This document shows, in pieces, positions 1-64,000 of a DNA stretch of 64,000 bases. The stretch lies in contig WHVD01000043.1 in NCBI GenBank assembly GCA_015178975.1, positions 558,001 to 622,000 of the forward strand, given 5' to 3'. The DNA is from Hysterangium stoloniferum (Eukaryota > Basidiomycota > Agaricomycetes > Hysterangiales > Hysterangiaceae). Under the pieces are notes generated by a model, which saw only the letters and a program-made list of their open reading frames with translations, did no database searches and was not told where the DNA came from. Position 1 is the first letter of the stretch; each line of letters starts with the position of its first letter. A program made the position numbers and the translations under genes.

Positions 1-404
1 AAACTTTTTCTGGCAGGACTGTGCGCTCCCTGCCTAATTTTGTCAACATTTCAATGAGGAGAAACCCAGGGCAAGTGATAGTCTAGTTGGGTTAATGGGA
101 AGGAACGTGATTTCTTCCTTCACCCTTGCCATATCAATCGGTTTGAATTTTGTGCAACATCTGAGCAAGACAAAGAGTGATGTAAGACCAAAGTTCTCAT
201 TGTAGATTTCATTGAGGTACATAGGGGTCTGGCTTGGAAATATTTTGATTTTTGCGTGTTCATCAGAATTTGGATTGACAAATTGTACATATAACCGTGC
301 ATCACGTCATATAGATAGCCTCCCAAGTATTGAGCACACGTAGACCCTTAATTGCAACACATCTACCAGCTCAATGTGGTTCGCTCATTGGTTTCATTTT
401 CAGG
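1..404 (-). pseudogene. R1 module A relic, cut by window start
   Basis: Read on the minus strand this matches the module A copies at 7.7-8.2, 26.3-26.8 and 37.1-37.6 kb, including the segment for TSLFVLLRRC and RLSLALGFSSL. The match starts at the window edge, so the copy is incomplete. Short open frames here are in a different phase from the conserved one. Function is unknown. The plus-strand end, just before the LTR, carries the start of an R1 intron 4 (GGTAC). Confidence 0.55.
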
Positions 405-1470
405 TACATTGTTACGACCGTGTCATAACCGTGTCGCAATCTGACGGTCCGCGAGAATACTACCGTCTACTGATGTTCCAAGTTATTGATCAAGTCATCA
501 TTTTGGAAACCTTTGGAACACCGACACTGACATATACCTTTGCGGCGATCCAACCCCATTTACGCCCCTGTCAAAATATGCTCGTACCATCTGGTTATCC
601 TTTGATACATCCCTTTTCATAATTATGATCCATTTTACTCTATGTTTCACATATGCCCATATACATATACTTGTAGTCCGTGGACTATTCCCTTTTCTCG
701 TAATCCCGCTCTCGGCTAAATCTCGGCTTCCGATCTTATCATAACCTTCCGGTTTCTAGTCAAGTCTATTTGTCAAATAGTGTTTCCGCTCTTCCCTTAG
801 TTAGTAGTTTCTAGATGCCGATAACTCATATATAAGACCCACTGTAATGTAGTTATTAGACAATCAGAATATCAACTTAGATTGACTTAGATTGACTTAT
901 ATACCCCTCTAATTTCCGACTCCATTATCTATTCACGACCACCACATTCCAACTCCATCCGATTTACAATTCAGCCTACATTTACGACTTCAACCTCTAA
1001 TCTCCAACACTCTCAGTCTCTGACTCTCAGTCTCTGACTCTCAGTCTCTGACTCTCAGTCTCCGACTCTCAGTCTCTGACTCTCAGTCTCCGACTCTCAG
1101 TCTCCGACTCTCAGTCTCCGACTCTCAGTCTCCGACTCTCAGTCTCCGACTCTCAGTCTCCGACTCTCAGTCTCCGACTCTCAGTCTCCGACTCTCAGTC
1201 TCCGACTCTCAGTCTCCGACTCTCAGTCTCTGACTCTCAGTTTCTGACTCTTGGTCTCCAACCCCTCAGTCCAACCCTCAACCTATCCTTCAGTTTCCGA
1301 TCGGTAGTTTACCGAGAGGTTTACTTGACAGGACTAGTTTCCACCTGCCCAAAATTTAAGGACACCCGACGGTAACTTGCGAGGGTGCAGCACATAACCT
1401 GAAGCCAAGTCCTTCCGTTCGGTCCCCATCGGTCTGCTGACATCCGTCAGTTTCTGCTCTTAACATACAT
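405..1470 (+). mobile_element. Solo LTR, family LTR-A (Ty3/gypsy-like), with TSD
   Basis: The element runs from 410 to 1465, begins TGTTACGACCG and ends CTCTTAACA, so it has TG...CA ends. It is flanked by the 5-bp duplication TACAT (405-409 and 1466-1470). The flanks rejoin to the uninterrupted R1 sequence seen at 26.78 kb. A shorter relative lies at 50492-51217 and another begins at 63989. It is a fossil with no internal region. Family placement as gypsy rests on the TGTTACGAC start and length only. Confidence 0.85.
1005..1255 (+). repeat. 14-bp minisatellite inside LTR-A
   Basis: About 17 tandem copies of a 14-bp unit, GACTCTCAGTCTCC or the variant with a final T. The related LTR at 50492-51217 lacks the array, so it expanded within this LTR copy or lineage. 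Confidence 0.95.
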
Positions 1471-1785
1471 TCACATTGTTTTACCTGATAGCACCGTCTT
1501 ACCTCCCCCTATGGAACTGTCGTACAAGTCTGATTCTGATGGAAGCGAGTCTAAATTATCCGCTCTTGCATTCTGCCGAGATAATAATGGTGGTTACTCT
1601 GGCGCTGATAGCTGAATCTTCCGAGCCAGAATGTTGGTGTACCATAGTGCGCAGCCTCGAAACCGTCGCCATGCTCGTTTCTCTTCCTCCATATTGTGAC
1701 ATAATGTGCGGCTCGAGCAATGACCAATCCATCAGTAAGTCCATCGGACGTCGTACGAACAAATTGTGCCTATAATTCATAATCA
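1471..1785 (+). pseudogene. Lone R1 exon c3-like fragment
   Basis: An intron 4-like stretch ending in CGTACAAG is followed by a frame with LILMEAS, LIAESSEPE and RSLETVAMLVSL, the c3 pattern of the R1 gene. It lacks exons b1 to c2 and ends differently (GRRTNKLCL in place of VSVGSN). The same lone c3 next to inverted module A occurs at 7.2, 26.8, 36.9 and 42.6 kb. Confidence 0.6.
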
Positions 1786-2110
1786 GTCATAATTAAGTAC
1801 AACTCGTCATATTATTGTCTATCCTTCTGATTGAACTGTTCGCACCAAGCTCACACTTTCCATCAATTGCTGTGGCCATTCGATTCGACGATGGGACGGT
1901 GGATTAAGGATTGTGAGTCCTTGCCAATGTTGAAATTGACATCTGGTGGTGTCTCCTTGGCTAGCACACCTCCGACGACCAACTCACCAACATTGTGTTT
2001 GATGAAACGGTCTGGAAGCCTCATAGTTAGCTTCCAGGCGTTATATTCCGGAAAGCGGAGATGTAATTCGAATCATTGAGGCACCAACACACCAGTGAAA
2101 GGTGTGGCCA
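1786..2110 (-). pseudogene. R1 module E relic
   Basis: Minus-strand reading gives RFIKHNVGELV and LAKETPPDVNFNIGK, shared with copies at 6.8-7.1, 15.1-15.5, 27.1-27.4 and 42.2-42.5 kb. No domain recognised. The frame is interrupted compared with the copy at 27331-27101. Confidence 0.55.
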
Positions 2111-3000
2111 CTATGCATTAGGAAGGAACAGGTGGCGACAACTCACGTGCAAGAGGTCCACGGACTTAGTCGATGCGTTTCTCTAATATTAGATTGAATC
2201 AAGTGGCTGTTTCGCGACTACTCGAAATGAGATCAGTCGAACATGACAATTGGCTAGTAAATCCGATGTGACTCCCGTCATGGTCAGTGCTCGCAATATA
2301 TTCAACACCAGTGGTGAGAACCTCGCAGCTTTAATCACAAGTGACTATCTTTGCAATTAAATTAGGTCAAATTGTGTAACTTCATACAACTCTCAAATCC
2401 GCGTTCTGTTTGAAATGATTGTCGTTCATAAATAGGATGCCAGTCTAGCCACTGGTGGTGTCCGCAAGTGTATTCAACAAATGTATGGCCATAAACGCGT
2501 GGAACCTGCAACCCTCGCCCCGAGGGTGAAAAGTTACTGTATGCGTTTTTATATCTTACGATCTCTACCAGCTTTTTTGTCAATTTTTGAATGAAGTAGA
2601 ATTAGTGTAAGGTGTATCGAAATGGCGACCGGGGAGCCCCTTTTTAGACCTTCAATTGTATCTTATTTAAAACCAGTGTCATTCATGATTCGGATATTAC
2701 TTTAGGCACTGGTTCCCCGAAATGTATTAAACGCATGTATGGGGACAATTGCAGACTTCGCGGGGAGAATACAAAGTGACTATATGCGTTCTTACATCGG
2801 CTCAAATCATATAGCGTTATAACATCTGCAACCGGCTGCAAAGTGGGTTAAAGAAAGGACGGAGCTATTGGGCTCTTCCTGGTTTGGTTGAGATGTGTCG
2901 GCATTATCGAATCGAAGAGAAATGATTGGGAAGTGTGTCCAATTGATTGTGCAAGACCTATGTCAGGGCAACTATGTTCCTCCAACAGTGATATAGAAGT
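2111..3000 (-). repeat. R1 modules H and D, no gene seen
   Basis: Spacer similar to 27.4-27.65 and 60.4-61.2 kb. It contains two D-type blocks ending in the conserved text 'tgtattcaa.gcatgtat'. No convincing continuous frame. Confidence 0.5.
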
Positions 3001-3945
3001 CTAATTAGACCCCACCGATAGATGAGTGGAAGGTGTGGCGACCACGCAAAGGAAAGAACGTGTGGTCAGATCTAACCACTCGAGCCTGTAACTGATGGAT
3101 TCGTCATTGGTCGAGTCGCGCATTACGACACAATGTGGAAGGAGAGAAACGAGCATGGGGATAGTATCGAGGCTGCGTACTGTGGTACATGCGGATTCGG
3201 GCTCGGAAGATCCAGCTATCAGCTTCATAGTCAACTCGATTATTCTTTCGCCAGACGCCAGGAGAGACCAATTAGGACTCGTGTGCGTCAGAATCAGACT
3301 GGTAGGAAAGGTTCATAGGCGGACGTAAGACGATGCAGGTAGGGAAAATATTGTGAACGTACCCTACGATGCGCCCAATGAACGAAGACACCACATCCAG
3401 CTCGTTGATGTGATCGGTGAGAAGCGTGCTGTCGTTGAAGAAAGTTTGCAAGGAGTAAATACTCCAATACAGTAAATTTGATGTCTCCAAATCAAGATAA
3501 AGTGTCAATGACGCTATATGCATGTTTATGTCGTCCAATACAACCCTCAATGCCGCTGCAGCAAAATCTCGACACCATGTATCTTGGTGGATGCAACACA
3601 CGAGAAGCCGTATAAATGGGAGAATTAGTCGCCGGTGACTTTGTCTGTTATGGTTTTGGTGGGAAATATGAAATGATGTCAGGTCGCGACGTACGCTTGT
3701 AACCAGAATTCTAAGTAACCTCTGATCGCCGTGAGCTCCTCTACAGATAGTTGACGCTCGCGGCAGATCGCTTCCACGATAAACCTAGGGCCGGAAATGA
3801 GTGAGAGATCACGATAACCGGCGATTTGTATGAGAAATTTTGATGCAACCTCATCCAAGGTGGTGTGTAGCGGTGACTTGACTAAAACGTTGTAAAGTGA
3901 TGACTTAATCGCAGTTGACGCATAGGAAGGAACAGGTGGCGACAA
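3001..3945 (-). pseudogene. R1 gene relic (exons c1-c3), 5' truncated
   Basis: Minus strand. Part of c1 (SSLYNVLVKSPLHTTLDEVA), then c2 (LRVVLDDINMHIASLTLYL and STLLTDHINELDVVSSFIG), then c3 ending LSVGSN. Intron 3 and intron 4 sites match the intact copies. The sequence leaves R1 order near 3922, where c1 joins module H, so b1 and b2 are absent. It is probably a recombination product. Confidence 0.75.
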
Positions 3946-4140
3946 CTAACGTGCAAGAGGCCCACGGATCTAGTCGATGCACTCTTTAATATTAGATTGA
4001 ATCAAGTGGCTGTTTCGCGACTACTCGAAATGAAATCAGTCGAACGTGACAATTGGCAGAATGTACCCCAGTTAGCATAAATGCAAGGAGTAAAGAAAAT
4101 GTCGGGATAGCGAGTAAAATAAATTCGTGGTGTGTAACAT
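3946..4140 (-). repeat. R1 module H segment
   Basis: Sequence shared with 27.42-27.62 kb ('gtgcaagaggcccacgg' and the following AT-rich spacer). No gene. Confidence 0.5.
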
Positions 4141-5100
4141 GACGCTAACAACTGAAAAATTGAAAGATAATAAATTTAGTCAACTGTAATGCAATTCCAC
4201 TCAGAACCTTGATCACCATCCATCCTCATGGGGCTACCAAAAACGATCTCTTTCCAAGCCCGAAATCTGGCATTTAGCAGTATGTGTACCAATGTTTATG
4301 TCCTGAATGCCAACTGGACGCACAAAGGCGAAACTTTGAGATTGTCTGAGACGAATATATACACTCATTTCATTTTTTATGGAGAGACCTGGTTGTCACA
4401 TTAAAACCTATTTCACAAAGTCAGCCAAGTGTTGGGTCCACAAAAGCTAAAACATCTGGGAAGCTCACCGATCCCCTATCACCTGCAAAATCAAGTCAAG
4501 GAGAATTTTTGATGTCAAGTTCTGGACGCTAAGCGATTGGCAGTCCACGAAGAATTGCATCGAGCACGGGACTTCAAAAGTTTGGTTTTCTGCCAAATGA
4601 GGATGGTCAGGCACTCGAAGGCAGTCTGATCAGTGCATGACTAACCATGGGAAGCAATTGTGGAACTCGCTGCATGCTGAGAAAGAAGACCGAGACAGTT
4701 GGGGGGGTCAGAATGCATTTGCGAGTGAGTATTTCAGCCAAAATATGTGCACCGAATTTCGGTGGTGCGAGGGCGATTGGAAGGTTCCGGCATTTGCGAT
4801 GGTGCAGTATCCAGACAGGGTTGGTCAATTCGGAAATCAAGTAAAATTATCATATGTAGTCCCCCTCCCTGCGCCGTTATCATTGATCTCACCAGTGACG
4901 AGCCTTCTAGTTCATCCAATCCTAGTGCTTCATCATTGTTACCTCCATAGACGGACATTGCAAGCTTTCAATTGCAACTAGCAACTCCATTCCACGAAGA
5001 TATATTACCAAGGAGACTTCTGAAGAACGGTAGCTACCTTCTCTATCGAGACGTTTCGGGATTTGATGTATTACTCATTACTTCCTTAAAATAGAAATTA
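4141..5100 (+). pseudogene. Module F gene remnant, copy 1
   Basis: Plus strand, alignable with 27650-28620 and, inverted, with 58740-57240. The recognisable part reads KQLWNSLHAEKEDRDSWGG, ASEYFSQNMCTEF and RWCEGDWKVPAFAM; in another frame IIDLTSDEPSSSSNPS follows near 4880-4940. The last resembles a SUMO-interaction motif, a hydrophobic VIDL core followed by acidic and serine residues. The frames are interrupted. I do not recognise the family. Confidence 0.5.
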
Positions 5101-5696
5101 CCTAGTCCTGTCTGTACCAACCGAATGAGGTCACTCGACGACCTTACAGTCGTCGTGGGTATTCTTCAGCTCTTAGTTGATAGGTGATTCCGCCTGAAAT
5201 GACCACGAGCTACTTTTCTCTTATCCAAGGTGAAAGCTCGCAACATATGAGGAAGTGTCGGTATGTTGATCATGGTGTTGTGCATTGGGTTGGCCCGGCT
5301 TCTTGTTCTCCCAAACAAATGACACGAGAATAACGGTGGGACCGCTTTCTTTGAGACGTCCCAGTAAAATTCTATTGAAATTCTTCTGCATAAATATGCG
5401 ATGTGATTTCAGCGACGAGTGGTGCTCGGAATATATTCAACAGCAGTCTAGAGAACCTCGCAGCGATCATTCCAGGTGACTATCTTCGCTTTTACATTGT
5501 CAAATTATGTAGTTACATACAGCTCTCGAGTCCGCGCTCTCTTTGAAAGGCATGTCATTTATATATGGGAGGCTAGTCTAACCACGAGTGGTGCCCCCAA
5601 GTGTATTCAATGCATGTATGGGAATCAATGCGTGCAACATGCAGAGATCGCCGCAATGATGAGATGTGATTGTATGCGCTCTTATATTTGATCAGC
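5101..5696 (+). repeat. R1 modules H and D
   Basis: Same as 28620-29205. Two D blocks with 'tattcaacancagtctagagaacc' and 'tgtattcaatgcatgtatggg'. No supported gene. Confidence 0.5.
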
Positions 5697-6021
5697 CTAT
5701 GGCAGCTGTATTGTCAAGTTTTCAATGGAAGAACATTGGTTTGAGGGATTCGCGCAGCAGAGTGATTCGCTTGGTGTGAAGGCTCTCGGTTTTAAGATCG
5801 CGGATCTTGTTGATTGAACATTGAACTGGCCTGATGGTATGATCAGCCTGAATGAGATATCCATCGAAATGGCGACGGGGGAGCCATTTACAACGAGTGT
5901 CGTTAATGATTGTGATGTTAGTCTGGCCAAGGCTACTGCCCCAAAATGTATTCAATCCATGTATGAGTACAAGCTGCAGAGTTCGCGGCGATGGTAAAAA
6001 GTGACTATATGCGAGGCCCAT
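5697..6021 (-). pseudogene. R1 module D exon-like block
   Basis: A minus-strand frame of 99 aa holds GLNTFWGSSLGQTNITIIND, a repeat-like motif seen in every D module. The second half is best matched between copies in another frame (SPVAISMDISFRLIIPSGQ), so a short intron or a shift lies between them. Function unknown. Confidence 0.4.
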
Positions 6022-6139
6022 TCGCCGAAATCACATCGCATATACTAGCGCCAACAATTTTAATGGAATATAACTAGGACGTCTCAAAGCTGGCGGTCCC
6101 ACCGTTATTCTCGTGTCATTTGTGTGGGAGAACAGGAAG

Positions 6140-6434
6140 CCGGGTGTAAGCCCGGCGCCCCAGTCTTACGCTTTCACTCATTGTTCCCATTATGTGTTCG
6201 CTCTTTTGTTATGCGTTCACTCTTTGTTATGTGTTCCCTTTGTTCCTTGTTCCTTTGTTCCCCTCTTTTGTTCTATTGCCACATTACCATGACTTATATA
6301 GCCCAGGATGTTTCCCTTCTCTCCAGACACCGTAGCTATACTTCCTGTATCCAGTCCTGTTCCAGACTATACACCGTGGTCCTGTCAACTCGTGTGACTG
6401 CCAGTGATCCCATTGACAACGGGATTTCACCAGG
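6140..6434 (+). mobile_element. Solo LTR, family LTR-B, with TSD
   Basis: The element runs from 6145 (TGTAAGCC) to 6429 (GGATTTCA), about 285 bp, with TG...CA ends and a TATA-like 'cttatatagccc'. The flanks CCGGG (6140-6144) and CCAGG (6430-6434) form a 5-bp duplication with one difference. R1 copies at 57.1 and 60.25 kb show the empty site. An inverted copy lies at 7432-7706. Fossil. Confidence 0.8.
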
Positions 6435-6800
6435 CCAAGCCATCGGAAAACACCATGATCAAAACACCAACATTTCTTCACATTGTCATGAGCTTTCACC
6501 TTGTATGAGAGAAACGTAGCTCGTGGTCATGTCAGGTAGAATCACATATCAACTAAGAGCTGAAGAATACCCACGACCCGCCGCATGGAGCAGGCAATCC
6601 ACGAAAACTCTCATTCACTGCATTTCAATGTTTCAGTTGCTAGCATCACACTACACACCACGAATTTATTTTACTCATTATCCCGACATTTCCTTTACTC
6701 CTTGCATTTATGCTGACTGTGGTTCATTCCACCAATTGTCATATTCGACTGATTTCATTTTGAGTAGTAGCGAATCTTGATCCAATGTAATAGTAAAGAA
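6435..6800 (+). repeat. R1 module H
   Basis: Shared with inverted copies at 15.5-15.8 and 59.9-60.2 kb and with 42.0-42.15 kb. Open frames are short and not conserved between copies. Confidence 0.45.
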
Positions 6801-7190
6801 GGCATCGACTAGATCCGTGGGCCTCTTGCACGTTAGTTGTCGTCACCTGTTCCTTTGCGTAGTCATCACACCTTTCACTGGTGTGTTAGTGCGTCGACGA
6901 GTTGAATTACATCTCTGGTTTCTGGAATATAATGCCTGGAAGATAACTATGGGGCGTCCAGACTATTTCATCAAACACAATGTTGGTGAGGTTGGTCGCC
7001 GGAGGGGTGCTAGCCAAGGAGACACCGCCAGATGTCAATTTCAACATTGGCAAGGACTCAACAGTGCTTCACAATCCTTAATCTACCTTGCCATCGTCGA
7101 ATCGAATGGCGACAGCAATTGATGAAAAGTGTGAGCTTGGTGCGAACAGTCCACTCAGCAGGATAGACAATAATAAGACTAGTTGTACTC
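6801..7190 (+). pseudogene. R1 module E relic
   Basis: A 101-aa plus-strand frame starts well (LEYNAWKITM, DYFIKHNVGE) and then leaves the conserved phase, where other copies read LAKETPPDVNFNIG. It precedes an inverted lone c3 exon. Confidence 0.55.
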
Positions 7191-7202
7191 AAGTATAACT
7201 GA

Positions 7203-7431
7203 TTATGAATTATTTGTTCGTACGAACTCTGATGGACTTACTGATGGATTGGTGCGAGCATGGGGATGGTATCGAGGCTGCGCAATATGGTAGATGCAGA
7301 TTCTTACTCGGTTGGCAGAATGCAAGAGCGGATAATTTGGACTTGCTTCCATCAGAATCAGACTTGTACGACAGTTCCATAGGTGGAGGTAAGACGGTGC
7401 TATCAGGTAAAACAATGTGAATGGAATCTCA
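7203..7431 (-). pseudogene. Lone R1 exon c3-like fragment
   Basis: Minus strand: LILMEASPNYPLLHSA, then a shortened core and PHARTNPSVSPSEFV. An internal deletion is evident against 26.8-27.06 kb. It faces module A, with LTR-B inserted between them. Confidence 0.6.
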
Positions 7432-7711
7432 TTGTCAATGGGATCACTGGCGGTCACACGAGTTGACAGGACCACGGTGTATAGTCTGGAACAGGACTGG
7501 ATACAGGAAGTATCGCTACGGTGTCTGGGGAGAAGGGAAACATCCTGGGCTATATAAGTCATGGTAATGTGGCAATAGAACAAAAGAGGGGAACAAAGGA
7601 AACAAAGAACAAAGGGAACACATAACAAAGAGTGAACGCATAACAAAGAGCGAACACATCACGGGAACAATGAGTGAAAGCGTAAGACTGGGGTGCCAGG
7701 CTTACAGTGAA
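7427..7711 (-). mobile_element. Solo LTR, family LTR-B, inverted, with TSD
   Basis: The element spans 7432-7706 (275 bp) and matches 6145-6429 in reverse complement. Perfect 5-bp duplication GTGAA (7427-7431 and 7707-7711). The empty site 'aatgtgaacgtacc' is seen at other R1 intron 4 positions. Fossil. Confidence 0.9.
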
Positions 7712-8195
7712 CGTACCTTAAAATGAACCCAATGAGCGAACCACATTGAGCTGGTAGATTTGTTGCATTAAGGGTCTACGTGTGCTCAATACTTGGAAGG
7801 CTATCTATGATTCCCTGAGCAAAGAATCAATTACATTCGGCCATCCTGGTAATAATACAGCTTGCTGTATGTACGTTGATGTGATACGCGGTTATATGTA
7901 CAATTTGTCAATCCAAATTCTGATGAACATGCAAAAATCAAAATATTTCCAAGCCAGACCCCTATGTACCTCAATGAAATCTACAATGAGAACTTTGGTC
8001 TTACGTCACTCTTTGTCTTGCTCAGACGTTGCACAACATTCAAACCGATTGATATGGCAAGGGTGAAGGAAGAAATCACGTTGCTTCCCATTAACCCGAC
8101 TAGACTATCACTTGCCCTGGGTTTCTCCTCATTGAAATGTTGACAAAATTAGACAGGGAGCGCACAATCCTGCCAGAAAAGGTTTCAGGTTGACA
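7712..8195 (+). pseudogene. R1 module A, copy 2
   Basis: The conserved frame, with codon 1 near 7968, reads TPMYLNEIYNENFGLTSLFV, LLRRCTTFKPIDMARVKEE and LPINPTRLSLALGFSSL. A divergent relative at 43969-43670 reads FLAFLRTFGRCKPLDMAKAH, so the phase is real. A possible 3' splice site 'atatttccaag' lies just upstream. The copy ends close to the R1 promoter. Function unknown. Confidence 0.5.
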
Positions 8196-8535
8196 CTATG
8201 CCAACTTGAAAGCCACAGCGCGTAAGCATAGCTCTGGGCACCATTTGTATTATTTATGGCAATGTCACTTCTCGAATATCAGAAAAGCCATTTTGCTTTC
8301 AACTCTGATGCTCAATAATGCCCTAAATACTATATTATGGGGTGACAATTGTCAAAACTATTATTAGATGCTGTGTGAGCCTCCAGCGGGAGGCATAAGA
8401 AAGTAGCAAGGTAACCAAGTCCACTGGTTCCTATATAGTTCAAAGAAGGTGAGGGGATTTTGGTTACGAAGGCAGGGATGACATGCTGTGAATGCTGTGT
8501 AAGGAAAGCCACAAGTCAATAGAACACTCCGACTG
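8196..8535 (+). repeat. R1 upstream spacer
   Basis: Conserved among the copies at 13.85-14.2, 25.97-26.25, 37.56-37.9 and 53.6-53.93 kb. Small antisense open frames here, for example 8512-8330, recur because the DNA recurs. I see no supported gene. Confidence 0.5.
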
Positions 8536-8591
8536 GCTGCACCATAAAAACCCGGCACCCCTTCTAGTGTAACTACGACTGCTACGCACAA
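8536..8591 (+). promoter_or_regulatory. Probable core promoter of R1 gene copy
   Basis: The TATA-like 'cataaaaacc' (8543-8552) lies about 40 bp before the ATG and is kept at the same distance in the copies at 37959, 53988, 25903 and, with change, 13794. Conservation of position is the only evidence. Confidence 0.45.
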
Positions 8592-9378
8592 ATGTCTGCT
8601 TTCAACAAGACAGCTCTGGGGAATCACGATGCAGCAACGGTTTAGACCCACCTTGAAGGCGTTGAGGAGCTACCACCCTTGGTTTCCCCTGGTGTATTGA
8701 GTTCAGAGCAACGGGACCAGATCATTAAGACAGGGATGAGAGAGGTATTTGGGAGAAGCTTCGAGAACGCTGGGTTTGTAACGAACCCGCCCATGATTTA
8801 TGTTATCGGGGTCCTGATGACGAGCAGTACATACAACTATCTGCAGACCATATAGAGGTCTGGGTTGACGAGTGGGTGAGTAAAGTATAATGCTATTTCC
8901 ATGTGATCTGTGTCACATGCGGCATATTTCAGTGTCAAGGAGAAATGACCTGCCATGACCCACCCACTGTTGTTCAGATATCCACCAATACAACATCCAA
9001 CCTCAGCCCGTATCATAGTCATGGTGAGGACTGGGGAATGATCTCACCGAGTCTTGTGACATCTTCAAGTATTGAAATTGGCCCCGGGTATTACTGTGGA
9101 GTCGGTTTGGAGAGGGTTGGGATGAAAGTCCTCCAGAGTGCAAAGAAAGCTTCACTGATGGTAAAGCTGACAATATATGGGCAAATAATGAGCCAATTGT
9201 CTCAAGACAACGGTGCCTTTAGCAAGATTCTACACAAGCGTCTCACCCTGCCAAGATTGGGAAGACTAATTCAAGACATTATTGATTTAGCGAGGTAAGG
9301 GATACCTCATCGTTGATCATTGAACACACTCATGTCTGAGTCGTAGACCTACATACCTGCCTCAAATTTGGAGAAGAG

Positions 9379-9693
9379 CGACGTGTTGAAACAGTTGAAT
9401 AACTCTTGACAAACACCCTGTGAGTGTGAGGAAAGTAAACACTAAATGTATTCAACTGTGAAATAAATACATACCTGTGAGTGTGAGGAAAGTAAACACT
9501 AAGGAGACTTTCCCACACCCACAGTGGAGTATGCTACAGGGTGCTTACCTAAGCACCTATACATCAGTTACCTTACTAGGTAACTCACTCAATACTGCAC
9601 CTACAGTGCTGGGAAAAATACTACAAATATCAGAAAAATATAGGGAACATCATATACTATGTGAGAGCTGTAATATCATACTCTAACACGACG
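9379..9693 (-). mobile_element. Solo LTR, family LTR-D (copia-like), with TSD
   Basis: The element spans 9384-9688 (305 bp), TGTTGAAACAG to ACTCTAACA, with the perfect duplication CGACG (9379-9383 and 9689-9693). It carries an internal duplication of 'gtgaggaaagtaaacacta', whose complement recurs at 16683-16800. Orientation is inferred from that relative. It sits near the 3' end of R1 intron 2. Fossil. Confidence 0.85.
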
Positions 9694-9888
9694 AAAGTTT
9701 TATGGAGTGTTGCGATATTTTCATCTCACATGCAGCGGAGTACCAAAGGGCTCATCCTATGTTTGCCTTCAGCCTTCTATTTCTGCCCCGGCATTCATTG
9801 GCAAGATAGGGACGTGTCAACTGCGATTACATCATCACTTTACAACATTTTAGTCAAGTCACCGCTGCACACCACCTTGGATGAGGTT

Positions 9889-10272
9889 GCATCTGTTGAG
9901 GAACAAAGACACCACATATATGGATATATGGATCAGGGTCGACTGGTACCAGGATCAAGCGAACAATGGTAACAAAGGTACAAAAATAGCACACCCCTTG
10001 TTGTGCCATTATTCCCCTTTGTTCCCATGTCTCACCTCTGTGCCACTCACCTACCCATTGTTCGTCTTTCATATATATATCGTGCAGATACCATAGTTTT
10101 ACCTCAGTCCATTGTACTATCATACGAGACTGAGGTAAGCTAATCATTTCCCATATCGACTGACTATTATATTAATCACACATGTATTAGATATATTCTA
10201 GGTACTTATTTAGTCCGTTGTACTATCATACGAGACTGAGATATATTCTAGGGATTTATTTTCAACAGCATC
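9889..10272 (+). mobile_element. Solo LTR, family LTR-C (Ty1/copia), with TSD
   Basis: The element spans 9894-10267 (374 bp), TGTTGAGGAAC to TTTTCAACA, with the perfect duplication GCATC (9889-9893 and 10268-10272). The 3' part has a duplicated palindromic block around CAGTCC...GAGACTGAG. It resembles the LTR at 62457-62857, which heads a copia element. It interrupts exon c1. Fossil. Confidence 0.9.
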
Positions 10273-11121
10273 AACATTTGTTATACAAATCGCCGGTTAT
10301 CGTGATTTCTCAAGCACTTTCGGCCTTGTGAATATCGTGGAAGCGATTTCCCACGTGCGTCAACTATTTGTAGAGGAGCTCATGGCGATCAGAGGTTACT
10401 TTGAATTCTGGTTACAAACGTGCGTCGCGATCTCACATCATTTCATCTTTCCCACCAAAAGCATAACAGACAAAGGGACCGGCGACTAATTCTCCCACCT
10501 GAACCCCCTATACGGCTTCTCCTGTGTTGCATCCACTAAGATACACGGTTTCGAGATTTTGCTGCAGCGGCATTGAAGGTTATATTGGACGATATAAACG
10601 TGCATATAGCCTCATTGACAGTTCATCTTGATTTGGAGACATCAGATTTATTGTGGGGGAGTATACGCTCCTTGCAAACATTCTTCAGCGACAGCACGCT
10701 TCTCACCGATCACATCAACCAGCTGAATGTGGTTTCTTCGTTCATTGGGCCCATCGTTCGGTACGTTCACAATATTTCCCTACCTGCACCGTCTTACATC
10801 CACCTATGAAACTTTCCTACCAGTCTGATTCTGACGCACACGCGTCCTATTTGGTATCTCCTGGAGTCTGGCGTAGGAATAATCGAGTTGACGATGAAGC
10901 TGATAGCTGGATCTTCCGGGCCCGAATCCGCATGTACCACAGTACGCAGCCTCGATGCCATCCCCATGCTCGTTTCTCGCCTTCCACATTGTGATGTAAT
11001 GCACAGCTCGACCAATGACGAATCCACCAGTTACAGGCTTGAGCGTTTAGATTCCACCACACGTTCCTTCCTTTGTGTAGTCGCCACACCTTCCACTCGT
11101 GTGTCGGTAGGGTCTAATTAG

Positions 11122-11919
11122 ACCCCATAGATCATCATTGGAGGAACATAGTTTCCCGGAATATATTCAACACCAGTGTAGAGAACCTCACAGCGATCAT
11201 TACAAGTGACCACCCTCACTTTTGAATTGTGTCAAATTATGTAGCTTCATCCAACTCTCCAGGGCACGTTCTGTTTCAAATTATTGTCATTTATAAATAG
11301 GATGCTAGTCTAGCCATGGGTGGTGCTGGCAAGTGGATTCAACTCAGGTATGGCATCAACGCAGAAAAGGTGTAGAGGTCGTGGCAATGGTAAAAGAAGA
11401 GAATTAGTTTAAACAATTCGCCCAACACATTGCCTCGCACGGTGTGAATGCCCTCGGTTGTAAGATGATGGATTTTGTCGATTGAACACTGGCCTGAAGG
11501 TATGATCAGCCTGAACGATACGTCTATCTAAATGGCGACGGGGGAGCCATTTTTCAGACCTCCATTGATATTTTATTTAAAACGAATGTCGTTAATGATT
11601 TGGACGTCAGTCTGGCTAAGGGTAGTGTCCCAAAATGTATTCAACGCATGTACAGTATGAGTATAAACTGCCGAGTTCGCGGCGATGGTAAAAAGGGGCT
11701 ATATGCGGTCTTAAATTGGCTCAAACTATACATCTTAATACATTTTTTCAAATCTGGGTGCAAGGTGAATTGATTAAAGGGGGACGGGATTGTACTCCTC
11801 CTGGTTGGGTTGAGATGTGTCGGCATAATTGAAGAGAACTGATTAGGAAGTGGATCCAATTGATGGTGCAAGACCTTTGTCAGGGTAACTATGCTCCTTT
11901 AACACTAATATATGGGGGT
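11122..11919 (-). repeat. R1 module D, inverted junction at its left edge
   Basis: Near 11145 the plus-oriented end of one R1 copy meets the minus-oriented D module of the next, forming a tail-to-tail junction. Minus-strand frames hold SSIMPTHLNPTRRSTIPSPF, also seen at 45.5, 56.2 and 61.1 kb, but phase and splicing are unsettled. Confidence 0.5.
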
Positions 11920-13794
11920 CTAATTAGACCCCACCGACACACGGGTGGTAGGTGTGGCGACCACGCAAAGGAAAGAACGCGCGGTGAAATCTAAACGGTC
12001 AAGCCAGTAACTGATGGATTGGTCATTGGTCGAGTCGCGGATTATGTCAGAATATGTAAGGAGAGAAATGAGCATGGGGATGGTATCGAGGCTGCGCACT
12101 GTGGTACACGCAGGTTCGGGTTCGGAAGATCCGGTTATCAGCTTCATAGTCAATTCGATTATTCTTTCGCCAGACGACAGGAGATCCCAATTAGGACCCG
12201 TGTGCGTCAGAATCAGACTGGTAGGAAAGTTTGATAGGCGGGTGTAAGACGGTGCAGGTAGGTAAAATATTGTGAACGTACCGTACGATGGGCCCAATGA
12301 GCGAAGAAACCACATTCAACTCGCTGATGTGATCGGTGAGAAGCGTGCTGTCGCTGAAGAAAGTTTGCAAGGAGTAAATACTCCCCCACAATAAATATGG
12401 TGTCTCCAAATCAAGATGAAGTGTCAATGAGTTTATATGCACGTTTATGTCGTCCAATACAACCCTCAATGCCGCTGCAGCAAAATCTCGAAACCATGTA
12501 TCTTGGTGGATGCAACACACGAGAAGCCGTATAAGGTGTTCAGATAAGGAAATTAGTCGCCAGTGACTTTGTCTGTTATGCTTTTGGTGGGAGAGATGAA
12601 ATGATGTGAGGTCGCGACGCACGCTTGTAACCAAAATTCAAAGTAACCTCTGATCACCATGAGCTCCTCTACAGATAGTTGACGCACGCGGCAGATCGCT
12701 TTCACGATATACACAAGGCCCCTAATGGTCCAGGAATCATGAAATTCTGATAGATAATGGGCGATATGCATGATAAATGTTGATGCAACCTCTTCAAAGT
12801 TGGTGTGCAGCGGTGACTTGACTAAAACGTTATAAAGTGACGACGTAATAGCAGTTGCCGCGTCTCTTTCTGACCAAAGGACGCCGGGACACCATCTAAA
12901 GGCCGAAGCCAAAGATAGCATAAGTTGGGAAGTATGGCCTTTGCTACTCTGCTGCATGTGAAATGAAGAGACCTGGAAATAATTTAAAACTCTGCTCGCT
13001 CTTCTCCGAATTTGAGGCGGGTATGTAGGTCTAGGACTCAGATATAAGTATTTCGACTGTATCCAATGCCTGACGCTGAGGTATCCCTACCTCATTAAAT
13101 CAACAGTCTCTTGAACTAGTCTTCCCAATCTTGGCAGGGTGAGATGCTTGTGTAGAATCTTGCTCAAGGCACCGTTGTCTTGAGACAATTGACTCATTAT
13201 TTGCCCGTATATTGTCAGCTTTGCGATCAGCGAAGCTTTCTTTGCACTGTGAAGGACTTTGATCCCAACCCTTTCCAAACCGACTCCACAGTAATACCCG
13301 GGGCTAATTTCAATACTTGAAGATGTCACAAGACCCTGTGAGATCATTCCCCAGTCCTCGGTATGACTATGATACGGGCTGAGGTTGGATGTCGTATTGG
13401 TGGATATCTGATCAAAAGTGGGTGGGTCATGGTAGGTCGTTTCTCCTTGACACTGAAATGTGCCGCATGTGACACACATCACATGAATATAGCATTTTAC
13501 TTTACTCACCCACTCGTCAACCCAGACCTCTATATGGCTTGCAGAAAGTTGTATGTGCTGCTCGTCATCAGGGGGCCGATAACATAGATCATGGTCGGGT
13601 TCGTTGCAAACCCATCGTTCTCGGAGCTTCTCCCTGAATATCTCTCTCATCCCCGTCTTAATGATCTGGTCCCGTTGCTCTGAGGTCAATACACCGGGGG
13701 AAACTAAGGGTGGCAGCTCCTCAATGTCTTCAAAGCAGCTCCCAGCCGTTGCCGAATTGTGACACCCCAAAGTCGTCTCGTTGGAAGTAGACAT
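11920..13794 (-). CDS. R1 gene, intact five-exon copy (534 aa), unknown function
   Basis: Minus-strand exons: b1 13794-13510, b2 13452-13091, c1 12991-12623, c2 12572-12282, c3 12217-11920. They total 1605 nt (535 codons with the stop) with no internal stop. Introns are 57, 99, 50 and 64 bp, all GT-AG, in phases 0, 2, 2, 2. The start MSTSNETTLG is the first ATG after the conserved leader. Exon b1 has SSEQRD-type helix text (here TSEQRDQIIKTGMREIF) and CNEPDHDLC, which could bind metal. Exon b2 begins CQGETTYHDPP. Exons c1-c3 look helical (TAITSSLYNVLVKSPL; STLLTDHISELNVVSSLIG). No signal peptide or membrane segment is clear, and I recognise no family. Multicopy, so a host gene family or an unclassified transposon gene. 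Confidence 0.75.
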
Positions 13795-13860
13795 TGGTGG
13801 GTAGCAGTCCTACTTACACCAGAAGGGGGTACCTCGCTTTTATGCGGCCATCACTTGGAG
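13795..13860 (-). promoter_or_regulatory. Probable core promoter of intact R1 copy
   Basis: On the minus strand a TATA-like 'gcataaaagcg' (13845-13835) lies about 45 bp before the ATG, matching 'cataaaaacc' in the other copies. The region just upstream differs more than in other copies. Confidence 0.4.
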
Positions 13861-14360
13861 AGTTAATTCCACCAAGGTACAGCCTCACGGCCGTGCTCAC
13901 ACCGGATACACAGTGTTTCATTCCTGCCTTCTCACACAAGGTTCCCTCACCTTCCTTGAGCCTTATAGGCTCCAGTGCAACGAGGATACCTTGCTACTTT
14001 CTCGTTCCACTGAAGGCTCACACCGTATCTATAAAAGTTTAGTCCATTGTCACTTCATAGTATAGTATTTCTTGAGCGTCAGAGTTGAAAGCAAAACCGC
14101 TTTTCTGATATCGAGAAGTGACATTGCCATGTATAATATCAATGCAGTCCAGAGCGATGCCCACCGGTTGCTACCTTCAAGTTGGCGCTGCCGCCCTCAG
14201 GCGTTGTCCGGACAGATTGCACACTTCCTGTTTAATTTTATAGACTTTTCCCAAGGAGGAACACAGGATAAGTGATGGCCTAGTCGCGCTAATGGTAAGC
14301 AACCTGATTTCTTTATTCGCCCTCGCCACATCCTTGATTGTGACGAATCCATCCAGGTGT
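13861..14360 (-). repeat. R1 upstream spacer and module A 3' end
   Basis: Reverse complement resembles 8.05-8.5 kb. Module A breaks off near 14360. No intact frame. Confidence 0.45.
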
Positions 14361-14650
14361 GTATTAACAGATTCTAACTACAATCCCGTGTCAGGAAACA
14401 CTTACTTACAGCTAGTCTTATATGGGGAATTGGCGGTCATAACTAGACCTGTTGACTTTTCTGGGATTTGTGTTAGCGAGGGATCACGAGCATTAGGGCT
14501 CGGGTCGCTGCGGTTGGGAATTCACCGCATATTTTGGGTTATATAAGGTCTATGTATATTTGTTTAGTCCTTATCCGTTTACAACGAGTACTGTCACCTC
14601 ACTCAGACAAACGGAAAGTTATATGGTCTAGGAACGGCACCACGAAAACT
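14361..14650. other. Unassigned stretch
   Basis: Not matched to any R1 module. It has a TATA-like 'gggttatataagg' near 14538 and an LTR-like look, but no ends with matching duplications were found. Short open frame only. Confidence 0.3.
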
Positions 14651-15100
14651 TAACAAGACCTTCATCATCAATCATGGATCCTTCGTTGATTAAGGCATGG
14701 ACCGCATCCCAATGTATAAGGAGAGACCGAGAATGGTGATGGCTTTGAAGCTGCACACTGTGGCGTAGGTCTGGGGGTGAGAGATCCAGATATGAGGGCA
14801 GAGTAACCTTAATTATTTCATCGTTGCATAATGTAGTAATTGCAGAATTCTTGAGTACCAGATGTCAGGGCCTTCCATCTTTTCCAATCTCTTTTCTGTC
14901 ATTTGAGAGGTTACATTCTGGGATATCATAAATGGAGTGGATGCTATCCAGAGTGATGCTGAGTGGTTTGCTGCTTCAGTGCCTGTTACAGCTAGCATAT
15001 TTATGGGCTTCATGCTGAATTCTATCTCAACACTTTCAATGAGAAGAAACCAAGTTTGATAATTTGAGAGAAGTCAAATGCAGTTTTCATGAAAGAATTG
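14651..15100 (-). pseudogene. Divergent R1 subfamily fragment
   Basis: The left part resembles the c3-like piece at 47.1-47.3 kb ('catggatccttcgttgatt', 'cccaatgtataaggagag'). The rest resembles upstream spacer. Disrupted. Confidence 0.4.
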
Positions 15101-15500
15101 TGCCTATAATTCATAATCCGTCATAATTAAGTACAACTAGTCATATTATTGTCTATCCTGCGGAGTGAACTGTTTGCCCCAACCTCACACTCTTCATCAA
15201 TTTCTGTGGCCATTCAATTCGACCATGGCAAGGTAGATTAAGAATTGTGAAGCACTGTGAGTCCTTGCCAATGTTGAAATTCACATCTGGCGGTATCTCC
15301 TTGGCTAGCAGCATTCCGGCACCAACTCACCAACATTGTGTTTGATGACACGGCCTAGAAGTCTCATAGTTTTCTTCCATGCTTTACATTCCAGAAAATG
15401 GAGACGTAGTTCGAATCGTCGACACCACCAATACACCAATGAAAGGTGTGGCAACTACACACAGGAAGGAATGGGTGATGATAATTAACGTGCAAGAGGC
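15101..15500 (-). pseudogene. R1 module E relic
   Basis: Minus-strand match to RFIKHN / PPDV-FNIGKDSQ / FTILNLPCHGRIEWPQ with interruptions; compare 27331-27101. Confidence 0.5.
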
Positions 15501-16682
15501 CCACGGATCTTTTTGATGCCCTCTTTAATATTGGCGTTAATCAAGTACCTGTTTCGCTACTACTCGACATAAAATCAGTCGAACATGACAATTGGCGGAA
15601 TGTACCCCAGTCAGCATAAATGCAAGGAGTAAAGGAAATGTCGGGATAGTAAATAAAATAAATTTGTGGTGTGTAGTGTGACGCTAGCAAGCGAAACATT
15701 GAACCACAGTAAATGAGATTTCTCGTCGATTGCCTGCTCCATGTGGCAGGCCGTGGGTGGTCTTCAGCTCTTAGTTGATATGTTATTCCACCTGAAATGA
15801 CCACGAGCCATGTTTCTCTTATCCAAGGTGAAAGATCATGACATGTGAAGAAGTGTCGGTGTCTTGATCATGGAGTTGTCCACTGGGTTGGCCTGGCCTC
15901 CTGTTCTCCCAAACAAATGGCAGGAGAATAGCGAGGCGGACCACCTTCTTTGATACGTCCTAGTATATATGTGATGTGATTTCAGCAAGTAGTCCTTGGA
16001 ATATATATTCTACACCAGTCTAGAAAATTTCGCAGCGATTATTACAACTGACCATGGCTGCTTGAAATTGTGTCAAATTATGTCACTTCATATGAGTCCT
16101 AAGTCCCTGTTCTATTTGAAATGATTGTAATTTATAACTATGATGTCAGTCTAGCCACAGGTGGTGCCCACAAGTGTGTTCAATGCATGTATGGCATCAA
16201 TGTGTGGAACATGCAGAGCTCATGGCAGTGGTGAAAAGTGACTGTATGCACTCTCATCTTTGCTCGACCTATGTAGCTGTATTGTGAAGTTTTCAATGGA
16301 AGAGGATTGGTTTAAATAATTCGCCCAACACAGTTACTCACACGGTATGAAGGCCCTCGGTTTTAAGATCATGGATCTTGTCGATTGAACACTTGCCTGA
16401 AGGTATGATGAGCCTGAACGAGAAATGGATTGACTGGTGACGAGGGAGGGCATTTTCAGACATCTAGTGATATCTTAATTTAAAACAAGCATCGTTTATG
16501 ATTCGGATGTTAGTCTAGGCAAAGCCAAATGTGTTTAATACATTTATGAGGACAACTGTAGAGCTGGTGGCAATAATACAAAATGACTAAGTGTGTTCTT
16601 ACATATGCTCAAATCATATAGCTTTCTAACATCTGCAACCCTGGCTGCAAAGTGAGTTGAATAGCGGGTGACACTATTGCTT
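15501..16682 (-). repeat. R1 modules H and D
   Basis: Order and sequence follow 27.4-27.65 plus 28.65-29.2 and 60.3-61.05 kb. It contains D blocks with 'gtgttcaatgcatgtatggc' and 'tgtttaatacatttatgagg'. No conserved complete frame. Confidence 0.5.
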
Positions 16683-16800
16683 AATGTTTACTTTCCTATC
16701 ACACTCACAGGTATGTCTTTACAGTTGAATATACTTAGTGTTTACTTTCCAATCACACTCACAGGGGTGTTCTGCAAAGTGTTATTCAACTGTTTCAACA
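16683..16800 (+). mobile_element. LTR-D fragment
   Basis: About 118 bp matching the complement of 9384-9510, ending ACTGTTTCAACA, with the same internal duplication. The 5' part is missing. It replaces the end of exon c3 of the neighbouring R1 gene. Fossil fragment. Confidence 0.7.
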
Positions 16801-17710
16801 TGAGCTGCACATTCCGTCACACTGTGGAAGAAGAGAAATGAGTATGGCCATGGTATCACTGCACACTGTGGTACACATAGATTCAGGCTCAGAAGATCCA
16901 GCCATCAGCTTCAGAGTAACCACCATGACTATCTCGGCAGAATGCAAGAGCAGGTAATTTGGACTCACTTCCATCAGAATCAGAATGATTGGACAGTTGC
17001 ATGGGTGCATGTAAGACAGTGCCATAAGGTAAAATATTGTGAATATACCATACAATGGGCTCATAGAACAAAGAAACCCCATTCAGCTGGTTGATGTGAT
17101 CAGTGAGAAGTGTGCTGTCCTTGAAGAAGGTTTTCAAGGAGTGAATATTCCGATACAGTGGATGTGATGCCCCCAAATAAATATTGGGTGTCAGTGATGC
17201 TATATGGATGTTTATGTCCTTCAAGATAACCCTCGATACCGCTGCAGCAATATCTCGAAACCATGCATCTTGGTGGATGGAACACACGAGAAGCCGTATA
17301 GCATGTTTAGAGAAGGAAAATAGTCGCCGGTCCCTTTGTCTGTTATGCTTTTGGTGGGAAAGATGAAATGATGTGAAGGTCGCGATGCACATTCTTAACC
17401 AGAATTTAATGTAACCTCTGATCGCCGTGAGCTCCTCTACAAATAGTTGACACACGTGGGAAATCGCTTCCACGATATACACAAGGCCGAAAATGGGTGT
17501 GAGATCATGATAACCGGCGATTTGTATAACAAATGTTAATGCAACCTCATCCAAGGTGGTGTGCAGCGGTGACCTGACTAAAACGTTGTAAAGTGATGAT
17601 GTAATCACAGTTGACGCATCTCGAGCTGGCCAATAGACACCGGGGCAGAAATAGAAGGCCGAAGGCAAACATAGCATGAGCCCTTTGGTACTCCGCTGTA
17701 TGTGAGATGA
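16801..17710 (-). pseudogene. R1 gene, c1-c3 half, cut off from its b half by the KDZ insertion
   Basis: Minus strand. c1 (HIQRSTKGLMLCLPSAFYF, SSLYNVLVRSPLHTTLDEVA), c2 (LLVCSIHQDAWFRDIAAAV) and c3 up to about 16801, where an LTR-D fragment replaces the end. One extra base in intron 3 makes a single 303-aa frame run through it, but the normal donor and acceptor remain. The matching b1-b2 half is at 25903-25196. It belongs to the subgroup with VLWSVAIFSS-type c1 starts. Confidence 0.75.
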
Positions 17711-17718
17711 CAATATCC
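17711..17718. repeat. 8-bp target site duplication, left
   Basis: CAATATCC at 17711-17718 is repeated at 25085-25092. R1 sequence at 9.70-9.73 kb shows the empty site ('gagtgttgcgatattttc', complement). Eight base pairs is the size reported for Zisupton/KDZ elements. Confidence 0.9.
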
Positions 17719-18120
17719 CACCTGTAGTACCCACACACCCATATCTAGTTAGGTGCAGAACACTAGCGCTGCTCGCCTTATAGTTAGATAGGATAGCCAT
17801 TGTCTCCCTCTCCCGGAAATAATACCGTTTTATAATTCTGTCTTGAATAAAAAAAATTTTTTTCCCCTCCCATATTCCTATGGACTCACAAAGCTATTAT
17901 CAGACATGACAGCTGCCCCCACAACACGTCCACAAACACCCTGTACTTTTGGCAACACTCCAGCACTTAGCGCGCGCGTTCTGTTCGAGCTCATCGTCGG
18001 CGACATTGTCAAAATCACTTCACCAACTCTTCTTTGTCTAACCCTTTCCTTTGTGCTATATAGATTTCTATGGCCAAATCACGATTGCATATCTCTCGGA
18101 AGGTAAAGGGTACTATGGTC
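17719..18120 (+). repeat. KDZ left TIR (about 402 bp)
   Basis: Matches 25084-24694 in reverse complement with few differences. It includes a homopolymer stretch near 17845-17862 and reaches past the transposase ATG at 18070, so the first codons are duplicated at the other end. A frame MTAAPTTRPQTPCTFG is open in both TIRs and in the 23.5-kb fragment; leader or chance is unresolved. Confidence 0.9.
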
Positions 18121-21100
18121 AATAGAAATCAGTGTAACATGTCTGTTGCTGCCACTGTCGTCCATGGTCCAAATAGAATTATGCAAGCATGCCGGGAGAG
18201 ACTTGCCAGAAGAGCTGCATTACTTTCAAGTAAGTTCTCTGTTCTTTTTTATTGCATTTCAATTAACTGCCGTAGATTCTACATCCACAGATCGTAAGGC
18301 TATACAGGACATGGCGAATTCCATACCCGGAAACTCTCAGAATGATCATTGGGAAGTATCTGAGGACCAGTATAGTTGGCGAGATCTGCAGCCTGAAGAG
18401 CAAGATGATGCCAGCTGGAACTCAATCCATACTCAGGAGTTTAATGCAATCACACAGGACGTTTATGAGAATTATGCCAATTTGAATCACCCTTTGTAAG
18501 TTGTATAAAATATTTCTCAACTTTGCTTATGCATTTATATACAGGTCTCATGTTGATCATCGTACACGATGTGACCGTATCGAAAAGGCAAACAAGGAAT
18601 GGGAAGTTCTGTACCCTGATCTCACCAGGGCATTTCTAGAATGGGACTTCAAAGGACCTCCAACAGAACATGACACATTGCAGCATGCACTGATAATGGT
18701 GCATGATGTTTTCTGTACATCATCCATTACTCTTTCATTATTATCTTGGTTTTAATATATTCTTAGCATCGCAGTTCAGAACATTCCCTATCGATCCTAA
18801 TCATGGTATAACGGTCACAATGATGCGACATGGCTACATAGGCAATGCACCTCTTCATCCATCCTGCACATTTTCCATCCAGCTCCTTCGATTATATCGC
18901 ACATTAGCCAACTGTACACCTCAATTGAGTATAATCAAGTTTGCACGCAGTCTTTGTGACCTTCAGTTGGCATATGCATCTAAGCCAATGAAGAAACATC
19001 ATGAATGCTAACAGATATTTTCTCTAGGTTTCCTTCCCTCCTTCTATGCGTGCACAACTCTCTGCAAGTCATGATGTGTATGTTGAAATCCAGACACGCA
19101 TATCATGTGATATTCAAAATCAATTGGGGCATGAGGACAATTGGCAGCTTCGGAATGCATGTCCACCATGTACATATGTTCTTGAAGATGAACCACCACT
19201 CAAGTACTCCATCCAAGCCACATTTGATGGGAATAATTCTCTCAAGCGTATCCCAAAATCTCTGCGTGAAAAGGATAGCACAGGCAAAGTCGTCTCTATT
19301 GAATCACTTGAGCGGCCTGATGGACGCCAGCGTATCAATGGTTTCTACCTGACACCAGGAGAAGTTGATAAGTTCAGTTCAGAGGTAAAACGCAGATTAC
19401 CCAAGGTAAATATTACAGTAAGTGTGTTCCACTCATGTGATACTTGGTTTTGACTTGTCTTAGCCTGAAATACTTACTGAAGGTGGCCAACCAACTGATG
19501 GTGTTGACAAGTCCAATCCGTGTGTTGAACGCTGGAAAAATCTCGCTGATGATGCTGTCAAAAAGATGTGGGGAATCTTTGATGAGACTGGGATATTCTT
19601 GGCAGTCTGTCGTCATGGTACTGCACTACTCATGTGTGACATGATCAAGAGTGGGGAATTGTGAGTCCACATGTTATATTTGATTCATGATGTTACCATT
19701 CCAAAACAGAGCAAAGTACCCCCTTGCTATTGTTAACAAGTTAATTGACGTTTTTGGTGTAAACCTGCTACTAGGGTATGACATCGGCTGTGGGTTTTCA
19801 GTCACAGTAAACAAAAGTGCACTTGTTGGTCCCAAGGTAAGGTCTTCGGGCTGTCAGTTCTGTGTGGGATATTTCCATGGCCATGCACATTGCCGTTTAT
19901 GCTAACTTGACTGGCATCCATTATATGTGGAAGGGTGTGGTCTAGAAGACTTTGAGGGTTGTGAGCGGGCATTTGCTGAGTCAAATGCTGTGGCAGGGCC
20001 TACTCGCCATGCTTCAAAATTCCACAGAAAGCAGGCCATATTATTGCATTTTGAACGATGGAATGCTGATAAGTATGCAGAACTCAGTAAGTCCTATCAT
20101 TATTTTATCTAGTATTTTATCTAATTTCTGAATCTTTTATTAAAAGGTAAATTTATCTGCAATAACTATCGACAGGCACTTAAATTGCTTGCTGAATTGC
20201 CACCAAAGCTAGAGGCTATGAAGATTGCCTTGAACATACCATCAGACACAACATTCATAGAGTGGCATAATGAAGAAAAGGAATATCTGAGAGGAATCAA
20301 GCAGGAACCGGAAACAAACAAACTTAGGTATGAGTACTTGAGCACACTTTGTAAGTTGCATGAAGCCATGTGAGTAACAAACTTTGATTGCATGCTTTTA
20401 CTAATATTACCATGTAGTGACAGATATGCAGCTGTTACACAACAGTGGCATATAACCTCTCTCTCAGATCTCGAATGTGACAACTTTTATTCAATGGACA
20501 ACTTACATACACGAGGTATTGAAACCTCACAGGTCAAGGGCCTAGACTCGGTATTGACTCTCCAGGGTGCTGTGGAGGATCTTGAAGGAAAATTAGGGAT
20601 TGGGAGACGGTGGACACCAGAATCTGCAGAATGGAAACTCACTGAAGAAAAGCTGGCAATGAGGGAGTATCAGCTTGCACTAAATAAGCTTGAGGGATTG
20701 GTTGTTTCACGACTATTTGAGCTTACTAAGTTGAATCAGTCTGGGATTGGTGAGTATTTTTATTTCTTTGCATCTCATGATTCATTATTATTCTTCAACA
20801 GGTGTAAAATTACGCACTCAGATTGCAAAAGGATTGAAGGCTCGTTCACAAGCAATTCGAACAGCAGTCAATAATTATAATACTGCTGCTGCCTGTATCT
20901 CACCCCCTCGTGATCCATTGGACATAACACAGGTACTCGACTATGTTTTTATTGCTCAGTTTGACCTTCTACGAGATGGATCTCAAGATATCTTCCACAA
21001 GCCCTGGATCAAAGCAGCTGAACGTGAAGCAAGCATAGCATATTTTAAAATCCAGCGGGCCCATGAGGAAATCCAAAGGCTCAATATTGAAATCTCACGT

Positions 21101-21442
21101 CTTAAGACATTTATATGTGATGAGGAACATGAATTAGGTGTGCATGTTCCAAACCTGAATATGGAAAACCCAGCACTAGCCTATCAGCTCCACAAAATAC
21201 TTTTACATTGGAAGGCAATCAATACCATTCACTACCGAAGTCTTCGGGATCTGCAGTCATTAAAAGGATATTCAGGTGGGAAGGGTATTGGTATCAGGAA
21301 AGGGAAGATTCCAGAAGATGGAATAGAGGAAGAAAAGCAGTGGTCTTCATATTCTGAAAGTGACTTTGGAGATTCAAGTGATAATGAACCATCATGTAAT
21401 GCTGTGGATGCTACGATTCATGTCATCTCATTAGATGATTAA
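18070..21442 (+). pseudogene. KDZ transposase gene, multi-exon, one in-frame stop
   Basis: Starts MAKSRLHISRKVKGTMVNRN. Splice joins visible include 18229/18292, 18497/18544, 18699/18776, then 19027 onward, 19406, 19661/19710, 20084, 20370/20419 and 20748/20802. Family marks: RHGYIGNAPLHPS; CPPCTY then DGNNSLKRI (first catalytic Asp region); YDIGCGFS (second Asp); FHGHAHCRLC; EDFEGCERAFAESN (Glu); RHASKFHRKQA; a helical C-terminus with YNTAAACISPPRDPLD; stop at 21442. In the HAHNRLCQL motif the Gln codon is TAA (about 19903-19905), which truncates the protein before the Glu. Otherwise the exons look sound. It is expected to excise and insert the element. Confidence 0.88.
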
Positions 21443-21822
21443 ATAATACATATCTCAGAGATTTCAAAATACAAAAAAATTAAAGTTAATAGCATGTTAT
21501 AGTTATATGGGATACAAGTTATCTCTTGTTAAATCTTTGAATGATCCTAGTGGGGACACTGTCATGAATAACCACCACTTGCAACCTCACAATCCTTTAA
21601 ATTTGCGACCAGCCTTTCTGTCTCCTTTTTCACAACCTAAGGTATGATATCTACATATCTCATCCACAGTCTTCATTCAATGGAGATTTATGGGTTCCCA
21701 GTATATTTTACACGTTGTACATTACAGTATTACAGTTGCTTAGTAATCTTAACACTCCGTTCACATCTATCATACACTAGGATATACCCAACTCCTCCCC
21801 TCTTTGCATCAACATCCACACC
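21443..21822. other. KDZ intergenic region
   Basis: AT-rich sequence between the transposase stop and the accessory gene start. It should hold the transposase 3' end and the accessory promoter. No clear signal. Confidence 0.4.
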
Positions 21823-23218
21823 ATGTCTGCCCTGAGTGAAAACACCTCTCACCATGTAAACACTGTTTTGGACATATCTCAGCCCTCCCATTCTCACATA
21901 GACAATCTCGCCAAGCACCAGCGAAATACAGTAGCCCAGCGCAATGCCAACAAACAGAAGGCCATGTGGCACGATATTAAAGCTGAATGGGAGAGGCAAG
22001 AGGATGCTGCTGTGACCCTGGCTCAGAAGCATGGACAAAAAGTGGAGTGGATGCACATTCGACTTCAGAGATTGCCTGAGTATGGAAAAACATGTAAGAT
22101 CAACACATGGAATGCATTTATACATGTTAGATCAATGGATCTCAATCAAGGTATGGAATGTATTCACTTTATTTCAACTTATATCTGATCAGAGGGGTCA
22201 GATCTGCCAGTGGGTGAAAAACTGCGACTTACAGAGCTAGTGAAGCTGGCAAATAGCACAAATGAGTATGAAAGTCTACCAAAAGACAAAATTGATGCTA
22301 TGATGGCATGTTTGCAGGAGGCACGTCAACGAGATGCAACTGGGAGCCGCTCACAGCCAAAGGCCATACGGCAGGATGTACATCAAACATCAAAGCATGT
22401 CCACAAAGAGGTGAGTTGGAGTTACAGTATGCATGGTTAATTATTGAGTTACCTTTAGCTCATGACATTAGGAAGCCATTGCAGGACATCATCTATGGCA
22501 ATCACGGTGCAAACATCTGGGGAAGGAAGCTCACCACTCTACTATATGGATCCTGCAGCTCGCCAGTTTGTGGAAATTGTACTGGGGATGGATGTTGACA
22601 CCTTTTGTCTGAAGTTTGAGTCATTTGCAATCCTAGGACTTCAAAGTAAGTGTAATACACGCAAACCAAAATTAAAAAACTCACTTTCCAACAGAGTTTG
22701 TAAAGAATGACAATGATCGTAGATCTCTGCAAAAGTCTCAAATTCGAAGTACAGTGCGAGACAGGCTATGTACGCTTTGATTTCACTATTCTTGGCTATG
22801 GACTGACCATTATACAGGTAAGATTACAGGTGAAGATGGGCTGAATATGGAATGGACTGCATACGAAGATCTAATCATCGACAAGTATCATGTGATTTTA
22901 GATGGTTGGCCAAAGGACATTGTATTCAACCCAGCTGATCTGGGAACAAAGTCTTTGGCCGTGGTTATAGCTGCACTTGAAGACGGAACATGTAATTGGA
23001 AGAAATTGACCGAGGAGAGCTATATCAAGTATGTTCAGGAATGTGAAAGGAAGATACAGGCAGGAGAGGTCCACATACCAAAACGTAAGAGGCACAGTGA
23101 TGCTGGACAGAAACGTGGACCATACAAACGTCAAAGGGGAGAGGCCAGGTGTGTCTCAGATGTGAGACCTGAGGAAGAGTCAGATGACGATGGGAAGTTG
23201 GTGGTGTCAGGTCAGTAA
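21823..23218 (+). CDS. KDZ accessory protein, unknown function
   Basis: Starts MSALSENTSHH. Exons visible: 21823-22150 (WNAFIHVRSMDLNQ); 22192-22410 (LPVGEKLRLTELVKLANSTN, KIDAMMACLQEARQRDA); about 22472-22646 (MDPAARQFVEIVLGMDVDTF, LKFESFAILGL); a short exon near 22695-22775; 22820-23218 (ILDGWPKDIVFNPADLGTKS, ALEDGTCNWKKLTEE). The end is basic (KRKRHSDAGQKRGPYKRQ) and acidic (EEESDDDG), suggesting a nuclear protein. I recall similar proteins beside KDZ transposases in mushrooms, but their role is not known to me. No clear break, though one exon join near 22410-22472 is unsure. Confidence 0.72.
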
Positions 23219-23359
23219 ACCAGCTGAAGCAAGATACAGTAAAATCCAAAGCTAAACAAGAACACAGAGGTGCAGGAGGGGTAAAATCGACATAGACGAA
23301 CACAGGTTGCAAGTGGCACTGGTCACTGGGCCCTTACATGGCTTTATTCGCACAAACAC
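23219..23359. other. KDZ 3' flank of accessory gene
   Basis: Short spacer with no feature other than a likely 3' untranslated region. Confidence 0.35.
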
Positions 23360-24000
23360 TAAAGTAGATTAAAAGTCTACATATATTCTTTAACTAATAC
23401 AAATATTCGTAATATGGTATTTTGAAAGAATGGTGTCAAATGGAATAGAATTGGCGAAATGCTTTTGATGATGTCACCAATGATGAGCTCAAACAGAACA
23501 TGAGCGCCAAGTGCTGGAGTGTTGCCAAATGTATAGAGTGTTTGTGGATGTGTTGTGGGGGCAGCTGTCATGTCTGAAAATAGCTCTTAGTGATTACATA
23601 GGAGTAGGCAGAAAACCGTAGGCAGAAAACCTAGAGAAAATATCTATTAGCATTCATGTTTGTTGATTGGCTTAGGTGCGTATACCAACTGAAGGTCACA
23701 AAGACTGCGTGCGAACTTGATTATACTCAATTAAGGAGTACAGTTGGCTAATGTGCGATATAGTCGAAGGAGCTGGATGGAAAATGTGTGGGATGGATGA
23801 AGAGGTGCATTGCCTATGTAGCTGTGTCGCATCTTTGTGAACATTATACCATGATTAGGATCGATAAGGAATATTCTGAACTGCGCTGCTGAGAATATAT
23901 TAAAACCTAGATAATAATGAAAGAGTAGCAGATGATGTACAGAAAACATCATGCACCATTATTGGTGCATGCTGCAATGTGACGTATTCTGTTGGAGGTC
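23360..24000 (-). pseudogene. Inverted, rearranged fragment of a related KDZ element
   Basis: On the minus strand, 23990-23640 matches the transposase region 18670-19030 (LFHYYLGFNIF, HSYIGNAPLHPSHTFSIQLL), and then 23580-23377 matches the TIR leader 17905-18060 (MTAAPTTHPQTLYTFGNTPA). The order is reversed against the intact element, and divergence is greater than between the TIRs. So it is an older rearranged piece and not a copy of this element. Confidence 0.75.
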
Positions 24001-24001
24001 C

Positions 24002-24690
24002 TCAAAGGAGGAGGGAGAGGGAAGGAAAGTGTAAGATGCACCAACTGGAGGAAAGAGACAAGAGGACGATCAGAAAAGCACAAAGAGAAAGGACAGGGTA
24101 CACGCACTCGCTGGAGGAAAGAGAGCAGAGTCCGATTAGAAAAGGACCATGAGGAGAGGGTAGACACACTCGCTGGAAGGAGAGAGGAGGCCGATCAGAG
24201 GGGGAGAAAGAGAGGAAAGGATACACGCACAGCCTGGAGAAAAGAAAGAGGTGGCCAATCAAAGGAGGAGGGAGAGGGAAGGAAAGTGTAGACACACCAA
24301 CTGGAGGAAAGAGACAAGAGGACGATCAGAAAAGCACAAAGAGAAAGGACAGGGTACACGCACTCGCTGGAGGAAAGAGAGCGGAGTCCGATTAGAAAAG
24401 GACCATGAGAGAAGGAGAGGGTAGACACACTCGCTGGAAGGAGAAAGGAGGCCGATCAGAGGGGGGAAAGAGAGGAAAGGATACACGCACAGCCTGGAGG
24501 AAAGGAGTGAGGCGATGAGAGGATGATGAAGAAAGGACGGAGTAGACAGACCAACTGGAGGAAAGGGAGAGGAGATCAATGAGAAGAGGACGAAGAGAGA
24601 TGGAATAGATACATGCACAGTCTGGAGGAAAGAGAGGAGGTCGATCAGAAGAGGAGGAAGAAAGAAGGAAAGGTAGACGGACCAACTGGA
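24002..24690 (+). repeat. Purine-rich higher-order tandem array
   Basis: Units of about 52 bp carry 'ctggaggaaagaga' and 'cgatcagaaaag' variants. Five units form a 257-bp block that starts at 24002 and again at 24259 with the same opening text; looser units continue to about 24690. The long minus-strand frames here (for example LSFPLPPP) are by-products of the repeat. It occupies the space between the accessory gene and the right TIR. Confidence 0.9.
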
Positions 24691-24693
24691 GGG

Positions 24694-25084
24694 AGACCAT
24701 AGAACCCTACCTTCCGAGAGATATGCAATCGTGATTTAGCCATAGAAATCTATATAGCACAAAAGAAAGGGTTAGACAAAGAAGAGTTGGTGAAGTGATT
24801 TTGACAATGTCGCCGACGATGAGCTCGAACAGAACGCGCGCGCTAAGTGCTGGAGTGTTGCCGAAAGTACAGGGTGTTTGTGGACGTGTTGTGGGGGCAG
24901 CTGTCATGTCTTTGTGAGTCCATAGGAATACGCGAGGGAAAAAATTTTTTTTTTATTCAAGACAGAATTATAAAACGGTATTATTTCCGGGAGAGGGAGA
25001 CAACGGCTATCCCATCTAACTATAAGGCGAGCAGCGCTAGTGTTCTGCGCCTAACTAGATATGGGTGCGTGGGTACTACAGGTG
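24694..25084 (-). repeat. KDZ right TIR (about 391 bp)
   Basis: Reverse complement of 17719-18120, ending GGGTACTACAGGTG. The first codons of the transposase (MAKSRLH as ATGGCTAAATCACG) are present, pointing inward. Confidence 0.9.
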
Positions 25085-25092
25085 CAATATCC
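25085..25092. repeat. 8-bp target site duplication, right
   Basis: CAATATCC, identical to 17711-17718. Confidence 0.9.
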
Positions 25093-25195
25093 GGACACTC
25101 CATAAAACTTTCGTCGCTCTTCCCCGAATTTGAGGCGGGTATGTAGGTCTACGACTCAGACATGAGTGTTGAACACATCGACGATGAGGTATCCC

Positions 25196-25903
25196 TTACC
25201 TCGCTAAATCAATAATGTCTTGAATTAGTCTTCCCAATCTTGGCAGGGTGAGACGCTTGTGTAGAATCTTGCTAAAGGCACCGTTGTCTTGAGACAATTG
25301 ACTCATTATTTGCCCGTATATTGTCAGCTTTGCCATCAGTGAAGCTTTCTTTGCACTGTGGAGGACTTTCATCCCAACCCTTTCTAAGCCGACTCCACAG
25401 TAATACCCGGGGCTAATTCCAATACTTGAAGATGTCACAAGACTCCGTGAGATCATTCCCCATTCATCGGCATGACAATGATACGAGCTGAGGTTGGATG
25501 TCGTATTGGTGGATATCTGAACAACAGTGGGTGGGTCATGGTAGGTCGGTTCCCCTTGACACTGAAATATGCTGCATATGACACAGATCACCCAGAAATA
25601 GCATTTTACTTTACTCACCAACTCGCCAACCCAGACCTCTATATGGCTTGCAGATAGTTGTATGTGCTGCTCGTCATCAGGGGTCCGATAACATAAATCA
25701 TGGCCGGGTTCGTTGCAAACCCATCGTTCTCGGAGCTTCTCCCTGAATATCTCTCTCATCCCCGTCTTAATGATCTGGTCCCGTTGCTCTGAACTCAATA
25801 CACCTGGGGAAACCAAGGGGGGTGGCTCCTCAACGCCTTCAAGGTGGGTCTGAACCGTTGCCTCATCGTGATTCCCCAAAGCTGTCTCGTTGAAAGCAGA
25901 CAT
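25196..25903 (-). pseudogene. R1 gene, b1-b2 half, separated from c exons by KDZ
   Basis: Minus strand: b1 25903-25619 and b2 25561-25200, intact (MSAFNETALGNHDEATV; CNEPGHDLC; CQGEPTYHDPPTVVQ; to IIDLAR). The stop overlaps the intron 2 donor GTAAGG. The c half is at 17710-16801, 7.4 kb away. It was probably whole up to the KDZ insertion or the loss of its c3 end. Confidence 0.8.
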
Positions 25904-25965
25904 TTGTACGTAGCAGTCGTACTTACACTAGAAGGGGTGCCGGGTTTTTATGGCGCAGCCAGTCG
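25904..25965 (-). promoter_or_regulatory. Probable core promoter of R1 gene
   Basis: 'cataaaaacc' on the minus strand (25953-25944), about 40 bp before the ATG at 25903. Confidence 0.45.
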
Positions 25966-26229
25966 GAGTGTTCTATTGACATGTGGCTTTGCTTACACAG
26001 CATTCACAGCATGTCATCCCTGCCTTCGGAAGCGAAATCCCCTCACCTTCTTTGAACTATCTAGGAACCAGTGGACTTGGTTACCTTGCTACTTTCTTAC
26101 GCCTTCCGCTGAAGGCTCACACCGCATCTAATAATAGTTTTGACAATTCTCACCTCATAATATAGTATTCAAGGCGTTGTTGAGCGTCAGGGATGAAAGC
26201 AAAATGGCTTTTCTGATATTCGAGAAGTG
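25966..26229 (-). repeat. R1 upstream spacer
   Basis: Same as 8.23-8.53 kb in reverse. Small plus-strand frames (25844-26131 and 25983-26165) recur with the DNA at 8.4 and 37.8 kb in other phases of editing. Not supported as genes. Confidence 0.45.
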
Positions 26230-26779
26230 GCATTGCCATGAATAATACAAATGGAGTCCAGACCTATGCTCACCTGCTGCGGCTTTCAAGTTGGCATAGC
26301 GTCAACCTGGAACTTTTTCTGGAAGGACTGCGTGCTGCTTGTTTATTTTTATCAACCTTTCAATCAGGAGAAACCCAGCGCAAGTGATAGTCTAGTCGGG
26401 TTAATGGTAAGCAACGTGATTTCTTCCTTCACCCTTGCCATATCAATCGGCTTGAATTTTGTGCAACGTCTGAGCAAGACAAAGAGTGATGTAAGACCAA
26501 AGTTCTCATTGTAGATTTTATTGAGGTACATAAGGGTCTGACTTGGAAATACTTTGATTTTTGCGTGTCCGTCAGAATTTGGATTGACAAATTGTACATA
26601 TAACCGCGTATCACGTCATACGTACACACAGCAAGCTGTATTATTACCTGGATGGCCGAATGGAATTGATGCTTTGCTCAGGGAATCATAGATAGCCTCC
26701 CAAGTATTGAGCACACGTAGACCCTTAATTGCAACACATCTACCAGCTCAATGTGGTTCGCTCATTGGGTTCATTTTAA
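26230..26779 (-). pseudogene. R1 module A, copy 3
   Basis: Minus strand. The conserved phase reads NKIYNENFGLTSLFVLLRRC, FKPIDMARVKEE and TRLSLALGFS. Upstream come LSKASIPFGHPG and a possible donor GTAATA. It ends at a lone c3 exon in the opposite direction. Confidence 0.5.
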
Positions 26780-27070
26780 GGTACGTTCACATTGTTTTAC
26801 CTGATAGCACCATCTTACATCCACTTATGAAACTGTCGTACAGGTCTGATTCTGATGGAAGCGAGTCCAAATTACCCTCTCTTGCATTCTGCCGAGATAA
26901 TAATGGTGGTTACTCCGGCGCTGATAGCTGGATCTTCCGAGCCAGAAGCTGCGTAGTGCGCAGCCTCGATACCATCGCCATGCTCGTGTCTCTTCTTCCA
27001 TATTGTGACATATGCGAGGCTCGAGCAATGACCAATCCATCAGTAAGTCCATCGAAGTTCATATAAACAA
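26780..27070 (+). pseudogene. Lone R1 exon c3-like fragment
   Basis: Intron 4 (GTACGTTCACATTG...CGTACAG, 26781-26842) and then a c3-like frame. In the unspliced phase it reads SDGSESKLPSLAFCRDNNGG and GADSWIFRARS. A short internal deletion follows. Confidence 0.55.
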
Positions 27071-27440
27071 ACTGTGCCTATAATTCAGAATCAGTCATAA
27101 TTAAGTACAACTAGTCATATTATTGTCTATCCTGTTCGCACCAAAGCTCACACTTTTCATCAATTGTTGTGGCCATTCGATTCGACGATGGCAAGGTAGA
27201 TTAAGGATTGTGAAGCACTGTGAGTCCTTGCCAATGTTGAAATTGACATCTGGCGGTGTCTCCTTGGCTGGCACCATTCCGGCGACCAACTCACCAAAAT
27301 TGTGTTTGATGAAACGGTCTGGAAGCCTCATAGTTATCTTCTAGTCGTTGTATTCCAGAAAGCGGAGACGTAATTCGAATCGTCGACGCACCAACACACC
27401 AGTGAAAGGTGTGGCGACTACGCATAGGAAGGAACAGGTG
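27071..27440 (-). pseudogene. R1 module E, best-kept copy
   Basis: Frame 27331-27101 reads MRLPDRFIKHNFGELVAGMV, KETPPDVNFNIGKDSQCFTI and NLPCHRRIEWPQQLMKSVSF. The divergent copy at 47477-47094 joins this segment directly to a c3-like segment, so E may be an exon of an R1-related gene. Confidence 0.5.
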
Positions 27441-27650
27441 GCGACAACTAACGTGCAAGAGGCCCACGGATCTCGTCGATGCACTCTTTAGTATTAGATT
27501 GAACCAAGTGGCTGTTTCGCGAATACTCGAAATGAAATCAGTCGAACGTCACAATTGGCGGAATGTACCCCAGTAAGCATAAATGCAAGGAGTAAAGAAA
27601 ATGTCGGGATAGTGAGTAAAATAATTCGTGGTGTGTAACATGACGCTAAC
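27441..27650 (-). repeat. R1 module H
   Basis: Spacer shared with 3.93-4.14 kb. No gene. Confidence 0.45.
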
Positions 27651-28620
27651 AACTGAAACATTGAAAGATAATAAAATTAATCAACTGTAATGCAATTCCA
27701 CTCAGAACCTTGATCACCATGCATATTTCGACATCCTCATGGGAGGTACCAGAAACGATCTCTTGCACGCCCGAAATCTGGCATTTAGCACTATGTGTAC
27801 CAATGTTTATGTCCTGGAATGCCAACTGGACGCACAAAGGGGAAACTTTGAGATTGTTTGAGACGAATATATACACTCATTTCATTTTTTATGGAGAGAC
27901 CTGGTTGTCACATTAAAACCTATTTCACAAACTCAGCCAAGTGTTGGGTCCACAAAAGTTAAAACATCTGGGAAGCTCACCGATCCTCTATCACCTGCAA
28001 AATCAAGTCAAGGAGAATTTCTGATGTCAAGTTCTGGACGCTAAGCGATTGCCAGAATTCCACGAAGAATTGCATCGAGCACGGGACTTCAAAAGCTTGG
28101 TTTTCTGACAAATAAGGATGGTCAGGCACTCGACCGCAGTCTGATGAGTGCATTATTGACCATGGGAAGCAATTGTGGAACTCTCTGCATGCTGAGAAAG
28201 AACACCGAGACAGTTGGGGGGGTCGGAATGCATTTGCGAGTGAGTATTTCAGCCAAAATATGTGCACCAAATCTCGCGAATTTCGGTGGTGCGAGGGCGA
28301 TTGGAAGGTTCAGGCATTTGCGATGGTGCAGTATCCAGACTGGGTTGGTCGGAAATCAAGTAAAATTATCATATGTAGTCCCCCCTCCCTGCGCCGTTAT
28401 CATTGACCTCACCAGTGACGAGCCTTCTAGTTCATCCAATCCTAGTTCTTCATCATTGTTACCTCCATCTATAGACGGACATTGCAAGCTTTCGATTGCA
28501 ACTAGCAACTCCATTGTCCCACGAAAGATATATTACCAAGGACACTTCTCAAGAACGGTAGCTGCCTTCTCTATCGAGACGTTTCGGAATTTAATGCATT
28601 CCTCATTACTCCTTTAAAAT
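27651..28620 (+). pseudogene. Module F gene remnant, copy 2
   Basis: Plus strand: KQLWNSLHAEK, SWGGRNAFASEYFSQNMC and FRWCEGDWKVQAFAMVQYPD near 28160-28350, and then CAVIIDLTSDEPSSSSNPSS near 28390-28450 in another frame. An upstream part encodes SDVKFW and NCIEHGTSKAWFSDK. The SUMO-interaction-like motif is the only interpretable part. Interrupted in at least two places. Confidence 0.55.
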
Positions 28621-29205
28621 AGAAATTACCTAGTCCTGTCTGTACGAACCGAATGAGGTCACTCGACGACCTTACAGTCGTCGTGGGTATTCTTCAGCTC
28701 TTAGTTGAGAGGTGATTCCGCCTGAGGTGACCACGAGCTACTTTTTTCTTATCCAAGGTGAAAGCTCGCAACATATGACGAAGTGTCGGTATCTTTATCA
28801 TGGTGTTGTGCATTGGTTTGGCCCGGCTTCTTGTTCTCCCAAACAAATGACACGAGAATAACGGTGGGACCGCTTTCTTTGAGACGTCCCAGTGGAATTC
28901 TATTGAAATTCTTCTGCATAAATATGCGATGTGATTTCAGCGACGAGTGGTGCTCGGAATATATTCAACACCAGTCTAGAGAACCTCGCAGCGACCATTC
29001 CAAGTGACTATCTTCGCTTTTACATTTTGTCAAATTATGTAGTTTCATACAACTCTCGAGTCCGCGCTCTCTTTGAAAGGCATGTCATTTATATATGGGA
29101 GGCCATTCTACCCACGAGTGGTGCCCCCAACTGTATTCAATGCATGTATGGGATCAAAGCGTGCAACATGCAGAGCTCGCCGCAATGATGAAATGTGATT
29201 GTATA
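28621..29205 (+). repeat. R1 modules H and D
   Basis: Parallel to 5100-5696. The D block text 'tatattcaacaccagtctagagaacctcgcagcga' lies near 28960. No gene. Confidence 0.5.
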
Positions 29206-29875
29206 GGTTCAGACCTACCTTGAAGACGTTGAGGAGCTACCACCCTTAGTTTCCCCAGGTGTGTTGAGTTCAGAGCAACGGGACCAGATCATTAAGACGG
29301 GGATGTGAGAGATATTCCGGGAGAAGCTCCGAGAACGATGGGGTTGTAACGAACCCGGCCATGATTTGGGTTATCAGGCTCCCGATGATGAGCAGCACAT
29401 ACAGCTATCTGCAAACCATATAGAGGTCTGGGTTGACGAGTTGGTGAGTAAAGTATAATGCTATTTCCTTGTGATCTGTGTCACATGCGGTACATTTCAG
29501 TGTCAAGGAGAAACGACCTACCATGACCCACCCACTGTCTTTCAGATATCCACCAATACGACATCCAACCTCAGCCTGTATCATAGCCATAACGAGGACT
29601 GGGGAATGATCTCACAGAGTCTTGTGACATCTTCAAGTATTGAAATTGGCCCCGGGTATTACTGTGGAGTCGGTTTAAAAAAGGTTGGGATGAAAGTCCT
29701 CCACAGTGTGAAGAAAGCTTCGCTGATCGCAAAGCTGACATTATACGGGAAAATAATGAGTCGGTTGTCCCAGCACAACGGTGCCTTTAGCAAGATTCTA
29801 CAGAAGCGTCTGACCCTGCCAAGATTGGGAAGACTAATTCAAGATAGTGTTGATTTAGCGGGTATCCACGAATGT
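29206..29875 (+). pseudogene. R1 gene fragment (b1-b2)
   Basis: The sequence enters R1 in mid b1 (QTYLEDVEELPPLVSPGVL) and runs through b2 to QDSVDLAG. b1 has a stop TGA at 'gggatgtgagag', where others have ATGAGA. Intron 1 holds an in-frame TAA. It is followed by a second, partial b1-c1 copy. Confidence 0.65.
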
Positions 29876-30785
29876 CTACGTTCAACAAGACGACTCTGGG
29901 GAGTCACGATTTCGCAACGGCTGAATGCTACCTTTAAGGCGTTGAGTAACTACCACCCTTAGCTTCCTCAGTTGTATTGAGCTCAATGAGGCGTGGATGA
30001 GGAAAAGATTCTGGTTGAAGCTCAGGGAGCGATGGAGCTGTATATATCGTGGAAGCTATCTGCCACGTGCATCCACAATCTGTATAAGGGCTGGCGGGGA
30101 TCAGAGGTTCTCATTACAACCATGCGTCGCGAGATCACATCACACCAACCCAGAACAGACAATCTCACCGACAACCACTTTACTTGTCTAAAGATCCTAT
30201 ACGGCTTCTCATGTGTTGTATCAAAGATCCATGATTTCGAGAGATTTCTGAAGCTGTATTGAAGGTTTTAGTGGACGACATAAATATGCATGTAGCGTCA
30301 TTGCCACGTCATATTGATTTGAGGACATCACATTCCCTGGTTTGGAGTATGTCCTGCTTGAAAACCTTCTTCGACGACATCACGCTTCTCGCTGATCACA
30401 TAAACGAGCTGAATGTGGTTTTATCGCTCATTGGGCCCATCGTGCCGTACGTTCACATTATTTTACCTCCAGCACCGTCTTACATCCGCCTATGAAACAT
30501 TCCTACCAGTCTGACTCTGACCCACACGAATCCAAGTTGGGATCTCCTGGATTCTGGTGAGCGCATAATCGCTTTGACTCTGAAACTGAAAGCTGGATAT
30601 TCCCACCCCGAATCCGCGTGTACCACAGTGCGCTGCCTCGATACCATCGCCATTCTCCTTTTCTCTTTCCACATTGTGGCATAATGCGCAGCTCGACAAA
30701 TGACGAATATATTAGTTACCACCTTGAGCGTTTGTGTTTCACTTCCTTTGTTTCGCCATGGCACCTCCACTCGTGTTGGTCTAAT
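29876..30785 (+). pseudogene. R1 gene relic (b1 start fused to c1-c3)
   Basis: It starts MSTFNKTTLGSHDFATA near 29890, breaks after about 130 bp and continues in c1 (VEAICHVH-like), c2 (LVDDINMHVASLPRHIDLRT, TLLADHINELNVVLSLIGPI) and c3 (to about 30780). Shifts and stops are present throughout. Confidence 0.6.
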
Positions 30786-31243
30786 TAGGCGCCCATATGA
30801 GTGTTGGGGAAACACGGCTGCCCTGACAAAGGTCTTGCACCATTGATTGGACACACTTCCTAGTCCTTTCTCTTCGATAATGCCGACACAAATCAACCAA
30901 CCCAAGAGGACCCCAATTGGGTCGCCTTTTATTCAACCCATTTTGTAGTCGGGGTTCCAGATGTTATAAAGATATATGACTTGAGCCGATGTAAGAACGC
31001 ATATAGTCACTTTGTATTGTCCCCGCGAGTTCTTCAACCGTCCCCATACGTGTTTTAAATACATTTGAAGGCGCTAGTCATTCCTGGACCAACCTCCGAA
31101 TGAAGATATTATTGAAGTCTGAGAAAGCCCGTCTCCATTTCGATGCATATGCCGTTCAGGCTCATGCTACCTTCACTCCAGTGTTCAATAGACTCGATCC
31201 ATGATCTTATAACCGACGACCTTCACACCGTGTGAGGAACTGT
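30786..31243 (+). repeat. R1 module D, truncated by the Helitron
   Basis: Follows c3 as in other copies. It stops in mid block at 'ggacgaatt' near 31243, where R1 copies continue 'atttaaacc'. Confidence 0.55.
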
Positions 31244-31924
31244 TGGACGAATTCTCCACTGCTTTTTGAGTCTTCTCTGTGATTACAAGTCGAGTATTGA
31301 AGGTGATTCCTGTCCCTGTAATTAATCTTACCTTTTTTTGCTCAAATATTGTTCTTACAGTGAAATTGACCCTCTATTCTGGGCCGTTTTACCTTGATTG
31401 CTGTTTCTATTGTTACTGGAAGATATAACATATCTCCAGGTTTGTATTGGTACCTTCCCTCATGCTATTAAAAATATTTATGCATTATTTTTCGCATTTT
31501 TAGGCTATTTTAGACCCATTTGTCTGCATTTCCTTTCTGCCACTCTCTACTGTGTTTGTGACCACTCCCTATAAGTATAAGTGGAGTATTGAAAGTAAGT
31601 CCTTTCCCTGTAATTTTCTTTGGCTTATTTTAGTCTAATTCACTACAACTTTCTGCCCCTCCTCTCTTCCCCCTCTCTTGCAGGGTTTCTCTCTCTGCTG
31701 CTACTGCTGTGATTGCTATATTAGTATGGATTGAACACCTGAGCGTAATTGGGAGGAGGAGTGAAGGCAGCATAGGGCACAATTGCAAATGACATCTCCA
31801 TCTGATCGTCATCGGCGTTTAGCTGTGAATTCTAATATACCACCTCCTCTTCAACCATTCCGAGATCTCCATCTTCCTGTTGGTAGAGGTCAATCTGATA
31901 ATCCATTTTTGGTTGCTCAGTGCT

Positions 31925-32065
31925 CAGCCAGGTGGCTCTACTGCAAGTGGCTCTGCTGCAAGTGGCTCTGCTACAAGTGGCTCTGCTGCAGGTGGCTCTG
32001 CTGCAGGTGGCTCTACTGCAGGTGGCTCTGCTATAGTTGGCTCTTATGCAGTGGCTCTTTTGCGT
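31925..32065 (+). repeat. 15-bp coding tandem repeat
   Basis: About eight units of the type 'ggctctgctgcaagt', encoding GSA(A/T)(S/G), within the Helitron reading frame. Confidence 0.9.
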
Positions 32066-32439
32066 AGGCAGTATGAAGATTTGCCACCATTACAACCTCT
32101 TAGGCAGGGTCGTGGACGGAGAAATCCAGCTGCTCAATTGCAGCGACCAATTTTGCAGTTAGCACCACATATCCAGCAGGGTCATCAACCAGCAAATGCA
32201 CCTGTTCAGCCACAGGCACCAGGTCATTTACGAGGCAATGTAGCTGCTCAACTTCAGCAACCACTTTATATACAACAGGGTGCACCTGCAGATGAAGCTG
32301 TCCAGCCTGCAGTTGGCTGTGCTGGAGTAGCTACTCTGTATGCTCAGTATGCTGCTTTACCACCATTAGACCAACCTGCTCAACTGCAGCCACAAATTTT
32401 ACAGTCAGCACCACATCCACAGCATGGTGATCAACCAGG

Positions 32440-32965
32440 AAATGTAGCTGCACCACTACACTATCACCATCCACAGCAGCAACAACCACCTATTTTCCAG
32501 TGGGAACCACCACAGCATTACCATCCACAGCAACAACAACCACCTATTTTGCAGTGGCAACCACCACAGCATTACCATCCACCTGGACATCCAGCTCCAC
32601 AACAACAACAACAACCTATATTGCAGTGGGCACCACCACAGCTTCACCATCAACCTGGAAATCCAGCTCCACAACAGCAACAACAGCTACAGTTAGTACT
32701 ACCTCCTGCCATTCCACAACTCCAGGCACAGGTACCTATTTTGCAGTTACCACCACCACAGCATTATCATCCAGCTGGAAATCCAGCTCCACAACAAAAA
32801 CAAGCACCTATTTTGCAGTGGGCACCACCACAGCTTCACCATCTACCTGAAAATCCAGCTCCACAACAGCAACAGCAACTACAGTTAGCCCCACTTCCAG
32901 TTATTCCCCCACCTCCAGCTATTCTCCCACCTCCAGCCATTTTACAGCCTGCAGCTATGCCTCCA
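32440..32965 (+). repeat. Pro/Gln-rich coding repeat in Helitron ORF
   Basis: Imperfect units of about 60-75 bp encode PAPQQQQQ, PILQWAPPQ and HYHPPG. Likely disordered and prone to slippage. Confidence 0.85.
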
Positions 32966-34584
32966 CCTCCCATTCCACAATTACCTATTGGACGGCAACC
33001 AGTTGTGGAGGACAGGTTTCAAAGACATGACTTGGGACGTATGGACATACAGTGTTCAGACTGTGGAGCTTTGCACTGGATGGATGAGTGGATCTCAAAT
33101 AGCTCTAAGACACATCCAAAATTTGGCAAGTGTTGCAAGCGAGGAAAGGTGGCCCTCCCAATACTTGAGCCAGTCCCTCACACTTTAAGGTCTCTCCTGG
33201 AGGGTAATACAGACAATAGCAGAGAATTTCTCAAGAATATTTGTGCCTATAATAATGCATTTGCATTTACATCACTCGGTGTCAATTTGGATGACCTGTA
33301 TTGCAAGGTGGTGGTGGCCCATATGTCTTCAAAATCCATGGTGAATTGTATCACCAGCATGGTGCCTTGATTCCTTATGGAGAAGGTGTATCATGTAGTT
33401 ATGCTCAGCTTTACATCCATGATCCTGCATTGGCACAGGAGGATGGACTGAGGCAGGCATTGCAGCAGAGGCAGAATCACAGGGCAAATAGAAACCTAAA
33501 TAACCAAACTTTTTCTGACTTGCAGGATATGATAGAGCAATATAATCCCTTTATACAACTCTATCGCCAGGCACATGAGCGATTGAGGACACAGGCAGAG
33601 ACTCCAAGGCTACATGTCAGGCTGAGCTACAAAGCTTTTAATGATCCCAGACGGTACAATCTTCCAACCGGTGATGAACTTGCCATCATTCTCCCTGGAG
33701 ATGGTGATACAGGTCATGGTGACCCAAGGGATATTATTGTTCAGAGGAGAGGGGGCTAGTTCCATCATGTGCATGATGCACAAGCCATCTATACACCCCT
33801 TCATTATGTCATGCTCTTTCCCAGGGTTGAGCGTGGTTGGTCATGGGACATTCCCTCTGCCAATCAAAATTGGCAGCCCCAGCCTGGACAGCAGGATGAA
33901 GAAGGTGAAGATGAAGATAAAAGTCGGAAGGTGTCCCAATGTGAATATTATGCCTATCGCCTATTTCCCAGAGCATACAAAGCCATGACCCTTTTTTATG
34001 CACAAAAGCTATTCCAACAGTATATTGTCAATTCCTGGGCAGTAACAGAGTAGTGCAGATTGAGATTTCTCAGGGATAATCAACCAAGGTTACGTGCAGA
34101 ACTCTACAACCAGGTGGTCGATGCCTTTACACATGAGGATGTTAACACAGATCCCAATAGTATTGGTCAGAGGGTCATACTCCCTTCTACATTTACTGGC
34201 AGTTCAAGGGATATGAGACAAAGTTTGCAAAATTCATTTGCAATTGCATGAAAGTATGGCAATGCCAGCTGCTTCATCACCATGACAGCCAATTCCAAGT
34301 GGAAAAAGGTTACTGATGAATTGCTTCTTGGCCAGACTCCAGCTGATCGTCCTGATTTAGTCTCCAGGGTCTTTGCTGCCAAGAAGGCTAAGTTGCTCAA
34401 GATGATCACAGAGGACCACATCTTTGGTAGAACAGTAGCCCATATCCATGTCATTGAATTCCAAAAGCGTGGTCTTCCACACATGCACTGCCTCATATGG
34501 TTTGATGACCAGAATAAGCCAAGGACACCAGAAGATTGTAATGTATTCAGGGGATTCTCTTAGATAGCTCAATATATGCTATAG

Positions 34585-35331
34585 TGTCACAGAGCTTCAA
34601 CAATAAAACAAGCAAAGGTCCAGTAATTTAAATACTGATAGATTAATGAGCTGCACTATTAAGCTTAAACAACTCAAATTAATGCTTATTTTGATTATTG
34701 AAAGGTTCAAAAGAACAATATATGACTCTTTTAGCAAATAAAAGAACTATTCCTTGAGAATAGGGGCTGGAAGCTGAATATATGCGCAGTAACTTGGCAG
34801 AGACTTGATATAAGAGCTTCGGATTCTTGTATGCTTATTTGTAACTATTAATAGTTATTTAACAAGGTGTTAAATAATTTATTAACAGAGAAAATAATAT
34901 GTATTGGATTATCTGAGTGCTTGTACTTGATTAATTCAATAAACTTAGGGCTGGGCCTTGATTAATCTAGTATTGGCAGGGATTTCAGTAAGGATACTTA
35001 TTAGGTTTATTATGTAATTAATAAGCCTAAGGGTAGCTGTGAGGCTGGGGAACTTAGATGATTAGCTAAGTCCAAGAGTTGCTGACAAAGATTCAAGATG
35101 CTGCAAGTGTAGGTGCTTGCAGTGAGTGTATGTAAGGGTTCCACTATGAAGATGTAGCGTAATCCCTCAGAGAGCTCTTGCAAAAGGGAACGAAATGAGT
35201 AGGACTAGGTTCCTATTCGAAAGAGACTATCATAACCATACAAGATATCTACCTATTTATGATAATAGTAGTAGAGCCCCGGGCAACAAGTCAAAAACCC
35301 CGTGAAACAAACACAATAGTATTCTAAGACA
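34585..35331 (-). repeat. 3' LTR of the gypsy fossil (about 747 bp)
   Basis: On the minus strand it runs TGTCTTAGAATAC to GCTCTGTGACA, TGT...ACA ends, right after the purine tract. No second LTR is in the window to compare, so age cannot be judged. Confidence 0.75.
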
Positions 35332-36830
35332 CCTCCAGTCATATGGGCCCAATAGCCTGATGCCAAGTCCTCCCTAACCCAAGTCCGCTACTGTTACACC
35401 CACCCTCCCACACTGCCAGCAAGGCAATGTGCAACTCTCGGCGGACTGACTCAACTGTGTAGTTCCATAACCCCTTGCTCCAACTCATCAAGTTTGTCGC
35501 TCCAATCCTGCCCACCACTCCCAATATCCATTCCATCGACATGGTCGCGTCCTGACCCCTTCCAACCCGCATTGGGGCTTCCTGTGCCGTACAATGTTTG
35601 CTAGCCGTAGTAGCAATACTACTAGCTTGCACCATCCTTTCCTGCGGCGCAGCAATAGGTTCAATCCGCTGAAGAAGTGACCCCTCAGTAGAAGAACCGA
35701 CCCTCTGCTTCTTTCGTTTTCCATGGTGGCCACGACTACTACCCTGTTCCCTGTCACGCTGCCGTGGAGCCATCCCACATGCCTCTAATCTGTCCACCAA
35801 TGCCACCAACTAATTCTGCTCCCTCCACACGCGCGTTTCAATAATGTGTTGGCAGCAAGTCCTGCACGTCTCTATATGGAAGCCAAGTATTTTGCCCGGT
35901 ATTCCACACGACCTCAAACAAGGCATCAGCGCCTTTCCCAGTGTGAGCCACAATCTTATCCACGATCCAGTCCCTAGATGATTGGCCAAACCCCGGAATC
36001 TGTTTCAGCTGCCTGCCAGGAAATAGACGATTGTCATTCAGGATGTGGATATGCAACAAGGATGCATGAAACGATGGGTTAATCCCTTGTCTCTTTAACT
36101 CGGGGGACAGTTCCAGCTCATAAGTGGCCCCCAGCTCAAGTTCACGAATGATCTTGAATGGCCCAATATACTTGGGTACTAGCTTTCGTGTGTGATGCTT
36201 CGGCAACCGTAAGTTCTTTGTAGATAAATATACGAGATCATTGACTCTGAAATCAACAGCCCACCTGTGTCGATTGGCCTGCCTTGTCTGCTTCACCCTA
36301 GCGATGAGGATTTCATCGTGGGCAGTCATAATTGCCAATTTCATTCACTCTGCAAAATCCTGGATGCCAGGGTACGTTGTGTTCTTCTCCCAGATCATTG
36401 GACGAGGCATCCGACCATAATTCAGGAAAAAAGGAGAAAAACCTGTAGTTTCGGATGTAGCGTTATTCATTGCGAACTCGATAGCAGGCAATTTCGAAAC
36501 CCAGTCTCGCTGATTTGGTGCTACACACTGCTGCAACATTTGCATCATAGTCCGATTCGCTCGTTCGGTGGCTCCATCAGTCTGAGGGTGATACGCCGAT
36601 GACATCCACAACTCTACTCCCATCAGCCGATGCATCTCTCTCCAGAATATGCTTGTGAACAGTGAGTCTCTGTCAGTAACAATCCTCACTGGCAATCCAT
36701 GCAACTTATAAACATGTTCGAATATCACTTCCGCCATGTGAATAGTGGTATAGTTGGTCCATGCGGGAACCAGATGGACCATACACATTAAATGGTCGAT
36801 GATTACGCAAATGCTGTCGAACTCCCCAAG
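34585..36830 (-). mobile_element. Ty3/gypsy chromovirus, 3' part only (fossil)
   Basis: Minus strand. Parts seen: the end of the integrase core (36780-36345; RIVTDRDSLFTS, SSAYHPQTDGATERANR), an integrase C-terminal region with a chromodomain-like end (36344-35838; YIGPFKIIRELELGATYELE, NTWLPYRDVQDLL), a tail of unknown role (35809-35339), a polypurine-like GACTGGAGG and a 3' LTR. Gag, protease, RT and RNase H and the 5' LTR are missing. Broken. The upstream edge meets a lone R1 c3 exon near 36830. Confidence 0.88.
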
Positions 36831-37075
36831 GCATAGGCACAATTTGGTCGTACGAACTCCGATGGACTGAGCATGGCGATGGTATCGAGGCTGCGCACTA
36901 TAGTACACCCAGATTGTGACTCGGAAGATTCAGCTATCAGCGCCGGAGTAACCACCATTATTATCTCAGCAGAATGAAAGAGAGGGTAATTTGGACTCGC
37001 TTCCATCATAATCAGGCCTGTACGACAGTTTCATAGGTGGATGTAAGATGGTGCTATAAGGTAAAATAATGTGAA
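36831..37075 (-). pseudogene. Lone R1 exon c3-like fragment
   Basis: Minus strand: MMEASPNYPLFHSAEIIMVV, ALIAESSE and RSLDTIAMLSPSEFVR, with the same shortened end as 7.2 kb. It faces module A. Confidence 0.6.
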
Positions 37076-37565
37076 CATACCTTACGATGGACTTAATGAG
37101 CGAAGACACCACATTCAGCTGGTAGATGTGTTGCAATTAAGGGCCTATGTGTGTTCAATACTTGGGGGGGTATCTATGATTCCCTCAGCAAAGAATCAAT
37201 TCCATTCGGCCATCCAGGTAATAATACAGCTTGCTGTATGTATGTATGACGTGATACGCGGTTATATGTACAATTTGTCAATACAAATTCTGATGGACAC
37301 GCAAAAATCGAAATATTTCTAAGCCAGATTTTTATGTACCTCAATAAAATCTACAACGAGAACTTTGGTCTTACGTCACTCTTTGTCTTGCTCAGACGTT
37401 GCACAAAATTCAAGCCGATTGATATGGCAAGGGTGAAGGAAGAAATCACGTTGCTTACCATTAACCGGAGACTATCACTTGCGCTGGGTTTCTCCTCATT
37501 GAAAGGTTGATAAAAATAAACAGGCAGCACGCAGTCCTTCCAGAAAAGGTTCCAGGTTGACGCTA
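37076..37565 (+). pseudogene. R1 module A, copy 4
   Basis: The conserved phase reads IYNENFGLTSLFVLLRRCTK, FKPIDMARVKEE and TRRLSLALGFSSLK-type text. Located about 0.4 kb before the intact R1 gene and in the same direction. It may be a separate upstream gene or an upstream exon. Confidence 0.5.
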
Positions 37566-37904
37566 TGCCAACTTGAAAGCCGCAACAGGTGAGCATAGCT
37601 CTGGACTGCATTTGTATTATTTCTGGCAATGTCACTTCTCGAATATCAGAAAAGCTGTTTTGCTTTCAACTCTGACGCTCAATAACGCCCTAAATACTAT
37701 ATTATGAGGTGAGAATTGTCAAAACTATTATTAGATGCTGTGTGAGCCTTCAGCGGAAGGCGTAAGAAAGTAGCAAGGTAACCAAGTCCACTGGTCCCTA
37801 GATAGTTCAAAGAAGGTGAGGGGATTTCGCTTCCGAAGGCAGGGATGACATGCTGTGAATGCTGTGTAAGCAAAGCCACAAGTCAATAGAACACTCGGAC
37901 TGGC
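37566..37904 (+). repeat. R1 upstream spacer
   Basis: Conserved spacer as at 8.2-8.5 kb. No gene. Confidence 0.45.
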
Positions 37905-37958
37905 TGCCCCATAAAAACCCGGCACCCCGTCTAGTGTAAGTACGACTGCTACGCACAA
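37905..37958 (+). promoter_or_regulatory. Probable core promoter of intact R1 gene
   Basis: 'cataaaaacc' at 37910-37919, about 40 bp before the ATG, followed by the conserved leader 'agtacgactgctacgcacaa'. Confidence 0.5.
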
Positions 37959-39804
37959 ATGTCTGCTTTCAACGAGACAGATCTGGGGAATCACGATGAG
38001 GCAACGGTTCAGACCCACCTTGAAGGCGTTGAGGAGCTACCCCCCTTGGTGTCCCCAGGTGTATTGAGTTCAGAGCAACGGGACCAGATCATTAAGACGG
38101 GGATGAGAGAGATATTCAGGGAGAAGCTCCGAGAACGCTGGGTTTGTAACGAACCCGGCCATGATTTATGTTATCGGACCCCTGATGACGAGCAGCACAT
38201 ACAACTATCTGCAAGCCATATAGAGGTCTGGGTTGGCGAGTTGGTGAGTAAAGTAAAATGCTATTTCTAGGTGATCTGTGTCATATGCAGCATATTTCAG
38301 TCTCAAGGAGAAGCGACCTGCCATGACCCACCCACTGTTGTTCAGATATCCACCGATACGACATGCAACCTCAGCCCGTATCATAGTCATGGCGAAGACT
38401 GGGGAATGATCTCACGGAGTCTTGTGACATCTTCAAGTATTGAAATTGGCCCCGGGTATTACTGTGGAGTCGGTTTGGATAGGGTCGGGATGAAAATCCT
38501 CCACAGTGCAAAGAAAGCTTCACTGATGGCAAAGCTGACAATATACGGGCAAATAATGAGTCAATTGTCGCAACGCAACGGTGCCTTTAGCAAGATTCTA
38601 CACAAGCGTCTCACCCTGCCAATATTGGGAAGATTACTTCAAGAGAGTGTTGATTTAATGAAGTAGGGATACCTCAGCGTCAATTATTGGATACTTGAAA
38701 TACTTATGTCTGAGTCGTAGACCTACATACCCGCCTCAAATTCGGAGCAAAGCGAGCAGGATTTTGGATGATTCCTATGTGTCTTCACTTCGCATGAAAG
38801 GCCATATTTCCCAACTTATGCTATGTTTGGCTTCGGCCTTCCATTCCTGCCCCGGTGTCTATTGGCCAGCTAGACACGCGTCAACTGCTATGACGTCATC
38901 ACTTTACAACGTTTTAGTCAAGTCACCGCTGCACACCAACTGTGATGTTGCATCAACATTTATCATACAAATCGCCGGTTATCATGATCTCTCAAGCATG
39001 TTCGGCCTTTCGCATATCGTGGAAGCGATCTGCCGCGTTCGTCAACTATCTGTAGAGGAGCTCACGGCGATCAGAGGTTACATTGAATTCTGGTTACAAG
39101 CGTGCGTCGCGACCTCACATCATTTCATCCTTCCCACCAAAAGCATAACAGACCAAGTCACCGGCGACTAATTTTCCCATCTGAACATCCTATACGGCTT
39201 CTCGTGTGCTGCATCCACCAAGATGCATGCTTTCGAGATTTTGCTGCAGCGGCATTGAGGGTTATATTGGACGACATAAACGTGCATATAGCGTCATTGA
39301 CACTTCATTTTGATTTGGAGACATCAGATTTACTGTATTGGAGTATTTACTCCTTGGAAACCTTCTTCGACGACAGTATGCTTCTCACTGATCACATCAA
39401 CGAGCTTAATGTCGTTTATTCGTTCATTGGGCCCATCGTCCGGTACGTTCACCATATTTTACCTACCTGCACCGTCTTACATCCGCCTATGAACCTTTCC
39501 TACCAGTCTGATTCTGACGCACCCGATTCCATATGGGGATCTCCTGTGGTCTGGTGAAAACATACTCGAGTTGACCCTGAAGCTGATGGCTGCATCTTCC
39601 GAACCCGAATCCGCATGTACCACAGTACGCAGCCTCGATACCATCTCCATGCTCGTTTCTCTCCTTCCACATTGTGACGTAATGCGCGGCTCGACCAATG
39701 ACCAATCCACCCGTTACTTGCTTGAACGTTTAGATTTCACCGCGCGTTCTTTCCTTTCTGTGGTCGCCACACCTGCCATTCGTGTATCGGTGGGATCTAA
39801 TTAG
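37959..39804 (+). CDS. R1 gene, intact five-exon copy (525 aa), unknown function
   Basis: Exons: b1 37959-38243, b2 38301-38662, c1 38760-39101, c2 39152-39442, c3 39507-39804, 1578 nt (526 codons with the stop) and no internal stop. Introns are 57, 97, 50 and 64 bp, GT-AG, phases 0, 2, 2, 2, as in the copy at 13794-11920. Intron 1 carries an in-frame TAG in this copy, so splicing is needed. b1: MSAFNETDLGNHDEATV and CNEPGHDLC. b2: HDPPTVVQIS and GPGYYCGVGLDRVGMKILHS. c1: TAMTSSLYNVLVKSPLHTN and VRQLSVEELTAIRGY. c2: LLVCCIHQDACFRDFAAAAL. c3: SACTTVRSLDTISMLVSLL, ending RVSVGSN. No known domain, signal peptide or membrane segment recognised. Confidence 0.78.
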
Positions 39805-40500
39805 ACCCCATATCAGTGTTGGAGGAACATGGTTGCCTTGACAAAGGTCCAATTGGACACCCTTCCCAATCATTTCTCTTCAATACTGCCGATACATCTC
39901 AACCAAACCAGGAGGAGCACAATCCCGTCGCCCTTTAATTAATTCACTTTGCAACCAGATTTGAAAAAATGTATTAAGATATAGTTTGAGCCAATGTAAG
40001 AGCGCATATAGTCACTTTATACCATCGCCACGAACTCTGCAGCTTGTATACATGCGTTGAATACATTTTGAGGCACTAGCCTCGGCCAGACTAACATCCC
40101 AATCATTAATGACACTCGTTTTAAATAAAATATCAATGGAGGTAGGAAAAATGGCTCCCCTGTCGCCATTTCGATGTGTGTCTCCTTCAGGCTGATCATA
40201 CCTTCAGCCAGTGTACAATCAACAAGATCCACAATATTAAAACCGAGAGCCTTCACACCAACCGAGTCAATCTGTTGCGCGACTTCCTTAAACTAATACT
40301 CTTTCATTGAAAACTTGACAATACAGTTGCCATAGGTCCATCAAATATAAGAGCGAATACAGTCACTTTTAATCACTGCTGCGAGCTCTGCATGTTGCAC
40401 GCATTGATCCCATCCATGCATTGAATACAGTTGGGGGCACCACCTGTGGGTAGACTGACACACATGGATAAATGACAATCATTTCAAACAGAACGCGGAT
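39805..40500 (+). repeat. R1 module D downstream of the intact gene
   Basis: Starts after c3 with 'tgttggaggaacatgg'. It has two blocks of the form 'gtaagagcgcatatagtcacttt...ctgcag' followed by 'gcrttgaatacatttt', which look like short introns each followed by an LNTF..GTSLGQTNI-type exon. Phase between blocks is unsettled, so no CDS is called. Confidence 0.5.
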
Positions 40501-41315
40501 TCGAGAGTTCTCTACGGCCTCTTTGGTATCGTGGAAGCAATCTGCCATGTGCGTCAACCATCTGTAGAGGATCTCACGCCGATCAGAGGTTACGTTGAAT
40601 TCTGGTTACAAGCGTGCGACACCATTTCATCCTTCCCACGAAAACCATAACAGACAAAATCACCCCCAACAACTTTACTCGTATGGATATACTACACAAC
40701 TTCTCGTGTCTTGCATCCAAGATGCATGGTTTCGAGATATTGCTGTAGCAGTATCGAGGGTTATATTGAAGGACATAAACATCCATATAGCGTCATTGAC
40801 ACTTCATATTGATTGCGGGACATCCACATTCACTGTATCGGAGCATTCACTCCTTGCAAACCTTCTTCAACGACAGCACGCTTCTCACCGCTCACATCAA
40901 CCAGCTGAATGTGGTTTCTTCGTTCATTGGGCCCATAGTACGGTACGGTACGTTCATAATATTTTACCTTATAGTACCGTCTTACATGCGCCTATGAAAC
41001 TCTCCAACCAGTCTGATTCTGATGGAAGCGAGTCCACATTAACCGCTCTTGCATTCTACCGAGATAGTCATGGCGGTTACTCTGAAGCTGATAGCTGGAT
41101 CTTCCGAGCCCGAATCTACGTGTACCATAGTGCCCAGCCTCAATACCATGGCCACGCTCGTTTCTTTTCTTCCACAGTGTGACAAAATGCGTGGCTCGAG
41201 CAATGTCCAATCCATCAATTACTGGCTTAAGCTTTAGGTTTCACCGCGCGTTCCTTCCTTTGCGTGATCACTACACCTTCCACTCATGTGTCAGTAGGGT
41301 ATAGTTAGACCCCCC
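40501..41315 (+). pseudogene. R1 gene relic (c1 part, c2, c3)
   Basis: The sequence enters c1 at 'ctctttggtatcgtggaagc' and lacks about 35 bp around intron 3. c2 reads VSRVILKDINIHIASLTLH and c3 follows intron 4, then VRSLN-like text. It lies tandem to the intact gene in the same direction and is disrupted. Confidence 0.65.
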
Positions 41316-42200
41316 ATATCAGTGTTGGAAGAACATGGTTACCTTGACAAAGGTCTTGCATCATCAATTGGACAAACTTCCCAATCATTTCTCTTCGATA
41401 ATGCCGACACATATCGACCAAATTACGAGGAACCCAATAGCGTCGCCGGTTATTCAACTCACTTTGCAGCCAGGGTTGCAGATGTTATAAAGCTATATGA
41501 TTTGGCCTATGTAAGAACACACAGTTATTTTGTATTATCGCCGCCAGCTCTGCAGTTGTCCCCACAAATGTATTGAACACATTTGGCTGTGCCTAGAGTA
41601 ACATCCGAATCATGAACGATACTTGTTTTAAGTTAAGATATCACTGAATGTCTGAAAACGGCTCTCCCCCGTCGCCATTCGATGCATTGAATACACTTGG
41701 GGGCACCACCCGTGGCTAGACTGACATGCTACTTATAAATGACAATCATTGCAAATAGAACGCGGACTTAAGAGTCGTTTGGACCTACATAAGTCGACTC
41801 AATTTGAAAGCAACCATGGTCACTTGTAATGAGCAGTGCGAGGTTTTCTAGACTGGTGTTGAATATATTCCGAGGACTACTCGCTGAAATCACATCGCAT
41901 ATACTAGCGGGAACAAGGTCAATCGAATACCACTAGGACGTATCAAAGAAGGCGGTCCCCCCGTTATTCTCGTGTCATTTCTTTGGGAGAACTGGAAGCC
42001 GGGCCAAAACAGTGAACAATAATTTACTCACTATCCCGACATTTCCTTTACTCCTTGCATTTATGCCGACTGGGGTTCATTCCACCAATTGACATGTTTG
42101 ACTGATTTTATTTTGAGGAGTAGCGAAACTTGGTCCAATTTAATATTAAAGAGGGCATCGACCAGAACGGTGGGCCTCTTGCACGATAGTTGCCGTCACA
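41316..42200 (+). repeat. R1 modules D and H
   Basis: An 84-aa frame at 41322-41576 (LEEHGYLDKGLASSIGQTSQ, YSTHFAARVADVIKLYDLA) is one candidate D exon; the same DNA in other copies is also open in a second phase. H spacer follows to about 42200. Confidence 0.4.
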
Positions 42201-42550
42201 TGTTCCTTCCTATGGGTAGTCGCCACACCTTTCACTGGTGTGTTGGTAGTGCCGAGAATTCGAATTGCGTCTCCTTTTTCCGGAATATAACCCCTAGAAG
42301 ATAACTATGAGGCTTCCGGACCGTTTTATCGAACACAATGTTGGTGAGTTGGTCGCTGTAATGGTGTTAGCCAAGGCGACACCGCGAGATGTCAATTTCA
42401 ACATGGGCAAGGGCTCATAGTGCTTCACAATTCTTAATCTACCTTGCCATTGTCAAATCAAATGGCCACAGCAATTGATGAAAAGTGTGAGCTCGGTGCG
42501 AACAGTTCACTCAGCAGGATAGACAATAATATGGCTAGTTGTACTTAATT
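42201..42550 (+). pseudogene. R1 module E relic
   Basis: Plus strand: 'atgaggcttccggaccgtttt' gives MRLPDRF, then interruptions before PRDVNFNMGKG-type text. Confidence 0.45.
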
Positions 42551-42554
42551 ATGA

Positions 42555-42930
42555 CTGATTATGAAATTCCACTATCAGCGCCAGAGTAACCACCATTATT
42601 AGGTCGGCAGAATGCAAGAGAGGGTAATTTGGACTCCCTTCCATCAGAATCAGACTTGTACGACAGTTTCATAGGTGGATGTAAGGCGGTGCTATAAGGT
42701 AAAATAATGTGAACGTACCTTACGATGAACCCAATGAGCGAACCACATTGAGCTGGTAAATGTGTTGCAATTAAGGGGCTACATGTGCTCAATCCTCGGG
42801 GGCCTATATATGATGCCCTGAGCAAAGAATCAATTCCATTCGGCCATCCAGGTAATAATACAGCTTTCTGTATGTAAATATGACGTGATACGCGATTATA
42901 TGTACAATTTGTCAATCAAAATTCTGATGG
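42555..42930 (-). pseudogene. Lone c3-like fragment facing a module A start
   Basis: A truncated c3 piece (SDGRESKLPSLAFCRPNNGG) with intron 4 (42721-42660), then the inverted module A start (LSKESIPFGHPG on plus). It breaks off near 42930, where divergent R1 sequence begins. Confidence 0.5.
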
Positions 42931-43215
42931 CCATGCCATTCTGGCGACAATGGCTTTCGTCAGCAGGATGAGGTCTGATGGACTGTTATAACAAGAATGC
43001 AAGTAGCCTCTGATCGCAGTGACTTCTTCTACACACTCCTGACGCACGTGGTAGATGGTTTCCATGAAATACGCAAGCCCGCCAATGAGTAAAGTATCTT
43101 GACGATCAAATGTTGATACATTTTGGGCGATTTGTATGATAAATGTCGATGCAACATCATCAAAGTCGGTGTTTAGTGGTGGTTTGGCGGCACTATTATT
43201 AAATAATGAGCTCAT
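42916..43215 (-). pseudogene. Divergent R1 exon c1
   Basis: A 99-aa minus frame: MSSLFNNSAAKPPLNTDFDD, VASTFIIQIAQNV, YHVRQECVEEVTAIRGYLHS. Clear but distant match to c1, beginning with ATG where two other copies have ATGACG (38.89 and 62.27 kb). It supports c1 as a real exon under old constraint. Confidence 0.55.
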
Positions 43216-43669
43216 TGCAATTTATTGACACCGGGGCACCATATGAAGGTAAAACCCAAAGATGTCCGGAGCTTGGTAGTGGGATCTCTCCGCTGTATAT
43301 AGAGTGAGCACCACCAGAACAGGGATAAAATAATCGACGCTCCCTCCCGCATTTCGTGGGCCTACGAAGACGTGAGTATTTCGAGTGTATCCAATGATTG
43401 ACGCTGAGCTATCCCTACCTCATTCAATCAATGATCTGTTGAATTAGTCTGCCAAGTCTTGCCAGAGTGTAATTCTGGGTCAGGAACCCGTCAAGCCAAG
43501 ATGCTGTGAGACCATTCCCCAGTCCGCGGTATGACTGAGACCCGGGGTGAGGCAGGATGTCGTTCGTGGATTCCCTGACTTCCCAATCATAGTCAGGGGT
43601 CACGGTAATTTGTCTCTCCTTGGAAGTGAAACATCCAGTTTGTCAAAAGTCGTGCAGTGAGAATTAAAC
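43216..43669 (-). pseudogene. Divergent R1 b2 remnant
   Basis: Recognisable only in parts: the 'ctacctcattcaatcaatg' donor region and the LIQQIIDLMR-like end. Large parts are lost. Confidence 0.4.
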
Positions 43670-43969
43670 TCAAGCCGGCTGTTGCTTGAATAATGGCCAT
43701 TTGTATTCAATTCTATCGTAATCCCACCACACGATTTCTAGTTTAAACAATGTTATATCACCCCAATGAGGACTGTATTCCTCGTGTGCCTTTGCCATAT
43801 CAAGGGGCTTGCATCTTCCGAAAGTTCTGAGAAAAGCAAGAAAGATGACTGTAGTTGACCCCTCCGCTGCAATGTCCAAGAGGAGTTCAGGGTAATTTTT
43901 CACGAGGTGGCTGATCGTCGAATGTGAATATATTTTGTTCTCTGTCTTGCTCAGTGAACTGTTCACCAC
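43670..43969 (-). pseudogene. Divergent module A
   Basis: A 99-aa minus frame ending in KWPLFKQQPA. IFLAFLRTFGRCKPLDMAKA aligns with LFVLLRRCTKFKPIDMARV of the main A modules, and NYPELLLDIAAEGS extends the conserved frame upstream. It is a useful distant member for finding what A encodes. Confidence 0.5.
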
Positions 43970-45590
43970 GACGGCCCAGGTTCATACTATTCATCCATTG
44001 CTGTAGCTTTTAGATGTGACGATGGTAAGGTAGATTCAGGATTGTGAGGTACTGTACGTCCTTGCGAATGTCAAAGCTGACATCTAGTTGTGTCTCCTTG
44101 GCGAGCGCCTTTATGGCGACGAACTCACCAGCATTGTTTTGATAAAACGATCTGGAAGCCACATAATTATGTTCCGGGGGGTATTTTCCGGAAAACGAAG
44201 TCGTAATTCGAATTCCTCAACGGTGTCGACACACCAGTGAAAGGTGTAGAGACTAACGCATAGGAAGGAACAGGGGACGACAACTAACGTTCAAGAAGGC
44301 CACGGATCTAGTCGAATAGTCCTTTAATATTAGATTGAATCGAATGAATTTTTTTCGCTAGTACTCGCAATGATATAATTCAAACATGACAATGGGTGGA
44401 ATGAACTCCAGTCTATTGACATGGAAGCAGTAGGGGAACTGTCGGGATAGGGAGTAAAATAAATCGCCGTGGCTTGTAGTTTGACGATAACGACTGAAAT
44501 ATTGAAACAGACCATAAACCGGAATGACTGCTCCACGCGGCGGGTCGTGGGTATTCTTCAGCTCTTAGTTAATATGGTATTCCGCCTGACATGACCACGA
44601 GCTATCTTTCTCTTATACAAGGCGAAAGATTACGCCATGTGAAGAAATGTCGGTGTCTTGATCATGGTGTTCATTGGTTTGGCCCGGCTTCCTGGTCTCC
44701 CAAACAAAGGACACAAGAAGGATGGTGGGACGGCCTTCTTTGAGACGTCGTAATGATATTAGATTGACATTGTTACTGTTAGTATATGCGATGCGATTTC
44801 AGCGAGTAGTCATTGGGGTGTATTCAATACCAGTGTAGAGAACCTCGCAGCGACTATTTCAAGTGACGATCTTCGCTTCTAAATTGTATCAAATTATGTA
44901 GCGTCATACAACTCTCAAGTCTGCGTCCTGTTTGAAATTATTGTCATTGATAAATAGGATATCAGTCTAGCCGCTGGTGGTGGCCGCAAGTGTATTCAAG
45001 GCATGTATAACATCAACGCCTGCAACATGCAGAGCGCGCGGCGGCGGCGAAAAGTGACTGTATGCGCTCTTATATTTGCTCGGCCTATGGCAGCTTTATT
45101 GTCAAGTTTTCAGTGGAAGAGAATTAGTTTAAGGAATTCGCCCAGCATATGGACTCGCACGGTGTGGAGGCCCTTGGTGGGAAGATCATGGATCTTGTCG
45201 ATTGAACATTATTACCCTTAAGGTATGATGAGCCCGAACGAGACATGCGTCGAATTGGGGGTGGGGAGACCTTTTTCAGACCTCCAGTGATACCTTACTT
45301 TAAAATGCGAATGTTAGTCTAATCACGGCTAGTGCAAATGTATTCAACACATTTATGGGGACAACTGAGGAGCTCGCGGCGATAATGAAAAGTGACTATA
45401 TAATTATTACATAGGTTCAAACCATATAGACTTATAACATCTGCAACCCCGGCTGCAATCCTGGTTTGGTTGAGATGTGTCGCCATCATCGAAGAGAAAT
45501 GATTAGAAAGTGTGTCCAATCGATGGTGTAAGACCTTTGTCAGGGCAACCATGTGCCTTCAACACTGATAGGGGGGTCTAATTAGACCGT
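43970..45590 (-). repeat. R1 modules E, H and D
   Basis: E relic at about 43980-44260, then H to 44750, then D to 45590 (SSMMATHLNQTR near 45500 on minus). All interrupted. No gene supported. Confidence 0.45.
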
Positions 45591-46185
45591 ACCGACACAC
45601 GAGTGGAAGGTGTGGCGACCACGCAAAAGAAGGAACGCGCGGTGAAATCTAAAGTTTTTTAAGCAAAGAATTGAAGAATTTGTCGTTGGCCGTGCCGCGC
45701 ATAATCTCACAATGTGGAAGGAGGGAAACAAGAATGGCGATGGTATTGACGCTGCGCACTGTGGTACACGCAGATTCTGGCTCGGAAGATCCAGCTATCA
45801 GCTTCAGAGTCAACTCCATTACTTTTTCGCCAGACACTAGGATAACCCAATCTGGGCTCGTGTGGGTCAGAATGAGACTGGTAGGACAGTTTCATGGGTG
45901 GATGTAAGACGGTGCTAGAAGATAAAATATAGTGAACGTACCGTACGATGGGCCCAATGAACGAAGAAACCACATTCAGCTGGTTGATGTGATCGGTGAG
46001 AAGTGTGCTGTCGTTGAAGAAGGTTTCCAAGGAGCCAATACTCCGAGACAGTGAGTTCGACGTGTACCAATCAAGATGAAGTGTAAATGAGGCTATATGC
46101 ATGGGTATGTCGCCCAATGAAACCCTCAATACAGCGCCGGCAATATCTCGAAACCATGCATCTTGGTGAATGCAACACAATAGAA
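45591..46185 (-). pseudogene. R1 gene relic (c2-c3)
   Basis: Minus: c2 from about 46180 (CCIHQDAWFRDIAGAVLRVS, STLLTDHINQLNVVSSFIG), intron 4 near 45944-45881, then c3 (MELTLKLIAGSSEPESACTT). The c3 end differs: it loses VSVGSN. b and c1 are missing. Confidence 0.65.
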
Positions 46186-47062
46186 GCTGGATAGGAGACT
46201 CATAAAAGTCAAGAAATGGACTGGTGAGGTAATGTCATGCACAAATGAAAGACAATATGCAAGAGAAAAGATGGTGAAGATAGTGTATTAAGGACTCCAC
46301 AAGCAAGGAAACTACCAAGTTGATATGAGTGGAGAGCAGCACCGTGTTATCATTGAAGAAGGTTGGCAAGGCGACAAATTTCCAATACAGTGATTACTAC
46401 GTCGAAAAATGAATACGACCCCTGAAGGATGTCATGTTTATGTTTATTCCATCCACACGATATTGAATACGGGTTAAAGGCCCTTGTTTATTGCGAGGTT
46501 TTGGGCTATAAGATCACCGACCCTGGAGATTAAAAATGGATTTTGAAGATAAGATTCGCGTGAACGACAGAAATGTTGTCCTGGATTAGTGATTATTCCT
46601 ACTGTTCTTTGTTATTCTTCAATGACTTCCTTCGTGTGATCCTAGGTAAGTGACGTGGGAACCGAGGTGGCGGGGCTTCGTCGAGATTTGGGAGCGGTAT
46701 TCTACATGATGGGATGGTCATTAATGAATTCGATGTGGTTCTAGCCACAACTAGCACTTAATATAATCAATATATGTGTGAGAAAGAGCTGTAGAGCATG
46801 CTGCGAGGGAAATAGTGGCTGTATGCGCTCTTAAATTGGATCATACTACTATGTGGCTTGAAAATACGGTTACAAAGCGAGTTGAGAAAAGATCAATAGG
46901 ACTGCTCCTGCCCGTGTGGTTGAAATGTGAAGAGACAGGGTTGAAAATCGAGGGGAATTGATCGAGAAAGACCTTCCCCTGGGCATCCTATTAAATCAAA
47001 ACTGAGGCCATGTTAAAATTAGACGACACGGACGCACCGGTGAGTGGTGTGGCGACGATGCA
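46186..47062 (-). repeat. Divergent R1 subfamily, D-like
   Basis: Shares long stretches with 59.15-59.75 kb ('tgggctataagatcaccgaccctggaga'). No open frame of note. Confidence 0.4.
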
Positions 47063-47480
47063 TCAGAAGGCATTGACAGCGAGGACTAGACCTTTATAGT
47101 CGATCATGGATGCTTCGTTGATTGAGCCGCGGATCACGTCCCAATGTACAAGGAGAGAAACCAGAATGGCGATGGTATTGAAGCTGCGCACCGTGGGAGA
47201 CGCGAGACCATGGTCGGAAGATCCAGCTATCAGGATCAGAGTAACCCCGATTATTTCTTCGGCGCATAATGCAGCAACTCTGTTCGATGTGATGAGACGA
47301 TGGCAAACCAATGTTAAAGGTGACATCTAGCGGTTTCTCCTTGGCTAGCATGATTGCGGTGACTAACTCATCAGTATTATTTTTGATAAAACGGCCTGGA
47401 ACCCTCATAGTTATGTTCCGGGGCTTTTTCTTCCAGAAAATGGAGACATAAGTCGAATTCGTCAATGCTACCGACACATC
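47063..47480 (-). pseudogene. Divergent E joined to c3-like segment
   Basis: A 127-aa minus frame (47477-47094) reads RFIKNNTDELVTAIMLAKEK and then NNRGYSDPDSWIFRPWSR, linking module E text to c3-phase text with a deletion between them. Function unknown. Confidence 0.45.
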
Positions 47481-47811
47481 AGTGAAAGGTATGGCGACTA
47501 GGCATAGGAAGGAACAGGTGACGACAATTAACGTTCAAGAGTCCGACGTATCTTGTAGAAGAGTTCCTTAATATTAGATCGACTCAAATGATTGTTTCGT
47601 TACTCCTCTAACTGAAATAATTCAAACATGGCAGTTGGAATGGAATCCAGTCAACCGAACGCACTCAATTGCGGTGCTTACTGAAATTCTGAGAGCCATA
47701 GTGTAATCTCTCAACGATATTGGAGTAGGGAACATTTAAAAGTGTCCCTGGTGACTTTGTTCTACAAAAGGTCAAGTGGCCTAGTTACACACCTTGATAT
47801 AGTTATAGACA
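47481..47811 (-). repeat. Module H-like spacer
   Basis: The H match fades near 47660. The rest is unassigned. Confidence 0.35.
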
Positions 47812-48345
47812 ATGCAAGATTTGAATGACTCACTCCAGAAATTTATTGAAACATCTCCACCTCGTTTGTGGTACGACGTATCGATAAAATCCTCCAATAA
47901 CCGGTCTGAAGAATCAAGGGATGATTCGGACAATAGGGTCGGTGACACGGGACGGAAGGCGTCAATCCCCTTTTATTTGCACGGAGTGGTCGCACATAGA
48001 CATACTTTCAATTCTGGGTCAACCATTGACTTGCTGCTATATTCTTGAAACCTATCCTTACCACCTCTTGACGGTGCAGCGGATCATTTATCGACAATTT
48101 CTCATGAGTGACTGAGTCTACTATTGGTTCCATTAATTGATATGTTGTCATTGGATGTAGATCATGGCCATGCCAAGTTCCTAGATGGAACGAAAGAAGA
48201 TACTCCCCTGAAAATTGTGAATAACCCTGAGGATAATTCTTCAACGGTTCCCGGTGAGTCCTTCATACCTCCCCTTGAGATACAACTGAGAAGTCGTCAA
48301 TCGGAATTAGGTGCATCCTCTCATCACTCGTGCGCAGCGTCCTGA
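47812..48345 (+). other. Two adjacent short open frames, unrecognised
   Basis: 47812-48048 (MQDLNDSLQKFIETSPP, NNRSEESRDDSDNRVGD) and 48124-48345 (LIDMLSLDVDHGHAKFLDGT, VPGESFIPPLEIQLRSRQS). They could be exons of a small gene, but splice sites are not convincing and there is no second copy in the window. Low confidence of coding. Confidence 0.3.
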
Positions 48346-48920
48346 TTGGCGAGCCAAATAGCATACATTTCTCCCGAGCTTCTCTTGTCGTCGTATAGTG
48401 GTGGTGGTGGGGTAATGGACTCATCTGTCTGGCATGTTAGCGGTGTTGGTATTTCACACGAGATATGTTTGGATGAATCAAAATCCTTTGGTAAGGTTGG
48501 AGACGGGGAGGCACCACGGGGAAGGTCTTGAGTAGAGTCTTCGCAGCCTGGAGTTGAATGGCCTTTGCCGATAGAGCCGATCGATTTCCAGGTGACTTTT
48601 AAAATGACATTTTGGATGCCAGCAGGTATAGATGGTGGGCAGCAGTAATTGGAAGTTCGAAGATGATACGGGATAGTGTTGTACCAGCGTTGATTCTACG
48701 TGAAGTATAGAAGTGGGCAACGACTTGCTGACCTTCTTCCTTCTACAACGAGCTTGACACAGAGGTAAATGAAATTCGCTGTCGTTGTTGGATTGTAGTA
48801 GATGTCGAAGGTGCGTTTTATAGACCGTTTGAAGCCATCTTAGAACTACTCCGGCGGAGGGCCTGAAATTCCGAACGTGGGGTGCCACGGCGGTGGCCGA
48901 TGCCTTATCTTCGCTTATTA
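48346..48920. other. Single-copy stretch, nothing assigned
   Basis: Open on the minus strand (48888-48478, 136 aa, Arg/Ser/Leu-rich, unlike any family I know) and partly on plus. Not matched to R1. Confidence 0.3.
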
Positions 48921-49589
48921 CAAAATGAAATTCTGATAGAGAACGGGCGATGTTTATGATTGTTGGAATACGAAGTGAGTCTCGTTACAACGGATAAGGA
49001 CTACAATACATGTATCGTCCTTATATGTATACGCCTAATAACTGCTTACTAATATAGGCGTATGGTCCGTGCTCCTTGTTGCTCGCATATCAGATTCCCA
49101 AAATCCAACAATGTTGAAATAGACTCGTGCGCCCAAGCTTAAGTTAAACTTACACAACGATACTAAACAACACTGTCCCATCCCGTATCAAGCTTATATG
49201 ACAGTACCCAGCTACTGTGTCCCAACTGTATATCAGGTCTAGAATCTGACAGCGATGAGTTGAGTGCAAATGTCACCTACCAGTTCACTAAATCCGAGCT
49301 CATTACATAATGGATAGTTTCACACTTTAGAATTCTCGTTGACAATGGTCGACTTCAACATCACCGCTGCCTTCTATCACCGTCGTTTTTTGCTGCCGGC
49401 CGCCTAATATTATCATCGTTCTTTCCACTGTCACCGTTGCCGTCGACATCGCCGCTGCCTTCTATCACTGTCGTTTTTCGTTGCTGGCCGCCCAATATTA
49501 CCGTCGTTCCATCCACTATCACCTCCGCCGCTGCCCACTGTCGCCGCCGCCGCTGCCCACTGTCGCCGCCGCCGCCGCCGCCCATATCA

Positions 49590-50160
49590 TTGCCGTTGAT
49601 GTCAGATACCGAGTCTGTGCTATCCCAGCCTAGCACCCAGTACAATCGGAATCCTTCAGGATCCAATCAATACAAGCACTGCTGTGAGTAATCTTCTACT
49701 GCCTCATATAATTATGGTTAACATCTTTCGAATAACCATTCATAGCGCCTTCTAAAGACGAAAACATAAAACAACTTCTCATTGAATACGACTGAAGTGG
49801 CATTACCAACTGTAAGGTACTCAGCAAGCTACTTCTTGCAGAGCATGGGATCCAGATGAGGTACGATTTGTATCACTCCCTAGACATTCAACCTCACTTC
49901 TTTCTTTTATTAGTGAAGCAACTATTGCTCGCCGTCGCAGGGTAGCTTGGCTTACAAGGCAGTGGTACTACAATAAAGAACCTCCTGACAACCGTGAAGC
50001 GGCAACTCGTTCTTGACCAAATGGCTCAGGATCCCACAATTGAAGCCGACAAGGACCATGGGTAGTGAAGGGAGCCATCGCTGCAGGGACTGGGGTTAAC
50101 TTAACACGGTATGTGTGTGCGTTGCAGCCTACTGTATTTTTTAATAATTCTTTCTAGAAG
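49590..50160 (+). pseudogene. Integrase-like gene fragment (fossil)
   Basis: Pieces resemble an integrase-core gene family common in mushroom genomes that carries short introns: KHCCE, SKLLLAEHGIQM and SEATIARRRRVAWLTRQW. Only the N-terminal region is left and it has several breaks. Family placement is from memory of the motif order and is tentative. Confidence 0.45.
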
Positions 50161-50486
50161 TTTTATCAGCCTGAACAACGAGGCATAGCAGCAGATCAAA
50201 AAAGCTGTTGCGGTTTTTGGATAAAAAGCACTATGTATAATACTTTATATAGTTTATATATTTTAAACTTCAGCTTGAGAATACAGTGGAAAGTACTCAT
50301 CTGTTTTATTCAAAAATGTTGAATTGCAATTACACAGTGACATCATGGGGCATTGGGATCAACAGTACATGATGAAGCTAACTAGTGTACAGTCCTCTGC
50401 ATGATTTTTTATTCATAATTATTCACACTATAATAAATATAATCTACATTTTTATGATGCTTATTATGCTGTAAATCAAACTGCTA

Positions 50487-51222
50487 AACATTGTTATGAC
50501 CATGTCGCAACCCGACAGTCCCCAAGGTTATCGCCACCTATCGACGATTCAAGTTATCGCTCAAGTCATCGCATCGGAAACCGTTGGTCTCCCGATGCTG
50601 ACATATGCTTTTGCAGTGATCAAACTCCGTTTACACCCCCGTCAAAATATACTCATACTATCTGGTTAAACTCTGATACACCCCCTTTTATTATGATGAT
50701 CCGTCCTACTCTATGTTTCACATATGTCTATATATACTTGTAACCCTCAGACTATTTCCTTTTCTCGTAATTCTGCTCTCGGTTATTTCATGGCCTCTGA
50801 ACTAATCATAGCCTTCCTGTTCCTAGTCACTGTTTTCCGCTCTTCTCCTAGTTAGTATTTTCTAGATGCCGAATATTTGTATATGAACCCGCTGTAGTTG
50901 TAGTTACTAGGCAATCAGAATATCGACTCAGAATACCCTCTTACACCTCTAGAAGTCTCATACTAAGTATCCCGCTATCTGCCTTTGCATGCACTCGCCC
51001 ACTCTTGGTTCCCGACCCCTTGGCCCGACACTTGACTTATCCTTTGGTTCCGATCAGTAACTCACCGAGAGGTACTCATTAGGACTAGTCTTCACCCGTC
51101 TGAAATTTAAGGACACCTGACAGATAGTTGTGAGGGCACAGCACATAAGCTGAAGCCAAGTCCTTCCGATCGGTCCCTGTTGGCCTACTGACACTAATCA
51201 GTTTTCAGTTCTTAACAAATAT
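50487..51222 (+). mobile_element. Solo LTR, family LTR-A, nested
   Basis: The element spans 50492-51217 (726 bp), TGTTATGACCATG to GTTCTTAACA, with flanks AACAT and AATAT (5-bp duplication, one difference). It aligns with 410-1465 apart from the minisatellite. It is younger than the element it sits in. Fossil. Confidence 0.8.
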
Positions 51223-51863
51223 TGACCAAGGATGGCTGACTCATCAACACAACTGAAGCGCTGATTAACCTGTCAAACTCAAAATTCAAAATTCATGCTA
51301 AGCTGGTAGGTGACATTTGCACTTAACTCATTGCTGTCAGAATCTAGACCTGATACAGTTGGGACACCATACCAGCCATACCGTACCTTATAACACATGT
51401 ATTACCATCTCAGCTGCACATTAACCGAAGAGTATTTAACTACAAGAGTTACACACCCATACCTCAGTCGAATCACCCTTACGTGTCGACTGAGGTATGT
51501 TATTATCTTCTTGATTATAGTCACAATAGCTTAACAAGAACAAGAACATGTCATAGTATATTTGTTATAGGTAACAAATATAGTCAAATCACCCTTATGT
51601 GTCGACTGAGTATATTTGTTATAAACAATGATAAATGTTGATGCAACCTCATCAAAGTTGGTGTGCAGCAGTGACTTGACTAAAACATGATGACATAATC
51701 ACATTTGATGTGTCTCTGACCAATAAATGCCGGGGCAGAAAAAGAAGACCAAAGCCAAGAATGTCATAAGCTGGGTAGTGTGACCTTTTCTGCTCCCGTT
51801 CTCAGACTTCGTGTAGTTTTATTAAAAAGACTTTAGTTTGTTTTAAGAATTAAAATTTTTAAT

Positions 51864-52561
51864 TACAGCTGTTCCGAGTACCGACGGCGGTGTTCAAAAT
51901 TTAAAAAAAAAGTTCCGCTTTTGACCTACAGACAAATTGTGCTATATGTCAGGAATGAGACCCAATTAAGACACAGTATTTTGGGGTGTATATGATATAG
52001 TAGAGATCTATATATTTATGTATATATTTGGCCTTATGACATCCTATTTAATATTCAGTGAGATATCAGTGCAATGGTTCCCCTGCATTCAATTATTTAT
52101 ATATTTGCATATAGGTTGGTGGAACTAATACTATCTATTGTATGAAAATATCCCCTGAGTTGTGAGGCCTAATGCTACCTTTTGAACAAGTTACACTACT
52201 CACTATCAAGGGTGCATACAGTAAGTAGCACAACTTATTCAAAAGGTGGTATTAAGCCTCACAACTCAGGTAATATTCTCATACAATAGATTGTATTAGT
52301 TCAACCAACCTATCTGTAAATATATGAATAATTGAATGCAGGGGAACCATTGCACTGATATCTCACTGAATATTAAATAGGATGTCATAAGGCCAAATAT
52401 ATACATAAATATATAGATATCTACTATATCATATACACCCCAAAATACTGTGTCTTAATTGGGTCCCATTCCTGACATATAGCACAATTTGTCTGTAGGT
52501 CAAAAGCGGAACTTTTTTTTTTAAATTTTGAACACCACCATCGGTACTCGGAACAGCTGTA
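51864..52561. mobile_element. Foldback MITE, 694 bp, TA duplication
   Basis: Two arms of about 330-345 bp run from CAGCTGTTCCGAGTACCG (51866) and its complement (ending 52559) and nearly meet at about 52212. The arms differ at several sites. TA flanks both ends (51864-51865 and 52560-52561), as in Tc1/mariner-type elements. It has no coding capacity and needs a transposase from elsewhere. Confidence 0.85.
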
Positions 52562-53225
52562 AGAAATAATCAGTCTTATGGGTGAAAATATCGGGAAAGT
52601 CTTTAAAACTTCCATCGCTCTTCTCCGAATTTGAGGTGGGTATATAGGTCTACAACTCAGACTTGAGTATTTCGAGTGTATTCAATAATTGAGGTATCCC
52701 TACCTTGCTAAATCAACACTGTCCTGAACTACTCTTCCCAGTCTTGGCAGCGTAAGATGTTTGTGTAGAAACTTGCTAAAGGCACCGTCGTCTTGAGCCA
52801 ATCGACCCATTATTTGCCCGTATTGTCAGCTTTGCCATCAGTGAAGCTTTTTTTCCACTGTGAAGGACTTTGATCCCAACCCTTTCCAAACTGACTCCAC
52901 AGTAATACCCTGGGCTAATTTGAATACTTGATGATGTCAGAATCCGTGAGATCATTCCCCAGTCATCGGCATGACTGCGATACAGGCTGAGGTTGGATTG
53001 GTGGATATCTTAACAACATTCGGTGGGTCATGGCAGCCCGTTTCTCCTTGACACTAAAATGTGCAGCATGTGACACAGATCACATGGCAATAGCATTATA
53101 CTTTCCTCACCCACTCTTCAACCCAAATCTCTATATGGTTTTCAGCTAGTTGTATATGGTGCTCATCACCAGGGGCCCTGATAACATAAATGGTGGCCAG
53201 GTTCATTACAACCCCCATCATTCCA

Positions 53226-53600
53226 TCGTTCTATTACAGGTTGGCGGATGTAAACCCAGTATAACAGAAGAAGTTGAAAAGGATTTGTCATGGCAAAGCC
53301 ACGTTCTCCACGTTCGAGGTTTTCACATTCAAGAAAATATTTCCAGGCCAGACCCTTACGTACCTTAATAAAATCTACATTGAGAAATTTGGTCTCACAT
53401 CACTCTTCGTCTTGCTCAGACGTTGCACAAAATTCAAGCCGATTGATGTGGCAAGGGTGAAGAAAGAAATCATGTTGCTTACCATTAACCCGACTAGACT
53501 ATCACTTGCCTTGGGTTTCTCCTCATTGAAGGTTTTGATAAAATTAGACAGACAGCGCGCGCTCTCACCAAAAAAAGTTCCAGGTTGACACTATGCCAAC
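53226..53600 (+). pseudogene. R1 module A, copy 5
   Basis: A 104-aa frame (53274-53588) in the conserved phase: KKIFPGQTLTYLNKIYIEKF, LTSLFVLLRRCTKFKPIDVA, NPTRLSLALGFSSLKVLIKL. The longest clean A frame in the main subfamily. The segment before 53340 differs from other copies, and a splice acceptor 'atatttccag' precedes the shared part. Confidence 0.5.
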
Positions 53601-53924
53601 TTGACAGCCGCAGCGGGTAAGCATAGCTCTGCACTGCAGTTGTGTTGTTCATGGCAATGCCACTTCTCGAATATCAGAAAAGCCATTTTGATTTCAACTC
53701 TGACGCTCAATAACACCCTAAATACTATATCATGGGGTGACAATTGTCAAAAATATTATTAGATGGTGTGTGAGCCTTCAGCAGAAGGCGCAAGAAAGTA
53801 GCAAGGCAACCAAATCCACTGGTTCCTATATAGTTCAAAGAAGGTGAGGGGATTTCCCTTACGAAGGCAGGGATGACATGCTGTGAATCCTGTGTAAGAA
53901 AAGCCACATGTCAATAAAACACTC
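53601..53924 (+). repeat. R1 upstream spacer
   Basis: As at 37566-37904. No gene. Confidence 0.45.
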
Positions 53925-53987
53925 CGACTGACTGCACCATAAAAGCCGGGCACCCCCTTCTAGTGCAAGTACAATTGCTACACAGAA
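53925..53987 (+). promoter_or_regulatory. Probable core promoter of R1 gene copy
   Basis: 'ccataaaagcc' at 53937-53947, about 40 bp before the ATG at 53988. Confidence 0.45.
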
Positions 53988-56153
53988 ATGTCTGCTTTCA
54001 ACGAGACAACTCTGGGGAATCACGATGAGGCAACGGTTCAGACCTACCTTGAAGGCGTTGAGGAGCTACCACCCTTAGTTTCCCCAGGTGTATTGAGTTC
54101 AGAGCAACGGGACCAGATCATTAAAACAGGGATGAGAGAGATATTCAGGGAGAAGCTTCGAGAACAATGGGGTTGTAACGAACCCAGCCATGATTTATGT
54201 TATCGGGCGCCAGATGATGAGCAGCACATAGTACTATCTGCAAGCCATATTGGGGTCTGGGTTGACGAGTGGGTGAGTAAAGTAAAATGCAATTTCCATG
54301 TGATCGTTGTCACATGCGGCACATTTCAGTGTCAAGGAGAAGCAACCTGCCATGACCCACCCACTGTTGTTCAGATATCCACCAAGATGACATGCAACCT
54401 CAGCCCGTATCATCGTCATGGTGAGGACTGGGGAATGATCTCACGGAGTCTTGTGACATCTTCAAGTATTGAAATTGGCCCCGGGTATTACTGTGGAGTC
54501 GGTTTGGAAAGGGTCGGGATGAAAATCCTCCACAGTGCAAAGAAAGCATTGCTGATGGGAAAGCTGACATTATACGGGCAAATAATAAGTCCATTTTCTC
54601 GCGACAATGGTGCCTTGAGCAAGATTCTACACAAGCATCTCACCCTGCCAAGATTGGGAAGACTGATTCAAGAGTGTGTTGATTTAGTGAGGTAGGGATA
54701 CCTCAGTGTCGATCATTGGATATGTTGAGATACGAAGTAATCTATAACAATATACTCAGTCTCGTATAAAGTAAACGAAAGACTGTATTCTATAATTGCT
54801 AACCTATAACAATATACTAATAAGAAATCAGTATCAGTTATGAAGCATTAATTCTAGAATATCTACTAACCTCAGTCTCGTATAAAGTAAACGAAAGACT
54901 GAGGAAAACTTTTCTAACTCAGAAGTATAGCATATATAGAACTTTTGACACCGCATACCCATCCGGCAGTTGTGGACCGTAGTGGACCTAAACACCGTCA
55001 TGTGACACAGACGCGTCGCGCTAATATTCCAACAGGATACACTCGAAATCCTTACGTCTGAATCGTAGACCTATATACCCGCCTCAAATTCGGAGCAGAG
55101 CGAGCAGGATTTTGAATGATTCCTATGTGTCTTCATTTCGCATGCAGCAGAGCAAAGGCTATACTTCCCAACTTATGCTATCTTTGTCTTCGGCCTTCTA
55201 TTACTGCCCCGGTGTCTATTGGCCAGCTAAAAATGCGTCAACTGCGATTACGTCATCACTTTACAACGTTTTAGTCAAGTCACCGCTGCACACCACCTTG
55301 GATGAGGTTGCATCAACATTTATCATACAAATCGCCGGTTATCATGATTTCTCAAGCATTTTCGGCCTTTGGTATATCGTGGAAACGATCTGCCGCGTTC
55401 GTCAACTATCTGTAGAGGAGCTCACGGCGATCAGAGGTTACTTTGAATTCTGGTTAAGAACGTGCGTCACGACCTTGCATGATTTCATCTTTCCCACCAA
55501 AAGCATAACAGACAAAGGGACCGGCGACTAATTTTCCCATCTGAATATCTTATACGGCTTCTCGTGTCTTGCATCCACCAAGATACATGGTTTCGAGATT
55601 TTGGTGCAGCGGCATTGAGGGTTATATTGGACGACATAAATGTGCATATAGGTCATTGACACTTCCTCGTGATTTGGCGACATCATGGGGAGTATTGACT
55701 CCTTGCAAACCTTCTTCCATGACAGCACGCTCCTCACCGATCACATCAACCAGCTGAATGTCGTTTCTTCGTTCATTGGGCTCATCGTCCGGTACGTTCA
55801 CCATATTTTACCTACCTGCACCGTCTTACATCCGCCTATGAACCTTTCCTACCAGTCTGATTCTGACGCACCCGATTCCAGACCGGGATCTCCTGTGGTC
55901 TGGCGAAGGAATAATCGAGTTGGCTCGGAAGCTGATAGCTGGACCTTCCGAGCCCGAATCTGCATGTACCACAGTACGCAGCCTGGATGCCATCCCCACG
56001 CTCGTTTCTCTTCTTCCGCATTGTGACATCATGCGCAGCTCGAGCAATGACCACTCCATCAGTTACGCGCTGCAGTGTTTATATTTGACCACACGTTCCT
56101 TCCTTTGTGTGGTCGCCACACCTGCCACTCGTGTGTCGGTGGAACCTAATTAG
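53988..56153 (+). pseudogene. R1 gene copy, all exons, frame broken in c2
   Basis: b1 53988-54272, b2 54330-54691, c1 55108-55461, c2 from 55512, c3 to 56153 (VSVEPN). b1, b2 and c1 are open. Intron 2 is 416 bp because it holds solo LTR 54723-55034; its own donor and acceptor are kept. In c2 a single base is missing near 55652 ('catataggtcattgac' for 'catatagcgtcattgac') and a further deletion lies near 55680, so the protein would stop early. Confidence 0.8.
54718..55039 (-). mobile_element. Solo LTR, family LTR-E (copia-like), with TSD
   Basis: The element spans 54723-55034 (312 bp), TGTTGAGATACG to TATTCCAACA, with the perfect duplication GGATA (54718-54722 and 55035-55039). The block CTCAGTCTCGTATAAAG is duplicated inside, as in the LTR-C family. 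It lies within R1 intron 2. Fossil. Confidence 0.9.
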
Positions 56154-57239
56154 ACCACTATATCACTGTTGGAGGAACATGGTTGCTCTGACAAAGGTCT
56201 TGCATGACCCATTGAACACATTCCCCAATCATAATGGATACATCTCAACCAAACCAGCAGGACCACCATCCATCCCCCCTTTAATTAATTCAGTTTGCAA
56301 CCAGATTTGCAAAAATGTATTAAGCTACATAGTTTGAGCCCATGTAAGAGCGCATATAGTCGCTTCTTACCATCGCCGCGAACTCTGCAGTTTGTACTCA
56401 TACTGTACACGCATTGAATACATTTTGGGGCACTAGCCTTGGCCAGACTAACATCTGAATCATGATCGATACTTCTTGTAAATAAGATCTCATTGAACTT
56501 CTGAAAAGATCTTCCCCATCGCCATTTCGATCCATGTTTTGTTCAGGCTGATCATACCTTTAGACCAGTGTTCAATCAACAAGATCCACGATCTTAAAAC
56601 CGAGAGCCTTGACACCAAGCGAGTCAATCTGTTGTGCGAATTCCTTAAAATAATTCTCTTCCATTGAAAACCTGACAATACAGCTGCCATAGGTCGATCA
56701 AATATAAGAGCGCATACAGTCACCTTTCATCATTGCCGCGACCTCTGCATGTTGCACGCATTGATCCCATACATGCACTGAATGCAATTGGGGGCACCAC
56801 TCGTGGTCAGACTGACATTCCATTTATAAATGACAATCATTTCAAACAGAACACGTACTTGAGAGTTGTATGAAACTACATAATTTGACAAAATGTAAAA
56901 GCGAAGATCGTCACTTGTAATGATCGCTGCGAGGTTCCCTAGACTGGTGTTGAATATATTCCGAGGGTCACCCGTCGCTGAAATGACATGGCATATTTAG
57001 CGAGAACAATTTCAATAGAATACCAGTAGGACGTCTCAAAGAAGGCGGTCTCGCCGTTACTCTCGTGTCATTTGTTTAGGAGAACAGGAAGCCGGGCAAA
57101 ACCAATGGACAACACCGTGATGAAGACACCGACACTTCTTCACTTTCACCTTGGATCAGAGAAACGTAGCTCGTGGTCATTTCAGGTGGAATCACCTATC
57201 AACTAATAGATACTCACAACGACAGTCAGGTCCTCGAGT
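56154..57239 (+). repeat. R1 modules D and H
   Basis: Four D blocks follow one another: 'gtaagagcgcatatagtcgc', 'aatataagagcgcatacagt', 'aaaatgtaaaagcgaagatc' and a terminal block. It is the most complete D module. H spacer follows from about 57090. Frames are interrupted. Confidence 0.5.
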
Positions 57240-58740
57240 GACCTCATTAGGCAAGTACTGACAGGACTAGGTTATTTTTCCTTTAAGGCCGTAATGAGAA
57301 ATGCAGTTAATCAACATGTCTCGATAGAGAGAGTAGCTACCGTTCTTGAGAAATGTCCTTGGGAATATATCTTTCGTGGAACAATGGAGTTGTAGTGGAA
57401 AGCTTGTAATGTCCATATATAGATGGAGGTAACAATGATGAAGAACTGGGATTGGATGGACCAGAAGGCTCGTCACTGGTGAGGTCAATGACATCGGCGC
57501 AGGGAGAGGGGACTACATACATATTGGTAATTTCACTTAATTTCCGAGTTTGACCAACCCAACCTGGATACTGCACCGTCGCAAATGCCTGAAGCTTCCA
57601 ATCACCCTTGCACCACCGAAATTCGGGTGATTTGGTGCATATATTGTTGTTGAAATACTTATGTCTTACTTTCTAACCGGTGGACCTGACTAATTGCTTT
57701 TCTCCACGTCCCGATTAGTACTAAACGCCCTTGCTTATATGGGCGATAAGGGCATCCGAGATTTATTAATCGTTCTTAGGCCTAGCAAGCTCGCAGACCC
57801 TCCATCTCACCTCAGCTTGAACTACAATTTAATCGACAAGAGTTCCTGCAGAAATTGTGCCGAAACTTGCAAATCACTGACACATATAATATACATATTA
57901 TCCTTTAAATACCGCGGCGCATATGTAACTTTTCTGAATATCTAATCCATATATTTGGCAAGGCCGCAATATTGTCCAAGTCGTATCGCCCAACTTTTAG
58001 TACTCCACTGACCTACCACGGTTGGGGAAGTCTTATTGGAATCAAACTTTGTATTAAATTAACACGCTACAAGCTGGGAAAACTTCAGAATAACTAAACA
58101 ACAGATGAGTCCAAAGGAAATATAGACCTGTACTCGCCAACGGATTCCGACTCCCCCAACTTTCTGGGTCTTCTTTCTCCGCATGCAGCGAGTTCCACAA
58201 TTGCTTCGCATGCTCAGTCATGCACTGATCAGACTGCCTTCCAGTTCCTGAGCCTCCTCATTTGTCAGAAAACCAAGCTTTTGAAGTCCCGTGCTCGAGG
58301 CAATTCTTCATGAAGTTCTGCCAATCGCTTCGCATCCAGAACTTGACATCAGAAACTCTCCTTGACTTCATTTTGCACGTGATAGAGGATCGGCGAGCTT
58401 CCCAGATGTTTTAGCTTGTGTGGAAGCAACACTTGGCTGACTTTGTAGCATAGGTTTTAATGTGACAACCAGATCTCTGCAAAAAATGAAATGAGTGTAT
58501 ATATGCGTTTCAGACAATATCAAAATTTCTCCTTTGTGCGCCCAGTTGGCATTCCAGGACATAAACCCTGGTACACATAGTGCTAAATCCCAGATTTCGG
58601 GCTTGCAAGAGATCTTTTTTTGTAGCTTTCATGAGGATCTCGAAATATGCATAGTGATCAAGGTTCTGAGTGGAATTGCATAACAGTTGATTAAAATCTG
58701 AAACAAGGTGGATCTCTTCCGGTATGAAGAGATTCACCAT
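57240..58740 (-). pseudogene. Module F gene remnant, copy 3, with insertion
   Basis: Minus strand. N-terminal part (58740-58510): MVNLFIPEEIHLVSDFNQLL, YAYFEILMKATKKDLLQ. Middle (58440-58140): LADPLSRAK, NCLEHGTSKAWFSDK, KQLWNSLHAEKEDPESWG. C-terminal part (57650-57267): RWCEGDWKLQAFATVQYPGW and ADVIDLTSDEPSGPSNPSSS in one frame. A stretch of about 470 bp (57665-58135) is inserted between middle and end. The copy shows that the Trp-rich segment and the SUMO-interaction-like motif belong to one protein. Confidence 0.55.
57665..58135. mobile_element. Insertion of unknown type in module F
   Basis: Absent from the F copies at 4.7 and 28.2 kb. The flanks share TACTT/TACTC, a possible 5-bp duplication. 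No coding, no match elsewhere in the window. Confidence 0.35.
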
Positions 58741-59760
58741 CCTGGGCTATGGTTATACATTCCCCTTTTTGCCATCTTTCTGCTCCCTTCATTGCTGCCC
58801 ATTCCACTCTGCCCTTTGAGCCCCACATGGGTCGTTGTAACAGTCCCTCTTCGTCCCCACACAATGTTTATTCATGGTAGCTCTGCATTTGTCACTTCAT
58901 TTCATCCATGATTTTCTGGTTTTTGCTGATTGGTCATTCAAGGAATCAACGAGGTACTCTGAGTCTTAACAAATATCTAAGTTGATAATTGATTATTGTC
59001 ATAAAGAGAATGATATGATGCTTGCCAAGGCAATCCATCATCCAGATAATCTCAAGTGAAACGTGATAACAACAAGATTATTCCTCAAAATCTCTTTGAG
59101 ATAACTAATGGACAAAAATATTTCATTGGAATACCATTAGGATCACTCTTGATGACCATATACTTCGGTAGATGACATATTTATATTGATTCCAGCTGCC
59201 ATGATCTTCAATGCGGGTTAAAGGCCCTCATCTATTCCAAGGGTTTGGACTATAAGATCGCTAATCCTGGAGATTGAACATGGATTTTGAAGATAAGGTT
59301 ATGTAGCGTGAACGAGACAAATGTTGTGCTGGAAAAGTGATTATTCCCACTGTTTGTTATTCTTCAATGACTTCCTCCCTGTGATTGTAAGTAGCATGGA
59401 AACTGAGGTGGCGGGGCTCCTTCGAGATTTGGGAGTCGTATTCTATATGATGGATGGTCGTTAATGAATCGGATGTGATTCTAGCCATGACTAATACTTC
59501 TCAATATATTCAATATGTGTGCCAGGAGCAGCTGTAGAGCATGCTGTGATGGAAAAAGTGGCTGTACGTGCTCATAAATTGGATCAAACTAATGGGGCTT
59601 GAAAATACGGGTACAAAGCCAGTTAACAAAAGATGGATAGGACTATGCTCCTGCTGGTCTGGTTGGGATATAAAGAGAAATGATTAAAAATCGAGTTGAA
59701 TTGATAGAGCAAGACTTTGCCTTGGGCAACCATAGTTCTTCAAAACTGAGACCACATTAG
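58741..59760. repeat. Unassigned and divergent R1 D-like sequence
   Basis: 58741-59150 has no match in the window. 59150-59750 matches 46.40-47.0 kb. No gene seen. Confidence 0.35.
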
Positions 59761-60360
59761 AATTAGATGATACGGAACGCACCAGTGAAACGTGTGGCAA
59801 CGACGCATCGGAAGGAACCGGTGACGACAAGTAACGTTCAAGAGTCCGACGTATCAAGTCGAAGAGTCTTTTAAATGTGACATTGAATCAAATGATTGTT
59901 TCGCTACTACTCGAAGTGAAATAATTCAAAACATGACAATTGGTGGAATGAACTCCAGTCAACTGAAATGGAGGCAGTAGGGGAAATGTCGGGATAGCGA
60001 GTGAAATAACTTGTCTTAGCGTGTAGTGTGACGCTAGCGACTGAAACATTGAAACACGACCCAAACGAGATTTCTTGTGGCTTGCCTTCTGCACGCGGCA
60101 GGTCGTTGTATTCTTCAGCTCTGAGTTGATAGGTGACCCCACCTGACATCAGCACGAGCTACCTTTCTCTCATACAAGGTGAAAACTCATGACAATGTGA
60201 AGAAATGTTGGTGTTTTGATCATGGTGTTTTCCAATGGCTGGCCCGGCTTCCTGTTCTCCCACACAAATGACACGAGAATAACGGTGGGACCGCCCTCTT
60301 TGAGACGTCCTAGTTGTATTCGATTGAAATTGTTGTCGCTAGTACGTGCGATGTGATTTC
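59761..60360 (-). repeat. R1 module H
   Basis: Matches 44.26-44.75 kb and the complement of 6.43-6.8 kb. Two overlapping small minus frames (60155-59907 and 60142-59888) are not conserved. Confidence 0.45.
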
Positions 60361-61224
60361 GGCGAGTGGCCCTCGGAATATATTGAACACCAGTCTAGAG
60401 ACCCTCACAGCGATCATTACAAGTGACCACCATCGTTTTTGAACTGTGTCAAATTATGTAGCTTCATTCAACTCTCCAGAGCACGCTCTGTTTAAAATGA
60501 TTGTCATTTATAAATCGGATGCTAGTCTAGCCATGGGTGGTGCCCGCAAGTGTATTCAACTCAGGTATAGCATCAACGCGTAGAAGCTGTAGAGGTCGCG
60601 GCAATGGTAAAAGAAGAGAATTAGTTTAAACAATTCGCCCAACACATTGCCTCTTACGGTGTGAAGAACCTTGGTTGTAAGATGATGGATCTTGTCGATT
60701 GAACACTGGCCTGAAGGTATGATCAGCCTGAACGAGACGTCTATCGAAATGGCGACGGGGAAGCCATTTTTCAGACCTCCATTGATATTTCATTTAAAAC
60801 AAATGTCGTTAATGATTCGGAGTTAGTCTGGCCAAGGCTAGTGCCCCAAGATCTTTTCAGAAATTCAATGAGATCTTATTTACAACAAGTATCGATCATG
60901 ATTCAGATGTTAGTCTGGCCAAGGCTAGTGCCCCAAAATGTATTAAACGCATGTACAGTATGAGTACAAACTGCAGAGTTCGCGGCGATGGTAAAAAGTG
61001 GCTATATGCGCTCTTACATTGGCTCAAACTATACATCTGAATACATTTTTTCAAATCTGGGTGCAAAGTGAATTGATTAAAGGGGGATGGGATTGTACTC
61101 CTCCTGGTTTGGTTGAGATGTGTCGGCATAATTGAAGAGAAATGATGAGGAAGTGTATCCAATTGATGGTGCAAGACCTTTGTCAGGGCAACTGTGCTCC
61201 TCCAACACTAATATATATGGTGGT
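60361..61224 (-). repeat. R1 module D
   Basis: Minus frame 61174-60896 (SSIMPTHLNQTRRSTIPSPF, LIHFGALALARLTSES) is one of two competing D readings. 'ggtctgaaaa.atggc' and 'gtgaagaaccttgg' blocks follow. A segment near 60830-60930 is a local duplication. Confidence 0.45.
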
Positions 61225-62456
61225 CTAATTAGACCCCACCGACACATGGGTGACAGGTGTGGTGACCACGCAAAGGAAAGAACGCGTAGTGAAATCTAAA
61301 TGCTCAAGCCAGTAACTGATGGATTGGTCATTGGTCGAGCCGCGGATTATGTCACAATGTGTAAGGAGAGAAACGAGCATGGGGATGGTATCGAGGCTGC
61401 GCACTGTAGTACACGCAGGTTCGGGTTCGGAAGATCCAGCTAACTTCATAGTCAATTCGATTATTCTTTCGCCAGACGCCAGGAGATCCCAATTAGGACG
61501 CGTGTGGGTCAGAATCAGACTGGTTGGAAAGTTTCATAGGCGGATGTAAGACGGTGCAGGTAGGTAAAATATTGTGACCGTACCATACGATGGGCCCAAT
61601 GAACGAAGAAACCACATTCAGTTGGTTGATGTGATCGGTGAGAGGCGTGCTGTCGTTGAAGAAGGTTTTCAAGGAGGAAATACTCCCACCTAGTAAATCT
61701 GAAGTCTCCAAATTAAGATGAAGTAACAATGATGCTATACATATGCACGTTTATGTCGCCCAATATAACCCTCAATGCCGCTGCAGCAATATCTCGAAAC
61801 CACGTATCTTGGTGGATGCAACACACGAGAAGCCGTATAGGATGTTCAGGTGGGAAAACTAGTCGCCGGTGACTTTGTCTGTTATGCTTTTGGTGGGAAA
61901 GATGAAATGATGTGAGGTCACGACGCACGCTTGTAACCAGAATTCAAAGTAACCTCTGATCGCCGTGAGCTCCTCTACCGATAGTTGACGCACGTGGCAG
62001 ATCACTTCCACGATATAAACAAAGCCGGTAATGGTCCAGGAATCATGAAATTCTGATAGATAACGGGTCAGGTGTGTGATAAATGTTGATGCAACCTCAT
62101 CCAAGTTGGTGTGCAGCGGTGACTTGACTAAAACGTTGTCCAACCAGCTACATACACATCCTGCCGCCCCCACCTACCATTAGGGTACTTTCTCCCAACC
62201 GCTATGTATCTTAGTTATGCGACGCGGTATATAAATGTATTAAAAATAAAATAAAATAAGTGATGACGTCATGGCAGTTGACGCGTGTCTAGCTGGCCAA
62301 TAGACACTGGGGCAGGAATGGAAGGCCGAAGCCAAACATTTCATGAGCGCTTTGGGACTCCACTGCAAGTGAGGTGAAAATATCAGGAACCTCCATAAAA
62401 CATTCGTCGCTCTTCTCTGAATTTGAGGCGGGTATGTAGGTCTACGACTCCGACAT
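61225..62456 (-). pseudogene. R1 gene relic (c1-c3) with retroposon-like insert
   Basis: Minus: intron 2 part and c1 from about 62400, c1 split at 62140-62258, c1 rest to 61938, intron 3 (61937-61888), c2 to about 61597, intron 4, c3 61532-61225 ending HVSVGSN. c3 lacks two codons' worth of bases at 'agctaacttcatag'. b exons are not in the window beyond the copia insertion. Confidence 0.7.
62140..62258 (+). mobile_element. Short insertion with A-rich tail
   Basis: About 119 bp from CCAACCAGCTACATAC to TAAAAATAAAATAAAATA, absent from all other c1 copies. The A-rich end suggests a SINE or the 3' end of a LINE. Target duplication not clear. Confidence 0.5.
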
Positions 62457-62857
62457 TGTTGAGGAAGAGAGACACCGCATATACTTCTATATGCACTAGG
62501 GACGATCGAATCCGAAATCAGGCAAACGAATATTTCTTTTGCCCCCATCACATCCTCTGTTCTAATCACAGTCACATTGACTGTCACACACATATATATT
62601 GGGCGTCAATTATAGTTTTACCTCAGTCCGTTATACTACGAATATACGAGACTGAGGTGAGCTCTCTATTTATCAAGTAGACAATTTCCTTAACTAACCT
62701 CACATGTACTAGAACTACATTCTAGGTACCTATTGTGGAGTCCATTATACTACGAATATACGAGACTGAGAACTACATTCTAGGTACCTATTGTGGAGTC
62801 CATTATACTACGAATATACGAGACTGAGAACTACATTCTAGGGTATCACTTTTAACA
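62457..62857 (+). repeat. 5' LTR of copia element (401 bp)
   Basis: TG...CA ends. Related to solo LTR 9894-10267. Internal tandem duplication of 'ctacattctaggtacctatt'. Confidence 0.85.
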
Positions 62858-62942
62858 GGTTATGGGACTATTGTGTCCCTATTGAAATCACCTATCACAA
62901 TACCTTTTCTGGTGTCTTGAGGCATTCTTCTTCGTCTACAAC

Positions 62943-63770
62943 ATGTCCAACCCTCCAGCGATCACCCCCTTATCCATCCCTCTCTTGCGAACATCCCTTA
63001 CTTATACAGAAGCTAAACTCGACAAGTCCGAAGGAAATTATAAGGAGTGGTACTGCAGTGCAAAACACTACCTTACAATTACAGGGTTAATCTCCTATGC
63101 CCTTGGCACCGTCCCCATCCCTGATCCTTCCGACCTTACCTCTGCCCAAAATTGGAACTCCAACGATGGCCTTACCCATGCGGTTATCCTCTCCACTCTC
63201 TCCTGAACCGAATGGGATTTCGCTGAACCCCTTCTGGGTGCAAAAGCGTGTTGGGATGCTGTCGTGGTTCGCCATCGCAATGAGGGACCCATTCGCCAGG
63301 TCCAGCTTATCCAGGAAGCCCTCACTCTCCAGTGCTCAAAGTCGACATCCCTGCCCACAACAGCCTCCCTTATTTGTCATGCTATCTCCCGGGCATTTGA
63401 GATGGGCCAACTTACTGAAGATCTCTTCAAATCCATAGCCCTGCTTAATTCCCTCACTGATTTTCCTCACTTGCACTCCCTCATCACTCGAGATTTATAC
63501 GACTCTTCTGCCTTGACTCCATACCCTTCATCCCACATCCTTACCTTACTCGAAAATGAACAACGCATTATCGACTCGGACACTAAGCGAACGTCCACCG
63601 TTGACACAATTGCTCTTTCAACTCAATATGCTCCGAAATGCACCATAGTCACCTGCACTAACCTGAATTGCAAGAAGACAGGACACACTATCACTTACTG
63701 TGTGTCACCTGGGGGAGGCATGGCCGGTAAGACTATTGAAGAGTCTAAAGCAATGCGACACAAGAATTAA
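62943..63770 (+). pseudogene. Copia gag region (fossil)
   Basis: Starts MSNPPAITPLSIPLLRTS. Copia-gag features include LTYTEAKLDKSEGNYKEWYC, LTHAVILSTLS, EMGQLTEDLFKSIALLNSL and a zinc knuckle-like CTNLNCKKTGHTITYC near the end. This would form the particle shell of the element. It is interrupted, so no product is expected. Confidence 0.85.
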
Positions 63771-63988
63771 GAAAGCCATAAATCTCGGTCAAACCCCACA
63801 CCTACAGGTAAAATCCCCATTAGCATCAAGAGTGCGAATGGGCTAGTTTTCACCGCTTACATGGATACACCACTACCTGACCCACCTTTGCCGGCATGGC
63901 TGTTGGAGACGCTCCTCTCCCCATGTCCCCTTCCGATACAATTGAATATACTGGATGGATTGCTCTGGAAGAGGACCTACACGCAACA
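63771..63988 (+). mobile_element. Copia polyprotein continuation, fragment
   Basis: Continues the copia internal region (SIKSANGL, FTAYMDT-like protease start) up to the LTR-A insertion point. Broken. Confidence 0.55.
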
Positions 63989-64000
63989 TGTTACGACCGT
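63989..64000 (+). mobile_element. Start of an LTR-A copy, cut by window end
   Basis: TGTTACGACCGT is identical to the first 12 bases at 410. The preceding five bases are CAACA. It is inserted in the copia element. Confidence 0.7.

Follow-up and report, generated by a model that had tools for sequence, protein, structure and literature searches.

A large recombining family of five-exon genes with a putatively constrained N-terminal module in Hysterangium stoloniferum

We analysed a 64,000-bp window of the H. stoloniferum genome (contig C367, 558001-622000; the assembly comprises 111 Mb in 554 contigs). By the evidence of its sequence, the feature at 37959-39804 on the plus strand of the window is a protein-coding gene. 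It has five exons separated by four introns and belongs to a set of several hundred related copies or fragments in the genome. We are confident that these copies represent a real coding family under selection. The best reading of the data is that they probably form a recombining, conflict-type gene family that spreads at the DNA level.

The initial annotation placed two intact copies in the window, at 37959-39804 on the plus strand and at 13794-11920 on the minus strand, hereinafter designated copy A and copy B, respectively. Both are present. Removal of four GT-AG introns in phases 0, 2, 2 and 2 leaves both copies open, and exons 1, 2, 4 and 5 have the same lengths in the two (285, 362, 291 and 298 bp), as had been described. 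The gene model is not fixed by two copies alone, because the intron lengths first proposed allow four open models for copy A and six for copy B. Of the near-full-length copies listed for the genome, 29 in number, 27 were aligned (C11:240405 and C367:352559 were left out), and the alignment bears out introns 1, 3 and 4. Specifically, intron 1 is 57 bp long in 26 copies and has its GT in all 27 and its AG in 26, a single copy lacking the acceptor, while introns 3 and 4 have GT and AG in every copy. An intron 2 of 97-99 bp is ruled out by the same alignment. The acceptor proposed for it lacks AG in 8 of the 27 copies, whereas TAG followed by ACCTA is found at the corrected acceptor in all 27; intron 2 is therefore 58 bp long in copy A and 60 bp in copy B. 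Its donor GT is present in 26 of the 27 copies and missing from one, the length of the stretch varies mostly between the donor and the conserved TAG, and a TAG/A acceptor lies at the same aligned place in a sister subfamily (see below). The products, given as 525 and 534 aa in the initial annotation, become 538 aa for copy A and 547 aa for copy B.

In the corrected model, the exons of copy A are 37959-38243 (residues 1-95), 38301-38662, 38721-39101, 39152-39442 and 39507-39804 (including the stop codon), all on the plus strand. They are separated by intron 1 at 38244-38300 (57 bp, phase 0), intron 2 at 38663-38720 (58 bp, phase 2), intron 3 at 39102-39151 (50 bp, phase 2) and intron 4 at 39443-39506 (64 bp, phase 2). 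The exons of copy B are 13794-13510, 13452-13091, 13030-12623, 12572-12282 and 12217-11920 on the minus strand, with the 60-bp intron 2 at 13090-13031. A TATA-like sequence, CATAAAA, read directly at 37910-37916 (plus strand), 49 bp 5' of the copy A ATG, may serve as a promoter element, and the same motif is found 5' of copy B. In copy A, and in 10 of the 12 sister copies aligned, intron 1 is interrupted by an in-frame stop. It thus offers no obvious conserved alternative frame of the sort that poison and antidote proteins made from one locus by alternative starts, as in wtf-type meiotic drivers, would call for. The five-exon layout aligns in divergent paralogs, some of which lack a splice site, and in the more complete sister copies; the intact divergent members retain GT and AG. 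In loci L045 (C420) and L047 (C539), exon 3 reads straight into exon 4, and intron 3 is therefore absent there. The same two loci carry a partial duplicate of the start of exon 2 upstream (NGNTSYHDLP...).

The reading frame is kept in a large share of the copies. The initial annotation counted two intact copies among about ten. That holds for the window, where copies A and B are the full-length intact ones found. Of the 27 aligned copies, 12 (44%) have every splice site and an uninterrupted frame between ATG and stop, and the other 15 are broken. The 27 were drawn from the highest-scoring hits, a choice that favours intact copies. In a neutral simulation with substitutions only, 22% of copies are stop-free at 48 changes (half the estimated divergence) and 6% at 97 changes (the full estimated divergence); frameshifts are not included in these figures, whereas the observed 44% counts them too. 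Length changes point the same way. Among the 27 copies, 44 exon lengths depart from the mode once two truncated last exons are set aside, and 33 of these differences are divisible by three; of the 24 such differences in introns, 3 are divisible by three and 21 are not. Counted as distinct gap events, multiples of three make up 26 of 40 in exons, 4 of 20 in introns and 3 of 37 in the upstream stretch. Three of the more divergent members (L036, L039 and L043) are intact; L035 has no interruption but lacks a stop at the family position, whereas L032, L033, L034, L037 and L041 are broken and L038 is a partial sequence with stops. L040 is nearly identical to L039.

The family is large. A DNA search of the genome with the gene, in which the best 40 of 1415 candidates were scored, gave at least 48 matches, 29 of them spanning at least 1751 of the 1846 bases; because only the best candidates are scored, such copy lists are lower bounds. 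A DNA pattern from exon 1 of the window subfamily has 418 matches with up to three mismatches, 148 of them exact. A generic, approximate motif query (best 150 of 427 candidates scored) exposed the sister subfamily, many of whose members lie on C522 (1.61 Mb) and others on C8, C106 and C149, and a pattern made for that subfamily has 495 matches. Reversed controls of both patterns have none. The two sets overlap, and the total number of exon-1 sequences, broken copies included, is therefore between 495 and 913. The initial annotation considered that this could be a young family, which is not borne out. A sister-type product joined by hand (L044) matches the C47 member at 44% identity along almost its entire length, and the five-exon layout is common to relatives down to about this identity; the family is therefore coding and not young. 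In the sister subfamily, 3 of 12 copies are clean in all five exons. A literature search over titles and abstract openings, in a corpus from which subscription journals are mostly absent, returned no description of this gene family, and a search of viral contigs returned 41 pattern stretches and no relative. As to a possible subtelomeric position of the arrays, four tandem TTAGGG units occur at 11 sites in the genome and at none on C367, C388 or C522, a result that speaks neither for it nor against it.

One member appears to have been joined to another gene. At L046 (G000:C24:503200-506300), a protein kinase sequence apparently continues the frame of family exon 1 and the first part of exon 2; one ORF piece matches PF07714 (E 6.4e-12). 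The N-terminal module was considered as a recurrent kinase partner and this was rejected: among the 145 matches listed, only C24:503201-504052 has both. Since its kinase part and C165:54731 are alike at 86% identity, the locus looks like a one-off chimera.

Selection differs along the gene. The Nei-Gojobori dN/dS is 0.82 between copies A and B, has a median of 0.88 over the 12 intact copies (0.70-1.18) and is 0.54-0.84 when six more divergent members are compared in all 15 pairings. Codon maximum likelihood was run on ten recent and seven divergent copies, both sets including copies A and B. In the ten recent copies, omega is 0.495 for residues 21-100 (p 0.0057), 1.49 for residues 101-215 (p 0.066), 1.70 for exon 3 of these intact copies (p 0.0013) and 1.24 for exons 4-5 (p 0.075). 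In the seven divergent copies, omega is 0.483 for residues 21-100 (p 7.9e-5), and the remaining three regions give 0.82-1.12, none significant. When multiplied by ten for the ten codon-model tests, the p values of both motif results and of exon 3 stay below 0.06. These results are qualified by the choice of intact copies and by recombination (see below), which violates the premise of one tree on which the codon model is built. They support purifying selection on the N-terminal module (residues 21-100) of the window subfamily, and they suggest diversifying selection on exon 3 in that subfamily only. Specifically, the sister subfamily shows no exon-3 excess (omega 0.996, n=6) and has a weakly constrained exon 1 (omega 0.70, p 0.035, n=12; motif part 0.71, p 0.088). 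Singleton counts give a weaker signal: 1.15 over all regions, a single deviation among the eight regions at residues 284-352 (p 0.03), and no difference between the motif region and the others (Fisher p 0.23). Outside residues 21-100, the codon models show the predicted protein evolving at or above the neutral rate while the frame is kept.

A dN/dS near 1 over all copies had been named in advance as evidence against a working gene. For the whole gene, omega is 1.21 in the ten recent copies (p 0.014 against 1) and 0.945 in the seven divergent ones (p 0.40), values that in part bear this out and that relaxed constraint could also give. We do not take them as refutation, because the copies stay in frame and residues 21-100 show constraint. 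The same values are what would be expected of a passenger, a once-functional gene amplified within a satellite-like tandem repeat and now drifting. The 15 broken copies among 27, the small share of clean sister copies and the pieces of transposable elements nearby also suit a passenger. The in-frame bias of exon indels and its absence from introns, the constraint on residues 21-100 in two data sets (which share both window copies) and the intact copies at deep divergence argue against it, and we consider it unlikely.

The protein resembles no known family in the databases searched. Copy A has no match in Pfam at E up to 10. Among six members searched against Pfam, the sole match is a PRP39 HAT repeat in one member (E 0.25), and two sister-type members give one match only (E 0.23). 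The best NCBIfam match is at 0.21; in the PDB, copy A has one match at 1.5 and the profile none; the PHROG matches (best at 0.022), each to a single member, are taken as chance. With no credible relative in Pfam, NCBIfam or the PDB, the family remains unrecognised, as the initial annotation had it. Six members share an invariant C63-x4-H68-x2-C71-x8-H80 in exon 1, and H87, W91 and H103 are invariant in them as well. Metal binding by this N-terminal Cys/His module, perhaps of zinc, is our guess. By a crude test, the best 19-residue Kyte-Doolittle mean is 1.35-1.69 in the 12 intact products, and the five that reach 1.64-1.69 do so at differing places, which is borderline. Helical periodicity is clearly higher than the beta signal in exons 1 and 5 and slightly higher in exons 3 and 4, but not in exon 2. 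The variable body may be mainly helical, though the evidence for this is weak.

A conserved N-terminal module and intact divergent members would also be expected if these were simply host genes that have multiplied, with housekeeping or stress functions and no part in conflict. Hundreds of copies are generally unusual for housekeeping genes, however, and so is an exon 3 above neutrality, seen here in one subfamily. We regard an ordinary host family as improbable.

The amplified unit contains the gene together with noncoding flanks, as comparison of the copies shows. The initial annotation argued for copying at the DNA level, and indeed introns and flanks have been copied along with the gene. 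A 1061-bp downstream stretch starts about 10 bp past the stop at many places among the matches listed (at least 51 matches, best 40 of 581 candidates scored). In the window it is represented at 39811-40488 (plus strand), a downstream part of the unit that lacks a long conserved frame and matches the corresponding stretch at L010 with 87% identity. Over 21 aligned downstream stretches, no frame is open in most copies beyond a few adjacent windows. An antisense ORF with the motif VIDLTSDE was considered as a second gene of the unit and dropped, the motif lying in sequence 3' of some units only. On C388, four units are arranged head to tail with a spacing of 4.5-4.7 kb and homology over most of the unit. 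C316 and C547 share 7.5 kb at 99.2% identity, which reflects either a recent duplication or the other haplotype. An intact paralog stands alone on C47. The locus L042 (G000:C2:848800-854600) is an internally deleted copy adjoining a long minisatellite, which can be read through without stops in more than one frame and encodes SSPPLPTII-like repeats.

Copies exchange sequence across contigs. When the gene is cut into two contiguous halves, pairwise distances from one half correlate with those from the other at 0.51, compared with a mean of 0.88 for 30 random halves (minimum 0.85), and the nearest neighbour changes between halves in 18 of 27 copies, compared with 10-14 with random halves. Copies that are 12% apart share 218 identical bases. 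Overall, the tree of the 27 copies does not sort them by contig (13 contig changes, shuffled mean 13.2), though one supported clade of three is all from C367. These comparisons show exchange, probably by gene conversion or crossing-over, which are not told apart here. With exchange across contigs, the lack of contig structure is explicable without transposition.

This bears on the suggestion, made in the initial annotation, that the gene belongs to an undescribed DNA transposon. There the roughly 540-aa protein would be a transposase or the main protein, and the gene with its flanks the element. Hundreds of copies or fragments, flanks that move with the gene, singletons on other contigs, copies that do not cluster by contig and many broken copies all suit a transposon. 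However, no transposase, reverse transcriptase, Rep or integrase domain is found in six members and two sister-type members (Pfam, E up to 10), a search that novel transposases would escape, and there is no second long ORF in the 21 downstream stretches. Three dispersed units, L041, L042 and L043 (on C46, C2 and C47), end at different positions relative to the gene, and inspection of their boundaries by eye reveals no shared terminal features and no evident target duplication; CTAG-like junctions of the Helitron type differ between copies. The head-to-tail array on C388 and a contig structure whose absence recombination can account for also argue against a transposon. The suggestion is therefore unsupported, and we think it rather unlikely to be correct.

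The window contains further copies in mixed orientation. BLAST within it finds about a dozen further copies and fragments, in fair agreement with the roughly ten first counted. A 5' part (exons 1-2 and the start of exon 3) lies at 25114-25903 on the minus strand and is 93% identical to copy A, and a 3' part lies at 3001-3921 on the minus strand (88% identical). A near-complete copy at 53988-56153 (plus strand) consists of two blocks, 53988-54733 and 55041-56153, with about 300 bp between them. Directly 3' of copy A, a 5'-truncated copy occupies 40515-41684 on the plus strand (77% identical to 39003-40176 by BLAST). Upstream of copy A, an antisense fragment of exons 4-5 at 36869-37130 (minus strand) is the reverse complement of 39393-39654 at 73% identity (BLAST). 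At 15 loci (L009-L013 and L015-L024) the gene is likewise preceded by an antisense match. Fragment and gene together could give rise to double-stranded RNA and silencing. A second antisense exon 4-5 fragment upstream of a gene copy is at 42563-42764 on the minus strand.

The window has some further features. The stretch 35838-36908 (minus strand) is a Gypsy-type retrotransposon remnant with a Tf2-1-like SH3 domain (PF24626, E 2.3e-12) and, beside it, an integrase core match under its cut-off. A proline/glutamine-rich ORF and the next ORF at 31880-33759 (plus strand) have no transposon match in Pfam; we take them to resemble a Helitron N-terminal region. Tandem repeats at 1009-1271, 24045-24673, 49358-49579 and 62711-62842 have periods of 14, 67, 88 and 22, and 58 bp, and Rfam has no match within the window. 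On C367, a Ty1/copia-like reverse transcriptase fragment, recognised by eye, occupies the same unit position at two places (L010:6264-7326 and L027:6266-7328, minus strand).

In the recombining conflict-type family that we favour, the genes would be encoded by the fungus, have no transposase of their own and spread via unequal crossing-over, segmental duplication and non-allelic gene conversion. The product would be soluble and intracellular, with a variable body behind a conserved N-terminal module that may bind zinc. A constrained module, a fast-evolving body and recombining copies form the pattern of genetic conflict systems, and the pattern here would fit a protein of a recognition or defence repertoire, or of a selfish killer or drive family. 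A role in conflict or recognition is a tentative proposal that draws on the evolutionary pattern. Conflict systems in basidiomycetes are, to our knowledge, little known at the molecular level. If expressed, the family would be among the larger fast-evolving fungal gene families known to us, and one without a known domain. Repeat masking would probably hide such a family as repeats, which is a warning for annotation.

Three known systems offer comparisons. The family resembles basidiomycete DNA transposons and Helitrons in copy number, dispersal and a setting rich in transposable elements, but its gene has no transposase or Rep domain in the members searched, and no defined ends are seen in the three dispersed units inspected by eye. 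Fungal NLR and allorecognition repertoires are likewise expanded and rapidly diversifying, with a conserved N-terminal part and a variable rest; unlike them, the members searched here have no nucleotide-binding domain in Pfam and no repeat domain, save the PRP39 HAT match (E 0.25) in one of six. The third system is the wtf killer meiotic drivers of Schizosaccharomyces. Their products are membrane proteins; the hydropathy of the product here is borderline. In two published accounts, intron-bearing wtf copies are duplicated at the DNA level and show non-allelic gene conversion, coding length changes and rapid amino-acid change; 9 of the 25 genes in the S. pombe reference are pseudogenes, copy numbers reach tens per genome (25; 83, 42 and 5), and the surroundings are LTRs or 5S rDNA (PMC6526906, PMC9562144). 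By pattern and not by sequence comparison, the family here shares with wtf, as described there, duplication at the DNA level with introns, pseudogenes, length change and fast evolution, and recombination between copies is found here as well (0.51 against 0.88). It differs in having hundreds of copies or fragments rather than the tens per genome given in those accounts, and in a window without an Rfam match rather than the LTR or 5S rDNA setting given there. We do not file the Hysterangium family as a wtf member, the resemblance being one of pattern. A bolder and quite improbable extension is that it could be an unrelated, wtf-like basidiomycete counterpart of killer and recognition repertoires, with hundreds of recombining genes occupying large parts of several contigs, in which the variable body would set specificity and the Cys/His module would supply a common action.
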